This document shows, in pieces, positions 1-52,751 of a stretch of DNA of 52,751 bases. The notes beneath the pieces were generated by a model. It did no database searches. It worked only from the letters and a program-made list of their open reading frames with translations, and was not told the DNA's origin. Origin of the DNA: Clostridia bacterium (lineage in GTDB: Bacteria > Bacillota > Clostridia > Oscillospirales > CAG-272); contig JAFVTS010000018.1 of assembly GCA_017503105.1 (NCBI GenBank), positions 1 through 52,751 on the forward strand, given 5' to 3'. The position numbers and the translations under genes were made by a program. Within the stretch, counting starts at the first letter, position 1; each line of letters opens with the position of its first letter.

Positions 1-139
1 AAAAGTTGGAAGAATACATACATTACTACAACAACGAAAGAATTTCTCTAAAACTAAAAGGAATGAGCCCAGTGCAATACCGAGCTCATTCGCAAGCAAT
101 TTAATATTTAATTTTGTCTAAACTTTTGGGTTCACTTCA
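1..139 (+). mobile_element. right end of an IS3-family (IS150-like) insertion sequence
   Basis: The window opens inside an insertion sequence. A transposase tail ends at 104, and the bases up to about 139 read as the terminal inverted repeat; on the opposite strand the end begins TGAAGTGAACCC, the TG start usual for IS3/IS150-like ends. The left end lies outside the window, so completeness and target duplication cannot be judged. The element stops about 110 bases downstream of the PFOR stop codon. Confidence 0.75.
3..104 (+). CDS. IS3-family transposase OrfB, C-terminal fragment (cut by the window edge)
   Basis: Thirty-three codons remain before the TAA stop. They include the block YIHYYNNERI and then KGMSPVQYR, the typical end of the DDE integrase domain of IS3-family OrfB proteins, where the YN.ER motif follows the last catalytic glutamate. 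The rest of the gene lies upstream of the window. The reading frame shows no damage in the visible part, so the copy may be intact. Confidence 0.85.
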   Translation, partial: KLEEYIHYYNNERISLKLKGMSPVQYRAHSQAI

Positions 140-252
140 TTGCCCGTGGGGGAGTGGATTTCACTTTTTTGTGGGAGACTTTTCGTTCTTACGACCGAAG
201 GCGTAGTTGTCTACGCCGAGCTTGTCGGAAAACGGAAAGTATCACCAAAAAA

Positions 253-3200
253 TTAGCTGTAGAAGTCTACGAGCTTCTTAAGTCTCTCGTACTTCGCCTT
301 TGCGGTGTTCTCAGCCTTCTCGAAGAGCTCCTTTGCTCTTTCGGGGAATTGCTGTGCAAGTCTTGTATATCTTGCCTCACCGTTGATGAACTCCTGGTAA
401 GAACCGGTAGGCTCCTTGGAGTCAAGCGAGAACTTCTTCTCTGCTGCGGGGTTGAATCTGAACATCTGCCAGTAACCAGCCTCAACAGCCTTCTTCATCT
501 CAGCCTGGCAGTTAGCCATACCGCCCTTGATGGAGTGCATCTCACAGGGAGCGTAGCCGATGATGAGCGAGGGTCCGGGATATGCCTCAGCCTCAGCAAG
601 AGCCTTGAGAGTCTGGTTCATATCAGCGCCCATAGCGATCTGTGCAACGTAAACGTAGCCGTAGGACATAGCGATCTCTGCAAGGTTCTTCTTGCCGATT
701 GCCTTACCTGCTGCTGCGAACTGAGCAACCTGACCGATGTTGGAAGCCTTGGAAGCCTGTCCGCCGGTGTTGGAGTAAACCTCGGTATCGAATACCATAA
801 TGTTTACGTCCTCGCCCGATGCGATAACGTGGTCAAGACCGCCAAATCCGATGTCGTATGCCCATCCGTCACCACCGAAGATCCAAACAGCCTTCTTGGA
901 AAGGAACTGCTTTTCAGCAAGGATAGCGGGAGCGGTGGGGCAGCCTGCCTTTGCAGCAGCCTCAAGCTCTACGACAAGAGCCTTGGTAGCAGCCTCGTTA
1001 GCGGCGCCGTTGTCCTTAGTGTCAAGGTATGCCTTTGCAGCAGCCTTGAACGCGTCGGAAGCCTTCTCGGACTGAGCCATCTCTTCTACCATAGCGATGA
1101 GCTTAGCTCTAATAGCCTTCTGACCAATGTACATACCAAGACCGTGCTCAGCGTTGTCCTCGAAGAGGGAGTTAGCCCAAGCGGGTCCTCTGCCGGTAGC
1201 GTTGTTTACGGTATAGGGAGTTGCGGGAGCGGAGCCACCCCAGATAGAGGAGCATCCGGTCGCATTGGAGATATACATTCTCTCACCGAAGAGCTGAGTG
1301 ATAAGACGAGCGTAAGAGGTCTCAGCACAGCCTGCGCAAGAGCCCGAGTACTCAAGGAGGGGCTGCTTGAACTGGCTACCCTTAACGGTAACGTTGATAA
1401 GCTCAGGCTTCTCAGCAACGTTTGCAACAGCGTAATCGTAAACGGGCTGCTGATCAAGCTGAGTAGCGATGGGCTTCATTTCGATTGCGGGAGCCTTGCC
1501 GGTCTTCGCAGCGTTTGCGGTAACGGGGCAAGCCTTTGCGCAAAGGGTACAACCCATACAGTCCATAGGGCTTACAGCCATAGTGAACTTGTAGGTGGTC
1601 TTTGCAACGGGGTTCTTCGTGAACTTGGTGTTCGCAGGAGCTGCCGCAGCCTCTTCCTCGGTCATAGCGAAGGGACGGATGCAGGCGTGAGGACATACGA
1701 ACGCACAGTTGTTACACTGAATACAGGTCTCGGGATTCCACTGAGGAACGGTAACGGCAACGCCGCGCTTCTCATAAGCTGCAGAGCCCTGGGGGAAGTG
1801 ACCGTCAGCATAAGGAAGGAATGCGGAAACCTTAAGAGAATCGCCCTTCATTGCGCCAACGGGGTTAACGATCTCGTTTACGAAGTCAACGAGGTCTGCT
1901 CTCTTACCGGTAACCTTCTCAGCTGCGGGAGTCTTTCCTGCATTCTTCCAAGCTGCGGGAACAGCAACCTCGTGAAGAGCGTCCTTACCTGCGTCGATAG
2001 CCGCATAGTTGAGGTCAACGATAGCCTGACCCTTCTTGATATAGGACTTGTATGCAGCCTTCTTCATATACTCGATAGCCTCGTCGATGGGAAGGATCTT
2101 TGCAAGAGTGAAGAACGCGGACTGAAGGACGGTGTTCTTAACCTTTGCGTTACCGAGATTGATAGCAAGCTGAGTTGCGTTGATGGTGTAGAACTTAATA
2201 TCGTTGTTTGCGATATAGCTCTTTACGGACGCGGGAAGATGAGCGTCAAGCTCCTCGTCGGTCCACTGGCAGTCAAGGAGGAAGGTTCCACCCGGCTTAA
2301 CGTCAGAGATCATATCGTACTTCGCAAGGTATGCGGAGTTGTGGCAAGCAACGAAGTCAGCCTTATTGATATAATAGGTAGACTTGATGGGGCTGTCACC
2401 GAATCTCAAGTGAGAAATGGTGATACCGCCGGTCTTCTTGGAGTCATACTGGAAGTATGCCTGAATATACTTGTCGGTGTGGTCACCGATGATCTTGATA
2501 GAGTTCTTGTTTGCACCAACGGTACCGTCGCCGCCAAGACCCCAGAACTTGCACTGGATCATATCAACGGGAGCGGTATTGGGAGCAGCCTTCTCGGGAA
2601 GAGAAAGACCCGTAACGTCGTCTACGATGCTGAGAGTGAAGTGGTTCTTAGGCTCCTTTGCCGCAAGGTTCTCGTAAACTGCGAAAACGGATGCGGGAGT
2701 GGTGTCCTTAGAGCCAAGACCGTATCTACCGCCGACAACCTTAACGTCGGTTCTGCCAACCTCGGAAAGTGCGGTAACAACGTCGAGGTAAAGAGGCTCA
2801 CCAAGAGAGCCGGGCTCCTTGGTTCTGTCAAGAACGCCAACGATCTTCGCAGAAGCGGGAATAGCCTCGGAGAGCTTTGCTGCAACGAAGGGTCTGTAAA
2901 GTCTGACCTTAACAAGACCAACCTTCTCGCCGTTAGCTACCATATGGTCGATAACCTCTTCGATGGTATCGCAGATAGAGCCCATAGCTATGATAACGCG
3001 CTCAGCGTCGGGTGCGCCATAGTAGTTGAAGAGCTTATAATCGGTACCGAGCTTTGCGTTGACCTTTTCCATATACTCCTCAACAACTGCGGGAAGAGCA
3101 TCGTAATAGGTGTTGCAAGCCTCTCTGTGCTGGAAGAAGATATCGCCGTTCTCAGCGGAGCCGCGGAGAATGGGAGTTTCGGGGTTTACACAGTTGTCAC

Positions 3201-3834
3201 GGAACGCTTTAACAGCATCCATATCAACCATTTCCTTAAGGTCGTCATAGTTCCAAGCGGCAACCTTCTGAATCTCGTGAGAGGTTCTGAAGCCGTCGAA
3301 GAAGTTAAGGAAGGGTACTCTGCCCTTGATCGTTGCAAGGTGTGCAACGGCACCGAGGTCCATAATCTCCTGAGCGTTGGTCTCAGCGAGCATAGCAAAG
3401 CCCGTCTGACGGCAAGCGTATACGTCGGAGTGATCGCCGAAAATGTTAAGTGCGTGAGAAGCTACGCATCTTGCAGAAACGTGGATAACACAGGGAAGAA
3501 GCTCGCCCGCGATCTTGTACATATTCGGGATCATAAGAAGAAGACCCTGAGATGCGGTGTAGGTCGTGGTGAGTGCGCCTGCTGCAAGAGAGCCGTGAAC
3601 GGCACCTGCTGCGCCTGCCTCGGACTGCATTTCAACAACGTTGACGTTCTGACCGAAGATGTTCTTCGCAGGCTCGCCAAAGATGTTCTTGTCGGATGCA
3701 CTCCATGTGTCGGTTACCTCAGCCATAGGGCTGGAAGGGGTGATGGGGTAGATGGCAGCAACTTCCGTGAACGCATACGAAACGTGAGCGGCAGCGGTGT
3801 TACCATCCATAGAAATTTTCTTTCTTTCTACCAT
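253..3834 (-). CDS. nifJ: pyruvate:ferredoxin (flavodoxin) oxidoreductase, single-chain
   Basis: A cytoplasmic enzyme that oxidises pyruvate with CoA to acetyl-CoA and CO2 and reduces ferredoxin or flavodoxin; it is the central carbon and electron entry point of anaerobic fermentation. The 1193 residues match the full single-chain form. The N-terminal domain has the YPITPSSPMAE block (about residues 29-39). A two-cluster ferredoxin domain shows CIQCNNCAFVCP (about 700-715) and CMGCTLCAKACP (about 755-767). The C-terminal thiamine-diphosphate domain contains GDGWAYDIGFGG (about 985) and the NTGGQ block. The start is an ATG behind GGAGG at a good distance. It is monocistronic, with its own promoter at 3910-3938. 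The 3' side borders the IS3 element, which may have displaced the original terminator. A 1306-codon open frame on the opposite strand is a codon-usage shadow. Confidence 0.97.
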   Translation of the reverse strand: MVERKKISMDGNTAAAHVSYAFTEVAAIYPITPSSPMAEVTDTWSASDKNIFGEPAKNIFGQNVNVVEMQSEAGAAGAVHGSLAAGALTTTYTASQGLLLMIPNMYKIAGELLPCVIHVSARCVASHALNIFGDHSDVYACRQTGFAMLAETNAQEIMDLGAVAHLATIKGRVPFLNFFDGFRTSHEIQKVAAWNYDDLKEMVDMDAVKAFRDNCVNPETPILRGSAENGDIFFQHREACNTYYDALPAVVEEYMEKVNAKLGTDYKLFNYYGAPDAERVIIAMGSICDTIEEVIDHMVANGEKVGLVKVRLYRPFVAAKLSEAIPASAKIVGVLDRTKEPGSLGEPLYLDVVTALSEVGRTDVKVVGGRYGLGSKDTTPASVFAVYENLAAKEPKNHFTLSIVDDVTGLSLPEKAAPNTAPVDMIQCKFWGLGGDGTVGANKNSIKIIGDHTDKYIQAYFQYDSKKTGGITISHLRFGDSPIKSTYYINKADFVACHNSAYLAKYDMISDVKPGGTFLLDCQWTDEELDAHLPASVKSYIANNDIKFYTINATQLAINLGNAKVKNTVLQSAFFTLAKILPIDEAIEYMKKAAYKSYIKKGQAIVDLNYAAIDAGKDALHEVAVPAAWKNAGKTPAAEKVTGKRADLVDFVNEIVNPVGAMKGDSLKVSAFLPYADGHFPQGSAAYEKRGVAVTVPQWNPETCIQCNNCAFVCPHACIRPFAMTEEEAAAAPANTKFTKNPVAKTTYKFTMAVSPMDCMGCTLCAKACPVTANAAKTGKAPAIEMKPIATQLDQQPVYDYAVANVAEKPELINVTVKGSQFKQPLLEYSGSCAGCAETSYARLITQLFGERMYISNATGCSSIWGGSAPATPYTVNNATGRGPAWANSLFEDNAEHGLGMYIGQKAIRAKLIAMVEEMAQSEKASDAFKAAAKAYLDTKDNGAANEAATKALVVELEAAAKAGCPTAPAILAEKQFLSKKAVWIFGGDGWAYDIGFGGLDHVIASGEDVNIMVFDTEVYSNTGGQASKASNIGQVAQFAAAGKAIGKKNLAEIAMSYGYVYVAQIAMGADMNQTLKALAEAEAYPGPSLIIGYAPCEMHSIKGGMANCQAEMKKAVEAGYWQMFRFNPAAEKKFSLDSKEPTGSYQEFINGEARYTRLAQQFPERAKELFEKAENTAKAKYERLKKLVDFYS

Positions 3835-3881
3835 TGGTTTTTTCCTCCATTATATAAATTTTTTTATATTTTCGCGCAAAA

Positions 3882-3938
3882 TTTTAGGACAACCCTAAAA
3901 CCACCCATTATTATAACACAAATATTTATAAAAGTAAA
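3882..3938 (-). promoter_or_regulatory. PFOR promoter with a palindrome at the predicted start site
   Basis: On the minus strand TTTACT (3933-3938) and TATAAT (3910-3915) are separated by 17 bases. A palindrome, TTTTAGG-5-CCTAAAA (3882-3900), covers roughly +3 to +21 of the transcript, a place where a repressor operator or 5' hairpin would act. The motif does not match the Rex or CcpA consensus that I know. Confidence 0.6.
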
Positions 3939-4020
3939 GAGGTATTTAAAAAAATCCGCAGTTCTTTGTGAAATTTTTAACTTTTATCCGATCCGTCATT
4001 TTCACCTCTTCATACAAAAA

Positions 4021-4063
4021 GAATGCCCACGCCGCGATAATTTAACACGGGTGGGCACTTTTC
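4021..4063 (-). terminator. terminator of the GH39 gene (possibly bidirectional)
   Basis: Arms ATGCCCAC and GTGGGCAC pair around a loop of about 20 bases, followed on the minus strand by TTCTTTTTG and on the plus strand by TTTTC. The loop holds the AACACGGGTG motif that recurs in several intergenic gaps of this window. Confidence 0.65.
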
Positions 4064-4141
4064 ACGCTTTTTAACGTTTTTTAAATATATGATCGACTGT
4101 TTTATGCAACGAAAAATTTTCGGCAAAAAAATATGGAATTT

Positions 4142-5545
4142 TTATTTTTTCTTGATTTCAACAAGCGTTACGGAGCTTTTCTTCGCGCTCAAGGAAAAGT
4201 TGATCACGCCTTCTGCGGAAAATGCGAAGATCTGATCGAGCGAATGCTCCTCGTCAAGCAACGAAACCTTGACTTCGTATTTTCCCGAAAGTCCCGACAC
4301 TTCGATCTCTACCGCCTCCGTTTCGTTTTCGTAAGCGGTGAGCATCAATGCCGCGTCGGTGCCGTCGGTTGCCGCAACGGTGTAAATTCCATCGGAATCC
4401 TCATCGGTGTATGCCTCGGTGCCAAGTGCACGAAGCTTGTTGAAAGCAACGAACGAGTAGTAAGGCTTTTCAAGAATGCTTGAATCATACTCGTTGAAAA
4501 GACCGCAGAAGCCGATTCGACCGGGCTCCGCATCGTAATACATCGACTTTGAAAGTATGCTCTTTTGCATCGTCGTATGCATCGCGGACACAAATGCCGC
4601 TCCCAGCATACTTTTTCTTATTTTTCCCTCCTGCGGTGCCCAACACTGCATCCAGTTCCACTCGTTGAGTATGCTTTCTATATGTGAAAGTCCAAAATAC
4701 TTCAAGAGCTCTTCGGAAAGTTCAATTTCAAATCTGCATCTTTCGGGCTTTGTTCCGTAAAAATGCCACGAGAAGAAGTCGATGGGAGCGTAGGTTTCCT
4801 CTGCGGTTATGTACTCGAAGAAGCGGTACATATAAGACACGGGAAAGCTCTCTTTAATTCCTATCACAGTGGTTGTTTGCTTCGCCTCAGCGCCCGGAGC
4901 TATCGAATGCGAATCAAGGGAATTTACGTCATAAAATCCCGTGGATGCGTAGCCGCCCACTTTAATGTTAGGAAAGCATTTTTTCAAATGGTTTGCCGTG
5001 ATTCTGTAAAGCTCGAAAAATTCCTTCTCTGTGCCGCCCCAGTTTGGCGTCGTGGTGGGTGCGCCCTCGGGCTCATTCCAAATCTCCCAATACTCGATTC
5101 CCATATGGAATCCGTCTGCCCAGCCCTCGTTATAATGTCTTATTATATGCTCGCAGATTTGAGCCCACTTATAAGGGTCCTTCGGCGCAAAAGTGTGTGA
5201 GCGCAAAATCTTTTCCCTGTTTTCGATAGTTTCACCAAGGCGGTAAAACACCTTCGTGCCTGCATCAAGTATTGCTTGAATATAAATATCCGTTGCGGCA
5301 AAATTATACGACGCAGGGTCATTGACGTCCGCATCAAAATTCTTGAAGATGCAATGGATATTCACGAATTCGCCCGAGCCCATCTGCGACTCGGTGTCGT
5401 GCAGGCGTGAATACGGAATTCCCGCATCACTGAATTCCTTACGTCTGTCGCGGGTAAATCTTCCCGTCAAGGGTCCGTTTCCAACTCCGTTGACAGCCTT
5501 TATTTCACCAAGCGTTTTTGAAAAGTCAACTTTAACGTTTCTCAT
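4142..5545 (-). CDS. GH39-type glycoside hydrolase (beta-xylosidase-like)
   Basis: A 467-residue clan-A glycosidase without a signal peptide, so probably a cytoplasmic exo-enzyme on imported oligosaccharides. The acid/base glutamate is E158 in EIWNEPE and the likely nucleophile is E295 in LNEWNW, both at the usual spacing for a GH39 TIM barrel; a small beta domain follows after about residue 370. The substrate cannot be fixed: family members include beta-xylosidases and alpha-L-iduronidases. It is a clear paralog of the gene at 24603-25898 (shared GIP[YF]SRLHD, CEHIIRHY and LKKCFP blocks). The start ATG follows an AAGGGGG-type binding site. It lies between PFOR and the maf-nth-rnmV operon and is probably transcribed alone. 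Confidence 0.85.
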   Translation of the reverse strand: MRNVKVDFSKTLGEIKAVNGVGNGPLTGRFTRDRRKEFSDAGIPYSRLHDTESQMGSGEFVNIHCIFKNFDADVNDPASYNFAATDIYIQAILDAGTKVFYRLGETIENREKILRSHTFAPKDPYKWAQICEHIIRHYNEGWADGFHMGIEYWEIWNEPEGAPTTTPNWGGTEKEFFELYRITANHLKKCFPNIKVGGYASTGFYDVNSLDSHSIAPGAEAKQTTTVIGIKESFPVSYMYRFFEYITAEETYAPIDFFSWHFYGTKPERCRFEIELSEELLKYFGLSHIESILNEWNWMQCWAPQEGKIRKSMLGAAFVSAMHTTMQKSILSKSMYYDAEPGRIGFCGLFNEYDSSILEKPYYSFVAFNKLRALGTEAYTDEDSDGIYTVAATDGTDAALMLTAYENETEAVEIEVSGLSGKYEVKVSLLDEEHSLDQIFAFSAEGVINFSLSAKKSSVTLVEIKKK

Positions 5546-5586
5546 AAATTGCCCCCTTTAATTAAGGATAAAACACGCAAAAAAAT

Positions 5587-5619
5587 GCAGTACAAGAGGC
5601 AAGTGTCCTCTTGTACTGC
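5587..5619 (-). terminator. strong intrinsic terminator after rnmV
   Basis: A perfect 13-base-pair stem (5587-5599 with 5607-5619) has a 7-base loop and is followed on the minus strand by ATTTTTTTG. It most likely ends the maf-nth-rnmV transcript. It also sits immediately downstream of a good promoter match at 5621-5649. Confidence 0.9.
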
Positions 5620-5620
5620 C

Positions 5621-5649
5621 ATTATAACATATAAATTCAAAATTTACAA
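5621..5649 (-). promoter_or_regulatory. promoter match for the GH39 gene, abutting a terminator hairpin
   Basis: TTGTAA (5644-5649), 17 bases, TATAAT (5621-5626) on the minus strand. The predicted start of transcription falls inside the hairpin 5587-5619, so a transcript from here would carry only part of the stem. Confidence 0.5.
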
Positions 5650-5651
5650 TG

Positions 5652-6257
5652 TCAGAAATCGACAGTTTTATTGTCCGAAATCGACTCTACAAAACCCTTA
5701 TAGTCGTCGTAGGTGTAAAGAAGATTGACGGCTTCAAGAAGGGCGTTGGCAGTCATATCGGGAGGAAGCTCCATCAGTCCGCAAAGTGCCGCACGCCTCT
5801 TTGATGCGTGCTCACCGCCCGAAAGCCCGTCCTCGAAGAAATCGAGCTTTGTAACGGCTCTCCCCACACCCGTGTCGAGTTTTTCACCGTCAAAGAACGG
5901 AGAAAAGAGTCTTTCAAGCACCTCTCGCGGCATTCCTTCAACGCCGAGTATGCCTGCCTTCCCCGCCTTTTCCTTGCGCCTTTCCTTGCCCCCCATTTTC
6001 GGGATATGGAGGTTGTGGATCTTGTCTTTCGGAAGAATGGACGAAAGGAACGCCCTTATCTGCTTGCCGCCTCCGTCAGAGTCAACGAGGACTATCACCC
6101 CGTCCTTTGCTATTCTGCGCAAAAGCGCTTGCTTTTCCTTAGAATTAAATATCCCGAAACCGCCCGTTGTAATAACGGTGCAGTCAAAAATGGCTGTCAA
6201 GGTGATCTTGTCATACTTGCCCTCAACTATAACGGGCAACGATATCCTCTTCTTCAT
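5652..6257 (-). CDS. rnmV: ribonuclease M5
   Basis: Primase-like TOPRIM ribonuclease that matures the 5S rRNA precursor in low-GC Gram-positives. The TOPRIM domain is clear: VIVEGKYD near the N-terminus gives the catalytic glutamate, and VLVDSDGGG gives the DxD metal site. The DUF4093-like C-terminal half follows, with KMGGKERRKEKAG. About 201 residues is the normal length. The ATG at 6257 is chosen over an upstream in-frame start because it overlaps the nth stop codon as ATGA, which implies translational coupling. It is the last gene of maf-nth-rnmV and is followed by a strong terminator. Confidence 0.93.
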   Translation of the reverse strand: MKKRISLPVIVEGKYDKITLTAIFDCTVITTGGFGIFNSKEKQALLRRIAKDGVIVLVDSDGGGKQIRAFLSSILPKDKIHNLHIPKMGGKERRKEKAGKAGILGVEGMPREVLERLFSPFFDGEKLDTGVGRAVTKLDFFEDGLSGGEHASKRRAALCGLMELPPDMTANALLEAVNLLYTYDDYKGFVESISDNKTVDF

Positions 6258-6910
6258 CCGCCGCACCTCTCGTAGTGAAGGCAAAGGTCGGAAAGAGGGC
6301 ACTCCGAGCATTTCGGAGAGCGTGCCGTGCATACCTCACGCCCAAAGATGACTATCCTGTGACAAAAGTCGCTTCCCTCGGAAAGTTCAATGAGCTCACG
6401 CAGCGTTTTCTCGACACGGGTGGGGTCTTTTTCGCGTTCGGGGTACATTCCAAGCCTTCCGCAAATCCTGATGCAGTGCGTGTCAGCCACCACCGCCTCA
6501 CCTCCAAACACGTCACCGATGAGCAGATTAGCTATCTTTCTTCCAACACCGGGAAAGAGGAGCAGCTCCTCCATCGTTGCAGGAAGCTTGCCGTCAAAAT
6601 CTTCCACAAGCATCTTAGAGGCGTCCTTCAAATTTGCCGCCTTCATTCTGTAAAGACCGCACGGCTTGACTATTCTTTCAATTTCTTCCAGATCTCCGCT
6701 TGCCATAGACTCGGGCGTCGGGAATCTTTCGAAAAGTTCTTTCGAGACGATATTGACTCTCGCGTCGGTGCATTGCGCCGAAAGTCTGCCCATAACGAGC
6801 AAGCGCCACGGGTCGCCTCCGTACTCAAGCGCGCAAGGCGCGTCGGGGTAGATGTCTTTAAGCCTTTCAACTATTTTGGCGAGCCTCGCCCTTTTTTCAC
6901 TCTTTGTCAT
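6254..6910 (-). CDS. nth: endonuclease III (DNA glycosylase/AP lyase)
   Basis: Base-excision repair enzyme that removes oxidised pyrimidines and cleaves at abasic sites. The helix-hairpin-helix is LLLFPGVGRKIANLL, and the catalytic pair is the Lys/Asp of the family, with the Asp in VVADTHC. The C-terminal iron-sulfur motif is complete: CTARSPKCSECPLSDLC. About 218 residues is standard. The ATG at 6910 is used; a TTG two codons upstream is also possible. The start overlaps the end of maf by about 14 bases and the end overlaps rnmV, so the three genes form a tight operon. Confidence 0.95.
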   Translation of the reverse strand: MTKSEKRARLAKIVERLKDIYPDAPCALEYGGDPWRLLVMGRLSAQCTDARVNIVSKELFERFPTPESMASGDLEEIERIVKPCGLYRMKAANLKDASKMLVEDFDGKLPATMEELLLFPGVGRKIANLLIGDVFGGEAVVADTHCIRICGRLGMYPEREKDPTRVEKTLRELIELSEGSDFCHRIVIFGREVCTARSPKCSECPLSDLCLHYERCGG

Positions 6911-7469
6911 TTTCAAGCGCCGCCTTTATCAATTTCTTCAAGAGCTCCGTCGAAAGTCCTACCACCGTATCGAAGGCGCCCTCATATTCGGAAACGAATT
7001 TTCCACCTTCACCCTGTATTGCGTACGCGCCTGCCTTATCCATCGGCTCTCCGAGCGCGATATAGCTCAGTATTTCCCCGTCCGTAAGATGTTTAAAGCG
7101 CACCCGTGTTGAATCCGTGCCCGAATATACCCTGCCAAGATAATGTACCGCGACACCCGTGTGCACGAAATGATCTCTGCCCGAGAGAAGCTTCAGCATC
7201 CGACGGGCGTCCGCCTCATCCTCAGGCTTTCCGAAAGGAATTCCGTCAGCCTCGACCAATGTGTCCGACGAGATAACGAGCGCATCATCGGGCACGTCAT
7301 TGAGCACCGCTCTTCCCTTACGCTCGGCGAGTACGCGCACCCCGTCGCGCGGGTGTATGCCCGCGGGCAGCGTTTCATCCGCCTCGGCACTTATTATATC
7401 AAATTCGGGATATATCTTGCCGAGCAGCTCACGGCGGCGCGGCGACTTTGAAGCGAGAATTATCTTCAT
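6897..7469 (-). CDS. maf: Maf/YhdE-type nucleoside triphosphate pyrophosphatase
   Basis: House-cleaning enzyme that hydrolyses non-canonical nucleoside triphosphates to the monophosphates. The N-terminal signature ILASKSPRRRELL binds the substrate phosphates, and SSDTLVEADG is the second family motif, followed by GKP. At 190 residues it has the usual length. It is the first gene of the maf-nth-rnmV operon. The ATG lies about 14 bases after a GGAG, a slightly long spacing. Confidence 0.95.
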   Translation of the reverse strand: MKIILASKSPRRRELLGKIYPEFDIISAEADETLPAGIHPRDGVRVLAERKGRAVLNDVPDDALVISSDTLVEADGIPFGKPEDEADARRMLKLLSGRDHFVHTGVAVHYLGRVYSGTDSTRVRFKHLTDGEILSYIALGEPMDKAGAYAIQGEGGKFVSEYEGAFDTVVGLSTELLKKLIKAALENDKE

Positions 7470-7600
7470 ATTATTATATTATACGGCTCCTTATAATTTT
7501 TTAAGGTTCTTTTCTTATAAATAAGATACCACAAAAAAGCGGGAATGTCAAGTCCTGACCGACGCACCGCGCGAATGAGAAAAAACGCAAATTGCGCGCA

Positions 7601-7630
7601 AAAATCCCACGCCCAAAAAAGGACGTGGGA
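7601..7630 (-). terminator. terminator of the solute-binding lipoprotein gene
   Basis: TCCCACG and CGTGGGA pair around a short loop, followed on the minus strand by ATTTTTGC. It begins about 35 bases after the stop codon at 7665. Confidence 0.85.
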
Positions 7631-7664
7631 CTCTTGCTTATTGAATAATTATATCAATGATAAA

Positions 7665-10600
7665 TTACTCGGGAAGCTTGTCGTAAGCCTTGATTATCTC
7701 CTCAAGGTAAGATACTCTCTTATCCTTGTTGGTGATGTAAAGCGAACGCATAGTGGTTACTTCGAAGTTGTTTTCGGAGAGGATTCCTGCCCAAGAGTTC
7801 TTGGAAGACTGGGTATCAGCGCCCTTGAAGTAGAAGCCGATAGCATCCTCGTAGGTCTTGTCGAACGCAGAACGAACGTTCTTACGGATGTACTTAAGGA
7901 TCTCGATGTTACCCTTAGTACCGCCCGCCATATCGTACTGGAGCTTATACTCGTAGTACTCGTCAAGGATCTTGGTAGAGTGAGTCGACTGGTAATCGAC
8001 GAATGCGGAGCACTGAGCGAACTCGGTGGTAGTAGCCGCGATACCTGCTATACGACCCATGTTATGGATAATGGTGAGATAGTTGTCGCCCTCTCTGTAA
8101 AGCGGCATAGGAAGAATACCGAAACCGCCGTTGGACTTCATTGCCTGATACTCAGCATCCTCAAGAGAACCGAGAAGGGCAACACCGCCGAAGAGAACGT
8201 TGTCAGCAACGAACTGCTCACGGATAGCAAGGTGAGATACACTCTCTACGTAAACAGACTGAGCCTGAACGAGTTCTGCAAGTGCATCGCAGAAGTCGTA
8301 GAGCTCTTCGTTGGTAGGCTTGTAAGTAACGTGATAGAATCCGTCTTCTTCAAGCTGTCTGTCGAAGATCTTGATGGAAGTTGTGTAAAGAAGTGCGGAA
8401 GAGAACATACCGTTAGAGGGGGTAAGTATGAATCCGTTACGGTCTTCCATACTTCCGTTAATGTTACCGGAGGTACCGGAGAAGATAGCCTCACCGTACT
8501 GAACGAGGGTATCGTAGGTCCAATCGCCCTCCATTACCATTGCGTAGAAGTCGTCAACGTCGAAGTCACCGTCATCATCCTTGTCACCGGTAGAAGAATC
8601 AATATCGATCTCGGCAAGAAGGTTAAGGTTCATAGGAACGATGAAGAATGCACGAACAAGGTCGATGAAGTAGTCAGACGCGATGAGATACTGCTTCTTG
8701 ATAGAGAAGCCGAGCTCGGTCATGTACTCCATCATGTAGCCCCATTCCTCGCCGCTTACTGCGCGATACTCTTCAAACTCGGGCTCCATAAAGGAGAAGT
8801 TGTTGTCACCGCCCGAAAGCTTGGTGGTACGGATGTTAGCGAAGCAGCCCTTAAGAGATGCGGAAACCATATCGTAGATCTGGTTGCAGTAAATGTCAGG
8901 GCTTCCGGGAGCGTTTGCAAGAACGAGGTTAGTCATTCTTTCGATAGAATGACCCCACTGGGAGTTAGCGTTATCGGTGTCGCCCGCGCCCCAATAGGTG
9001 TATTTAACGTCTACGTGAGTCGTTTGAATTGCACGGGCATTACGATCAGCAACCATATCGTCGATGATGTCGTCCTCGGTGGTATCGCCCGCAAGATATC
9101 TTCTGAGATTAGAGGTAAGCTCCTTGTTGTTGGAGTTCTCGTTAAGGCAAACGAAAATCTCGGTATTGCCCCAGTTATAGGTTACATACTTGTCCTCGGG
9201 GTCGTAAGGAGCTACTATAGCGCAGTCGCAAACGTCACAAAGATTGTCACCGTTTTCGTCGATGTGCTCGTCACGGTCAGCTTTTTCATCCTCGTGACCG
9301 CAGATAGCTGCGTGCCAGTGATAATTAGCGTCGTGAGACCACTCCTCGGAGAATTCGCACTCGTGGTCGTTCTCGAAGTAATCGTATCCGCAAACTAAGC
9401 ATACGATACCGTACTCATCCCAAGAGTGAACTGCTTCACCGATCTTGTCACCGCAAATGGTGCACTCTTTCCAGTGAACGTTGTTAGCGAACTTCCAATC
9501 GTACTCGTGTGCGCAGTCGTCGCTGCCCGCGCCGTTTTCCTTCTCGCCGCATACGGAGCATACGCCGTCAACGAAGGTGTGCTCACCGGTAGCGGGATCT
9601 TCTACGCGCTCCGAAGAGAGCTCGAAGCCACAGTCATCACATACGGTAACAACGAAGTGATAGCCTGCGGTAACGCAAGTTGCGGCTTCGCCTGCAACGG
9701 TGTTGGTAGTGGTGTTAGGATGCTCGCACGTAATGGGAGGCTGGGGTTCAGCTTCGCCCTTTACGTAGGAAAGAAGCTCGTCGCCGGTAGAGATGAGAAC
9801 AAGCTCGCCAACGGTAATGATGGTCGCACCTACAAACTCATCCTGAGTCTTAAGCCCCTCTGCCGTAAGAGTTGCAAGCTCTGCGCTGATAAGCTTAATT
9901 ACGTGAACCATCTGCTGCTGCTTGTTAGCAACCATAAAGCCTGCAGTAGCAGTGCCTTGGAAAGTAGCAATGGTCTCATCGTCGTAAAGAGTTACCATAC
10001 CAAAACCGATCTGTCCAAGTCCGTTAGCGTTAGCAAGGTATTCATCGTACTTAGATACGCCGATGAAGTATCCGCAAACGGAGCAGTCGCCGTACTCGTT
10101 AGCCTCGCCGTGCTCGTCGCAGGGACCGGGAATTACTATTTCTTCCACGTCGCCGCAAACGGAGCATACGCCGTCAACATAGGTGTGCTCACCGGTAGCG
10201 GGATCTTCTACGAGTTCTGAACTGAGTTCGAAGCCGCACTCAGCACATACGGTAACAACGAAGTGATAGCCTGCGGTACCGCAAGTTGCGGCTTCGCCTG
10301 CAACGATGTTGGTAGTGGTGTTAGTGTGCTCGCACGGAGGAGCCGGAGGCTGGGGTTCAGCTTCGCCCTTTACGTAAGATACGGCGTCAGCGGTACCGAA
10401 TACTACGACGTTATCAATAACGGTAGCGGTAGCGCCGGGAGCCTGAAGGGTTGCAGCGTAAGCCTCAGCAGCTGCTGCGTCTGCAAGCTCGTATGCGTAA
10501 ACGTAATTCATATTCATCTTGTCGGTGAACCAGAACGCGGATATAACTCCTTCGTCAAGGTCCTCGGTAATTTCAAAGGCAGCAAAGCCTGCTTCCGTGA

Positions 10601-11072
10601 ACTTACCTGCGTTCTCGAACAAGGTGTCGAACGTGCTGGGAGTAACTACTTCCTCAGCGCCGCATCCGGTGCAAACACCGTCAACGTAGGTGTGCACGCC
10701 CGTTGCGGGAATGGCCTCGGTAATAACGTCACCGCAATCGGGGCAAGTCTTCTTCTGCTGGCCTGCTTCAACGCAGGTAGCTTCGGTAACTACTTCCCAC
10801 GCGCCGTGGTTATGACCCTTGGCGGGTATTTCTTCGCCATCGGAAAGAACCGTGTTACAAACAGAGCACTTGGTTCCTGCCTGATAGCCCTTTTCGGTAC
10901 AAGTAGCGGCTTTGTCTTCGCCGTCTTTTACCGGAGCGTGTTGCGTACATACTGTGGTCTGCTGGCCGCCGTTGTCGGGAGCAGGCTCTTCCGTTTCATC
11001 ACCGCATGAAACGAAAAGGAAAGCACAGAACATAAGCATCGCACATAAAAGTGCGTAGAAACTTCTTTTCAT
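7665..11072 (-). CDS. large lipoprotein: cysteine-rich repeats fused to an extracellular solute-binding domain
   Basis: An 1135-residue secreted lipoprotein. The signal peptide ends in the lipobox FVSC with Cys23 as the lipid anchor. Residues of about 40-150 and several later segments are CxxC repeats of the kind common in Clostridial surface proteins (for example HTYVDGVCTGCG). Two homologous domains of about 100 residues, each ending in YVKGEAEPQPP, alternate with them. The last 500 or so residues resemble a family-1 extracellular solute-binding protein. Normal binding proteins have about 450 residues, so the N-terminal stalk is the oddity. Two segments of about 230 bases (9543-9768 and 10150-10377) are nearly identical, showing recent internal duplication. 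No permease gene is adjacent. The start has AGGAGAA at good spacing and an ideal promoter. Confidence 0.8.
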   Translation of the reverse strand: MKRSFYALLCAMLMFCAFLFVSCGDETEEPAPDNGGQQTTVCTQHAPVKDGEDKAATCTEKGYQAGTKCSVCNTVLSDGEEIPAKGHNHGAWEVVTEATCVEAGQQKKTCPDCGDVITEAIPATGVHTYVDGVCTGCGAEEVVTPSTFDTLFENAGKFTEAGFAAFEITEDLDEGVISAFWFTDKMNMNYVYAYELADAAAAEAYAATLQAPGATATVIDNVVVFGTADAVSYVKGEAEPQPPAPPCEHTNTTTNIVAGEAATCGTAGYHFVVTVCAECGFELSSELVEDPATGEHTYVDGVCSVCGDVEEIVIPGPCDEHGEANEYGDCSVCGYFIGVSKYDEYLANANGLGQIGFGMVTLYDDETIATFQGTATAGFMVANKQQQMVHVIKLISAELATLTAEGLKTQDEFVGATIITVGELVLISTGDELLSYVKGEAEPQPPITCEHPNTTTNTVAGEAATCVTAGYHFVVTVCDDCGFELSSERVEDPATGEHTFVDGVCSVCGEKENGAGSDDCAHEYDWKFANNVHWKECTICGDKIGEAVHSWDEYGIVCLVCGYDYFENDHECEFSEEWSHDANYHWHAAICGHEDEKADRDEHIDENGDNLCDVCDCAIVAPYDPEDKYVTYNWGNTEIFVCLNENSNNKELTSNLRRYLAGDTTEDDIIDDMVADRNARAIQTTHVDVKYTYWGAGDTDNANSQWGHSIERMTNLVLANAPGSPDIYCNQIYDMVSASLKGCFANIRTTKLSGGDNNFSFMEPEFEEYRAVSGEEWGYMMEYMTELGFSIKKQYLIASDYFIDLVRAFFIVPMNLNLLAEIDIDSSTGDKDDDGDFDVDDFYAMVMEGDWTYDTLVQYGEAIFSGTSGNINGSMEDRNGFILTPSNGMFSSALLYTTSIKIFDRQLEEDGFYHVTYKPTNEELYDFCDALAELVQAQSVYVESVSHLAIREQFVADNVLFGGVALLGSLEDAEYQAMKSNGGFGILPMPLYREGDNYLTIIHNMGRIAGIAATTTEFAQCSAFVDYQSTHSTKILDEYYEYKLQYDMAGGTKGNIEILKYIRKNVRSAFDKTYEDAIGFYFKGADTQSSKNSWAGILSENNFEVTTMRSLYITNKDKRVSYLEEIIKAYDKLPE
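9543..9768 (-). repeat. intragenic direct repeat, copy B
   Basis: Nearly identical to 10150-10377. It encodes the YVKGEAEPQPP linker plus one cysteine-rich unit ending GVCSVCGE. High nucleotide identity suggests recent duplication or gene conversion within the lipoprotein gene. Confidence 0.85.
10150..10377 (-). repeat. intragenic direct repeat, copy A
   Basis: Partner of 9543-9768. It encodes the same linker and cysteine-rich unit ending GVCSVCGD, with a slightly longer proline stretch. Confidence 0.85.
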
Positions 11073-11266
11073 GTCAGTTTCTCCTTTTTTTAATTTTTGG
11101 GGTAGTAAAGCTACGGCAACGTCCCCCTTACGCAGCCGAGTTGAAAGCTTTGTGTCACCCCTCTTTGAGATTAAAGTGCAGGTTCGGAAAATCCGAAGGG
11201 GGGTCTGCTAAACGCGCGCAACTTCCCAAAACACGCGTTTATATAATCACTCCACTTTACGCCAAT

Positions 11267-11295
11267 ATCATATCATAAAAAGCGACATAAGTCAA
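11267..11295 (-). promoter_or_regulatory. promoter of the solute-binding lipoprotein gene
   Basis: TTGACT (11290-11295), 17 bases, TATGAT (11267-11272) on the minus strand. It leaves a 5' leader of about 185 bases, in which I see no known riboswitch. Confidence 0.75.
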
Positions 11296-11445
11296 GCAGA
11301 AGAAATGAACGAAAGGAAAATTCTTGCAACTTGCACAACTCACCCGTTCACATTTTGTGCACATTGCATATTATATTATTATCTTATGTATACACGCGCG
11401 CATATTTATTATATTAAAATCAAATTATTAAGTGCTTTTTATGGG

Positions 11446-11480
11446 AAAAAGGCGGAGATCTTCGCATTCTCCGTCTTTTC
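11446..11480. terminator. hairpin after the malic enzyme remnant
   Basis: GGCGGAGA and TCTCCGTC pair with one mismatch; each side is followed by a run of T on its own strand (TTTTC on plus, TTTTT on minus). It lies directly after the stop of the pseudogene and is probably its old terminator. Confidence 0.65.
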
Positions 11481-11807
11481 TTATAAACCGCGCCTTTCGG
11501 CAAGCCTCACGGCTCTGTTTTTAATTATTTCCGCGCAGGCGCCGCTTTTTCTTGCCGCTTCGGCAACCGCCTCGGGATCTATATAGCCAAGCCCGAGTAC
11601 GGTCGTGACGTCCGTTATTACAACTACGGTATTCCATCTTCGGGGCAGTTCGAAGGAATTTTCGCAGTCATTGTGTATTTCAAGGCAACGCCCGAGGGGT
11701 AAGCGAGCGACAGCTACTCACGGTTCTTCACGGGAGTTTCGGACACGACCTCAAGCTTGCCTGCCCGTTCGTAATACTTTTTGAGTGATTCTTCTCTTTT
11801 TATTCAT
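11481..11807 (-). pseudogene. decayed malic enzyme gene (frameshifts, stop, large internal deletion)
   Basis: Reading the minus strand from an ATG with AGGAGA ahead of it (11807), the malic enzyme N-terminus is recognisable across frames. First come EESLKKYYERAGKLEVVSE and TPVKNRE, then an in-frame TAG (about 11714), then LSLAY and a GVA remnant. After a frameshift follow CLEIHND, SFELPRRWN, VVVITDVTTVLGLG. This matches the order LSLAYTPGVA, CLEI, RRWN, VTDGTAVLGLG of intact NAD(P)-dependent malic enzymes. The text then jumps to YIDPEAVAEAARKSG, which looks like the C-terminal helix, so most of the roughly 390-codon gene is deleted. An old promoter, ribosome site and terminator still frame it. 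Confidence 0.8.
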
Positions 11808-11927
11808 AGGTATTCTCCTATTTAATGAGTAACAGCTTTTATTATACACCCGGCAGATCTGTTTTCAAGATATCTTCGCGTTTCCGCGAAATTTTTCACA
11901 AAAAACTCGGACACACTGCCACATCGC

Positions 11928-11956
11928 TTGACTTTTCCTTCGCGAAATGATATAAT
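11928..11956 (+). promoter_or_regulatory. promoter of rnc
   Basis: TTGACT (11928-11933), 17 bases, TATAAT (11951-11956), about 30 bases before the GTG start. Confidence 0.85.
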
Positions 11957-11988
11957 CAAGCGTAGAAAACAAAAAGAGGTGACGGTGC

Positions 11989-12999
11989 GTGAGAGAAGAT
12001 TTCGAAAAGCATATACCCGAAATAGAGAAGGCGATAGGCTATACCTTCTCCGATAAGAGCTTGCTTACGCAGGCGTTTACGAGAACGAGCTTCTGCAACG
12101 AGCAGAAAAAGAGCGATGCGGTAAGGTATTCCTCAAACGAGGTGCTTGAGTTTTTCGGCGACGGCGTGCTCTCGCTTGCAATAATAACGGTGCTCCTGTC
12201 GAATAACACGGAAAGATACGAATACGGAATCAAGACCCCGCTCGGCGAGGGAGATTTCTCAAACATAAAATCAAAGCTCAGCGACAAGAAAAATCTCTCA
12301 CAGAGTATGAAGGAGCTCGGACTTCAAAAATTTCTGCTCGTGGGCGAGGGAGATGAAAAGCTCGGCATAAAAAACGAGCCCTCGGTTATGGAGGATCTTT
12401 TCGAAAGTATTATTGGCGCGATATACATCGACTGCGGTATGCACATCCCCACCGTAGTGCGTTCCGTTACGGTAATGCTCGACACGGGTACCTACTTAAC
12501 GAAAAATTCAGAGCTTACGCAGAGCGCGAAAAACGCCGTTCAGGAGTGGTGTGCAGACAAGCGCCGCCGCCTTCCTCCCCCCGTTTACAAAACCGTTTCC
12601 GAAGAGGGCCCCGATCATAAAAAGGTCTACACGAGAGCTTGCGTGATAAACGGCAGAGTAATGGGAACGGGCGTCGGAAAAAATTGCAAGATAGCCGATG
12701 CGGCAGCCGCCGAATCGGCGCTCGCGCTGCTCAGAGAAGAAGAAAATAAAAACGGCGGCGTATCCGAAGTGCGAAGCCCCGACGCTGCGAGCAAGCTACG
12801 CTCGCTTGCCGCGAAAAAAAAGCTCCCCGCCCCCGTTTTCACCGATCTTGGCGAATGCGACGGCTCGGACGGATATGCGAAAATGTACGAATTTGAATGC
12901 TCCGTGGGTAACGTTTCCGCACGAGCCTGCGCAAGAAGCAAAAGCGAGGCGAGAGCTATGGCGGCAAAGGACGTCATAAACGCCTTGAAAGGCGTCTGA
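11989..12999 (+). CDS. rnc: ribonuclease III with two double-stranded RNA binding domains
   Basis: Endonuclease that cuts double-stranded RNA in rRNA and mRNA processing. The signature NEVLEFFGDGVL holds metal ligands E54 and D58; the second pair is D136 and E139 in MEDLFESIIGAIY. The catalytic domain spans about 1-150. Family members are usually about 230 residues with one dsRBD; this one has 336. It carries a first dsRBD (about 165-238, ending GKNCKIADAAAAESAL) and a second similar unit (about 262-335, ending SKSEARAMAAKDVI). The start is GTG, behind AAAGAGGTGA. It is monocistronic. The usual neighbours smc and ftsY are absent. Confidence 0.9.
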   Translation: MREDFEKHIPEIEKAIGYTFSDKSLLTQAFTRTSFCNEQKKSDAVRYSSNEVLEFFGDGVLSLAIITVLLSNNTERYEYGIKTPLGEGDFSNIKSKLSDKKNLSQSMKELGLQKFLLVGEGDEKLGIKNEPSVMEDLFESIIGAIYIDCGMHIPTVVRSVTVMLDTGTYLTKNSELTQSAKNAVQEWCADKRRRLPPPVYKTVSEEGPDHKKVYTRACVINGRVMGTGVGKNCKIADAAAAESALALLREEENKNGGVSEVRSPDAASKLRSLAAKKKLPAPVFTDLGECDGSDGYAKMYEFECSVGNVSARACARSKSEARAMAAKDVINALKGV

Positions 13000-13035
13000 A
13001 ATTCAACACGGGTGCCACTTACAGCTAAAAAATCA

Positions 13036-13066
13036 AGCCGACTGCTCTTTTGATTGAGCAGTCGGC
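13036..13066. terminator. 12-base-pair hairpin between rnc and hpf
   Basis: AGCCGACTGCTC pairs perfectly with GAGCAGTCGGCT around an 8-base loop. The minus-strand side is followed by GATTTTTTAG, so it can end the convergent hpf transcript; on the plus strand the T-run is poor. The gap 13000-13261 otherwise holds one AACACGGGTG motif (about 13006-13015) and nothing else I recognise. Confidence 0.75.
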
Positions 13067-13261
13067 TCTCCGCACTTTTCGGGGAAGAATCAGCGCGCCG
13101 AACAAATCTTAACGCTATGCGGTTTTTACTTTAACGGTAAATTCACTCGATTTAAACGTCGTTTTTCTTTTGAGAAAAGGCTAAACCGCAATCCGCTTTT
13201 GTATCGCGCCTCTACCCTTCTTACCCCCGACGAGGGAGGATGCGCGCGGAGTCCGCACCCT

Positions 13262-13786
13262 TTATTTGTCCTGAACTATCAGACCGTAAGCACCGTCCTT
13301 GCGCTTGTAAACCACGGAGACCTCATTGGTGTGAGAATCCGTGAAGGCGTAGAACGTGTGACCGATGAGGTTCATCTGAAGGATAGCCTCCTCGGGGGTC
13401 ATCGGCTTGAACGGGAAGGATTTTACTCTTATCTCAAACTCGCCTTCCTCGACGTATTCATCGTCGTCGTCATCCGCGATGATAAACGCGCCCTTCTTGA
13501 GATTTTTCTCAATCTTGGTCTTGTTCTTGCGTATCTGCCTTTCAAGCCCTTCGGTAGCACGGTCAAGAGCGGTAATGAAGGTCTCGCTCTCATCCTCGCA
13601 TCTGTACATCGTGCCGCCGTAATTTATAGTAATTTCGATTATTTTCGTTCCTTTTCTCGTTTTGCAGGTCACAAACGCCTCGGTTTCCGCGCCGAAGAAC
13701 TTGTCGAATTTCGCAAGTTTCTTCTCAACTACCGACTTCAGGCTCTCGCGAACGGTCATCTGCTTTCCGTAGATCGTGATCTTCAT
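13262..13786 (-). CDS. hpf: long-form ribosome hibernation promoting factor
   Basis: Binds the 30S subunit and drives formation of inactive 100S ribosome dimers in stationary phase. The 174 residues comprise an N-terminal S30AE domain (MKITIYGKQMTVRESLK at the start; FDKFFG; the TINYGG strand). After an acidic linker (DDDDDEYVEEG) comes the C-terminal dimerisation domain (KPMTPEEAILQMNLIGHTF and NEVSVVYKRKDGAYGLI). The ATG at 13786 is chosen because an upstream extension has no domain match and the AAAGG site fits. The leader holds a hairpin at 13801-13817. Confidence 0.96.
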   Translation of the reverse strand: MKITIYGKQMTVRESLKSVVEKKLAKFDKFFGAETEAFVTCKTRKGTKIIEITINYGGTMYRCEDESETFITALDRATEGLERQIRKNKTKIEKNLKKGAFIIADDDDDEYVEEGEFEIRVKSFPFKPMTPEEAILQMNLIGHTFYAFTDSHTNEVSVVYKRKDGAYGLIVQDK

Positions 13787-13800
13787 AGGTACTACCTTTC

Positions 13801-13817
13801 GTCCCGACGCTCGGGAC
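13801..13817 (-). promoter_or_regulatory. leader hairpin just upstream of the hpf ribosome binding site
   Basis: GTCCCGA and TCGGGAC form a 7-base-pair stem with a 3-base loop; AAAGG lies on both sides. It could limit or time translation of hpf. Confidence 0.4.
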
Positions 13818-13861
13818 TTCCTTTCTTGGGTTTTGCAAAGGTTTTTTCCCTCTGCACTTAT

Positions 13862-13870
13862 ATTATAGCA
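13862..13870 (-). promoter_or_regulatory. extended -10 element for hpf
   Basis: TGCTATAAT on the minus strand, without a convincing -35 at 17 bases. Confidence 0.5.
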
Positions 13871-13968
13871 TATTTTTCGGCAAAAATAAATAGTTTTTCG
13901 AAATTTTTTATGAATTTTTTGTGAGATATGTACAAAGTGTAAAACCTCGGCTTTTTCGGTAAATTCTA

Positions 13969-13997
13969 TTGACTTTTTCTTCATTTTTTGGTATAAT
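13969..13997 (+). promoter_or_regulatory. orphan promoter facing a terminator hairpin
   Basis: TTGACT (13969-13974), 17 bases, TATAAT (13992-13997) on the plus strand, with no plus-strand gene downstream. The hairpin 14005-14040 starts at the predicted transcription start. Confidence 0.55.
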
Positions 13998-14004
13998 TAA
14001 AAAT

Positions 14005-14046
14005 GTGCTGAGGCTTTCCCGTTCGGGTGAGCCTCGGCACTTTTTC
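14005..14046. terminator. bidirectional terminator between hpf and the dehydratase pair
   Basis: GTGCTGAGGCT (14005-14015) pairs with AGCCTCGGCAC (14030-14040). TTTTT follows on plus, and CATTTTTAATT on minus, just after the stop at 14052. Confidence 0.85.
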
Positions 14047-14051
14047 ATTTT

Positions 14052-15341
14052 TTACTTCTTTTCGCGCGCCCGTTCCTTTTCTCTTGCGGCGGCGAGCATC
14101 AGCTTTATTCTGTTTTCCTGATTTACTTTGGTCGCGGACGGGTCGTAGTCGATTGCAACGATATTCACTTCGGGATAAAGCTGCTTGACGGCTCTTGACG
14201 CGCCCTTTCCGACTATGTGATTCGGCAAGCATCCGAACGGCTGGGCGCAGACGATGTTTTCCGTCCCGTCCTCAGCAAGCGCCGCCATTTCTGCGGGAAT
14301 GAGCCATCCCTCGCCCATCTTGACGCCTTGATTTATCACCCTGTCGGCAAGCTTTCTCAAATGCTCGAAATCGTGCGGCGGGGTAAGTCCGTTTTCCTTA
14401 AAGAGCTTTATGATGCCGCGCGATACGCGGAGCAAGATCTTATAGACCAGCTTATAAACGAGAGCCGTCTTTTTATTTTTTCCGTAAAGGCGCGCGTCGT
14501 TTATATTATTAACTATACAGTACATTACGAAATCCATAAGCGCGGGCACCACGGGCTCGCACCCCTCGGAAAGAAGGAATTTCTCAAGTCCCGAGTTGCC
14601 GAGCGGCGAATACTTAACGTATATCTCGCCGACGATGCCGACCTTGACCTTGCGCTCGTCTCGCCGCTCTATGGCAAGGAAGCGCTTTATCATATCACTT
14701 ACGATGGATTTATATTTCTTGTACCCGCCCTCGGTAAGCGCGCGCTTTACGAGATCTACGCACTCTTCCTTTATCTTATCGGGAAGATCCCCGTCGACGG
14801 CATAGGGCTTCGTCGAATTATAAAGGCTCATAAGAACGTCGCCGTAGAATATCGCGTAAGCGAGCATAAGAAGCATCTTAGGTCCCACCTCGACACCGCT
14901 GTCCTTCTCAAAGCCCGAGAAGTTGAGCGAGAGGACGGGCACGTTCGGGAACTCCGCCTTTAACGCTTTTCTTATTAAAGGAACGTAATTTGACGCGCGG
15001 CACCCGCCGCCCGACTGCGTTATCATAACTGCGGTTCGGTCGGGATCGTATTTTCCGCTCTTCAGGGCGTCTATGTACTGACCTATAACGCAAAGGGCGG
15101 GATAGCAGGTGTCGTTGTGCACGTGCTTAAGCCCCTCGTCGATGACCGAGCGCGACTCGTTTTCAAGAACTACGGTATTTTTATATCCGAAGATTCCGAA
15201 AACGACCGTCAGAAACTCAAAATGCGTCGGAAGCATATTGGGGATCAGGATCGTGTGAGTCTCTTTCATCTCCCGCGTAAATTTCGGATATTCCTCGCGG
15301 TAATCCGCGGAATACGCTTCATTTATATTTTTATTCCGCAT
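14052..15341 (-). CDS. 2-hydroxyacyl-CoA dehydratase (HgdB/DUF2229-type) partner protein
   Basis: A 429-residue protein related to the D-component/HgdB-like half of the large activase-dehydratase proteins of Firmicutes. Visible are NDTCYPALCVIGQYIDAL, ITQSGGGCRASNY and AQPFGCLPNHIVGKG, cysteine blocks expected to hold an iron-sulfur cluster. It overlaps the upstream activase gene by 11 bases. In several Firmicutes, as I recall, the equivalent is one protein of about 1400 residues, so this pair looks like a split version. The substrate is unknown; no CoA-transferase or amino-acid fermentation gene is nearby, so a role as a reductive activase of unknown target is equally possible. Confidence 0.8.
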   Translation of the reverse strand: MRNKNINEAYSADYREEYPKFTREMKETHTILIPNMLPTHFEFLTVVFGIFGYKNTVVLENESRSVIDEGLKHVHNDTCYPALCVIGQYIDALKSGKYDPDRTAVMITQSGGGCRASNYVPLIRKALKAEFPNVPVLSLNFSGFEKDSGVEVGPKMLLMLAYAIFYGDVLMSLYNSTKPYAVDGDLPDKIKEECVDLVKRALTEGGYKKYKSIVSDMIKRFLAIERRDERKVKVGIVGEIYVKYSPLGNSGLEKFLLSEGCEPVVPALMDFVMYCIVNNINDARLYGKNKKTALVYKLVYKILLRVSRGIIKLFKENGLTPPHDFEHLRKLADRVINQGVKMGEGWLIPAEMAALAEDGTENIVCAQPFGCLPNHIVGKGASRAVKQLYPEVNIVAIDYDPSATKVNQENRIKLMLAAAREKERAREKK

Positions 15342-18300
15342 TTTTACGCCTCCTTTGCTCCTCGATCGCGGCAGTCATACTGCGAAGACGGATCTTCACG
15401 ACGCCGAGGTTATTGATCTCGTCGATCTTTATTTGTGTATAGAGCTTTCCGTTTTTCTCAAGGATAAGGCGCATCTCATCCGTGGTGATAGCGTCTATTC
15501 CGCAACCGAAGGAAACGAGCTGAACGAGGTTCATATCGTCGTTCTTTGAAACGTATTCCGCCGCGCGGTAGAGCCTTGAATGATACGTCCATTGATTGAG
15601 CACGTTGACGTCAACGAGCGGCGCGTCCTCAAAAACGGCGTCCTCGGTAACGACGGCGTGTCCAAGGGACGTAATAAGCCTTGCTATGCCGTGATTTATC
15701 TCCGGGTCGGCGTGATACGGACGCCCTGCGAGAACTATTATCTGTTTATCCTCCGCCCTCGCCTTCTCTATGATCTCTGCCGCGCGCGCTCTTACCGCCG
15801 CGTGATACTCGGAAAGTGCCTTAAATCCTTCTCTGAGAGCCGCTTTTACCTCCGATTTTTTAACACGGTATGGGGCTAACGCCTTGAAAAGCGCGTTTAC
15901 GGACGTCTTTTCATCATTCAGATCAATATAAGGCATTATGAGATTTTCGTCGCTGAGCCGCTCGTTATTAGCTTTAAGAAGCTCCGCGTAATAAGCGACT
16001 ACGGGGCAGTTATAATGGTTGAAGGACGAATGCTCGTCTATATTATAGCTCTCCTGCGGATAGAAAACGAAGTTCACGCCCGCGTCAAGCAAGCTCTCTA
16101 TATGACCGTGCATCAGCTTTGCGGGATAGCAAGCCGTGTCGCTGGCAACGGTGTGTTGTCCCTTGAAATAGAGATCCCTCGAGCTTCTCTCGCTCGGCAC
16201 GACTTCAAACCCAAGCCGTCTGAAAAACGTGCTCCACAGCGGCATCTGCTCGAACATAACGAGCTGAAGAGGCAGTCCAACCCTACCCCGTGTAGAGTTT
16301 TTCACCGCGTTTTCATCGGAAGTGCCAAGCTCGGCATACGAGCAGAGGAGCTTATATTTGTAATCAAAGAGATTGAATTCCTTGCCGACGCGATGCTGTC
16401 CTGCGCCTCTTTCGCACTTGTTTCCCGAGATGAATTTTCGCCCGTCGGCAAACGTCAGGACGTTGATAGTGCACTTCGACGTGCACTTGCCACAGTTAGC
16501 CGAGCGGGAGGTGTACTTAAAATCACGCAGCTCCGAGAGCGACAGAAGCGAGCTTTTTTCCATTCCGTGACAGTTTTCCGCCGCGTAAAGAGCTGCGCCA
16601 AAGGCGCCCATAAGCCCTGCTATGGCGGGACGTATGACGTTCTTGCCCGTTTCAAGCTCAAAGGAGCGAAGAACGGCGTCATTTAAGAAGGTACCGCCTT
16701 GAACGACGATGTTCTCGCCAAGCTCGTCCGGAGTTTTCGCGCGGATGACCTTGTAGATCGCGTTTTTCACGATAGACGAGGAAAGCCCTGCGGAAATATC
16801 GTCTATTCCCGCGCCCTCCTTTTGCGCCTGCTTGACAGCGCTGTTCATAAACACGGTGCACCTTGAGCCGAGCTCAACGGGATTTTTGGCAAAAAGACCG
16901 AGCTTCGAGAACTCCTCTACGTCCATATTCATCGCTCTGGCAAAGGTCTGGATAAACGAGCCGCAGCCCGATGAGCACGCCTCGTTCAGCATAATGGAAT
17001 CTATCGCGCCCGCGCGGACCTTGAAGCATTTTATGTCCTGACCGCCTATATCTATTATGAAATCGGCGTTCGGATTGAAGTGGAGCGCTGCCTTGAAATG
17101 CGCGACGGTTTCGACTATTCCGAAATCAACTCTGAGCGCCGCCTTTATCATATCCTCTCCGTATCCCGTAACGGCGGACGAGCGTATCTCTACCCTGTCA
17201 CCCGCCTGCGCTCTTATGTCCGTCAAGACCTTGACCACCGTGTCGAGCGGCTGACCGTTATTGACTCCGTAATATGAATAAAGTATCTTCCCCTCGGGGG
17301 TGATAAGTATGAGCTTCGTGGTAGTAGAGCCCGAATCTATACCGAGGAAGGCGGGACCCGTGTAAAGTTTTATGTCTTCTTTCGAAAGATCCGTCCTTGA
17401 ATGTCTCTCAGAAAATGCGCGGTATTCCTCCGTGCTCTCAAAGAGCGGTGTCGTCCTTATCACAGAGTCGTGCGAGGTAGCTGCTTCGACCTTTTCTATG
17501 ATGGAATCAAGCGGCTCCGCTTTTACCTCCTCGGAATAAAGAGCCGCGCCAAGTGACATAAATACGGGTGCGTTCTCAGGAAAAACGGCGTGTTCTTCGT
17601 CAAGACCGAGCGTAGTTACGAACGCACGGCGAAGAGATTTCAAGAAATGCAAAGGACCGCCAAGGAAGAGCACCTTGCCGCCGATCTTGCGCCCTTGAGC
17701 AAGTCCTGCGACGGTCTGCTCAACGACGGCGTGAAAAATGGAGTCGGCAATGTCAGCCTTCTCAGCGCCTTGATTTATAAGAGGCTGAATGTCGGATTTC
17801 GCGAAAACACCGCATCTCGATGCTATCGGATAGACCTTTTTCGCTCCGAGAGCAAGCTCGTCCATCTCGTCAACGCTGATATCAAGCAGAGTCGCCATCT
17901 GGTCTATAAACGAGCCCGTGCCGCCCGCGCAGCTTCCGTTCATTCTCTGCTCCGTGCCGCCCGTAATGAAGATGATCTTCGCGTCCTCGCCGCCAAGCTC
18001 TACGCAAACGTCCGCGTCGGGATAAAACTTTTTTATCGCGATAAAAGCCGCTTGAACCTCTTGTACGAAGGAAATTCCGCACTTCTCGGCAAGACCGAGT
18101 CCCGCGCTTCCCGTGATCGACGCCTTGAAGCTCTCGTCGGGGAATTTTTCTTTTATTTTATAAAGTTCCTTCAAGGTGCACTCACGCACGAAAGAAAGGT
18201 GACGCTCGTAGCTTTTGTAAAGCACCTCAGAGCTTTCGGGGTCAACGACCGTGAGCTTTACCGTGGTAGAGCCAACGTCAATGCCGAGTAATTTTTCCAT
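15331..18300 (-). CDS. acyl-CoA dehydratase activase with two tandem BadF/HgdC ATPase domains
   Basis: About 989 residues. The first ASKHA ATPase domain begins GIDVGSTTVK, with NGSCAGGTGSFIDQM carrying a cluster cysteine. The second begins about residue 320 as GIDSGSTTTK, with NEACSSGCGSFI. The C-terminal part is the DUF2229-type domain, with CGKCTSKCTINV, FEQMPLWSTFFRRLGFEVV, DTACYPAKLMHGHI and a final segment holding GCGIDAITTDEM. Members of this superfamily use ATP to push an electron into a 2-hydroxyacyl-CoA dehydratase. The ATG at 18300 is behind GAGGTGA; an upstream in-frame extension is rejected. It is coupled to the gene at 14052-15341. Confidence 0.88.
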   Translation of the reverse strand: MEKLLGIDVGSTTVKLTVVDPESSEVLYKSYERHLSFVRECTLKELYKIKEKFPDESFKASITGSAGLGLAEKCGISFVQEVQAAFIAIKKFYPDADVCVELGGEDAKIIFITGGTEQRMNGSCAGGTGSFIDQMATLLDISVDEMDELALGAKKVYPIASRCGVFAKSDIQPLINQGAEKADIADSIFHAVVEQTVAGLAQGRKIGGKVLFLGGPLHFLKSLRRAFVTTLGLDEEHAVFPENAPVFMSLGAALYSEEVKAEPLDSIIEKVEAATSHDSVIRTTPLFESTEEYRAFSERHSRTDLSKEDIKLYTGPAFLGIDSGSTTTKLILITPEGKILYSYYGVNNGQPLDTVVKVLTDIRAQAGDRVEIRSSAVTGYGEDMIKAALRVDFGIVETVAHFKAALHFNPNADFIIDIGGQDIKCFKVRAGAIDSIMLNEACSSGCGSFIQTFARAMNMDVEEFSKLGLFAKNPVELGSRCTVFMNSAVKQAQKEGAGIDDISAGLSSSIVKNAIYKVIRAKTPDELGENIVVQGGTFLNDAVLRSFELETGKNVIRPAIAGLMGAFGAALYAAENCHGMEKSSLLSLSELRDFKYTSRSANCGKCTSKCTINVLTFADGRKFISGNKCERGAGQHRVGKEFNLFDYKYKLLCSYAELGTSDENAVKNSTRGRVGLPLQLVMFEQMPLWSTFFRRLGFEVVPSERSSRDLYFKGQHTVASDTACYPAKLMHGHIESLLDAGVNFVFYPQESYNIDEHSSFNHYNCPVVAYYAELLKANNERLSDENLIMPYIDLNDEKTSVNALFKALAPYRVKKSEVKAALREGFKALSEYHAAVRARAAEIIEKARAEDKQIIVLAGRPYHADPEINHGIARLITSLGHAVVTEDAVFEDAPLVDVNVLNQWTYHSRLYRAAEYVSKNDDMNLVQLVSFGCGIDAITTDEMRLILEKNGKLYTQIKIDEINNLGVVKIRLRSMTAAIEEQRRRKNAE

Positions 18301-18466
18301 ATTTATCACCTCGTTTTTAACTGTTATAAGCGTATAAATTGTCAAAACTCCTTTAAAAAGAGCATAAAATCCCAAAATTCTTCATTATATTATAACTCTC
18401 GGGCAAACGAAAATTCAAGACTTTTTTGTGACTTTTTTGTTTTTTTCATTTTTTTAGAAAAAACAG

Positions 18467-18495
18467 TTGACAAACGAAACGAATTCTGCTATAAT
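18467..18495 (+). promoter_or_regulatory. promoter of tRNA-Val
   Basis: TTGACA (18467-18472), 17 bases, TATAAT (18490-18495): a perfect consensus promoter 15 bases before the tRNA. Confidence 0.92.
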
Positions 18496-18510
18496 GATAT
18501 GGCTTAATGC

Positions 18511-18587
18511 GGAGGCATAGCTCAGTTGGTTAGAGTACTTGCTTGACATGCAAGGGGTCACAAGTTCGAGTCTTGTTGTCTCCACCA
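18511..18587 (+). tRNA. tRNA-Val (anticodon GAC), CCA encoded
   Basis: Full cloverleaf. The acceptor GGAGGCA pairs with TGTCTCC. The anticodon stem is CTTGC/GCAAG with loop TTGACAT, so anticodon GAC is at 18545-18547. The T-arm has GTTCGAG, and A plus CCA are encoded at the end. It is preceded by a consensus promoter and followed by a terminator, so it is an independent unit. Confidence 0.96.
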
Positions 18588-18591
18588 AAAA

Positions 18592-18620
18592 AATCTCGTT
18601 CTTCGGAACGGGATTTTTTT
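18592..18620 (+). terminator. terminator of tRNA-Val
   Basis: ATCTCGTTC and GAACGGGAT pair around TTCG, then TTTTTTT. Confidence 0.93.
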
Positions 18621-18659
18621 ATTCTGTGCGAGGGAAAATGCCGTAATTTAAACTTGAAC

Positions 18660-18688
18660 TTGATTTGATTTTTTTATTATGCTATAAT
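18660..18688 (+). promoter_or_regulatory. promoter of the XRE regulator gene
   Basis: TTGATT (18660-18665), 17 bases, TATAAT (18683-18688). About 100 bases of leader precede the ATG. Confidence 0.65.
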
Positions 18689-18786
18689 AAATACAACGGA
18701 ATGTTGAGTTTGTGTTGCGAAACAGTATCTTCAAACACACGCGTTTTTTTGATATACTTATTGTAACGAAACAACGGAGGTGCTTT

Positions 18787-19911
18787 ATGCAACATTCAAT
18801 CGGAAAAACTATAAAAGAGCTTCGTAAGAGCCGCGGTCTTACGCAAGAAGAGCTCGCGGAAAAAATAGGCGTTACCGCGCAAGCTGTTTCAAAATGGGAA
18901 AACGAGATCGGTATGCCCGACTTATCGCAAATCGTTCCCTTGGCTCACGTTTTCGGTGTCAGCACGGACACGATTCTCGGGACAGGAGATATAAAGAAAA
19001 ACGACGACATTTCGGAAATACTCAAAAGAGCTCAAAGCAAGCTCAAATTCCCCCTGAGCGTCGAGTGCCTGACCGACAAATACAACGTCTTGCTTGAGGG
19101 ATTGAAGATTTACCCAAACAACTTTACGCTCCTTATAAACTGTATGGAGCTTGAAATTTCACTCGCATATCCGTCAAATCCCGTTTATGACGAGAAGAAC
19201 GCAAAAGCTCTTTACGAGTCTTGCCAAAGCCACGCAAACACCATTTTTTCATACGACGACAACGTAAACCGCATACTCCGCGCCAGAATGATAATGCTTA
19301 TGCTTCACTCCGCTTACGGTAACTTTGCCGAAGCACGCAGACAAGCGGAAAAGTTTCCGTCAAGAGTAGATTTTAACATACACAAAATGTACTCAATTCA
19401 CGCTCATTGGCAAAAAGATTACAAAAGCGAAATTATCAGTTATCAATTCTATGTAATGAATCTATTGTGGGCGTTGATGGGCGGTTCGGTTTCTCTTGCC
19501 AAAGCATATGATTTGGTAGAAGAGCCCGAGAAGGCTATGGATATATACGAGCGGATGTTAGAAATACTCGACGTAATATTCAAAGACGAGATCAAGATGC
19601 CGTTCCACCACGCAGAAGACGGCGACGTCTACGTTCTTCTCGCAGAAAAAGCGATGGAGCTCGGCAACTCGGAGCTTGCGCTTGACTCACTTGAAAAAGC
19701 AATAAAATACGACGTCGAAGATAAAGAAAAGCTTATCGCGTCCGACTTTAAAATAGAATCTCCGTTTCTCTCGGACGTGAGCAATCGTTTGGGCGACAGA
19801 TACCAAAATCTTGCAGAAATAATGTCAAACGAGTGCTTTGCGCCTCTCAGAAACAACGAACGCTACAAAAAGCTTTTAAACGATATTGACAAGTTTAACG
19901 AGAGGTCTTAA
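18787..19911 (+). CDS. XRE-family transcriptional regulator with a helical sensor-like C-terminal half
   Basis: 374 residues. Residues of about 5-62 form a Cro/CI-type helix-turn-helix: LRKSRGLTQEELAEKIGV, then AQAVSKWENE and PDLSQIVPLAHVFGVSTDTILG. The remaining 300 residues are helical and TPR-like in texture (for example ALDSLEKAIKYDVEDKEKLI), typical of regulators that sense a peptide or ligand, but no specific family is recognised. The ATG at 18787 has GGAGGTG upstream; an in-frame extension to 18712 is rejected. The stop is followed directly by the next ATG, so the two genes are probably co-translated. Confidence 0.85.
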   Translation: MQHSIGKTIKELRKSRGLTQEELAEKIGVTAQAVSKWENEIGMPDLSQIVPLAHVFGVSTDTILGTGDIKKNDDISEILKRAQSKLKFPLSVECLTDKYNVLLEGLKIYPNNFTLLINCMELEISLAYPSNPVYDEKNAKALYESCQSHANTIFSYDDNVNRILRARMIMLMLHSAYGNFAEARRQAEKFPSRVDFNIHKMYSIHAHWQKDYKSEIISYQFYVMNLLWALMGGSVSLAKAYDLVEEPEKAMDIYERMLEILDVIFKDEIKMPFHHAEDGDVYVLLAEKAMELGNSELALDSLEKAIKYDVEDKEKLIASDFKIESPFLSDVSNRLGDRYQNLAEIMSNECFAPLRNNERYKKLLNDIDKFNERS

Positions 19912-20331
19912 ATGATGTGGTTTGATAATTCAAGAAAGCTTGCGAAAATCATAGGCGATTCCCCAAAGCAACGGTTGGAATATTTTGATTTATATACCTT
20001 AAAGCTCGGCGAAATATCCGTAAATCTCTACGTCAGTCGGAAAAGAGCTACTAAATCGACGCGCATTCATTGTGCCGAAAGCGGTGATATAATATGGGAG
20101 CAATTTTATCTTTTCGGAGGAATGTCAAGACCGTCAAGAGAAAAGAAATACGTATTAAAGCCCCAAGCTATTAAAAACGCCGTGACGGTAGTTCTTATAC
20201 GCGGAAATCCCCAAGAAATTATAGGATTGGATAACGGAGCTCTCAAATCGTATCAGACGCCGTTAGAAGCAGGGGCAGTTTATTTGATCAAAGAGAACGA
20301 GTTTACTTACGGCAAAGCTATTAAGCATTAA
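19912..20331 (+). CDS. conserved-looking hypothetical protein, partner of the XRE regulator
   Basis: 139 residues; family not recognised. It begins immediately after the regulator stop (no gap), so it is likely co-expressed with it. The sequence is soluble, mixed alpha/beta, with no signal peptide or membrane segment. It contains RIHCAESGDIIWEQFYLFGG and a beta-rich end (AVTVVLIRGNPQEIIGLDNG). A binding or modulator role for the regulator is only a guess from position. Confidence 0.7.
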   Translation: MMWFDNSRKLAKIIGDSPKQRLEYFDLYTLKLGEISVNLYVSRKRATKSTRIHCAESGDIIWEQFYLFGGMSRPSREKKYVLKPQAIKNAVTVVLIRGNPQEIIGLDNGALKSYQTPLEAGAVYLIKENEFTYGKAIKH

Positions 20332-20365
20332 AAATCCACCGATACGAGCGGCTTATACCCGCTTT

Positions 20366-20396
20366 CCCCGACTCGCAATGAGTCGGGGATTTTTTA
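20366..20396 (+). terminator. terminator after the XRE gene pair
   Basis: CCCCGACTC and GAGTCGGGG form a perfect 9-base-pair stem with loop GCAAT, then ATTTTTT. Confidence 0.95.
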
Positions 20397-20465
20397 TGCT
20401 TTTGGCGATTTTTAAAAAAATTTTTAAAAACCGCCGATTTTCTTGTAAAAAACAAGCAATTCTTA

Positions 20466-20494
20466 TTGATTTTTTCGGTGAAAAATGGTAGAAT
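20466..20494 (+). promoter_or_regulatory. promoter of the AraC-family gene
   Basis: TTGATT (20466-20471), 17 bases, TAGAAT (20489-20494). Confidence 0.65.
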
Positions 20495-20548
20495 TAAAGA
20501 AAACCACTTTCAGATCACCAAAACAATTCATCAAATGGAGAAAAATAA

Positions 20549-21385
20549 ATGGACTTCACTAATCTCAACCCCGCGGTGCGCTCTGCCGCGGTAATATCAA
20601 AGCTCGGAAAAAACGCGGAGTGCCGCGCTTACGATTCAAGGCTGATATACGTTTTTTCGGGTGACGTCAGCGCCACCGTCGGTGGAAAGAAGCTCGGCCA
20701 CCTCGGCTCGGGTGAGCTTTTATACATTCCCGCAGGTATCACGTACAGACTCAAGGGGCAGTATCTTGAGGCGGCGGTGATAACCTTTGACGTGACGGCG
20801 GAAAATCCCGAGCCCCTCTCCCGTATCGAGCCGTCAGTGCCCGAGGAATTCGACGAGAGCCGATGCCACTATGCGACACTTGAGCCTTTTGACAGAGTTA
20901 TGCGCCTGTCCGAAATGGAATCGGAGGCAGACGGGCTTGAGCTAATCTGTAATCTCTTTATTTCGGGAGAGGGCGCTTTCAGGGCACGCGCGTCGGCGCT
21001 TCTTAAATCCGTGCTTTTAAGACTTGCAGAGTCGGTGGACGAAAACGCTCTTCCCGCCCGTATGGTAGAGTCGCTTGACAATTACATTAGAGAAAACTAC
21101 GCCGAGGACATTTCAAACACCGAGCTTGGTGCCATCTTCGGCTATCACCCCTTCTATATAAGCAAGGTGCTCAAGGACAAAAAGGGCATCACCTTGAAGC
21201 AATACATCATTAAGTACAAGCTTGGGGCGGCACGTGCTATGCTTGAAAACACGCCTAAAACTATAAACGAGATAGCCGAGGAGACGGGCTTTACCGACGC
21301 TTCTTACTTTACAAAGACCTTCAAGAGCGCTTTCGGCGAGACGCCGAAGGAGTACAGAAACCGCTTCAAGGACGGATTTGTGTAA
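20549..21385 (+). CDS. AraC-family transcriptional regulator
   Basis: 278 residues: an N-terminal cupin-like sensing domain (about 10-95, with GSGELLYIPAGITYRL) and a C-terminal double helix-turn-helix (about 175-275). The latter shows ELGAIFGYHPFYISKVLKDKKGI, then NEIAEETGFTDASYFTKTFK and GETPKEYR, the AraC signature. It probably responds to a sugar. The nearest target genes are not obvious: the next gene is the housekeeping rlmD. The start ATG has a TGGAGA site. Confidence 0.92.
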   Translation: MDFTNLNPAVRSAAVISKLGKNAECRAYDSRLIYVFSGDVSATVGGKKLGHLGSGELLYIPAGITYRLKGQYLEAAVITFDVTAENPEPLSRIEPSVPEEFDESRCHYATLEPFDRVMRLSEMESEADGLELICNLFISGEGAFRARASALLKSVLLRLAESVDENALPARMVESLDNYIRENYAEDISNTELGAIFGYHPFYISKVLKDKKGITLKQYIIKYKLGAARAMLENTPKTINEIAEETGFTDASYFTKTFKSAFGETPKEYRNRFKDGFV

Positions 21386-21450
21386 ACTTTAGTTGACTTT
21401 ATTAAGAAATACACAGCACCCGTGTTAAAAACACTAATTTTGGAGCTCAT

Positions 21451-22830
21451 ATGGATTTAAAGAAAAACGACGTTTTAACGGTCGATATAATAGATATTAC
21501 AGACCTCGGCTTCGGCGTTGCGAAGATCGGCGGAGCCGTAATATTCGTGTCCGACACAGTTCCCGGGGACAAGGCGGAAATAAAGATAATAAAAGCGACG
21601 CCGTCTTATTTTATAGCAAGGCTTGAGGAGCTTATATCTCCCTCCGTGAAGAGAGTTTCCGACAGGTGCCCACTCGCGCAGTGCAAGAGCTGTGCTTACA
21701 AAAATCTGTCGTACGAAAACGAGCTTATCATAAAAGAAAACGGAGTGCGCGAAACCTTCAAAAAGGCTGGGCTCTCTCACGTCAGGGTCGCAAGCGTCAT
21801 TTCCTCTCCCGACGTTTGCCGTTACAGAAACAAAGCGCAGTACCCCATCGGGAAAACTAAGGACGGAGAATACAAAATAGGCTTTTACGCACCGAAATCA
21901 CACCGAGTGACGGAAGCGGCAAAATGCCCGCTTGCTCCTGCGAATTTCGAGAAAATTCTCGACACGGTACGGCACTTCGCTAAAAATCACAACCTCTCCG
22001 TCTACGATGAAGAAAGCGGAAACGGACTCTTGCGCCACGTCTATTTAAGGCGCGCCGAGGTAAGCGGCGAGGTGCTCCTCACCCTCGTTATAAACGGCAG
22101 AGCTCTGCCCCACTCGGAAGAGCTCGTCGAAGAAATCAGACGTGAGCATCCTGAGGTGACGGGTATACTTCTGAACGTCAACGAACGGGCAACGAACGTT
22201 ATTCTCGGCGAGGAGTTTATCACCCTTTTCGGCAAGGACCATATAACCGACACGCTCGGCGGCGTCAGCCTTAAAATAACCGCGCCCTCGTTCTACCAGG
22301 TAAACCACGGCGCGGCGGAGCTTCTCTACGCCAAAGCAAAGGAGCTTGCCGCCCCCGAAAAGACGGACACGCTGCTCGACCTTTACTGCGGTGCGGGGTC
22401 CATCGGTCTTTCGATGGCGGATATGGCAGGTGAGGTCATAGGTATAGAAATCGTTGACAGCGCCGTTGAGTGCGCTAAATTCAACGCGGAAGAAAACGGG
22501 ATCAAAAACGCCTCGTTCTACGCGGGTGACGCGAAAAACACGGAGAAAATGCTTGAGCGTGCCGAGAGTGAGCGCGGAGCAAAAATAAAGCCCGATATAA
22601 TAATTCTCGACCCGCCGCGCGGCGGCTCAAGCGAGGAGCTTTTACGCTACATAGTAAAGCTCGCACCGAGGAAGATAGTCTATATCTCCTGCAACCCGAA
22701 AACCTTGGCAAGAGATATTTGCATCTTGCGCGAGCTTGGATACGATACGGACACGGTATTTCCCTTCGATCTTTTCCCCGCGACAGGGCACGTCGAGAGT
22801 GTCGTTTGTCTGACGAGGAATTTGCAATGA
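21451..22830 (+). CDS. rlmD: 23S rRNA (uracil-5-)-methyltransferase, RlmD/RumA family
   Basis: SAM-dependent methylation of a uridine in 23S rRNA. The TRAM RNA-binding domain is at about 1-60. Iron-sulfur cysteines are C73, C78, C81 and a later one in AAKCPLAP. The Rossmann methyltransferase domain has LLDLYCGAGSIGL, ILDPPRGG and YISCNPKTLARD with the catalytic cysteine at about 414. The family also includes RlmC/RlmCD, so the exact uridine is uncertain. The last codons (HVESVVCLTRN) overlap a 21-base sequence repeated at 27337-27357 and partly at 26805-26819, which marks the 3' end as an insertion site. Confidence 0.95.
   Translation: MDLKKNDVLTVDIIDITDLGFGVAKIGGAVIFVSDTVPGDKAEIKIIKATPSYFIARLEELISPSVKRVSDRCPLAQCKSCAYKNLSYENELIIKENGVRETFKKAGLSHVRVASVISSPDVCRYRNKAQYPIGKTKDGEYKIGFYAPKSHRVTEAAKCPLAPANFEKILDTVRHFAKNHNLSVYDEESGNGLLRHVYLRRAEVSGEVLLTLVINGRALPHSEELVEEIRREHPEVTGILLNVNERATNVILGEEFITLFGKDHITDTLGGVSLKITAPSFYQVNHGAAELLYAKAKELAAPEKTDTLLDLYCGAGSIGLSMADMAGEVIGIEIVDSAVECAKFNAEENGIKNASFYAGDAKNTEKMLERAESERGAKIKPDIIILDPPRGGSSEELLRYIVKLAPRKIVYISCNPKTLARDICILRELGYDTDTVFPFDLFPATGHVESVVCLTRNLQ
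22795..22815 (+). other. attachment-like direct repeat 1, in the 3' end of rlmD
   Basis: A 21-base sequence with core GAGTGTCGTTTGTCT (22797-22811) that is repeated perfectly at 27337-27357. It lies 15 bases before the rlmD stop codon. The 3' end of this gene family is, from memory, a known target of integrative elements in Firmicutes. Confidence 0.7.
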
Positions 22831-22831
22831 T

Positions 22832-22912
22832 TTGTAGGGACCGGCCTCCCGGACGGTCCGTTTATGAGATTTTGTCCATTTTTTGGACCGTCGAGGACGC
22901 CGGTCCCTACAA
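22832..22912. repeat. long imperfect inverted repeat (MITE-like)
   Basis: Arms of 28 bases (22832-22859 and 22885-22912) match at all but three or four positions; both begin TTGTAGGGACCGGC. The loop is 25 bases. It begins right after the rlmD stop codon. I recall similar TGTAGGGACCGG palindromes as dispersed intergenic elements in gut Clostridia. Confidence 0.8.
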
Positions 22913-22953
22913 GGTTGGTGTTCAAAATCAAAAAACGACCCGATTTTGCCTTG

Positions 22954-23026
22954 GGACAAATGTGCTTTTTGAGCAATACTCAAAAGCTCGTTTTACAGCA
23001 GTTTAGTATAACATATCGAAGGGTGA
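22954..23026 (+). repeat. shared leader repeat, copy 1, before the MBL-fold gene
   Basis: About 70 bases, closely matching 26058-26128. It contains the palindrome TTTGAG-5-CTCAAA, then TTTACAGCAGTTT, a -10-like TATAAC and a GGGTGA ribosome-site-like end. It seems to be a transferable expression leader placed before unrelated genes. Confidence 0.7.
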
Positions 23027-23037
23027 TATATTGTAAA

Positions 23038-23904
23038 ATGAATGATAAAACCTTACTTTATCAAATTACGGAAACAAGCAAATTTATGATGAGCTTTGTT
23101 TTGGTTACAAAGTCTGACAACGTAATCGTCATTGACGGAGGGCGTAAGGAAGACATGCCTCTTTTGAAGGAATACGTAGGTAACAGACATATTGCAGCAT
23201 GGATCCTGACGCATCCGCATGATGATCACATCAGTGGATTTATTTCGGAATTCAATCGAAATCGTTTAGCCGACTTCGATATTGAAAAGCTTTACTATAA
23301 CTTCCCTCCATACAATGAGCTGAAAGGCAGGACGGATGTTCCGGATGCAAAATATTTTGATCGGGAGTTAGAAGAGATACTTCCGGAATTTCTTAAAATA
23401 GAATCAGAGCTTTCGGATATTGCGCACATTGTTACACAGGGGGAAAGCGTGGAGATTGACGAGTGTCGGATCGATTTTATTTATACGTATCACGACGGTT
23501 TGTTTTCCAATTTGATGAATGATGCTTCGCTGGTTTTCAGCATTACCACACCGAATAAAAAGGTGCTGTTTCTCGGTGACCTTGGTCCTATGGGAGGTGA
23601 TGTACTTTATGAGGAATCACGGCATCTGCTTAAAGCTGACATCGTGCAAATGGCACACCACGGACATATGAATGTCGGAATGGAAGTTTACGCCGCCATT
23701 ATGCCGGAAGCTTGCATGTGGTGTTGTGCGGATTGGCTGTACAACGAGCCCGAGATACCAACGTATCTCGAAAACCGCAAAAAATTGCGTGATATGCAGC
23801 GTGAGCGTATGTACGGCACAACCGTAACGCGAAAATGGATGGATATTTTAGGAGTGAAAACGCATTACGTAACCAAGGACGGAACAAATGTCATTGAACT
23901 TTAA
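23038..23904 (+). CDS. MBL-fold (metallo-beta-lactamase superfamily) hydrolase
   Basis: 288 residues. The metal motif is THPHDDHISGF (about 59-69), with further ligands in GDLGPMGGD and MAHHGHMN. The layout resembles the ComEC-type and related MBL-fold hydrolases, whose substrates range from nucleotides to small esters, so no reaction is assigned. No signal peptide, hence cytoplasmic. Codon choice is more A/T-rich than in the neighbouring rlmD, consistent with acquisition. It is the first gene of the rlmD-end island and uses the 22954-23026 leader. Confidence 0.82.
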   Translation: MNDKTLLYQITETSKFMMSFVLVTKSDNVIVIDGGRKEDMPLLKEYVGNRHIAAWILTHPHDDHISGFISEFNRNRLADFDIEKLYYNFPPYNELKGRTDVPDAKYFDRELEEILPEFLKIESELSDIAHIVTQGESVEIDECRIDFIYTYHDGLFSNLMNDASLVFSITTPNKKVLFLGDLGPMGGDVLYEESRHLLKADIVQMAHHGHMNVGMEVYAAIMPEACMWCCADWLYNEPEIPTYLENRKKLRDMQRERMYGTTVTRKWMDILGVKTHYVTKDGTNVIEL

Positions 23905-23948
23905 CATATACCTTTTGGTCTTATACCCACCCCCGTTTTTATCATAGT

Positions 23949-24240
23949 AGATCCCGATGCTTCGCATCGCCCTACGGGTTCGACTGTGGGCTACGCCCTC
24001 CGCTCAGGATGACACATAGCCAGAGCATCGCCCGTGTCATCCTGAGCGAGCGCAGCGAGTCGAACTGCGAAGCAGTGCGAGGTGTAACCGAGCAGGATCT
24101 CGGGTGGTAGGAATCTAATTTTCGTCCGAGATCCCAAACGATGCTACGCACCGTTTGATCCTCGCTATGCTCGGATTTCGACTACGCTCAGGATGACACG
24201 GACGAAAAAGCACCGAGCAACGCGAAGGCGGGATCTCGGG
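23949..24240. repeat. cluster of REP-like palindromic repeats (three copies)
   Basis: Three related units lie at 23949-24015 (plus), 24034-24104 (minus) and 24126-24199 (plus). Each runs from an AGATCC-type end to GCTCAGGATGACAC. The third unit continues to 24240, where GGATCTCGG mirrors its CCGAGATCC start; TTTTCGTCCG and CGGACGAAAA also pair. This fills the gap 23905-24254. Such TCATCCTGAGCG repeats are widespread intergenic elements; the last ends 14 bases before the GIY-YIG gene. Confidence 0.85.
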
Positions 24241-24254
24241 CGAAAAGGAGCTTT

Positions 24255-24536
24255 ATGTACTACGTTTACATACTCACTAACAAAACCGATACGGTAATGT
24301 ATATCGGTGTGACCAACGATTTGCGTAGACGATTATACGAACACAAAAATGAGCAAATCGAAGGATTTACAAAAAAATATCACGTTCACAAGCTTGTTTA
24401 CTTTGAGGAGTATTCTGAAATTAACGACGCAATATTACGAGAAAAGCAACTAAAGCGTTGGGTACGCTCCAAAAAGAATTGGCTTGTGGAAACAAAAAAT
24501 CCCAATTGGGATGATTGGAGCGAAGGATTTATTTAG
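24255..24536 (+). CDS. small GIY-YIG nuclease-family protein
   Basis: 93 residues forming a single GIY-YIG domain: YYVYILTN, then MYIGVTNDLRRRLYEHK with the catalytic arginine, and ILREKQLKRW near the end with the metal-binding glutamate. It resembles the stand-alone YhbQ/UPF0213-like group, whose biological role is largely unknown. There is no DNA-targeting domain. AAGGAG precedes the ATG. It follows the palindromic repeat cluster directly, which makes a link between nuclease and repeats worth testing. Confidence 0.9.
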   Translation: MYYVYILTNKTDTVMYIGVTNDLRRRLYEHKNEQIEGFTKKYHVHKLVYFEEYSEINDAILREKQLKRWVRSKKNWLVETKNPNWDDWSEGFI

Positions 24537-24602
24537 CCGAAAATATACCTTAATATACGCAATAAACTAAAATAAATTTATATATACACGGAGGTATCAA
24601 AC

Positions 24603-25898
24603 ATGAACTTCAAACTCAACACAGCCAAAACCATTGGAAAGATGAAACCTATGCATGGCGTTGGTCAGGGCCCTTTTTCAGGCGTGGATTTTCACCTTTT
24701 CAAGCACTTAAAGGATGCAGGAATCCCCTTCTCACGTCTTCACGATGTGGGCGGCGCATACGGTGTGAACCGCTATGTCGATATTCCTAACATTTTCCGT
24801 GATTTTGACAAGGATGCAACAGATCCTGCAAACTACGACTTCGTTTTTACCGACCTACTGATCGCGGCGCTTGTCGAAAACGGCGTTGAGCCCTTCTTCC
24901 GCCTTGGTGTTACGATCGAAAACTATGCGAAGATCAAGGCCTATAACATTTATCCCCCTGCAGACAATCACAAGTGGGCTGTTATCTGCGAGCACATCAT
25001 CCGCCACTACACGGAAGGCTGGGCTAACGGATTCCACTACAACATCCGATATTGGGAGATATGGAACGAGCCCGACAACTACGAGGATATGTACGAAAAC
25101 CAGATGTGGCGAGGCACGAAGGAGCAGTACTACGAGCTTTACAACGTTGCCTCCAAGCACCTGAAAAAATGCTTCCCTCACCTCATGATAGGCGGTTATG
25201 GAAGTTGCGGATTCTACGCAATAGCAGACTCCTTCATGTCCTCTGCCAAGTCCTCGCCTCGCATGGAATACTTCATTGAGTTTCTCGACGGCTTCTTTGA
25301 CTATATCAAGAAGAACAACTGTCCGCTTGATTTCTTCTCCTGGCATAGCTACGATGGTATCAAAAACAATCAGCAATATGCTGCTTATGCACGCCGTCGC
25401 TTAGACGAAGCCGGGTATACCGAAACTCAGACCTTCTGCGATGAGTGGAACACAGAGGTCAAAATCGGCAGAACACCTCACCACGCGGCTCTTTGCGCAG
25501 GCATGCTTGCAGCATTACAGAATATGCCACTTGATGGTGCGATGTTCTATGATGCGCGCCTGCATATCACCACCTATGCAGGTCTTTTTGAGCCCTTCAA
25601 AGGAGATCCAACTCACGCATACCACGCCTTCAAGGAATACAACGAGCTTTACCGCCTTGGCACCCAGTGCGAAATCATCTATGATGAGGATCCCGTCTAT
25701 GCCGTTGCGGCAACGAACGAGAATCGCGCGGCAATGCTAATCGCGAACACCTCAAAGGAGGCAGTTCCTGTTTCCTTTGATATTCCGGGCACGGTTACAA
25801 AATGTCTGATTACCTCCGAGGATGGCATCGAGAAAGAAGTATCGCTCCCCGAATTTTTGCCGATGAGCAGTTTCCTGTTTGTCGAGATCGCTCTGTAA
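24603..25898 (+). CDS. GH39-type glycoside hydrolase, second paralog
   Basis: 431 residues, no signal peptide. The acid/base glutamate is E156 in EIWNEPD and the likely nucleophile E281 in CDEWNTE. The TIM barrel is at about 1-345, followed by a beta domain. It is clearly homologous along its length to the protein at 4142-5545, but this copy sits inside the rlmD-end island while the other is next to housekeeping genes. Probably an exo-acting enzyme on imported xylo- or uronic-acid-containing oligosaccharides; the substrate is not readable from sequence. ACGGAGG precedes the ATG. Confidence 0.85.
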   Translation: MNFKLNTAKTIGKMKPMHGVGQGPFSGVDFHLFKHLKDAGIPFSRLHDVGGAYGVNRYVDIPNIFRDFDKDATDPANYDFVFTDLLIAALVENGVEPFFRLGVTIENYAKIKAYNIYPPADNHKWAVICEHIIRHYTEGWANGFHYNIRYWEIWNEPDNYEDMYENQMWRGTKEQYYELYNVASKHLKKCFPHLMIGGYGSCGFYAIADSFMSSAKSSPRMEYFIEFLDGFFDYIKKNNCPLDFFSWHSYDGIKNNQQYAAYARRRLDEAGYTETQTFCDEWNTEVKIGRTPHHAALCAGMLAALQNMPLDGAMFYDARLHITTYAGLFEPFKGDPTHAYHAFKEYNELYRLGTQCEIIYDEDPVYAVAATNENRAAMLIANTSKEAVPVSFDIPGTVTKCLITSEDGIEKEVSLPEFLPMSSFLFVEIAL

Positions 25899-26005
25899 AT
25901 ACCGCAAACAGCTCGCCGTCCCCTGCCCCTCTGCTTTGGCGGACAATCGGAGGCTTCAAGACTTACAAAATCGACCACGATCTACACATCCATACGCATC
26001 TTTCG

Positions 26006-26045
26006 CTTTGCTCTGCCGATTCCGAACAATATCGGCAGAGCAAAG
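26006..26045. terminator. 15-base-pair hairpin after the island GH39 gene
   Basis: CTTTGCTCTGCCGAT (26006-26020) pairs perfectly with ATCGGCAGAGCAAAG (26031-26045). No good T-run follows, so it may be a transcript-end stabiliser or repeat element instead of a classical terminator. The gap 25899-26136 otherwise holds only the shared leader. Confidence 0.6.
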
Positions 26046-26057
26046 GAAAACGGTTAA

Positions 26058-26128
26058 GGACAAATGTTACTTTTGAGCAATGCTCGAAAATACAATTTAC
26101 AGCAGTTTGGTATAACATATCGAGGTGA
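26058..26128 (+). repeat. shared leader repeat, copy 2
   Basis: Closely matches 22954-23026. It has TTTTGAGCAATGCTCGAAA, TTTACAGCAGTTTGG, TATAAC in an extended -10 context, and GAGGTGA as the ribosome site for the gene at 26137. Confidence 0.7.
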
Positions 26129-26136
26129 GTAAGGCA

Positions 26137-26730
26137 ATGAATGACAACGAAAAACTGTATAAAGTATATCATCGAAATTACAAAAGTATCAAAGAATTAT
26201 ACGATGATTTAAGCGATGCTGTTATAAATATTGGTTTCGAAAACAATAAAATCATTATTCATTACAATTCCGATACACTTGAGATTGAGCCAAGCCGATG
26301 GGGGTACTATACATATCTAAATGGAAAAAGAGAAGCAGGCGAGTGGGAAGATCAAGATATATATTTTTATGCTTTGGAGTTTGTTCATGAACAGCAAAAA
26401 GGGTTAACCGAGTTTGAAATAAATGATACAAGCATTGTTCGCATCACTAATGAAGGTATTACTTATTTCGACGAATTAGGTAGAAATCATTTCATTAGTT
26501 ACGAGAATTGCGCAATGAATGGTCCAACTGCATCTTGCGTAGCCAAACGAGATATTACAAAATGGTATTTTAAATTTTATTCATCAAGCGTTTCGATTAA
26601 GTTTGTGTTCAGAAGTCTTTTCGCTTTCAAAAGAGGAACGCGATTCTTAACCGGTGGAAGGGCAAGGCGATTCAGAACTTTACAAAAATTGATTGCAGAT
26701 AGTGGATATACTACTTACGATTTGTCGTGA
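26137..26730 (+). CDS. hypothetical protein in the rlmD-end island
   Basis: 197 residues, A/T-rich codon use unlike the flanking housekeeping genes. No family recognised. The N-terminal part is acidic and mixed alpha/beta; a stretch near 150-165 (FYSSSVSIKFVFRSLFAF) is hydrophobic but broken by charges. No signal peptide. ATG 26137 is preferred over GTG 26125 because GAGGTGA is better placed. It is the only gene directly behind leader copy 2, so it is probably the expressed cargo of that unit. Confidence 0.65.
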   Translation: MNDNEKLYKVYHRNYKSIKELYDDLSDAVINIGFENNKIIIHYNSDTLEIEPSRWGYYTYLNGKREAGEWEDQDIYFYALEFVHEQQKGLTEFEINDTSIVRITNEGITYFDELGRNHFISYENCAMNGPTASCVAKRDITKWYFKFYSSSVSIKFVFRSLFAFKRGTRFLTGGRARRFRTLQKLIADSGYTTYDLS

Positions 26731-26804
26731 TTTGAGGACTTTTTGTACTTACAACCCCTATTTTTGACCGATTTTATACCTTTGGTACTCTTGACCCACA
26801 CCTT

Positions 26805-26819
26805 GAGTGTCGTTTGTCT
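26805..26819 (+). other. attachment-like direct repeat 2 (imperfect)
   Basis: Core GAGTGTCGTTTGTCT identical to repeats 1 and 3. The surrounding codons can be read as HTLSVVCLSREK, a homologue of the rlmD C-terminus HVESVVCLTRN, so this looks like a displaced 3' end of another rlmD allele. Confidence 0.65.
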
Positions 26820-26914
26820 AAGTAGGGAAAAGACCGACGATTATATTCGCATATCTAATTTGCAAACAAAGGCGAACTTACCGACAAATTTAAATATATG
26901 GAAGGAATAAATCA

Positions 26915-27256
26915 ATGAACAAAAAGTCAGATGTGTTATTGTATGTGGGAATTCCGTTAATTGTTGAAATTTGTCTTGGGTTTGGTTTTGTTATTGCTGG
27001 TGCTTTAGAAATTCCAACCAATCGCGGTATTGTGTACACAACTCTTTTATCCATTTCTATATTTGGTTCCTTATTAGTTCCCGTCCCGTGCAGTATATCT
27101 TCAATATTAGGAATTAAAAAGGCTGTCAAATTACGAAAACACGACGAAAAAAATACAGGATTACCGATTCTGATTGGCACAGTAAATATCGTTGTTTCAT
27201 TAGTTGTTTTTGCGTTTTGGTTATATGTTATTTTCGTTGTCGGACCCAGTGCTTAG
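26915..27256 (+). CDS. small hypothetical membrane protein in the rlmD-end island
   Basis: 113 residues with three predicted membrane segments (about 8-30, 42-64 and 84-110) and a short basic loop KKAVKLRKHDEK. No family recognised. AAGGAAT precedes the ATG. It is the only gene between attachment-like repeats 2 and 3, making a unit of about 0.5 kb. Confidence 0.65.
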   Translation: MNKKSDVLLYVGIPLIVEICLGFGFVIAGALEIPTNRGIVYTTLLSISIFGSLLVPVPCSISSILGIKKAVKLRKHDEKNTGLPILIGTVNIVVSLVVFAFWLYVIFVVGPSA

Positions 27257-27336
27257 ATTCTTATCATGTCATTTTAAAACAAAAAGCAGGGTGCAAATTC
27301 AATATATCAATCACATTGGTAGACTCCTTACCTTAA

Positions 27337-27357
27337 GAGAGTGTCGTTTGTCTGACG
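27337..27357 (+). other. attachment-like direct repeat 3 (perfect copy of repeat 1)
   Basis: Twenty-one of 21 bases identical to 22795-22815. Outside the repeat the flanks differ, and there is no gene reading through it. It marks the distal end of the island. Confidence 0.75.
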
Positions 27358-27378
27358 CGACGGCTCGACAACTAAGTT

Positions 27379-27430
27379 TGACATCTCCAAGCCTTCCCTT
27401 GTCAGGGAAGGGGGACCGCTTGCGGTTGAT
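27379..27430. repeat. part of a dispersed palindromic element
   Basis: CCTTCCC and GGGAAGG pair around TTGTCA, followed by GGGGACCGCTTGCGG and GATGAGTAG. I recall closely similar AAGCCTTCCC elements as intergenic repeats in gut Clostridia; only one half seems present. Confidence 0.55.
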
Positions 27431-27480
27431 GAGTAGTCTGTACGTGCATTCGCAGTTTATACGTATAAGAGGTAATAAAT

Positions 27481-28509
27481 GTGAAAAATACGGAGAAATG
27501 CGTCGGGGAGCTTTTTGCTTCTGAGACGGTCGGAAATATAATAATCAGAGTCGGACGCAGTGACGACGTTCTTTTTGAGCTTTTCCGCTCACGCGAGGCG
27601 AGGACCTTAACGAGCAGGACGCTTTTCGATATGGCGTCGGTGACTAAAATAGTAGTTACTACTTCCCTCTCACTTATCGCCATGCAAGAAGGTAAAATAT
27701 CTCCTTCGGACAAGGTGAGCCGATTTTTCAGCGTTCCCGATGATAAAAATGAGCTGAGCGTTTGGCATCTTCTGACTCACACTATGGGTATTGGACACAA
27801 ATCGATGCTAAAAGGCGGCGAGTATTCAAAAATCCAAGATTACATTTTGAGTATTCCGTCCGATATTCCGATAGGGTCAAACGTCTTGTACAGTTGTCCC
27901 GGGTTTATCCTGCTTGGAAGAATACTTGAAGAGGTATTCGGAAAGAGGCTTGACGAGGCATTTTACGAGCGTGTTTCGGCACCGCTCGGTATGGAAGCGA
28001 GCGTATTTTTACCCGACAGGACGAAGGACATAGTTAACGCGAACATTGGGGCGAACGAGTGCGGACTAGTCAACGATTACAACTGCCGTTTTCTCGGCGG
28101 CGTTGCGGGAAACGCGGGGCTGTTTTCGAACGTCGATGACTTAACAAAATACGTAAAAGCTCTTCTTGGGCGTCCCTCTCCACTATTCTCCGAAGATATA
28201 CTAAGCCTCGCTTGGCAAAATCACACGCCGAATATGGATGACTCCCGCGGTCTTGGGTTCCTCGTTGTCGATGAGCGTTACGCACAAACAGGCAAACTTT
28301 TCCCCTATGGGAGCATAGGGCACTGCGGTCATACGGGCACGTCCGTGTTTCTTGACCCGAAAAGCAAATTTTACACTATCATTCTCTCGGATGCGACGGC
28401 AAGCACCGTCCAAAAATACGGAAAAGAAAATTACGATGAAGTCAAGCGTATGCGCCACGACTTACACGAAGCCATAAAGAAAGATCTCGTGGAGGAAGCC
28501 GGCAAATGA
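27481..28509 (+). CDS. serine hydrolase, class-C beta-lactamase/DD-peptidase fold
   Basis: 342 residues. Catalytic SxxK is S53-V-T-K56; the second motif is Y137-S-C instead of the usual YxN; the third is HTG in GHCGHTGTS. No signal peptide, unlike true beta-lactamases and carboxypeptidases, so a cytoplasmic esterase or amidase is more likely. It starts at GTG behind AGAGGT and overlaps the next gene by ATGA, so three genes (hydrolase, kinase, phosphatase) form an operon. Annotation as antibiotic resistance would not be supported. Confidence 0.85.
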   Translation: MKNTEKCVGELFASETVGNIIIRVGRSDDVLFELFRSREARTLTSRTLFDMASVTKIVVTTSLSLIAMQEGKISPSDKVSRFFSVPDDKNELSVWHLLTHTMGIGHKSMLKGGEYSKIQDYILSIPSDIPIGSNVLYSCPGFILLGRILEEVFGKRLDEAFYERVSAPLGMEASVFLPDRTKDIVNANIGANECGLVNDYNCRFLGGVAGNAGLFSNVDDLTKYVKALLGRPSPLFSEDILSLAWQNHTPNMDDSRGLGFLVVDERYAQTGKLFPYGSIGHCGHTGTSVFLDPKSKFYTIILSDATASTVQKYGKENYDEVKRMRHDLHEAIKKDLVEEAGK

Positions 28510-29297
28510 AAAGAACTTTGATAGAAAAGATCCCCTACCCTATGCCGTATGAGCTTGAAAAGCTCATCTCGGGTGCGGACGTTTACGACTCGTCCTGCTC
28601 CCCCGAGGCTCGGGTATATTTCATAGACAAGGACGGCGGATATTACTTGAAGAAGGGCACGCACTGCGCTCTTGAGACCGAAGCCGCCTTGACCGATTAT
28701 TTCCACAAGAAGGGACTTGCTCCCGAGGTGCTCTTCTACCGAATGTGCGACGGCGGCATTGATTGGCTGCTCACCTCCCGCGTCCCGGGCGAGGACTGCA
28801 CGCACGCCACGTACCTTTCAGAGCCCAAAAGACTTGCCGACACCGTCGGCACGCTCTTAAGAGAGCTTCACGAAACGGATTTTTCAGACTGTCCTTTGCC
28901 GTATCACACGGAGCTTTATCTCGTACGCGCAGAAAAGAATTATTTAAGCGGAAATTACGACAAATCCGCTTTCCCCGACTCGTTTGGATATAAGAGCGCG
29001 GAGGAAGCGTGGGGCGTCCTTTGCGAGGGAAAGCATCTTTTAAAAAACGAGGTGCTCCTGCACGGCGACTATTGCCTTCCAAACATCATTCTTGACTCCT
29101 GGCGTTTTTCGGGATTTATCGACCTTGGGAACGGGGGCTTTGGCGACAGGCACGTTGACCTTTTCTGGGGTGCGTGGACGCTCGGCTTCAATCTCGGAAC
29201 GGACAAATACCGTGAAAGATTCTTTGACGCTTACGGCAGAGATAAGATAGACGAAGAAAAGTTGAAGATCGTCGCGGCTGCGGAGGTCTTCGGATAA
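28506..29297 (+). CDS. APH(3')-like aminoglycoside phosphotransferase family kinase
   Basis: 263 residues, normal for APH(3'). The catalytic loop is HGDYCLPN with D188 and N193; the metal aspartate is D206 in FIDLGNGG; the ATP lysine is in YYLKKG. The end (YRERFFDAYGRDKIDEEKL) parallels APH(3')-III. These residues match the true enzymes closely in position, yet overall similarity looks moderate and the gene lies in a metabolic operon, so resistance is possible but unproven. It is translationally coupled to the upstream serine hydrolase. Confidence 0.85.
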   Translation: MKRTLIEKIPYPMPYELEKLISGADVYDSSCSPEARVYFIDKDGGYYLKKGTHCALETEAALTDYFHKKGLAPEVLFYRMCDGGIDWLLTSRVPGEDCTHATYLSEPKRLADTVGTLLRELHETDFSDCPLPYHTELYLVRAEKNYLSGNYDKSAFPDSFGYKSAEEAWGVLCEGKHLLKNEVLLHGDYCLPNIILDSWRFSGFIDLGNGGFGDRHVDLFWGAWTLGFNLGTDKYRERFFDAYGRDKIDEEKLKIVAAAEVFG

Positions 29298-29330
29298 ATC
29301 CCGGATTTACTTTTTGAAAGGAAAATGTAA

Positions 29331-30044
29331 ATGTTACTTTACATAATTCGCCACGGCGACCCCGATTACACGACGGATACTCTGACCGAAAGAGGCGTGA
29401 AGCAAGCAGAGGCTGTCGGAAAAAGAATATTCGACTCGGGAATAAACAGAATCTTTTCATCTCCTATGGGCAGGGCTAAAATGACAGCCGAGCCCGCTTG
29501 CAGGCTTCTCGGTCTTAACTGCGAGATAGAGGATTGGGCAAAAGAGATAGAGGGAGAGATAAAAACACCGTACCCCGACGGAGAGATAAAATCCATATCC
29601 CGCCTTCAGAACTCCGTTTTCAGAGAGGACGGCGGCGCGTTTCTCGATTACGCTCACGCATACGAGAGTCACGGGATCGCCGAGAGCCGTATGAAAGAAG
29701 CCGTCGGCTTCATCGAAGAAAACGGCAACCGCTTTTTGGAAAAGCTCGGGTATAAATACGAGGACGGCGTTTACCGCATTTTAAGAAGAAACGAAGAAAA
29801 GGTAGCCCTTTTCTGCCACGCCGCATTCGCAAGAGCGTGGATATCGGTGCTTCTTCGTATTCCGCTTAATCTTATGTGGGCGGGCTTCGGATACACTCAC
29901 ACGGGTGTGACCGTAATTGAATTCAAGAACTACGAAAACGGAATAACTGCACCAAAATGCCTCACCTATTCGGACACCTCGCACCTTTACGCTCACGGTC
30001 CTGATATGGGATACTGCACCGTTGCCGAAAAAATTGATATTTAA
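29331..30044 (+). CDS. histidine phosphatase family protein (phosphoglycerate-mutase fold)
   Basis: 237 residues. The phosphohistidine motif is IIRHGDPDYTTDTLTERG (about 5-22), with FSSPMGRAKMTAEPA as the second arginine block and FCHAAF carrying the second histidine. It dephosphorylates some small phosphate ester; the partner genes give no clear substrate. Third gene of the hydrolase-kinase-phosphatase group. AAAGGA precedes the ATG. Confidence 0.9.
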   Translation: MLLYIIRHGDPDYTTDTLTERGVKQAEAVGKRIFDSGINRIFSSPMGRAKMTAEPACRLLGLNCEIEDWAKEIEGEIKTPYPDGEIKSISRLQNSVFREDGGAFLDYAHAYESHGIAESRMKEAVGFIEENGNRFLEKLGYKYEDGVYRILRRNEEKVALFCHAAFARAWISVLLRIPLNLMWAGFGYTHTGVTVIEFKNYENGITAPKCLTYSDTSHLYAHGPDMGYCTVAEKIDI

Positions 30045-30142
30045 AAGCGGAAAAAATGATAAAAGCGTCCGACTTTCGGATAAATACTTCGGTGTTCTCG
30101 AGGTGTATAATAAATAAAAGTATCGTTTAAGGAATTTTGATA

Positions 30143-31837
30143 ATGAAAATATTCGATATGCACATTCACGGTAAAAATACGCCCCAAGATCCCGAGGCAC
30201 TCATTTCCGCTTGGAGAGAGGCAGGCGTTTTTGGCGGCTGCGTCTTCTCTGCGCCTCCTAAGGAACAGCAAATATCCTCGGGGTATCTCGGCGGCGGCTC
30301 GACCTACGAGGAAAGAATTGCCGAGGTGCGCAGCTGGACTCGGGGGTACGAGGACCGCATTTTCCCCGTTATGTGGATACACCCTTACGAGGAGAATATA
30401 ATCGAAAACGTGAGAAGAGCGGTAAAGGACGGCGTCGTTGCCTTCAAGATGTCTTGCACCAATTATTACATATACGAGGAGCGTCCTATGGCGGTGCTTC
30501 GCGAGATAGCGAAGCTCGGCGTGCCCGTAATTTTTCACACGGGTATACTTTGGGACGGAAAGGTGTCTTCCAATTACAACCGTCCGTTAAACTTTGAAGC
30601 ACTTCTTGACATTGAAGGCATAAGGTTTTCTATGGGTCACTGCTCTTGGCCTTGGATAGACGAGTGTATAGCACTTTACGGCAAATTCCTGAACGCTCTC
30701 ACGAAGGGAAAGCGCGTGGAGATGTTCTTCGACATCACCCCCGGTACACCCGAAATATACCGTCGCGAGCTCTTGACAAAGCTCTACACCGTCGGCTACA
30801 ATATGGGCGACAATATAATGTTCGGTACTGATTCAAGAGCTGACGCCTGGCGCCCCGAATGGGCGTCGAATTGGCTGAAAATAGACGGCGAGATACTTGA
30901 CGACCTCGGCATCAGCCTTGAATACCGCGAAAAGCTCTATTCAAAAAATCTTATGCGCTTTCTCGGCAAAGGCGGAGAGGGCGCCACGATAGAGGCACCC
31001 GTGCCCGACAACTCGCATATATGGACGGCAGTCAATCCCGAGGTCAAGACTATAATAGAAAAATGGTATAACAAGCTCGGTATTCCATCAATTTACAACG
31101 CGGAATTTAAGCGCGCGCTCGAAGAAATAAATATCTCCGACGCCATAAATATAGAAACGTACGACAAGACCTCGGAAAACGGCAAGAGAAACTTTCTTTC
31201 CTACCTCTTCCTTTGCGAGGGGCTTGAAGAAAAGTACAAGGCTAAGGGCATTCCCGAGAAGATCCTGCTCGACACACTCTCAGACATTCCCGTTTGGTGC
31301 GCGACCTGGAGCTACATCAAGGGCGGTCTTTACCTCGGTGAATTGAGTTGGCTTGCGCGCCACCTCGGAATGAAGCTCTTTAGACTCGGCAGACTTCAAT
31401 TCTGTATGGCAGATGCCGAGCACGATATTCCGAAATACGGCGTAATGTGCGGCGACCCTGTTATAGAAGTGCACATTCCCGAGGGGGAAAAGCTTGACCT
31501 TGCGGCTTGCGAAGAGTCCGTGAATGCGGCAAGAGAGTTCTTTAAAACCTATTTCCCCGAGTATGATTACAAATGCTTCACCTGCCATTCGTGGCTGCTT
31601 GACGACACGCTGAAAAATTATCTACCCGAAAACAGCGGTATCGTGCGCTTTGGCGATATGTTCGACAAGGTGGAAAACGAACAGTCCGATGCAATTCTTA
31701 AATATCTTTTCCGCTGGGACACGACCTCACTTACGCTCAAATACGCGACCCCTACGTCGTCCCTTGGAGAAAAGGTCAAGAAAGCGCATCTTGGTGGTGT
31801 TAAATTCTATGAAACGCTCGGCGTTATAGAGAGATGA
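30143..31837 (+). CDS. fusion of a TIM-barrel amidohydrolase and a NAT_N/GNAT_C-type acyltransferase
   Basis: 564 residues. Residues 1-285 are an amidohydrolase-2-like domain with metal ligands in DMHIHG, FHTGILWD, GHCSWPW and the aspartate of FGTDSRAD. Residues of about 300-560 match the two-part acyltransferase family: SDIPVWCATWSYIKGG, LSWLARHLGMKLFRLGRLQF, GDPVIEVHIPEG, FPEYDYKCFTCHSWLL and NSGIVRFGDMFD. I know these two parts as separate proteins, so one chain joining deacylation or lactonase chemistry to acyl transfer is unusual. Possibly it moves an acyl group from one sugar or amine to another; this is inference. ATG 30143 has AAGGA. It overlaps the next gene as ATGA. Confidence 0.8.
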   Translation: MKIFDMHIHGKNTPQDPEALISAWREAGVFGGCVFSAPPKEQQISSGYLGGGSTYEERIAEVRSWTRGYEDRIFPVMWIHPYEENIIENVRRAVKDGVVAFKMSCTNYYIYEERPMAVLREIAKLGVPVIFHTGILWDGKVSSNYNRPLNFEALLDIEGIRFSMGHCSWPWIDECIALYGKFLNALTKGKRVEMFFDITPGTPEIYRRELLTKLYTVGYNMGDNIMFGTDSRADAWRPEWASNWLKIDGEILDDLGISLEYREKLYSKNLMRFLGKGGEGATIEAPVPDNSHIWTAVNPEVKTIIEKWYNKLGIPSIYNAEFKRALEEINISDAINIETYDKTSENGKRNFLSYLFLCEGLEEKYKAKGIPEKILLDTLSDIPVWCATWSYIKGGLYLGELSWLARHLGMKLFRLGRLQFCMADAEHDIPKYGVMCGDPVIEVHIPEGEKLDLAACEESVNAAREFFKTYFPEYDYKCFTCHSWLLDDTLKNYLPENSGIVRFGDMFDKVENEQSDAILKYLFRWDTTSLTLKYATPTSSLGEKVKKAHLGGVKFYETLGVIER

Positions 31838-32094
31838 TTATGAAATATGATAAGAATGCGATTTTCGAAAGGGTCGGTAAGAGAAAAAAGAAATTTCTGA
31901 CGCTTTCAGCGCTTTTTCTCGCGGTGCTTTTCACCTGTTGTGCGATTATGATATTCACGGACGGAAACGGCTTGTTCTTTAGCGCGATGCTGATAGCCGC
32001 CGCCACCGTTTTTATCGCATTCAGGACGTTAAAAATAAACAAAAGCGCGGAAGACGCGTGCAGAGCCTGCGGACTTGAGATAGCGGACGAATAA
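31834..32094 (+). CDS. small two-helix membrane protein
   Basis: 86 residues with a basic N-terminus (RVGKRKKK), two membrane segments (about 23-43 and 49-68) and a cytoplasmic tail with CRACG. Not recognised. The start overlaps the stop of the fusion enzyme, so it is co-translated and likely functionally tied to the glycan operon, perhaps as a membrane anchor. Confidence 0.6.
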   Translation: MIMKYDKNAIFERVGKRKKKFLTLSALFLAVLFTCCAIMIFTDGNGLFFSAMLIAAATVFIAFRTLKINKSAEDACRACGLEIADE

Positions 32095-32111
32095 AAAGGA
32101 GATTCAAGAAT

Positions 32112-33386
32112 ATGAGCACTGTAAAATTTCCTTACGGCAAAGACTTTATGGAATACGATTTTTCGGGCGAGAATTTTCTCGGCACGCTCACCTCGTCACT
32201 TCACGGCTACGAAGCGACCAAGAGCGGCGAGGAGCTCGTCAGGGAGGCTATGAAACAGCCGTATGGCGGCAAAAAGCTCTCGGAAATGGCAAAAGGCAAG
32301 AAAAAAATCGTTATAATAGCGAGCGACCACACCCGTCCCGTGCCCTCCAAGGTCATCATACCGCCTATGCTTGAAGAGATAAGAGCGGGAAATCCCGATG
32401 CAGACGTTACTATTCTTATAGCTACGGGATGCCACAGATATACGACGCGTGACGAGCTCGTCGCGAAGTTCGGTGAAAAAATCGTAAATGAGGAAAAGAT
32501 AGTGGTCCACGTCTCGACCGATTCCGAAAATATGGTGAAGATAGGCACCCTGCCCTCTGGCGGCGCGCTTCTCATCAACCGTGTCGCGACGGAGGCTGAT
32601 CTGCTCGTTGCGGAAGGCTTTATAGAGCCGCATTTCTTTGCGGGCTTCTCGGGCGGAAGAAAGAGCGTGCTCCCCGGTATTGCGGCAAAGGAAACCGTGC
32701 TTGCCAATCACTGCGCTGAGTTTATCGCTCATCCGAGAGCAAGGACGGGCATAATTGCGGGCAACCCCATTCACGAGGATATGCTCTTCGCGGCAAAGTG
32801 CGCGGGACTCGCTTACGTGGTAAACGTGGTGATAGACGAGAAAAAGCAGGCTATATTTGCCGTTGCGGGCGAGGTCGAAGCAGCACACGCGGCGGGATGC
32901 GACTTTCTCTTGGGGCTTTGCGGAGCAGAGCCCAAGTGGGCTGACGTTGTCATTTCAACCAACGGCGGTTATCCGCTCGACCAGAACATTTACCAATCCG
33001 TAAAGGGTATGACGGCGGCGGAGGCATCCGTCAATGAGGGCGGCGTCATCATAATGCTCTCAAGCTGCGCGGACGGTCACGGCGGCGAGGAATTTTACCG
33101 TCAGATGACCCTTGACACGGCGGCGACCGAAAAAGAAATACTCTCACGCGGCAGAGGAGAAACTCTTCCCGACCAATGGATGACTCAGATCCTTATCAGA
33201 ATACTTAAGCGCGCTAAGGTCATACTCGTATCCGAAGCTCCCGAAAAAATGGTCAGGGATATGCATATGATACCCGCGCATTCAATAGCCGAGGCACTCG
33301 CGCTTGCGAAGGATATTCTCGGAAATGAACGTCCGACTGTGACGGCGATTCCCGACGGCGTTTCGGTTATGGTCGTGGAGAAATAA
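32112..33386 (+). CDS. LarA-family nickel-pincer racemase/epimerase
   Basis: 424 residues. It keeps the residues that hold the nickel-pincer nucleotide and catalyse hydride transfer in lactate racemase, at the same numbering as the Lactobacillus enzyme: H108 in ATGCHR, H174 in EPHFFAGFSGG and K184 in GGRKSVLPG. The family is wider than lactate racemase and includes sugar-acid epimerases (for example D-gluconate 2-epimerase), which fits this glycan context better. The cofactor-building genes larB, larC and larE are not in the window and must be elsewhere. AAAGGAG precedes the ATG; the next gene follows after 2 bases. Confidence 0.9.
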   Translation: MSTVKFPYGKDFMEYDFSGENFLGTLTSSLHGYEATKSGEELVREAMKQPYGGKKLSEMAKGKKKIVIIASDHTRPVPSKVIIPPMLEEIRAGNPDADVTILIATGCHRYTTRDELVAKFGEKIVNEEKIVVHVSTDSENMVKIGTLPSGGALLINRVATEADLLVAEGFIEPHFFAGFSGGRKSVLPGIAAKETVLANHCAEFIAHPRARTGIIAGNPIHEDMLFAAKCAGLAYVVNVVIDEKKQAIFAVAGEVEAAHAAGCDFLLGLCGAEPKWADVVISTNGGYPLDQNIYQSVKGMTAAEASVNEGGVIIMLSSCADGHGGEEFYRQMTLDTAATEKEILSRGRGETLPDQWMTQILIRILKRAKVILVSEAPEKMVRDMHMIPAHSIAEALALAKDILGNERPTVTAIPDGVSVMVVEK

Positions 33387-33388
33387 AA

Positions 33389-34120
33389 ATGATAAAAGAC
33401 GGCGAAAAGATAAACGAAGAAGGCTTGATATCCTTCCTTATGATAGGTCAGTCCAATATGGCAGGCAGAGGCGAGTTTGGAGAGGTCGAGGAGATAGAGA
33501 ACAAAGAGTGCTTTATGCTTCGTATGGGAAGATGGCAGACAATGAGCGAGCCGATCAACCCCGACCGTTCAATATTCAAAGGAAAATTTCACTCGGGAAT
33601 CTCGCTCGGTGCATCCTTCGCTGACAATATTCAGAAGAAGCTTGACACCAAAGTGGGACTGATTCCTTGTGCTGACGGCGGCACAAAACTCGACGAGTGG
33701 ATGCCGGGAACGGTGCTTTTTGACCACGCGGTTATGATGGCGTCGCTCGCGAAGCGCACATCGGCACTTGCGGGAGTTATTTGGCATCAAGGTGAGAGTG
33801 ACTGTCATAATGACAGTGACGTAAATGAATACGAGAAAAAATTCGTGACCTTCTTAAAGGAATTAAGGCGCGCCCTTGGAGATGAGAATTTACCCGTTAT
33901 AATCGGTGAAATATCAGAGAATACCGATCACACATGGGGAATATATGATCGAGCGCCAAAATTGAATAAAGTTTTACACGGGGTGGCAGATGCAGATCCT
34001 TTTTGCGGTATTGTCCGTGCGGCAGAGCTTCCTCTCAAGCCCGATGGGTTGCACTTTAATTCTGCCTCTTTGCGCATACTAGGTGAAAGGTATGCGGAAA
34101 AATATTTAAGTCTTTTATAA
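33389..34120 (+). CDS. SGNH-type carbohydrate esterase (sialate O-acetylesterase/CE6-like)
   Basis: 243 residues. Nucleophile serine in MIGQSNMAGRG, glutamine/glutamate block GVIWHQGESD, and aspartate-histidine pair in KPDGLHFN. These are the SASA/CE6 motifs of enzymes that remove acetyl groups from sugars such as xylan. No signal peptide, so it works on imported oligosaccharides. Starts 2 bases after larA-like. Confidence 0.88.
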   Translation: MIKDGEKINEEGLISFLMIGQSNMAGRGEFGEVEEIENKECFMLRMGRWQTMSEPINPDRSIFKGKFHSGISLGASFADNIQKKLDTKVGLIPCADGGTKLDEWMPGTVLFDHAVMMASLAKRTSALAGVIWHQGESDCHNDSDVNEYEKKFVTFLKELRRALGDENLPVIIGEISENTDHTWGIYDRAPKLNKVLHGVADADPFCGIVRAAELPLKPDGLHFNSASLRILGERYAEKYLSLL

Positions 34121-34143
34121 TTTTATAAACAAGAGGAATGGAA

Positions 34144-34788
34144 ATGAAAAAAGTTATACTGATCGGCGACTCCATAAGAATGGGATACTGTAAATACGTA
34201 AAAGATGCACTTGTCGGGGCGGCAGACGTTTATTATCCTAACGAAAACTGTCGCTTCGCAGAACACGTTCTGCGTTTTTTGCACGAATGGAAGAAAAAGG
34301 GCGAATGGGGCGAGGACATAGACCTCGTGCATTGGAACGCAGGGCTTTGGGACTGTCTTGAGTTGTTTGACGACGAGCCATTGACGTCCCTCTCGTATTA
34401 CGGCGAGGCTGTCGCAAGAATAGATAAGCGTATAAGAAAGCTTTTTCCTCGCGCGAAGGTCGTTTTCGCAACTTCAACGTCCGTTGTGGAATCACTTTAC
34501 AACGAGAATTTTCGCCGTCATAACGGCATTATCGAAGAATACAACCGCGTTGCAAAGGAAGCGCTCAAAAACACCGATACGGTCATAAACGATCTTTACA
34601 AGGTGTCGCTGTCCGCCACCGATAAGCACCGTTCCGACGCAACGCATTTCAACACCGATGCAGGTTGCGAGCTGATGGGCGGAGCAGTCCTTTCTGTTAT
34701 TTGTCGAGAGCTTGGCATCGCAGCCTCGGAAATCAAGATCGAGAATTTTGAACCCGAAAAATATTCTGCGGATAGCATAGGATATTAA
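34144..34788 (+). CDS. SGNH/GDSL-family esterase
   Basis: About 214 residues. Block I is IGDSIRMGY with the catalytic serine, block III is HWNAGLWD, and the terminal pair is in DATHFN. Distinct from its neighbour at 33389, giving two different deacetylase-type esterases in a row. ATG 34144 is chosen because AAGAGG lies too close to the in-frame ATG at 34138. Cytoplasmic. Confidence 0.85.
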   Translation: MKKVILIGDSIRMGYCKYVKDALVGAADVYYPNENCRFAEHVLRFLHEWKKKGEWGEDIDLVHWNAGLWDCLELFDDEPLTSLSYYGEAVARIDKRIRKLFPRAKVVFATSTSVVESLYNENFRRHNGIIEEYNRVAKEALKNTDTVINDLYKVSLSATDKHRSDATHFNTDAGCELMGGAVLSVICRELGIAASEIKIENFEPEKYSADSIGY

Positions 34789-34790
34789 AA

Positions 34791-35996
34791 ATGACAGTTA
34801 ACGATATTTGCAAAGAAATAAAGCACCGTCTTGACACCGTGCATATCGGACGCTTCAAGGGTATGGAAAAGCCCTTGTTTCTCATCTCCGAGCAATATCC
34901 CGGAATATGGCTTGAGCACGTTTACGACTCCGTTTTTTACGCTATGCGTGACAGAGAGAAGCTGCCGCTTGCCGTGAATACCGCAGAGCTTTTCATTTCA
35001 CTTCAAAAAGACGACGGTCAGCTCCCTTTTTGCGTCCTTGACGGCAACAAGCGCGATGGAGAGCTCGTTGGCTACTCTCATATTCAAGAGTGCGTTTCAT
35101 TCGCAAAGCTATGCTTTATGATATACGAAATGAGCGGTGACAAAGGCTTTCTGCGCCGCGCCTTTGACGCCTCTCAAAAGTGGGTGACGTGGCTCAGAAG
35201 CAACAGAATGACCCTCGGCACGGGACTTGTCGAGATGTTCGTCGGATTTGACACGGGGCACGATAACTCGGGAAGGCTTGAAGGACTTTCCTGTCAGGGA
35301 AGGTACAGAATAGACGGCACTTTGCAAAACGCCGCAGTCTTGCCGAAGGACGACCCCACAGCGCCCGTTATCGCCGTTGATATGAACTGCAATTATTACG
35401 CGACGCTGACAGCACTTTCAAAAATGGCAAGGGTGCTCGGACTTTCCGCGGAGGCAAAAAAATTTGCCGAAGACGCCACCCGTGTTAAGAAAAAGCTCTT
35501 TGAATACTGCTACAGTGAAGAGGACGCTTTCTTTTATGACGTTGACAAAAACGGAAGGCAGATGAAGTATCTTTCAAGCACCGTTTTTCACCTCTTTATG
35601 GAAGGCGTGCTTGACGAAAAGGACGATGCCGAGCTTATACGCAAGATATACGAAAAGCACATATCAAATCCCGAAGAATTTAACACGCCCTACCCCTTCC
35701 CCTCTATGGCTATATCCGACCCGTCCGTTATAGGGCACAAGGATTTCAACTGTTGGGGTTATTATTCTCAGGGTCTTATAGCTTTAAGAGCAACGATGTG
35801 GATGGACCGATACGGCTTTTCTTCCGACTTCGACAGGCTTTGCCGCGCGTGGGTCTGTGCGTGGACGGAGCACTATGACAAAGTGAAGCTCGGTCAGGAG
35901 CTTGACCCCGTAACGGGTATTCCCACAAGATCGTCGGAATGGTACTCATCCTGTATGCTCTTCTACCTCTTCGCGAGCGAGCGCATAGGATTTTAG
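34791..35996 (+). CDS. six-hairpin glycosidase (MGH1/GH63-like)
   Basis: 401 residues that fold as an alpha/alpha barrel. Characteristic blocks are DSVFYAMRDREKLPLAVN, VDMNCNYYATLTALSKMARVLG, KKFAEDATRVKKKLFEYC and CWGYYSQGLIALRATMW, close in texture to mannosylglycerate-hydrolase-like and GH63 proteins. The exact family is uncertain. It starts 2 bases after the preceding esterase gene, inside the same operon. Confidence 0.7.
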   Translation: MTVNDICKEIKHRLDTVHIGRFKGMEKPLFLISEQYPGIWLEHVYDSVFYAMRDREKLPLAVNTAELFISLQKDDGQLPFCVLDGNKRDGELVGYSHIQECVSFAKLCFMIYEMSGDKGFLRRAFDASQKWVTWLRSNRMTLGTGLVEMFVGFDTGHDNSGRLEGLSCQGRYRIDGTLQNAAVLPKDDPTAPVIAVDMNCNYYATLTALSKMARVLGLSAEAKKFAEDATRVKKKLFEYCYSEEDAFFYDVDKNGRQMKYLSSTVFHLFMEGVLDEKDDAELIRKIYEKHISNPEEFNTPYPFPSMAISDPSVIGHKDFNCWGYYSQGLIALRATMWMDRYGFSSDFDRLCRAWVCAWTEHYDKVKLGQELDPVTGIPTRSSEWYSSCMLFYLFASERIGF

Positions 35997-36066
35997 AGCA
36001 CGGTTAGCGAAATTTCGCGCTTTAAAGCTTTCATACATTAGAATTTAACACACAAGGATAGATAAA

Positions 36067-38091
36067 ATGCAAGTTTCAATAAAACGAAAAAACGGAGTGC
36101 TCGGTGTAGAAATAGACGGAAAATATTACCCACCGCTTTCATTCAAATCATTCAGACCGAATCCAACAAACATCTCGGAATTTTACGAAGCGGGAGTCAG
36201 GCTTTTCAGTGTTCTTTCAAGCGGTGTCATCTGTGCTCTCGGCGTGCCCTACTCACGCTTTGGCGAGTCTTGGATAGGCGACGGAGAATATGACTTTTCG
36301 AGCGTTGACCGTCAAATGGATATGTTCATTGAAAACGCTCCGGGCGGCTATTTTGCGCCGATGTTTCAGCTTGACACGCGGCAGTGGTACATAGAAAAAT
36401 ACGGTGTGCCGAATACATTCACCCACCTTTCTCAAACCGCGTCTGACGAGCACTGGAGACGGGCGGCAGCCGATTACTTAAAGGCTGTCATAAACCACTG
36501 CGAAGAAAAATATGGTGACAGGATTTACGGTTACTTCCTTCTCGGAGGTATGACTACGGAATGGTTCTCGCGCCACGATAACGAAGAGCCGCATCCGATA
36601 AAAGAGGCGGCTTTCAGGAAATGGTGCGGTCGCGCGGATGCTCATCTTCCGACAAAAGAGCGTTTTGAGCTTGCAGGCGACGTTTTTCTCACGCCTGAGG
36701 AGGCGGATGTATGCGAGGCAAGGCGTTTTCACTCGGAGTTGATCTCCGACACGATTTTGCATTTTGCAAAAGAGGCGCAAAGCGTTATAAAGCATAAAAA
36801 ACTTCTCGGGCTTTATTACGGTTATCTTCTTGAGCTTGAACGCGGTCTTCTTAATCAAGGTGTTGCAGACTATGAGCGTGTATTTCTCTCGCCCGACATA
36901 GATATGATATCAAGCCCCTCGTCTTATCATTACAGAAAGATAGATGACCCGAGTGCGTTTATGGTTACGCAAAGGACGCTCGACAAATACGGCAAGCTCT
37001 ATTTCCTTGAATTCGATCACATAACTCACGTGGCACCGCGGATGGTCCACGAGCCGTGCGAGGACAAGAGCGGCAACGGACATATGGTACAGATCCCCGG
37101 TGCGAACAGCAAGTGCAAAAGCAGCACCGAAAGCTTGAACCTTATGTGGCGCGACTACGTGCTCTGCTTCGGCAAGGGTACGGCAATGTGGTGGTTCGAT
37201 ATGTTCGACGGCTGGTTCCGCTCGGCGGAAATGATGGGCGCTATCGAAAAAATGATAAACATTCACGCAAATCTTTCATATCTTGACAAATCAAGCATCG
37301 CAAAAATAGCCGTCTTTGCCGAGGGTAGCTCTCTTTACCGCGTAAGAAAGAGTTCGACCGTGCAAAAGATATGCCTTGCGGGCTTTAACAGAAGCCTTGC
37401 CGAGATCGGTGCGCCATACGACGTTTATTCCATCTCTGATATAGACACTCTTCCTAATGACCAATACCGATTTATAATCATTGAGAACTCTTACGATATT
37501 CCGACAAAAAGAATGAATAAGATCGAAGAATTAAGAAAAGCGGGTGTCAAGGTGCTGTTCTTATATGCTCCGAATTACGCAAAGGACGGCAAAAACAGTG
37601 TAAAGCTTATTTCCGAAGCTGTCGGTATGAACGTCACCGAGTCACACACATTTCACGGCAATCTTATTTATAAAGGCGAACCGCTTCCCGAAGAAAAGCT
37701 TATGCGCGAGGCTCCGTACTTTAATATAGATGACAAGGACGTAATTCCGCTTGCATATTTTGAGGACGGTACCTTGGGCGCGGCAAGGCGCGGCAATTCC
37801 TATTACGCCGCCGTGCCATACGTACATTCAGCCTTGCTCCGCGATATTGCAAAGGACGCAGGTATCTTCGTGTATTCCGACACGGCAAAGGTGTATACAT
37901 ACGTCAACAAGAACGCCATAGGTGTTTACAACGCGACTAACGGCGATGCTGTAATAAACGTTCCCGAGGACGGAGAATATACTGATAAGATCACGGAAGA
38001 AAGCTTTATGACAGAAGACGGTAAGCTCACGCTCAAAAAGCGTGATATGAACGCTTATCTTCTCATAAACAGAAAAAATATAAAGGAATAA
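36067..38091 (+). CDS. divergent GH42-like glycoside hydrolase, paralog 1
   Basis: 674 residues: a TIM-barrel (about 20-400), a Rossmann-like GATase/trimerisation-type domain (about 410-560; YDVYSISDIDTLPNDQYRFI), and a C-terminal beta domain. This is the GH42 plan. The expected Asn-Glu acid/base is replaced by the conserved block LLGGMTTEWFS (E165), and the usual nucleophile glutamate is not evident (LEFDH here, ASFDN in the paralog at 42690). It may be a new subfamily. No signal peptide. The ATG has AAGGAT upstream. Confidence 0.7.
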   Translation: MQVSIKRKNGVLGVEIDGKYYPPLSFKSFRPNPTNISEFYEAGVRLFSVLSSGVICALGVPYSRFGESWIGDGEYDFSSVDRQMDMFIENAPGGYFAPMFQLDTRQWYIEKYGVPNTFTHLSQTASDEHWRRAAADYLKAVINHCEEKYGDRIYGYFLLGGMTTEWFSRHDNEEPHPIKEAAFRKWCGRADAHLPTKERFELAGDVFLTPEEADVCEARRFHSELISDTILHFAKEAQSVIKHKKLLGLYYGYLLELERGLLNQGVADYERVFLSPDIDMISSPSSYHYRKIDDPSAFMVTQRTLDKYGKLYFLEFDHITHVAPRMVHEPCEDKSGNGHMVQIPGANSKCKSSTESLNLMWRDYVLCFGKGTAMWWFDMFDGWFRSAEMMGAIEKMINIHANLSYLDKSSIAKIAVFAEGSSLYRVRKSSTVQKICLAGFNRSLAEIGAPYDVYSISDIDTLPNDQYRFIIIENSYDIPTKRMNKIEELRKAGVKVLFLYAPNYAKDGKNSVKLISEAVGMNVTESHTFHGNLIYKGEPLPEEKLMREAPYFNIDDKDVIPLAYFEDGTLGAARRGNSYYAAVPYVHSALLRDIAKDAGIFVYSDTAKVYTYVNKNAIGVYNATNGDAVINVPEDGEYTDKITEESFMTEDGKLTLKKRDMNAYLLINRKNIKE

Positions 38092-38095
38092 AGAC

Positions 38096-38314
38096 ATGAA
38101 AACAACCAAGATCTGCCCAAAATGCCAAAGCACGGATATTCTTTTGATAGAAGGAAGTGTCGGCGCTTACGGCGCGGGAAACAACATCCCCGCAAGCACG
38201 TTCAAATACGCAAAGGTCAACAGATACCTTTGCTGCACCTGCGGTTTTTCCGAGGAATGGGTCGACCGTGAAGATATAGAAAAGCTTAAGAAAAAATACT
38301 CGAAGAACACCTGA
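38096..38314 (+). CDS. small zinc-ribbon protein
   Basis: 72 residues with two CxxC knuckles (CPKC at the start, CCTCG near residue 53), and the strongly conserved-looking SVGAYGAGNN between them. Known as a small Firmicute family without an assigned function. It starts 4 bases after the GH42-like stop and is probably the last gene of that operon. Confidence 0.85.
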   Translation: MKTTKICPKCQSTDILLIEGSVGAYGAGNNIPASTFKYAKVNRYLCCTCGFSEEWVDREDIEKLKKKYSKNT

Positions 38315-38400
38315 TACGTTAAAGAATTTAACACGGGTACCCCCATTTACGTATAAAATCAAATCTAACAAAAGCAATAAAAAGAAAAGGATGCATAATT

Positions 38401-39732
38401 ATGAACAAAATTTTTGAAGCTGTTGAAAAGCATAGGGGACTGATTCTTGAAGCGGAGCGCCACATCTGGAAAACCCCCGAAACGGGATACAAAGAATTTA
38501 AAACGTCGAAGTATATGGCGGAAAAATTCGAAGAACTCGGCTACTCTCTTACCTATGCCGACGGGATAACGGGATTTTACACGGTTATCGACACGGGAAA
38601 AGAGGGACCCGAGGTGCTCGTGCTTTGCGAGCTTGATTCCGTAATCTGCCCGGAGCACAAGGACGCAGATCCCGAAACCGGCGCCGTTCATTCCTGCGGA
38701 CACAACGCACAGTGCGCCACGATGCTCGGTATTGCGGCGGCATTGAAGGAAGACGGTATGCTTGACGGACTTTCCGGAAAAATAATGCTTTGCGCCGTAC
38801 CCGCGGAAGAGCTTCTTGAGATAGAATACAGAACGAAGCTCAAAAACGAGGGAAAGATAAAATACTTCGGCGGCAAGAGCGAATTTCTCCATCGCGGATA
38901 TTTTGACGGTGTGGATATTGCGTTTATGGTTCACACGTCATATTCGTATAGTTGCCCCGGAGGATCTGTCGGATGCATTGCAAAAAGAATTATTTATAAA
39001 GGCAAAGCATCACACGCCGGCGGCTCTCCTTGGGATGGAATTAACGCACTTTATGCTGCAAACTGCGGAATAAACGCGCTCAACGCTATTCGCGAGACCT
39101 TCAAGGACCACGAAACCATACGCGTGCATCCTATAATAACAAGCGGAGGTGCTATGGTAAACGCGATTCCCGAATGCGCAGTGCTCGAAAGCTACGTCAG
39201 AGGTAAAAACTACAAAGCTATAGTAAGAGAAAACAAAAAGGTAAACAGAGCCTTAATCGGTGCTGCGCTCTCACTCGGCGCAAACGTTGAAATAATAGAC
39301 ACACCCGGTTATGCCCCCAACGTAAACGACAAAGAAATGATAGACGTTGCCCGCGACGCTGCAAAGATAGTTCTTGGAGAGGACCTTAATACAAGCAAAA
39401 GCTACTCGAGCGGTAGCACCGATATGGGCGACCTTTCCTGCATTATGCCTACAGTTCACCCTTATTGCGGTGGCGCTCGCGGTACCGCGCACGGAAATGA
39501 CTTCGAGATATGCGACCCCGAGGCAGCTTGCGTCACAAACGCGAAATGGCAACTCGCTATGCTCCGCATATTGCTTGAAAACGAGGCTGAACGCGCGAAG
39601 AAAATACTCGCCGATTTTAAGCCGCTCTTCTCTTCAAAAGAAGAATTTTTAAGCTACCAGGACAGCCTTGCGTCCTCGGGTGACAGAATCGTTTACGGCG
39701 AAGACGGCACTGCAACCGTAAAACTTGATTAA
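38401..39732 (+). CDS. M20-family amidohydrolase/peptidase
   Basis: 443 residues. The metal block is HSCGHNAQCATMLG, with PAEELLE carrying the catalytic glutamates and KGKASHAGGSPWDGINAL in the lid domain. It resembles AbgB/ACY1L2-like aminoacyl amidohydrolases, which cleave N-acyl amino acids or dipeptides. The third position of the metal block, usually histidine, is glutamine here, so activity should not be assumed. AAAGGA precedes the ATG. Confidence 0.85.
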   Translation: MNKIFEAVEKHRGLILEAERHIWKTPETGYKEFKTSKYMAEKFEELGYSLTYADGITGFYTVIDTGKEGPEVLVLCELDSVICPEHKDADPETGAVHSCGHNAQCATMLGIAAALKEDGMLDGLSGKIMLCAVPAEELLEIEYRTKLKNEGKIKYFGGKSEFLHRGYFDGVDIAFMVHTSYSYSCPGGSVGCIAKRIIYKGKASHAGGSPWDGINALYAANCGINALNAIRETFKDHETIRVHPIITSGGAMVNAIPECAVLESYVRGKNYKAIVRENKKVNRALIGAALSLGANVEIIDTPGYAPNVNDKEMIDVARDAAKIVLGEDLNTSKSYSSGSTDMGDLSCIMPTVHPYCGGARGTAHGNDFEICDPEAACVTNAKWQLAMLRILLENEAERAKKILADFKPLFSSKEEFLSYQDSLASSGDRIVYGEDGTATVKLD

Positions 39733-39746
39733 ACAGTAAAATAACA

Positions 39747-40538
39747 ATGCTCTCAAATTATCACATTCACACGGCAAGATGTCATCACGCGACGGGGACA
39801 GAAGAGGAGTACGTGCTCCGCGCCATCGAGCGCGGACTTAAGACGATCGGGTTTTCAGATCATACACCGTATTTTTATGACGGAGATTACGTATCACCTG
39901 CAAAGATGAGCATCTCGGAAATGCCCGATTATTTTAACACGCTCCTATACTTGCGCAAAAAATACAAAGAAGAAATAGATATAAAGATAGGATTTGAAAC
40001 GGAATATTTCCCGAAATTTTTCGACCGTCTTATCGAAGAATACAGGAAATTTCCACTCGACTACGTCATTCTCGGTCAACACATCGTCGGAAACGAATCG
40101 ACCGACGATATGATAAACTCGTTTCTTCCGACGTCCGAAGGAAAATATCTAACCCGCTTCGTCGACCAGTGCACCGAGGCGTTGGAAACGGGCAGATTTA
40201 CATATTTTGCCCACCCCGACTGCTTCAACTTCGTTCCAAAAGGGCGCGAGGATGAGGAGCTTGCCGAGTTTGAGTACGAGCGGCTGATACGCGCGGCTAT
40301 GCGAACGGAAACACCGATTGAGATAAACCTTTGCGGCGTCAGATGCGGAAGGTATTATCCAAATCCGAGATTCTGGAAAATAGCGGGCAAGCTCGGCGCA
40401 AAGACCGTGATAGGCTGTGACGCACACGCGCCCGAGCAGGTGGCAGACTCAGGTGAAATAAAGATCGCTATGCGCCTTGTAAACGACAACTCGTTAAACC
40501 TTATCGAAGATTTTCCGTTAAAGAATCCCTGTATATAA
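39747..40538 (+). CDS. PHP-domain phosphatase (histidinol-phosphatase-like)
   Basis: 263 residues. Metal-binding blocks NYHIHTARCHHA, GFSDHTPYF, GFETEYFPKF, LGQHIVG, FAHPD and GCDAHAPE appear in the right order for a PHP-type histidinol phosphatase (HisK). No other histidine-synthesis gene is nearby, so it may act on another phosphoester. It closes an operon with the M20 gene and is followed by a terminator. Confidence 0.88.
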   Translation: MLSNYHIHTARCHHATGTEEEYVLRAIERGLKTIGFSDHTPYFYDGDYVSPAKMSISEMPDYFNTLLYLRKKYKEEIDIKIGFETEYFPKFFDRLIEEYRKFPLDYVILGQHIVGNESTDDMINSFLPTSEGKYLTRFVDQCTEALETGRFTYFAHPDCFNFVPKGREDEELAEFEYERLIRAAMRTETPIEINLCGVRCGRYYPNPRFWKIAGKLGAKTVIGCDAHAPEQVADSGEIKIAMRLVNDNSLNLIEDFPLKNPCI

Positions 40539-40543
40539 AAATT

Positions 40544-40576
40544 CGCCTATGCCGCATCTCTCGGCATAGGCGTTCT
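40544..40576 (+). terminator. terminator after the PHP gene
   Basis: CGCCTATGCCG and CGGCATAGGCG form an 11-base-pair stem, loop CATCTCT, then TTCTTCTT. Confidence 0.9.
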
Positions 40577-40622
40577 TCTTATCTCTGAATATTTGCGAGA
40601 TTTTCACCTCGGCTATTGGCAC

Positions 40623-40651
40623 TTGACTTTTACTAAATAAAATAGTACAAT
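40623..40651 (+). promoter_or_regulatory. promoter before the UxuA remnant
   Basis: TTGACT (40623-40628), 17 bases, TACAAT (40646-40651). It also serves the deacetylase and DUF368 genes. Confidence 0.8.
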
Positions 40652-40682
40652 ATATGTGAAAGTAACGAAAGCGAGAATAAAA

Positions 40683-40880
40683 ATGATTTTAACCGATTAT
40701 CTGCTCTCAGAACACGATATAAGTTGGGATTTTGCCAAGCAGTGCGGTGTTGACGTGCCGATAAGAGTCGATCACGTTCCTCTTATGGCAGGCGAGGACA
40801 ACACGACCCCCGGATATACCGCGCTTGGAAGGCTTTTTGCCATAGGTTATCTAAAGGGTATACTTGACGCGGAAAAGTAA
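40683..40880 (+). pseudogene. C-terminal remnant of mannonate dehydratase
   Basis: 65 codons. IRVDHVPLMAGEDNTTPGYT and ALGRLFAIGYLKGIL match the conserved end of UxuA-type mannonate dehydratases, which are about 350 residues. The stretch before it (MILTDYLLSEHDISWDF) is not a normal UxuA start, so most of the gene is deleted. ATG 40683 with GCGAG is used, since the GTG at 40656 would precede the transcription start. A short expressed peptide remains possible because promoter and binding site are intact. Confidence 0.6.
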
Positions 40881-40916
40881 AATATAAAAATTTAATGACA
40901 AAGCGAGGTTTTTGCT

Positions 40917-41627
40917 ATGTTTTTCGGTAAAAATAAGGCGGTCACGTTCAGTTATGACGACGGTGTAACGCAGGATATAAGGCTTGCGGAGCTTTTTTCA
41001 AAATACGGACTTCGCGCGACGTTTAACATAAATTCGGAGCTCCTCGGAAAAGAGGGCTCACTCGTGCGCGACGGCGTAAGAATAAACCACACGAAGGTAA
41101 GACCCGAGGACGTAAAAAGCATTTACGGCGCTCACGAGGTCGCCGCTCACACCCTCACGCACCCTCTCCTCCCCGCCATCGAGGATGAGCGAGAGATAAC
41201 AAGGCAGGTGGAGGAGGACAGGCTTCGCCTCTCCGAGCTTGCGGGCTACGAGGTACGCGGCTTTGCCTACCCCGGCGGCGGTGTTAACAATAACGAGCGC
41301 GTTGCTGAAATAATAAAGCGAACGACAGGCGTTAGATACTGCCGCACGATAACTTCAACGAAGAGCTTCGAGCTTCAGGAAAACCTCTACCGCTTTAACC
41401 CCACGGTATATCATCACAGGGAATTTGACGATCTTTTCACCCTCGGTGAGAAATTTCTTTCGCTGAAAAGCGACGAGCCCGCGCTGTTTTACATCTGGGG
41501 GCACGCTTATGAATTTGATATTGCCGATACCTGGGGACGCTTTGAAGAATTTCTTCAGATGATCTCGGGAAAGAGCGATATATTCTACGGAACGAACTCC
41601 GAGGTATTTTTAGGAGAAAGGCGGTAA
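40917..41627 (+). CDS. polysaccharide deacetylase (NodB/CE4)
   Basis: 236 residues. Motifs TFSYDDGVTQD (catalytic and metal aspartates), HTLTHP (metal histidines) and FAYPGGGVN are intact. No signal peptide or membrane anchor is seen, so it may deacetylate a cytoplasmic sugar. It is in an operon with the uxuA remnant and DUF368 gene (6-base gap). Confidence 0.9.
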   Translation: MFFGKNKAVTFSYDDGVTQDIRLAELFSKYGLRATFNINSELLGKEGSLVRDGVRINHTKVRPEDVKSIYGAHEVAAHTLTHPLLPAIEDEREITRQVEEDRLRLSELAGYEVRGFAYPGGGVNNNERVAEIIKRTTGVRYCRTITSTKSFELQENLYRFNPTVYHHREFDDLFTLGEKFLSLKSDEPALFYIWGHAYEFDIADTWGRFEEFLQMISGKSDIFYGTNSEVFLGERR

Positions 41628-41632
41628 CGGAA

Positions 41633-42589
41633 ATGAGTGAAAATTTGAATAACGACAAAGGCGGACTCGACGGAGCGTCAAAAAACCGTCTGCTCGTCTT
41701 CGTGCTCGGTATCTTCATCGGGCTTGCGGTCATAGTGCCGGGAGTCAGCGGCTCTGCCATCGCAATGATGCTCGGCCTTTACACGGCTATGCTCTACGCG
41801 CTCGGAAACGTTTTTAACGACTTCAGGCGCTGCGCGAAATTTCTTATTCCCCTCTTGCTCGGTGCCGTCATCGGCTTTGGGGCGGGATTTATCGTGATAC
41901 AAAAGCTCTTCGGTAAATATCTGTTTCAGATAGTTTGCCTCTTCGTCGGGTTTATGATAGGCGCTCTTCCTGCTATAACGCGCGAAATAAAGGGCGAAAA
42001 GCTGACGGCGGCAAGGGGCGTGCTCTTCCCCGTCGGTCTTTTGATACCTATTGCCATAGGCGCGCTCTCCATCTATCTGACGCTTGAGCGCGGCTCGTCC
42101 GATACGACGTTCACCGATTTTCCCGTATGGCGCTATATCGCTTATTTCCCGCTTGGAATCGTAGTATCGTTAACGCAGATCGTTCCGGGGCTCAGCGCCA
42201 CCGCTATCCTTATGGCATTCGGTCAGTTCGGTCTTATTCTGAACAGCGTTTCGGTAAGCTATATACTTGAAAATCCCGAGGTGCTCGGTCTTTACGCGTC
42301 GCTTTGCATAGGATTCGGTCTTGGTCTTGTGCTCATCTCGCGTCTTTTCTCCGTAATCATCGGCAAATGGAAGACGGGCGCATTCTTCGCCATCACGGGA
42401 ATGGCGTGCGGCTCGATAATCTCTATGTTTATAAACCCCGATATGTACGAAATTTATACGGCTTGGGGCAGCGGCGCGGAAAGCCCCGTCGTTCCCGCTA
42501 TTATAGGGATCGTGCTCCTTGCCGTCGGCTTTACCTCTTCATATCTTCTCACGCGCTACGAGAACAGAAAGCAAGAACAGGACAACTAA
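41633..42589 (+). CDS. DUF368-family membrane protein (undecaprenyl-phosphate transporter-like)
   Basis: 318 residues with about eight membrane segments. The repeated motif VPGVSGSAIAMMLGLY and VPGLSATAILMAFGQF shows the internal duplication of the family. DUF368 proteins have been shown to help flip undecaprenyl phosphate back across the membrane for cell-wall synthesis. It is followed by a strong terminator. Confidence 0.92.
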   Translation: MSENLNNDKGGLDGASKNRLLVFVLGIFIGLAVIVPGVSGSAIAMMLGLYTAMLYALGNVFNDFRRCAKFLIPLLLGAVIGFGAGFIVIQKLFGKYLFQIVCLFVGFMIGALPAITREIKGEKLTAARGVLFPVGLLIPIAIGALSIYLTLERGSSDTTFTDFPVWRYIAYFPLGIVVSLTQIVPGLSATAILMAFGQFGLILNSVSVSYILENPEVLGLYASLCIGFGLGLVLISRLFSVIIGKWKTGAFFAITGMACGSIISMFINPDMYEIYTAWGSGAESPVVPAIIGIVLLAVGFTSSYLLTRYENRKQEQDN

Positions 42590-42604
42590 TAATTTTCACA
42601 AGCG

Positions 42605-42634
42605 AAAGCCCCGCTCGAAAGCGGGGCTTTTGTC
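42605..42634 (+). terminator. terminator after the DUF368 gene
   Basis: AAAGCCCCGC and GCGGGGCTTT pair around TCGAAA, then TTG. It also stands against the convergent gene at 42690. Confidence 0.9.
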
Positions 42635-42689
42635 ATCTTTAGTTTACATTTATTTTAAAAAACATTACACGGGTGTCCATTAGACAACG

Positions 42690-44747
42690 TTATTTTTTTA
42701 GGACAAGCATTTGTGAAGGAGAATCTCCGGTAGGCAGAGTCACCTTGCAGTTTTCGGTTTTATACGTCTTTCCCGAGAAGAGTTCCTTATATTCTCCGTC
42801 CTCTTTGAGTATCAGAGTTGTCGTTTCGGCGCTCGTGTTATAAACGCCGGCAACGCAATTATCTATGTACGTGAATACTCCGTCCTCGGCATAGATGTGT
42901 ACGCCCGACTCTCTTGCGATATCGCGAAGAACCTTGTCCGAAATATGTCCGAGAGCACTGTAGAATATTTTGTAATCTTTTTCCTCTTTCTTTGCAAGAG
43001 CGCACTTCCTCGAATCGGCAAATCTGCCAAGCGGTATCGCTCCGCCATCTTTTATATAGATCGTAGGATTCTTCGGTTCTTCATATCCATAAACCGAATT
43101 CATCGCTCTGACAGTCGCCTCGTCCTTTTCAAGAAGTCCGAGCTCCATTTCGACAAGGCGCGACGTTCTCTCAAGACTTACACCGTCCTTGTTTATATAA
43201 TCACAAGCACCTATAAGTAATACCGACCGACCGTTCTTCTTTAGCGTGCCGTTTATATAATCTCTCTCCTTTTCGGTAAGGCTGTAAGCGTCAAGAAAAA
43301 TAAAGAGCTTATACTGATCAGCATCCACGTTTTTAAGGTCGCTCATGGAAACGAGGTCAAATGGCGCACCTATACGGCTGAGAGCAAGACGCTGCTGACA
43401 TATACATTCTTCATTTATAAATGAGAGCTTATTGACGTAATAAAGAGGATCCGTGCTGACGAAAACGCATATCTCGCTTGCCGAGTTGCGTTCCTTTTTA
43501 AGAATTTCAGCCGAATGTGCAGTCAGACTTGATATCTCATCCATAAGTCCGTCGTCATAATACCACCCCTCAAGCATATCGAACCACCACGTACCGCACC
43601 TCGATGCAAACCTGTGCATCATTTCACGGCGCATGGCGTGTATAGTTTTCTCGCGAGTATTAAGAAGATCTTTACGGACAAAATTCGTCTGAAGTGCGAT
43701 CATCGCATCCTTTGTCTCGGGATCGTTGCAAAGACGGCGCGGATTTTCAAGAGCCGTCGGTGTCAGGAAGGTAAGGTTATCGAAAGATGCAAAGTACGCC
43801 TTTTGGTGAAGAGCGAGCGAGTCGCAAAGTATCATATAAGCCGTGCCGTCATCGTATTGACGGTATTTGTAAGACGACGGCGTTGCGATAAGATCGACGT
43901 ACGGGCTCTCGTTAACACGGTCAAGGTCGAGATGGCCATAATTCCAGAGCGATCCGTTCTTAAAAGCAAGCTCCATAATGTATCCAAAGAATACACCAAC
44001 GATCTTTTTATAACCGAGCGCCTCTTTTGCCGTACGGCAAAAATCAAGAACAAGTCCCGATATAAGCTCTGCGTGAAATCTTCTGTATTTTATAAGAAGC
44101 GCGTCCTTTATCGGATCTAAGAATATCTGCGAGCTTGGCTTTTCGCGCTCCTCTTTGGAAGGGATTTCGACAGAAGGATCACCCATATATTTGCGAAATG
44201 CTTCAAGCTTTACGGGATGTGACTCCTCGTGGTCCTTTGCGCTGAACCACTCGGTGGTAAATCCGCCAAGAAGCCAATAACCTATGATTCTATCACCGTA
44301 TTTTTCTTCGGCGTATTTAATGAACGCTCTTATGTAATCCTCCGTATCGCGGCGCCATTTCTCATTTCCCGCAATTTGAGAAAGATGAGTGAACGAATCG
44401 ACATTTCCGGGATTTTCTTTGAGCCACCACTCGCGCACATCAAGATGCAGATTTATAAAAATATAAGCATCGGGAGCAGCCTCAATAAACATTTCCATTT
44501 GTCTGTCGAAGTTTTCAAAGCGGTAATCCCCCTCTCCAAACCAAACCTCGCCGTATGCCGAATACGGCATTTTGATTCCGGATTTCAGGCCCGATACAAA
44601 CGCGTGAAATATTCTGACTCCGGATTTGTAAAAGTCATTTACGTTGTTAAGAGTCGGTCTGAATGATTTAAACGCGACGGTATCGATTATCTTTCCGTCT
44701 ACGCTTATGTGGTTTACGCCACCTTTTTTTACGACCTTTGTTTCCAT
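42690..44747 (-). CDS. divergent GH42-like glycoside hydrolase, paralog 2
   Basis: 685 residues, same three-part plan as the gene at 36067-38091, and homologous from end to end (GYWLLGGFTTEWFS, E166; the SSYKYRQYDD block; LVSMSDLKNVDADQYKLFI). The candidate nucleophile region reads ASFDN, so an aspartate is the only conserved acid there. It starts 2 bases after the stop of an AraC regulator, which therefore probably controls it. No signal peptide. AAAGGGA precedes the ATG. Confidence 0.7.
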   Translation of the reverse strand: METKVVKKGGVNHISVDGKIIDTVAFKSFRPTLNNVNDFYKSGVRIFHAFVSGLKSGIKMPYSAYGEVWFGEGDYRFENFDRQMEMFIEAAPDAYIFINLHLDVREWWLKENPGNVDSFTHLSQIAGNEKWRRDTEDYIRAFIKYAEEKYGDRIIGYWLLGGFTTEWFSAKDHEESHPVKLEAFRKYMGDPSVEIPSKEEREKPSSQIFLDPIKDALLIKYRRFHAELISGLVLDFCRTAKEALGYKKIVGVFFGYIMELAFKNGSLWNYGHLDLDRVNESPYVDLIATPSSYKYRQYDDGTAYMILCDSLALHQKAYFASFDNLTFLTPTALENPRRLCNDPETKDAMIALQTNFVRKDLLNTREKTIHAMRREMMHRFASRCGTWWFDMLEGWYYDDGLMDEISSLTAHSAEILKKERNSASEICVFVSTDPLYYVNKLSFINEECICQQRLALSRIGAPFDLVSMSDLKNVDADQYKLFIFLDAYSLTEKERDYINGTLKKNGRSVLLIGACDYINKDGVSLERTSRLVEMELGLLEKDEATVRAMNSVYGYEEPKNPTIYIKDGGAIPLGRFADSRKCALAKKEEKDYKIFYSALGHISDKVLRDIARESGVHIYAEDGVFTYIDNCVAGVYNTSAETTTLILKEDGEYKELFSGKTYKTENCKVTLPTGDSPSQMLVLKK

Positions 44748-44749
44748 TA

Positions 44750-45538
44750 CTATCCCTTTCCTTTTATAAAATCTATAGGCGAAAAGCCTGTTTTCTGCTT
44801 AAAAATACGCGAGAAATACGACGGGCTCGAAAACTCAAGCAAAAGGCTGACCTCGCTTACGTTTACTTCACCGGATGAAAGAAGCGCGCACGCCTTTTCG
44901 ATACGTTTCTCAAGACAGAAGTCCTTTGGCGAGACGCCCATTATCTCATGAAATTTCTTTCTGAAAAAGCTCTGACTCATATGACATTCCTCAGCAAGAA
45001 CAGAGATCGGAACGTTCAAATACGGGGACTGTTCCAAAAGAGAAAGAGCCGGAGTAATAACAGTGTTTTGCAAAAAATCGCGCTTTATATCTCCACTCTC
45101 AAAAGCATCCCAAAGCTCAAGGACAGAATAAAGTGCCGCCTTCAATCCAAAAGGCGAGTCCTGCTTTTCTCTCGTCTGCTCAAATATCTCACCTATGCGC
45201 CCCGCGTCTTTTGAAGTAATGAGTGTTACTCTGTCGGAGAACGCATATTTTTGAGAATCGAGCCGAAGATCAAAATTTAAAAGAAGTGACGGTGGAGAAT
45301 CGGTGACTCTTGCAAAAACAGAACGGTATTTACTTCCGCTCGGCAGATAAAGCGTGTCTCCGCTTTTTGCGTAAATCATCTCACCGGACGGTAAATATAC
45401 GTCGATATCACACGACCTTAAATAAAGTATCCCGTGATGCAGCCTCGGCTTTGAGATGAAGCTTACCTCGCTTCCACTCTTAAAATAATACTGCTCGTAA
45501 AAGCGCATATCACTCACGGTAAAATCAAATACATTCAT
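44750..45538 (-). CDS. AraC-family regulator upstream of the GH42-like gene
   Basis: 262 residues: cupin-like N-terminal domain (GDTLYLPSGSKYRSV), C-terminal helix-turn-helix pair with ISVLAEECHMSQSFFRKKFHE and VSEVSLLLEFSSPSYFSRIF, then TGFSPIDF. Adjacent to and co-transcribed with the GH42-like enzyme. AAAGGTAA precedes the ATG. The 100-base upstream gap has a palindrome at 45591-45615 that could be its operator. Confidence 0.92.
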   Translation of the reverse strand: MNVFDFTVSDMRFYEQYYFKSGSEVSFISKPRLHHGILYLRSCDIDVYLPSGEMIYAKSGDTLYLPSGSKYRSVFARVTDSPPSLLLNFDLRLDSQKYAFSDRVTLITSKDAGRIGEIFEQTREKQDSPFGLKAALYSVLELWDAFESGDIKRDFLQNTVITPALSLLEQSPYLNVPISVLAEECHMSQSFFRKKFHEIMGVSPKDFCLEKRIEKACALLSSGEVNVSEVSLLLEFSSPSYFSRIFKQKTGFSPIDFIKGKG

Positions 45539-45590
45539 ATTATTTACCTTTTCGCTTTAGAAATCTGTTCGATTTATCATTATTTTATCA

Positions 45591-45615
45591 CGGAATATGT
45601 GCAATATCCATTCCG
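45591..45615. promoter_or_regulatory. palindrome in the gap between two AraC genes
   Basis: CGGAAT, 13 bases, ATTCCG. It lies upstream of the AraC gene at 45538, in the position of an operator. Confidence 0.4.
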
Positions 45616-45644
45616 TTTTCGCCTGTATTCTTTACCTTTTCGCT

Positions 45645-46418
45645 CTATATTTTATCGGTGATTCTCACCTCGCGGCGTATCTCTGTCGGTGATTTGCCGA
45701 CAAAATCACGGATCACCTTTCTGAAATACGCAGAAGATGAAAGTCCGAGCCTTCCGCATATCTCTTCTACCGAAAGGTCAGTTGAGGAAAGAAGGGCGAC
45801 AGCACGCTCGGCGAGCACAGAATTTTTTACCTCTATCGGTGTTGTGGCAAAGCTGCGGAAAAATGCGTAAACACCTGATTCACTCATTCCGAGATGCCTT
45901 GCAAGCTTTGGCACCTTGAAATCAAGATTTTTAGATATATATTCCCTCGCCTCTTCAAAAAGTCTCGCGCGCGGATCGGGGGCATTCGTCTTCATCGACG
46001 GCATAAGAGAGCCGAAAAACGAAAACAGTCTGCCAACGGACAGGGGCGTCACGGTCTTGTCAGCCGAGAGAAGGTCAAGGACGGATAGCTGCTCCGCGTT
46101 CGGATAAAGCTTCTGAAGGCAAAAGCGCTTTCCGAGATCGGAGGGATAAAAATCAAAGCGATACGACTCGAACCTTACGTCCGCCCCTTCCGCATACCAA
46201 TAGGAATGATACTTGAGTCCAAAGGGAAAATAGAAAACGTCCCCCGCGGAAAGCTCAAGCGTTCCGTCCTCGGCGCTTACTATCTCAGCTCTTCCCGAGA
46301 GCATCCTGCCGATAAAATTGCAGGGTATACCGCGAGAATTATCGGTGTGCCAATTCACCTTTCTCGATATCTCGATAAAATGAAAATATTTGTAGAAAAG
46401 TGTATTATCCATATTCAT
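45645..46418 (-). CDS. AraC-family regulator
   Basis: 257 residues: cupin-type sensor domain (GDVFYFPFGLKYHSYW) and C-terminal AraC double helix-turn-helix (VPKLARHLGMSESGVYAFFRS, CGRLGLSSSAYFRKVIRDFVG). GGAG lies only a few bases before ATG 46418, so the ATG at 46412 may be the true start. It has a consensus promoter and is divergent from the alcohol-dehydrogenase-like gene, which it may control. Confidence 0.9.
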   Translation of the reverse strand: MNMDNTLFYKYFHFIEISRKVNWHTDNSRGIPCNFIGRMLSGRAEIVSAEDGTLELSAGDVFYFPFGLKYHSYWYAEGADVRFESYRFDFYPSDLGKRFCLQKLYPNAEQLSVLDLLSADKTVTPLSVGRLFSFFGSLMPSMKTNAPDPRARLFEEAREYISKNLDFKVPKLARHLGMSESGVYAFFRSFATTPIEVKNSVLAERAVALLSSTDLSVEEICGRLGLSSSAYFRKVIRDFVGKSPTEIRREVRITDKI

Positions 46419-46467
46419 ACTCTCCGTTTTTATTCAAGTTTTTTGCAGAATAGAGTCTATTATTCAC

Positions 46468-46496
46468 ATTATAGCATATTGCTTTTCAGGTGTCAA
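46468..46496 (-). promoter_or_regulatory. consensus promoter of the second AraC gene
   Basis: TTGACA (46491-46496), 17 bases, TATAAT (46468-46473) on the minus strand. Confidence 0.92.
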
Positions 46497-46534
46497 GGTG
46501 CTAAGATATAAATAAAAACGGAGGGAGAGAAGAA

Positions 46535-47542
46535 ATGAAATACATATCTTTTACCGCGCCGAACACAGTCGAGCTCTTGGAAGAACCTATCCCGAAGGTA
46601 ACGGACGACTCGATAATAGTTAAGCTCTTGCGCTCGTCGATCAGCGCAGGAACGGAAAGAGCCAATCTCACGGGAAGCGACACCGTTGACTGCTCACGCC
46701 CCCCGCGCGTTAAATTTCCTCGCAGAAGCGGTTACAGCTCTACCGCCATCGTAACGGAGGTCGGGAAAAACGTAAGCGACGTCGCCGTCGGGCAAAGGGT
46801 GGCTTGCTCGTGGTCGACCCACTCGCAGTATTGCAGAATAAGAAGAAATTGCTATTATCCCATAGACGAAGCTCTTAGCGAAGAGGCGGGAGCACTCGTG
46901 CACATTGCTACGTTTCCCCTCGCGGCAATAAGGAAATGCCGCCTTGAGGTAGGAGAGAGCGCTATGGTAATGGGCCTCGGCGTGCTCGGGCTCATTGCCA
47001 TTGAGCTTTTACGCGTAGCAGGAGCGGCACCCATAATCGCCGTTGACCCCGTTAAGAGCAAACGAGAGCTTGCGCTCACCCTCGGAGCCGATTTTGCTTT
47101 TGATCCCTTCGACGAAAAATTCGCAGAAAACGTAAAGCGCGTAACGGGCAGCGGTGTCAACGCCGCAATAGAGGTTACGGGCAAGGGACAGGGGCTTGAT
47201 ATGGCTCTTGACTGTATGGCACGTTTTGGAAGAGTTGCCCTGCTCGGCTGTACGAGAAGCTCCGATTTCTCGATAGATTATTACCGCAAGGTCCACGGTC
47301 CCGGCATCACGCTCATAGGCGCGCACACCAACGCCCGCCCCGCTCACGATTCATCAGACGGCTGGTGGACTGAGAAAGATGACGCGAACGCCATAATAAA
47401 ACTTATAAAATACGGAAGATTGAACCTTGAGCGCCTCGTAGAGGAGGTGCACTCCCCCGCCGAGTGCCGCGCGGTCTACGAGCGCCTTATAAACGAGCCG
47501 TCCTTCCCCGTCGTTCAATTCGATTGGACGATGCTCGAATAG
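46535..47542 (+). CDS. zinc-type alcohol dehydrogenase-like oxidoreductase (MDR family)
   Basis: 335 residues. GroES-like N-terminal domain with SSISAGTERANL, then the Rossmann domain with VMGLGVLGLIAIELLRVAGA (NAD(P) binding). The classical catalytic zinc ligands are not all evident, so it may be a zinc-free or altered member. It probably oxidises or reduces a sugar-derived alcohol. GGAGGGAG precedes the ATG. Confidence 0.85.
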   Translation: MKYISFTAPNTVELLEEPIPKVTDDSIIVKLLRSSISAGTERANLTGSDTVDCSRPPRVKFPRRSGYSSTAIVTEVGKNVSDVAVGQRVACSWSTHSQYCRIRRNCYYPIDEALSEEAGALVHIATFPLAAIRKCRLEVGESAMVMGLGVLGLIAIELLRVAGAAPIIAVDPVKSKRELALTLGADFAFDPFDEKFAENVKRVTGSGVNAAIEVTGKGQGLDMALDCMARFGRVALLGCTRSSDFSIDYYRKVHGPGITLIGAHTNARPAHDSSDGWWTEKDDANAIIKLIKYGRLNLERLVEEVHSPAECRAVYERLINEPSFPVVQFDWTMLE

Positions 47543-47591
47543 TAAATTATAGTTTACAAACACCTTAGTATACCCCATACCGTGTGAAAAA

Positions 47592-47631
47592 ATCGCTGTG
47601 GCAATAGAGCGGTATTCTAAAGGACAGTTTT
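47592..47631 (+). repeat. left inverted repeat of the SF0329 cassette
   Basis: ATCGCTGTGGCAATAG, a 9-base spacer, then CTAAAGGACAGTTTT. It is matched in reverse orientation at about 48451-48488. Confidence 0.8.
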
Positions 47632-47665
47632 TGGAGTGCATTACCCACCGACAGAAAAAGCAGAA

Positions 47666-47694
47666 ACCGCAGATTGATTTTCTGCGGTTTTTGT
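47666..47694 (+). terminator. hairpin before the SF0329 promoter
   Basis: AACCGCAG and CTGCGGTT pair around ATTGATTTT, then TTTGTG. It insulates the cassette from upstream transcription and overlaps its -35. Confidence 0.7.
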
Positions 47695-47702
47695 GTTATA
47701 AT
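47674..47702 (+). promoter_or_regulatory. promoter of the SF0329-type gene
   Basis: TTGATT (47674-47679), 17 bases, TATAAT (47697-47702). The -35 lies within the hairpin at 47666-47694. Confidence 0.7.
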
Positions 47703-47754
47703 AGTAGCATAGTATATGACGGATATATACAAATTTTACGAGAAGGTGGTCTTT

Positions 47755-48273
47755 ATGGGGAAAATACTTGGTTCATGGAGCGGAATGAGAAAGTATCTTG
47801 AACAAGATATGCTTGCCAATTCATTACAAGGCAGAATAAGATATGGTTGTACCAGATACGTAGGGATGGACGGTTGTCATATTTTTGAGGTTTGCATAGA
47901 TGGCGATCAAGTAAAACGCTTCTCTTGGGAAACAGTGAATACCTATTTTATTGATAGTGGATGTACGAAAAATGCTAACCCAACCGGTGTTAGTGAATAC
48001 TGGGCTGAGTTTTGGACATTGTTGGAGAAATATCCTATAAATCAACGTACGGAATATACAGATGAGGAATTTTGCGAAGCTTTAGGAATATACCGCAATC
48101 AAGAAATACAGGAGAGCATTTCTTCAAGTCATCCAATTGTTAGAATGTTTGCGGTATTAGATAGGCGCATTGGAAAAAGAACATTACAAAAAATGCAGGA
48201 TACTCTTGAAGAGCAGCCGGAATGGTTGAAGCAGTTTTATTTATTGAGGTTAAAAGCAGAAAACATCATATGA
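47755..48273 (+). CDS. SF0329-type protein of unknown function
   Basis: 172 residues. Opening RKYLEQDMLANSLQGRIRYG, then TRYVGMDGCHIFEVCIDG, EYTDEEFCEALGIYRNQ and IVRMFAVLDRRIGKRTL correspond to what I remember as the SF0329 family of Firmicutes; the function is unknown. ATG 47755 follows AAGGTGG. It is a lone gene with its own promoter and terminators and sits between inverted repeats in the convergent gap of two oxidoreductase genes. A/T-rich codon use suggests acquisition. Confidence 0.75.
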   Translation: MGKILGSWSGMRKYLEQDMLANSLQGRIRYGCTRYVGMDGCHIFEVCIDGDQVKRFSWETVNTYFIDSGCTKNANPTGVSEYWAEFWTLLEKYPINQRTEYTDEEFCEALGIYRNQEIQESISSSHPIVRMFAVLDRRIGKRTLQKMQDTLEEQPEWLKQFYLLRLKAENII

Positions 48274-48320
48274 AGATTGTCAAATTCAAATTTATCGAAA
48301 AGCATCGGTACGCAGATAGC

Positions 48321-48352
48321 AAAAAGCTCCCTTTACACAAGGGAGCTTTTTG
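48321..48352 (+). terminator. terminator of the SF0329-type gene
   Basis: AAAAGCTCCCTT and AAGGGAGCTTTT pair closely, then TTG. Confidence 0.9.
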
Positions 48353-48363
48353 TTCACCTACGT

Positions 48364-48446
48364 CTTGTCGATTTTCCTGACAAGCACTACTTTTGTGGAC
48401 ACAAAAGCGAAATACGGCATACCTCTTTCGAGCTATACCGTATTTC
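48364..48446. repeat. array of three consecutive hairpins
   Basis: Stems: CTTGTC/GACAAG (48364-48384), CTTTTGTG/CACAAAAG (48390-48407) and GAAATACGG/CCGTATTTC (48409-48446). They stand between the terminator and the right inverted repeat. Such a folded end is uncommon for simple gene cassettes. Confidence 0.65.
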
Positions 48447-48450
48447 TGAA

Positions 48451-48488
48451 AACTGTCCTTTAGGGTACGTCCCTATTGCCACAGCGAT
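48451..48488 (-). repeat. right inverted repeat of the SF0329 cassette
   Basis: Reverse complement of the left repeat at 47592-47631 in both conserved blocks, with a different spacer. Confidence 0.8.
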
Positions 48489-48497
48489 TTTCGTATA

Positions 48498-49523
48498 TTA
48501 TAATTTTATCCGTGCTTTGTAATCAATACTCACACCGCAAGCTGCGAGAACGACCTTATGGATCTGAGCCTCGTACTCATAGGTGTAAGGATTTTCCCTC
48601 TCACCTCGGATATACTCGGCAAAATGCCGCATCATCGTGTCGTATCTGTCGAAGGGCTGTGCCCTCTCCTCGCTATAGACAGCCTGCCAGCCACCCTCGC
48701 TTTTTCTTATGACGGTAGGAGTCGTGATATTTGCACCGTCAACGTATTGCTCCGTTGGCTTCATCTCGACCGTTGCGTCTTTTCCGCAAACCACGATCTG
48801 ACGGCGCATAAATCCACCGGGCTCGGCAGCACAGGTCTTGGCAAAGGAAATACCGTTCTCGTATTTGAGCACCGCCATACCGTAGTCGGAGGCGGTAACA
48901 CCGTCGAAGCCCGTCGGCATATTAAAAGGTATTATCTCCTCAGGCAATCCTTGGAACAAAACGATGAGATCTATCAGGTGGCAACCGAGATAATACATCA
49001 TACCGCCGGGATAATCACCAAGCCACGCGCGCTTTTCTTTCGGGTGAATGCAGTCCATATGCGCCTCTACGGAATAGATCTCGCCAAAGTCGCCGCGCCT
49101 TGCAGCTGCAAGCTTTTCGGCTATCACGGGATTGTATCTGTACATATACCCCGTTTGGAATACAAGACCCTTTTTCTTCATTACGGAGAGCATACGCTCG
49201 TACTCATCCTGCGATACACCGCCCGGCTTATCCATATGTATATGCACGCCGCGCTCGGCAAAGAGCATAGAATAGCGCGTAAGATCACAGTCCTCACACT
49301 CTATCGCCACAGCGTCAAGATCTTTTATTTCAAGCGCCTCGTCAAGGGTAAAGATCTTCACGTCCCCGTAGCTTTTTAATTTCTTCGCGAATTTTTCCGC
49401 CTCGCCGTCACAAAGAACAAGTCCGAGCACGTCGAAAACATCACTCTGCTTTACCATACTTCTGTACGTCGGTATAGAGTGGTCGTGTCCTATCCCAACC
49501 TGTATTATCTTTATTTTCTTCAT
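48498..49523 (-). CDS. Gfo/Idh/MocA-family oxidoreductase
   Basis: 341 residues. NAD-binding N-terminal Rossmann domain (IQVGIGHDHSI), catalytic lysine in MDKPGG, and C-terminal alpha/beta domain (GMMYYLGCHLIDLIV). It oxidises or epimerises a sugar or inositol-like compound; the substrate is unknown. AAAGGAA precedes the ATG. Its 3' end is 9 bases from the right inverted repeat of the SF0329 cassette. Confidence 0.9.
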   Translation of the reverse strand: MKKIKIIQVGIGHDHSIPTYRSMVKQSDVFDVLGLVLCDGEAEKFAKKLKSYGDVKIFTLDEALEIKDLDAVAIECEDCDLTRYSMLFAERGVHIHMDKPGGVSQDEYERMLSVMKKKGLVFQTGYMYRYNPVIAEKLAAARRGDFGEIYSVEAHMDCIHPKEKRAWLGDYPGGMMYYLGCHLIDLIVLFQGLPEEIIPFNMPTGFDGVTASDYGMAVLKYENGISFAKTCAAEPGGFMRRQIVVCGKDATVEMKPTEQYVDGANITTPTVIRKSEGGWQAVYSEERAQPFDRYDTMMRHFAEYIRGERENPYTYEYEAQIHKVVLAACGVSIDYKARIKL

Positions 49524-49567
49524 TTTCTTATTCCTTTCAGAAAAGGCGCAAATGCGCTTCTACATAC

Positions 49568-49596
49568 ATTATAATGTAAAAAAATCCAAAAATCAA
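49568..49596 (-). promoter_or_regulatory. promoter of the Gfo/Idh/MocA gene
   Basis: TTGATT (49591-49596), 17 bases, TATAAT (49568-49573) on the minus strand. Confidence 0.7.
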
Positions 49597-49642
49597 TACG
49601 CAATACTCCAATAAACGGTCTTTATTCTTCAATATTAAAAAA

Positions 49643-49675
49643 CGAGCGGCACTTCAATGCACCGCTCGGATTTTT
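49643..49675 (-). terminator. terminator after the metalloprotease-like gene
   Basis: CGAGCGG and CCGCTCG pair around a 12-base loop; TTTTTTAATA follows on the minus strand and ATTTTTATT on plus. Confidence 0.85.
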
Positions 49676-49698
49676 ATTATATAGCCGTATTATGTATA

Positions 49699-50487
49699 TT
49701 ATCTTCTGAGATTTCTGATTCCGCTGACGGCAAGGGCAACGAGCACCATCAAAAGCAAGAAGAAGACGGAGAGCACAAGGAAACTTGCCATATAAGCGGA
49801 GAATGTGATGAACGCTTCCGTAACAACCTCAAGAGCGCTGATAGATATGATGAACAGAAGCACGTCAACGACGAGAACTATGCCCGAGATGCAGAGAAGA
49901 CCTACTACGCTTCCCTTTATATCAGCGGGGCTGAGCTCCATATGGCTCGCGACCATAATCGCAAGCACGAGGAAGATCCACCATCTCCAGTCAGCGAAGT
50001 TGGAAGGGCTGAAGATTCCCGCGAAGATCTCGGGAATAACTGATATATATCCTCCAAACGAGGGATCAACTCCCGCAATAGCCGCACCTACGTCAGAAAA
50101 AACGTCAGGCACGAGCAGTGCCATCAGGAACAGTAAAAACGCGTTTCCGCACACTATCGGAGCTATGCCGATAAAGAAGTTACCGATCTGATGATAAAGA
50201 TTCTTGGGATTATACGAGTGATTTACGTAGCCGAGCGTTCCGTCATCGGAATCGGGCTGATACAGCTTCATATCGGTTATCTTATGACCGAAAATAAGGC
50301 ACATAAGAGCGTGGCTGAGCTCGTGTATCGGTGTTCCGACAGCTCCCGTGATGAGCAATATCTTATAGCCCTTAGGCCCCATCAGATTGCAAAACCATCT
50401 GCGGCAGAGCATTATCAGAAGACCGAAAACTACGATAATTCCGATACTGAAAACAAGCTGCAAAAGATAATTAGTTATAAGTTCCAT
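49699..50487 (-). CDS. integral-membrane metalloprotease-like protein (HExxH)
   Basis: 262 residues with about five membrane segments. HELSH (55-59) next to a membrane segment is the M50-type zinc motif. The second partner (an NPDG-like block) is not clear, so proteolytic activity is inferred, not shown. ATG 50487 is chosen because the predicted transcription start near 50522 excludes the TTG at 50526, and GGAGG lies 5 bases before it. Strong consensus promoter. Confidence 0.7.
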   Translation of the reverse strand: MELITNYLLQLVFSIGIIVVFGLLIMLCRRWFCNLMGPKGYKILLITGAVGTPIHELSHALMCLIFGHKITDMKLYQPDSDDGTLGYVNHSYNPKNLYHQIGNFFIGIAPIVCGNAFLLFLMALLVPDVFSDVGAAIAGVDPSFGGYISVIPEIFAGIFSPSNFADWRWWIFLVLAIMVASHMELSPADIKGSVVGLLCISGIVLVVDVLLFIISISALEVVTEAFITFSAYMASFLVLSVFFLLLMVLVALAVSGIRNLRR

Positions 50488-50528
50488 CATTACCTCCAAA
50501 GAAATGTTGTAGGTTGTATACCGCAATT

Positions 50529-50557
50529 ATTATACACGATTCGACAGGCTTTGTCAA
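50529..50557 (-). promoter_or_regulatory. consensus promoter of the metalloprotease-like gene
   Basis: TTGACA (50552-50557), 17 bases, TATAAT (50529-50534) on the minus strand. Confidence 0.92.
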
Positions 50558-50644
50558 GATGTCGGCTTATATTTAAAGAGGTAGTTTTCGTTTTGTATCA
50601 CCGTCGGACCGAATTTATGAGCTCATAGAAATCTTGTTGAAATA

Positions 50645-52081
50645 TCAGCTTGAAAATATATTGCCGCAAAGGATAGAAGCGCCAAAGATGCAAATCCCCT
50701 CGCCTCCGTCAAAGGCGATATAGAGCGGATATTTCTGAACGAGCGCTTGCCACGCCTTGGCGCTCTTAGCCCCCGATGCTTTCGGAGGTGTGAACGTTTC
50801 TCGGGAAACCGTCTCTCCCCCATCGCCGTAATAAGTCAAGCTTCCGTCGGAAAAATCGACCGCGACGTTCAGATTAAATACTGCGTCCGTGCTTATCACA
50901 CCAAGATCGTAGTCGGAATACGTTTTGACACGGCCGCCGTCTTCGATAGTTGCGAGATTTAATTTACACCACTTCGTATCGCCGCCTGCGGTCTTGTTGG
51001 ACTCGATTGCGATTTCGGATGACGTAAGAACGTCCAAGCCATCGCACGCCATCAAAGACACGGAATAGCTGAACACGTCGGTGTCCGTCATATCGGAAAG
51101 GCTTTTACCCGTATGCGTCCGAGATACTCTTATACTCGTCCCCGCGCCGTTCGTATATTCAACGTACGGTTTTCCCTCGGGATCCTCGGTTTTTGAAAGA
51201 TTCGCAAGGCTCTCCGCATTAAAAAGCACGCCTCCGCTCAAAAACGAGGCAGTCGGGTGCTCTATGCTCTGAGCAAAATCGGCGTTAGCCAACACCGTGT
51301 GCCACCGCGCATAGGCAACCGTGCTTTCTTTACTCAAAGAACGGATGGGCTCTTTATACTCAGGATCGGCAAACCACCCGCCAAAAACCTCACCGTCCTT
51401 TGGCAAAGGCGGCGGAAGGCTCTCGCCCACGAGATACATTCCGTAAGCCATACCGTCGGGCAAAAGGGCGTTTTGTACGCTAACCTTTACGTAATCGGCG
51501 TTTGCAAGCCTTTGAGTATTAAAGCCGAAATATTCCTGTGCCGCAGCGCCGTAATCAAGCAGTGTACGGAGAAGATGCTCGGATTCACCCGACATTTTAG
51601 CATTTGCGTATTGAATTATACTGTACTTGTCGGCAGAGCCGTAAATATACTCCCCACCCGAGATGACGTAAGGCACGGCGTAAACGTCGACGCTCATCTC
51701 CTTAGACGAAAGACCGGAATAAGCAAAAACGTAGCACTTCTCGCCGTCAAGCGTTGTATATCCGAGGTTTTCGGAAATTACTGTGCCGCCCATACCGTGT
51801 CCGTATTCCGCAGGCGGCGTCCCCTCAAAAACAATTATTCCTCCCCCATCAAACGAGGAAGGAAATTTCACCGCGTACATAATATATACCGTTTCCTTAA
51901 GCGATAGAGTGTGAGCAACTATGCGCGGCGCTTCCTCCTGTGTCTGAGACTCAAGAGATGACGCGCTAAAGCGCGGAAAAATAAGCACAAATGACAAGAG
52001 TAATATGAAAAGACGCAATAACACCTTCGGCTTGCGTCCGCGAATACCGCAATCTTCTTTGCAAAAAACACGCGAGAGCAT
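50645..52081 (-). CDS. secreted protein of unknown function with an InlB-repeat-like segment
   Basis: 478 residues. A basic start and a hydrophobic stretch (about 20-38, LLRLFILLLSFVLIF) form a signal peptide or membrane anchor; no lipobox. LLDYGAAAQEYFGF (about 165-180) is a block I recall from many Clostridial surface proteins. EVFGGWFADPEYKEPI (about 230-245) resembles the Listeria-Bacteroides (Flg_new/InlB B) repeat. The C-terminal half is beta-rich with no catalytic motif recognised. AAGGAGAT precedes the ATG, and it has its own promoter. Confidence 0.7.
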   Translation of the reverse strand: MLSRVFCKEDCGIRGRKPKVLLRLFILLLSFVLIFPRFSASSLESQTQEEAPRIVAHTLSLKETVYIMYAVKFPSSFDGGGIIVFEGTPPAEYGHGMGGTVISENLGYTTLDGEKCYVFAYSGLSSKEMSVDVYAVPYVISGGEYIYGSADKYSIIQYANAKMSGESEHLLRTLLDYGAAAQEYFGFNTQRLANADYVKVSVQNALLPDGMAYGMYLVGESLPPPLPKDGEVFGGWFADPEYKEPIRSLSKESTVAYARWHTVLANADFAQSIEHPTASFLSGGVLFNAESLANLSKTEDPEGKPYVEYTNGAGTSIRVSRTHTGKSLSDMTDTDVFSYSVSLMACDGLDVLTSSEIAIESNKTAGGDTKWCKLNLATIEDGGRVKTYSDYDLGVISTDAVFNLNVAVDFSDGSLTYYGDGGETVSRETFTPPKASGAKSAKAWQALVQKYPLYIAFDGGEGICIFGASILCGNIFSS

Positions 52082-52265
52082 ATTGAAATCTCCTTGTATG
52101 GACTTTTGTTTCAGATATATACGTCAAAACTGCGCCGCAGACACTCTTTTTCAAGTGAGAGCAAAAAACAAGTGGCGTCTTGCATAACTCACCCGCAACT
52201 TAAAAAGTCTATCTCCGTAAAAGCACGACTGAAAATTCGACGTTCAATATATAAATTTCGCGTTA

Positions 52266-52294
52266 ATTATACCATAATCGACATATTTAGTCAA
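52266..52294 (-). promoter_or_regulatory. promoter of the secreted-protein gene
   Basis: TTGACT (52289-52294), 17 bases, TATAAT (52266-52271) on the minus strand; it leaves a leader of about 175 bases. Confidence 0.88.
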
Positions 52295-52394
52295 GCTTGT
52301 CAAATATTTCCGATTGGCTTTTTTCGTTTTTTTGCTCCTTATGCGATAACTTTTAAGAAATCCGCCGTTTTTTTCACTTTTTTTAAAAAAGCTC

Positions 52395-52423
52395 TTGACT
52401 TTTACAGTTTTATGTTGTATAAT
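52395..52423 (+). promoter_or_regulatory. promoter of tRNA-Pro
   Basis: TTGACT (52395-52400), 17 bases, TATAAT (52418-52423). It leaves a tRNA leader of about 70 bases with GGCTTT/AAAGCC self-complementarity. Confidence 0.9.
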
Positions 52424-52500
52424 ATAATGGCTTTGCAGGATGTAAAGCCGTGTTTACTCTATGAGCGTTCAGCTTGAGTAAAAATAAGCTCATATAAGAT

Positions 52501-52576
52501 CTGGGTGTGGCGCAGTTGGTAGCGCGCTACCTTGGGGTGGTAGAGGCCGCAAGTTCAAGTCTTGTCACTCAGACCA
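52501..52576 (+). tRNA. tRNA-Pro (anticodon GGG), CCA encoded
   Basis: Cloverleaf complete. The acceptor CTGGGTG pairs with CACTCAG, the anticodon stem is CTACC/GGTAG, and loop TTGGGGT puts GGG at 52534-52536. The T-arm has GTTCAAG, and A plus CCA end the gene. Confidence 0.95.
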
Positions 52577-52579
52577 ATC

Positions 52580-52625
52580 ACGCAATTGTTGAACCAATCA
52601 AGGTAAGACCGTTGCGTGTTTCTTT
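52580..52625 (+). terminator. first hairpin after tRNA-Pro
   Basis: CACGCAA and TTGCGTG pair across about 27 bases, then TTTCTTTTT. Confidence 0.6.
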
Positions 52626-52637
52626 TTATCTAAAATC

Positions 52638-52675
52638 AGCTCTTGATTTGAATGAAAAATCAAGGGCTTTTTTCT
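52638..52675 (+). terminator. second hairpin after tRNA-Pro
   Basis: AGCTCTTGATTT and AAATCAAGGGCT pair around GAATGA, followed by TTTTT. Confidence 0.85.
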
Positions 52676-52751
52676 ATTTTGAAAGAAAATCATCATCAAT
52701 ATAAATAAGTAGGAAGAGAGTTTTTGCCTTACTCAAATTCTCCTAAACAGA

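Follow-up and report, generated by a model that had tools for sequence, protein, structure and literature searches.

Integron arrays consist of small, mostly single-gene units with varied cargo and one recombination site each, and the integron recombinase is a tyrosine enzyme acting on attI and folded attC sites. SCC cassettes lie at rlmH, an rRNA methyltransferase gene, and their recombinase, Ccr, is a serine recombinase. Passages of one study (PMC4651549) describe a pseudo-SCC of 10,252 bp and 8 ORFs that has no recombinase gene and lies in tandem with another fragment, an att site standing between the two. CIMEs, in the parts of PMC5704250 that describe them, lack integration and transfer genes, have sites at both ends and are stacked at one locus. 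Streptococcal rumA ICEs and IMEs carry a single serine integrase, whose gene swaps 3' ends with rumA, and have short direct repeats with one copy inside the integrase gene (passages of PMC4701971); another serine-recombinase IME inserts mainly into MAFF2 ORFs (passages of PMC12904643). Searches of titles and abstracts, with subscription papers and most preprints outside their scope, found no arrays like those described below in the literature on serine-recombinase cassette arrays or rlmD/rumA targets, and no matching report on a four-helix or tandem-repeat element.

We analyzed an island behind rlmD (rumA) in a 52,751-bp stretch of DNA (the window). As in the rumA/rlmD elements, the insertion lies in the 3' part of the gene with exchange of the gene end. 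There is no serine integrase of its own on the window's contig (C41): a profile search of the genome placed its four Resolvase-family matches on C39 (two), C30 and C18, bearing out the earlier note's remark that no recombinase is visible. Profile searches found neither integration nor transfer genes in the island, which keeps candidate att sites at 22797, 26805 and 27339; no integron-type tyrosine integrase adjoins the array, as judged by the Phage_integrase model. We suggest that the island is probably a stack of small recombinase-less units at the rlmD 3' end, moved by a serine recombinase of the rumA/rlmD type. Its features are as follows.

21451..22830, + strand: rlmD (rumA), the target gene (TIGR00479, 382.4 bits against a cut-off of 183.55; tail comparison)
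22795..22815, + strand: site copy 1, end of rlmD and start of unit 1, core 22797-22811 (repeat search)
22832..22912, no strand: 28-bp inverted repeat in the unit 1 leader, arms 22832-22859 and 22885-22912 (repeat search)
22954..23019, + strand: unit leader repeat copy 1, before the cargo gene (83% identical to 26058-26123)
23038..23904, + strand: cargo gene 1, MBL-fold hydrolase, 288 aa (PF00753, E=9.6e-13)
23908..23929, + strand: unit 3'-end signature ATACCTTTTGGTCTTATACCCA, no core behind it (signature comparison)
24255..24536, + strand: GIY-YIG protein, 93 aa (PF01541)
24603..25898, + strand: GH39-like protein, 431 aa (PF01229, E=1.7e-19)
26058..26123, + strand: unit leader repeat copy 2, a further unit start with no core in front (83% identical to copy 1)
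26125..26730, + strand: cargo gene, 201 aa (no family above curated cut-off)
26776..26797, + strand: unit 3'-end signature ATACCTTTGGTACTCTTGACCC (signature comparison)
26805..26819, + strand: core of site copy 2, reading HTLSVVCLSR (exact core)
26915..27256, + strand: cargo gene, 113 aa, hydrophobic (no family in profile search)
27337..27357, + strand: site copy 3, reading ESVVCLTRRLDN* (exact 21-base copy)

The 21 bases GAGAGTGTCGTTTGTCTGACG at 22795-22815 recur with 100% identity at 27337-27357, and the 15-base core GAGTGTCGTTTGTCT has a third place at 26805-26819, where it reads in frame as an rlmD-like C-terminus; on all three points the earlier note was right. The cores, at 22797, 26805 and 27339, belong to the same site and are spaced 4008 and 534 bp apart. 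In the window's genome (2,603,637 bases, 44 contigs) the core occurs three times forward, each time at the rlmD site, and never in reverse, and a reversed control pattern has no match; it is not the common random repeat that the earlier note had allowed for. With up to one mismatch, 98 genomes (this one and its relatives) hold 34 matches: 11 at an rlmD end, 13 within 12 kb downstream on the same strand, and 10 elsewhere, one of these exact, at a contig edge (G002), and nine with a mismatch. Thirteen of the 14 exact matches lie at or behind rlmD, the other being the one at the contig edge. Because matches cluster in this way across the 98 genomes, as well as in the window's own, we rejected a chance repeat.

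The window's rlmD ends HVESVVCLTRNLQ*; the first unit is probably the source of its last codons. The stretch with the MBL-fold gene is 91.4% identical at the DNA level over 1161 bp in G008, whose RlmD is 51% identical to that of the window's genome (G000); the 28-bp inverted repeat, perhaps a small interspersed repeat, was not found in the leader of the matching G008 unit. Leaders similar to the window's leader repeat occur in other units, and the GIY-YIG block with its inverted repeats is common to G099 (91.6% over 592 bp). The earlier proposal of nested units of about 4.0 and 0.5 kb holds for the spacings, but not for the 4.0 kb as one unit: judged by the unit-end and leader signatures inside it, at 23908, 22954 and 26058, that stretch is composite rather than a single insertion. 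Copies of the rlmD end do bound the island, but the last is not a clean end. Since it runs on into CGACGGCTCGACAACTAAGTT, like hairpin-type unit starts in relatives (the rlmD tails compared with it were those of G061, G063, G068, G070 and G076), site copy 3 looks like the front of a further, decayed hairpin-type unit rather than a clean chromosomal end. Similarly, the genes said to be A/T-rich are so over 26000-27499 (34-38% GC) but not over 24500-25999 (44-51%), where the GH39-like gene sits.

Relatives, taken as one genome per species, carry the same arrangement. Within the genus, 46 of 60 loci score a core at the rlmD end (at least 18 bits), a figure that is partly by construction because the matrix was trained on rlmD ends (the exact-core count is independent of this training); the other 14 give no score there. 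At 36 of the scoring loci the downstream sequence reaches 1 kb or more; 20 of these carry additional same-direction copies and 16 carry none, and no reverse-strand match reached 18 bits in 476,872 bases. From the genus and from Clostridia MAGs of a named collection, two overlapping sources whose related sequences are not independent, we obtained 111 distinct site-to-site units (129 before exact duplicates were removed) with a median of 860 bp. The unit table covers 0.2-3.5 kb and leaves out spacings above 3500 bp; the window's 4008-bp interval is too long for it, and the 534-bp interval stands outside because its last copy scores too low. Units are mostly single-gene and usually run from an rlmD-like tail through a leader and a cargo gene to a conserved 3' end (..ATATACCTTTTGGAGTCTTGAC), which abuts the CAYGTNGA of the next unit; the longest ORF is on the rlmD strand in 104 of the 106 units with an ORF of at least 70 aa. 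This 3' end is shared by 106 of 146 sites not classed as rlmD, in an automatic classing that left 38 of 230 sites as "other," many of them unit ends by eye and some not. A regular expression left one of 60 rlmD tails unread (G099), and one of 15 in the other set (L322); junction-pattern counts are lower bounds, the pattern missing the window's own copies (0 in G000). Array cargo comprises restriction-modification, hydrolases and proteins without a family, as scanned in 85 proteins: four from the window and 81 of 90 de-duplicated unit ORFs (151 before de-duplication; the nine shortest dropped). The 85 still include four matches to the four-helix family. In some units a hairpin and a comb-like series of short repeats precede a four-helix-bundle gene; we rejected this gene as a driver of the arrays, since it is absent by motif from 90 of the 111 units.

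Near-identical units (89-96% overall) occupy differing array positions in different species. The third unit of G007 is the first of G074, 88.7% identical over 626 of 654 bp from core to core; units of G029, G080 and G006 are 94.7-95.7% identical, those of G029 and G080 having common cargo behind differing front parts, and units of G098 and G019 are 89.2% identical. RlmD identities, partial for some, are 68% for G007/G074, 68% for G029/G080, 58% for G006/G029 and 61% for G006/G080, with no value for G019/G098.

The array site is a conserved, coding-like stretch. Sites of the rlmD class and internal sites have CAYGTNGA in common and differ in their left arms, the rlmD tail varies according to which unit lies behind it, and HVES(V/L)VCL is mostly in frame across sites. 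Internal copies show coding-type variation though they no longer code: differences from consensus at codon positions 1/2/3 number 79/66/260 in 140 internal copies and 68/50/192 in 84 rlmD-class copies, counts that leave out two recombinase-end sites and the L185 and L189 sites and draw on sites whose selection, by matrix or pattern, was lenient at wobble positions. A check free of this bias, on 15 genus junctions picked out only by their 3'-end signature with no core required, gave 10/8/32, and 87 junctions of named loci, themselves chosen by pattern, gave 51/40/170. Some junctions look recombinant inside the core by eye (G013, G072 and one in G076), making homologous recombination or a different crossover point possible. 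The left arm of the hairpin tends to accompany the right-hand side behind it; the automatic hairpin count allowed no bulges and misses paired arms, and no conclusion rests on its numbers.

Integration of a large serine recombinase into rumA/rlmD with a gene-end swap is likely the known machinery, and a family of such recombinases, specific for rlmD and with its own gene ending in the same site, is present in 33 of 394 genomes of the order. The earlier note had suggested looking for a recombinase gene near other rlmD ends: in 15 genomes searched for rlmD, eight have it on one contig with the recombinase, which in 8/8 lies 12.2-26.8 kb downstream on the same strand and is 64-89% identical to that of G028. 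Eight of nine full-length relatives at least 81% identical close with short RlmD-like tails behind (H/Q)(V/I)E, and these tails differ; the ninth (G122) runs into a long tail. The recombinase gene stands directly before units in G028, which encodes a serine integrase with a Mob_Pre relaxase fragment upstream, and in L232; a third genome, G392, where a unit-like leader comes after a recombinase fragment, probably shares this arrangement. With the same-direction copies in relatives and the near-identical units at differing array positions across species, this family lends support to the earlier proposal of repeated site-specific integration and stacking at rlmD.

The G028-type recombinase may move the units, and would do so in trans, because the window's genome has only distant relatives of it (26-27% identical). 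That the unit left arm is the half-site at the recombinase gene end was not supported, with no significant likeness in G028 and L232; fractions were 0.11 (L232) and 0.31 (L245) with a synonymous control and 0.06 and 0.10 with shuffles, and post hoc shuffles of 10 gene ends gave 0.001 for L185, which stood out, and 0.04 for L299, the latter weak after 10 tests. As left arm and gene end are not significantly alike, the units may in fact be moved by a recombinase with a different specificity. Recombinase ends were examined in 40 stretches, against 55 Resolvase matches in 24 genus genomes; by eye comparison of coordinates, neither recombinase nor Phage_integrase matches fell inside the examined downstream stretches. 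A tyrosine recombinase was rejected as the mover, as the copy of about 350 aa that is the best match in most genus genomes (by eye) is unlinked to arrays; the 353-aa copy of the window's genome, with Phage_integrase and SAM-like domains, is presumably Xer-like. The single viral-collection match (L233) we judged a chance antisense match to a conserved box of a tyrosine integrase gene.

In the mechanism we favor, a typical unit begins with a replacement for the last rlmD codons (HVESVVCL...); behind this come a leader, in most cases a single cargo gene, and the conserved 3' end against the next CAYGTNGA. Units would most likely be joined and released by a large serine recombinase like those that integrate conjugative and mobilizable elements into rumA/rlmD, through recombination at the His-Val-Glu codons, and every newly inserted first unit would give rlmD a new working tail.

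Three other accounts compete with this mechanism. The units may be dead ends, shortened remnants of complete rumA/rlmD elements stacked by successive integrations and immobile alone. Such CIME accretion is described for mobilizable elements in passages of PMC5704250, and the window array does look decayed, with coreless signatures at 23929 and before 26058 and a decayed unit after 27357, in a genome with only distant recombinase relatives. We nevertheless consider it unlikely: random deletion would not leave one 3' end on unrelated cargo at 106 of 146 non-rlmD sites, one small unit recurs from core to core at differing positions (third in G007, first in G074), and the repeated cassette architecture disfavors separate decay of each unit.

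Less probable still is that homologous recombination between repeated rlmD tails or leaders shuffles and spreads units with no site-specific enzyme. The common stretch is only about 23 bp and variable, the RlmD proteins of four unit-sharing pairs are only 58-68% identical, and homology leaves unexplained why CAYGTNGA is where rlmD-class and internal sites begin to differ in their left arms, even if the recombinant-looking core junctions (G013, G072 and G076, by eye) and the common cargo behind different front parts in G029/G080 are what it would produce. Insertion guided by the hairpin, through an RNA-based element or one of another kind tied to the four-helix-bundle gene (23S IVP, S23-like), seems highly improbable, because most units, by motif, and the window ORFs lack that gene and yet use the same site, and the hairpin left arm is better read as part of the units following it; the gene is found by motif in 21 of 111 units, and its family, present in 41 of 45 genus genomes tested, also occurs elsewhere in the genome, including behind tRNA-like 3' ends with hairpins.

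We return to serine-recombinase stacking of small units. A broader reading, which we put forward tentatively and with somewhat less than even confidence, is an integron-like capture system in which a large serine recombinase takes the place of the tyrosine integrase, with rlmD and recombinase 3' ends as the landing site and single-gene cassettes captured in series, each with an interchangeable working RlmD C-terminus. If so, capture would cost the host little, since the cassette brings the RlmD C-terminus, and several genera of gut Clostridia would share the system. It would also mean that in anaerobic gut bacteria a serine recombinase can maintain an array of tiny mobile gene cassettes, as an integron integrase does. 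One short site locates the arrays, whose cargo would provide an immediate catalogue of accessory genes under transfer, and unit stacking explains how one gene's tail varies as a mobile trait with its code kept.

The locus shares its target gene and gene-end exchange with the rumA ICEs and IMEs of streptococci and CTn5 of C. difficile 630-delta-erm (passages of PMC4701971), but those carry an integrase and transfer or mobilization genes, whereas the units here are of 0.2-3.5 kb, mostly of one gene, and arrayed; the streptococcal exchange is reported there to change the reading frame, which here mostly keeps HVES(V/L)VCL. Like CIMEs, the island is stacked and has site copies at both ends without integration or transfer genes, but it repeats one cassette architecture over many unrelated cargos in contrast to individually decayed elements. 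SCC and pseudo-SCC also insert at the 3' end of an rRNA methyltransferase gene, including as a stacked recombinase-less cassette, but the target here is RlmD (TIGR00479) and not rlmH, the median unit is 860 bp against the 10,252 bp of pseudo-SCC, and the recombinases, so far as known, are different, those found here being assigned by Pfam domains only. The rlmD arrays work like integron cassette arrays, except that the recombinase is probably of the large serine type and that a housekeeping gene also uses the site as its coding tail. What is new is the resemblance to integrons: very small cassettes stand in arrays, and each has an RlmD tail of its own but no recombinase.

The 15-base core taken from the rlmD end occurs in the window at 22797, 26805 and 27339, as the earlier note had correctly placed it, with the outer pair identical across 21 bases and the middle copy still readable as HTLSVVCLSR. 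The core was present at these three places only in a search of the whole own genome, where a reversed control pattern gave no match. Read by the signatures of site-to-site units, the island that the note proposed behind rlmD (22795..27357) resolves as follows:

22797 to 23908: unit 1, running from the core through an MBL gene to a 3′-end signature at 23908
After unit 1: a GIY-YIG gene within a repeat-rich block, then a GH39-like gene
26058 to 26805: a further unit, from a leader at 26058 to a signature at 26776 and the core at 26805
Between 26805 and 27339: a 113-aa gene
From 27337: the start of an apparent decayed unit of the hairpin type

Over 1161 bp, the DNA of the MBL stretch and that of unit 1 in a relative, G008, are 91.4% identical, and the RlmD proteins of the window and of G008 are 51% identical. 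When the leaders are compared, nothing in that of G008 corresponds to the inverted repeat at 22832-22912, which may be a later insertion. Parts of the inverted-repeat block with the GIY-YIG gene (23950-24536, containing CATCCTGAGCG) recur in G008 and G099 at 91-92% identity.

RlmD is present in 63 of 69 genomes of the genus, and we compared 59 of these loci plus the window, each from the 3′ end of rlmD to at most about 12 kb beyond it. The rlmD end scored at least 18 bits in 46 of the 60 loci, partly by construction as the matrix was trained on rlmD ends, and the weakest scorers (e.g., G067) are doubtful. At least 1 kb of contig follows in 36 of the 46, and 20 of these 36 carry at least one additional copy in the same orientation; arrays are probably under-counted, because the other 10 contigs stop within 1 kb of rlmD. 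Two loci with sub-threshold rlmD ends also have an internal copy. The matrix-free count agrees with this picture: 98 genomes hold 34 exact or one-mismatch cores, of which 11 lie at the end of rlmD, 13 downstream of it, and the other 10, nine of them with a mismatch, elsewhere. Searched in 84,980 species, each represented by one bacterial or archaeal genome, one form of the internal junction returned 72 stretches, every one carrying a Clostridia, Clostridiales or Oscillospiraceae MAG title; where a title gives the source, it is a gut sample of sheep, goat, deer, yak or water buffalo. Among 394 genomes of the order the junction pattern occurred in four (three from other genera of the family, one from another family) and its control in none; four is a lower bound, since the pattern misses the window's own copies. 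A junction match in an IMG/VR contig (L233, 5701-5729) lies antisense to the conserved box of a tyrosine integrase gene and was taken as chance.

The 111 distinct units span 192-3496 bp (median 860). An ORF of 70 aa or more is present in 106 of them, and in 104 of these the longest ORF lies on the rlmD strand; before duplicate removal 81 of 129 units held one such forward ORF and 36 held two. Of the 146 sites that fall outside the rlmD class, 106 are preceded by a conserved 3′ end, ATATACCTTTTGG..(CTTGAC or TTATGAC)C or something close to it, and the motif is often repeated about 40 bp further upstream. The right side of the site supplies a stop codon shortly past HVESVVCL (e.g., after TRK) and the leader, one form of which is the 66-bp repeat found twice in the window. 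Cargo is diverse: 50 Pfam families were recognised among 85 scanned proteins, at least 43 with a single member and MBL-fold, PHP and GH43 with two each, and they include an HpaII-type restriction enzyme, a C5 DNA methylase, a GH39 and a peptidase; restriction-modification parts are among the PADLOC matches. By motif, 21 of the 111 units carry a four-helix-bundle gene, typically preceded by a hairpin and a comb-like run of short repeats. Elsewhere in the genus, four-helix-bundle (TIGR02436) genes are also preceded by a hairpin and by a comb of repeated short motifs, which at L123, L124, L127, L131, L139, L140 and L148 lies directly behind putative tRNA genes and has forward copies, then inverted ones; these loci possibly form a separate, undescribed element class.

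Units 88-96% identical in DNA occur in different species at differing array positions. The third unit of G007 matches the first of G074 from core to core, the first units of G080 and G029 match each other and a later part of G006, and the second unit of G098 is shared with G019; in four unit-sharing pairs RlmD is only 58-68% identical. Internal site copies, which no longer code, vary mainly at the third codon position (79/66/260 at positions 1/2/3, n = 140), and rlmD-class copies gave 68/50/192 (n = 84). Because these sites came from a wobble-lenient matrix or pattern, the count was repeated on genus junctions found by the 3′-end signature alone, where a site followed in 15 of 15 and the positions varied 10/8/32. 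Third-position variation is expected if unit starts repeatedly served as the rlmD end, the counts being descriptive as the sites are mutually related.

By coordinate comparison, no recombinase match falls within the fetched stretches downstream of rlmD. At L232 and G028, units stand directly behind a large serine recombinase gene. The gene, with Resolvase, Recombinase and zinc-ribbon domains, has the site as its own end (DTQVESLVCLTRK and DTQVETIVCLCKQ, each followed by a stop), and that of G028 is closely preceded by a Mob_Pre relaxase fragment. G392 has a recombinase fragment at a contig edge, then a leader closely like that behind rlmD in G065. Among 40 serine-recombinase stretches taken from the genus only G028 has the site at the recombinase end; the L246 candidate proved to be the rlmD of G061. 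In the order, 33 of 394 genomes have relatives of the recombinase. Nine of these relatives are full-length and at least 81% identical; eight end in (H/Q)(V/I)E followed by a short tail that resembles that of RlmD and varies between genomes, and the ninth (G122) continues into a long tail. We sought rlmD in 15 recombinase genomes, namely the 12 with the best E-values plus G375, G392 and G028. In all eight with both genes on one contig, the serine recombinase, 64-89% identical to that of G028, lies 12.2-26.8 kb downstream on the same strand, with a short tail in six and a long one in G122 and G451. Beyond HVE, the RlmD tail is about 100 aa in 13 of the 15 genomes and 10 aa in one, with one not read; the long form is mostly SKL..(K/T)QHIEVEL..ATY.EIK.YV.. 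(L017, L315, L316, L318-L321, L323-L328). This pattern agrees with the exchange of gene ends reported for streptococcal elements that target rumA (PMC4701971), and the site family is therefore that of the rumA/rlmD serine recombinases. The left arm of the small units shows no resemblance beyond chance to the end of the G028-lineage recombinase gene, and this lineage is a candidate mover of those units. In other families of the order, serine-recombinase loci L286, L294, L298 and L307 carry ORFs of 501-687 aa with a similar C-terminus (..(E/D)KE.AI..A...F.M.), which suggests that full-size elements may stand in tandem at rlmD.

The target gene and the kind of recombinase are already known. Searches of the open-access literature brought up no array of tiny, recombinase-less, mostly single-gene cassettes in which each cassette brings a spare RlmD tail. 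Such an array works like those of integrons and SCC; it lacks the membership features examined for the two.
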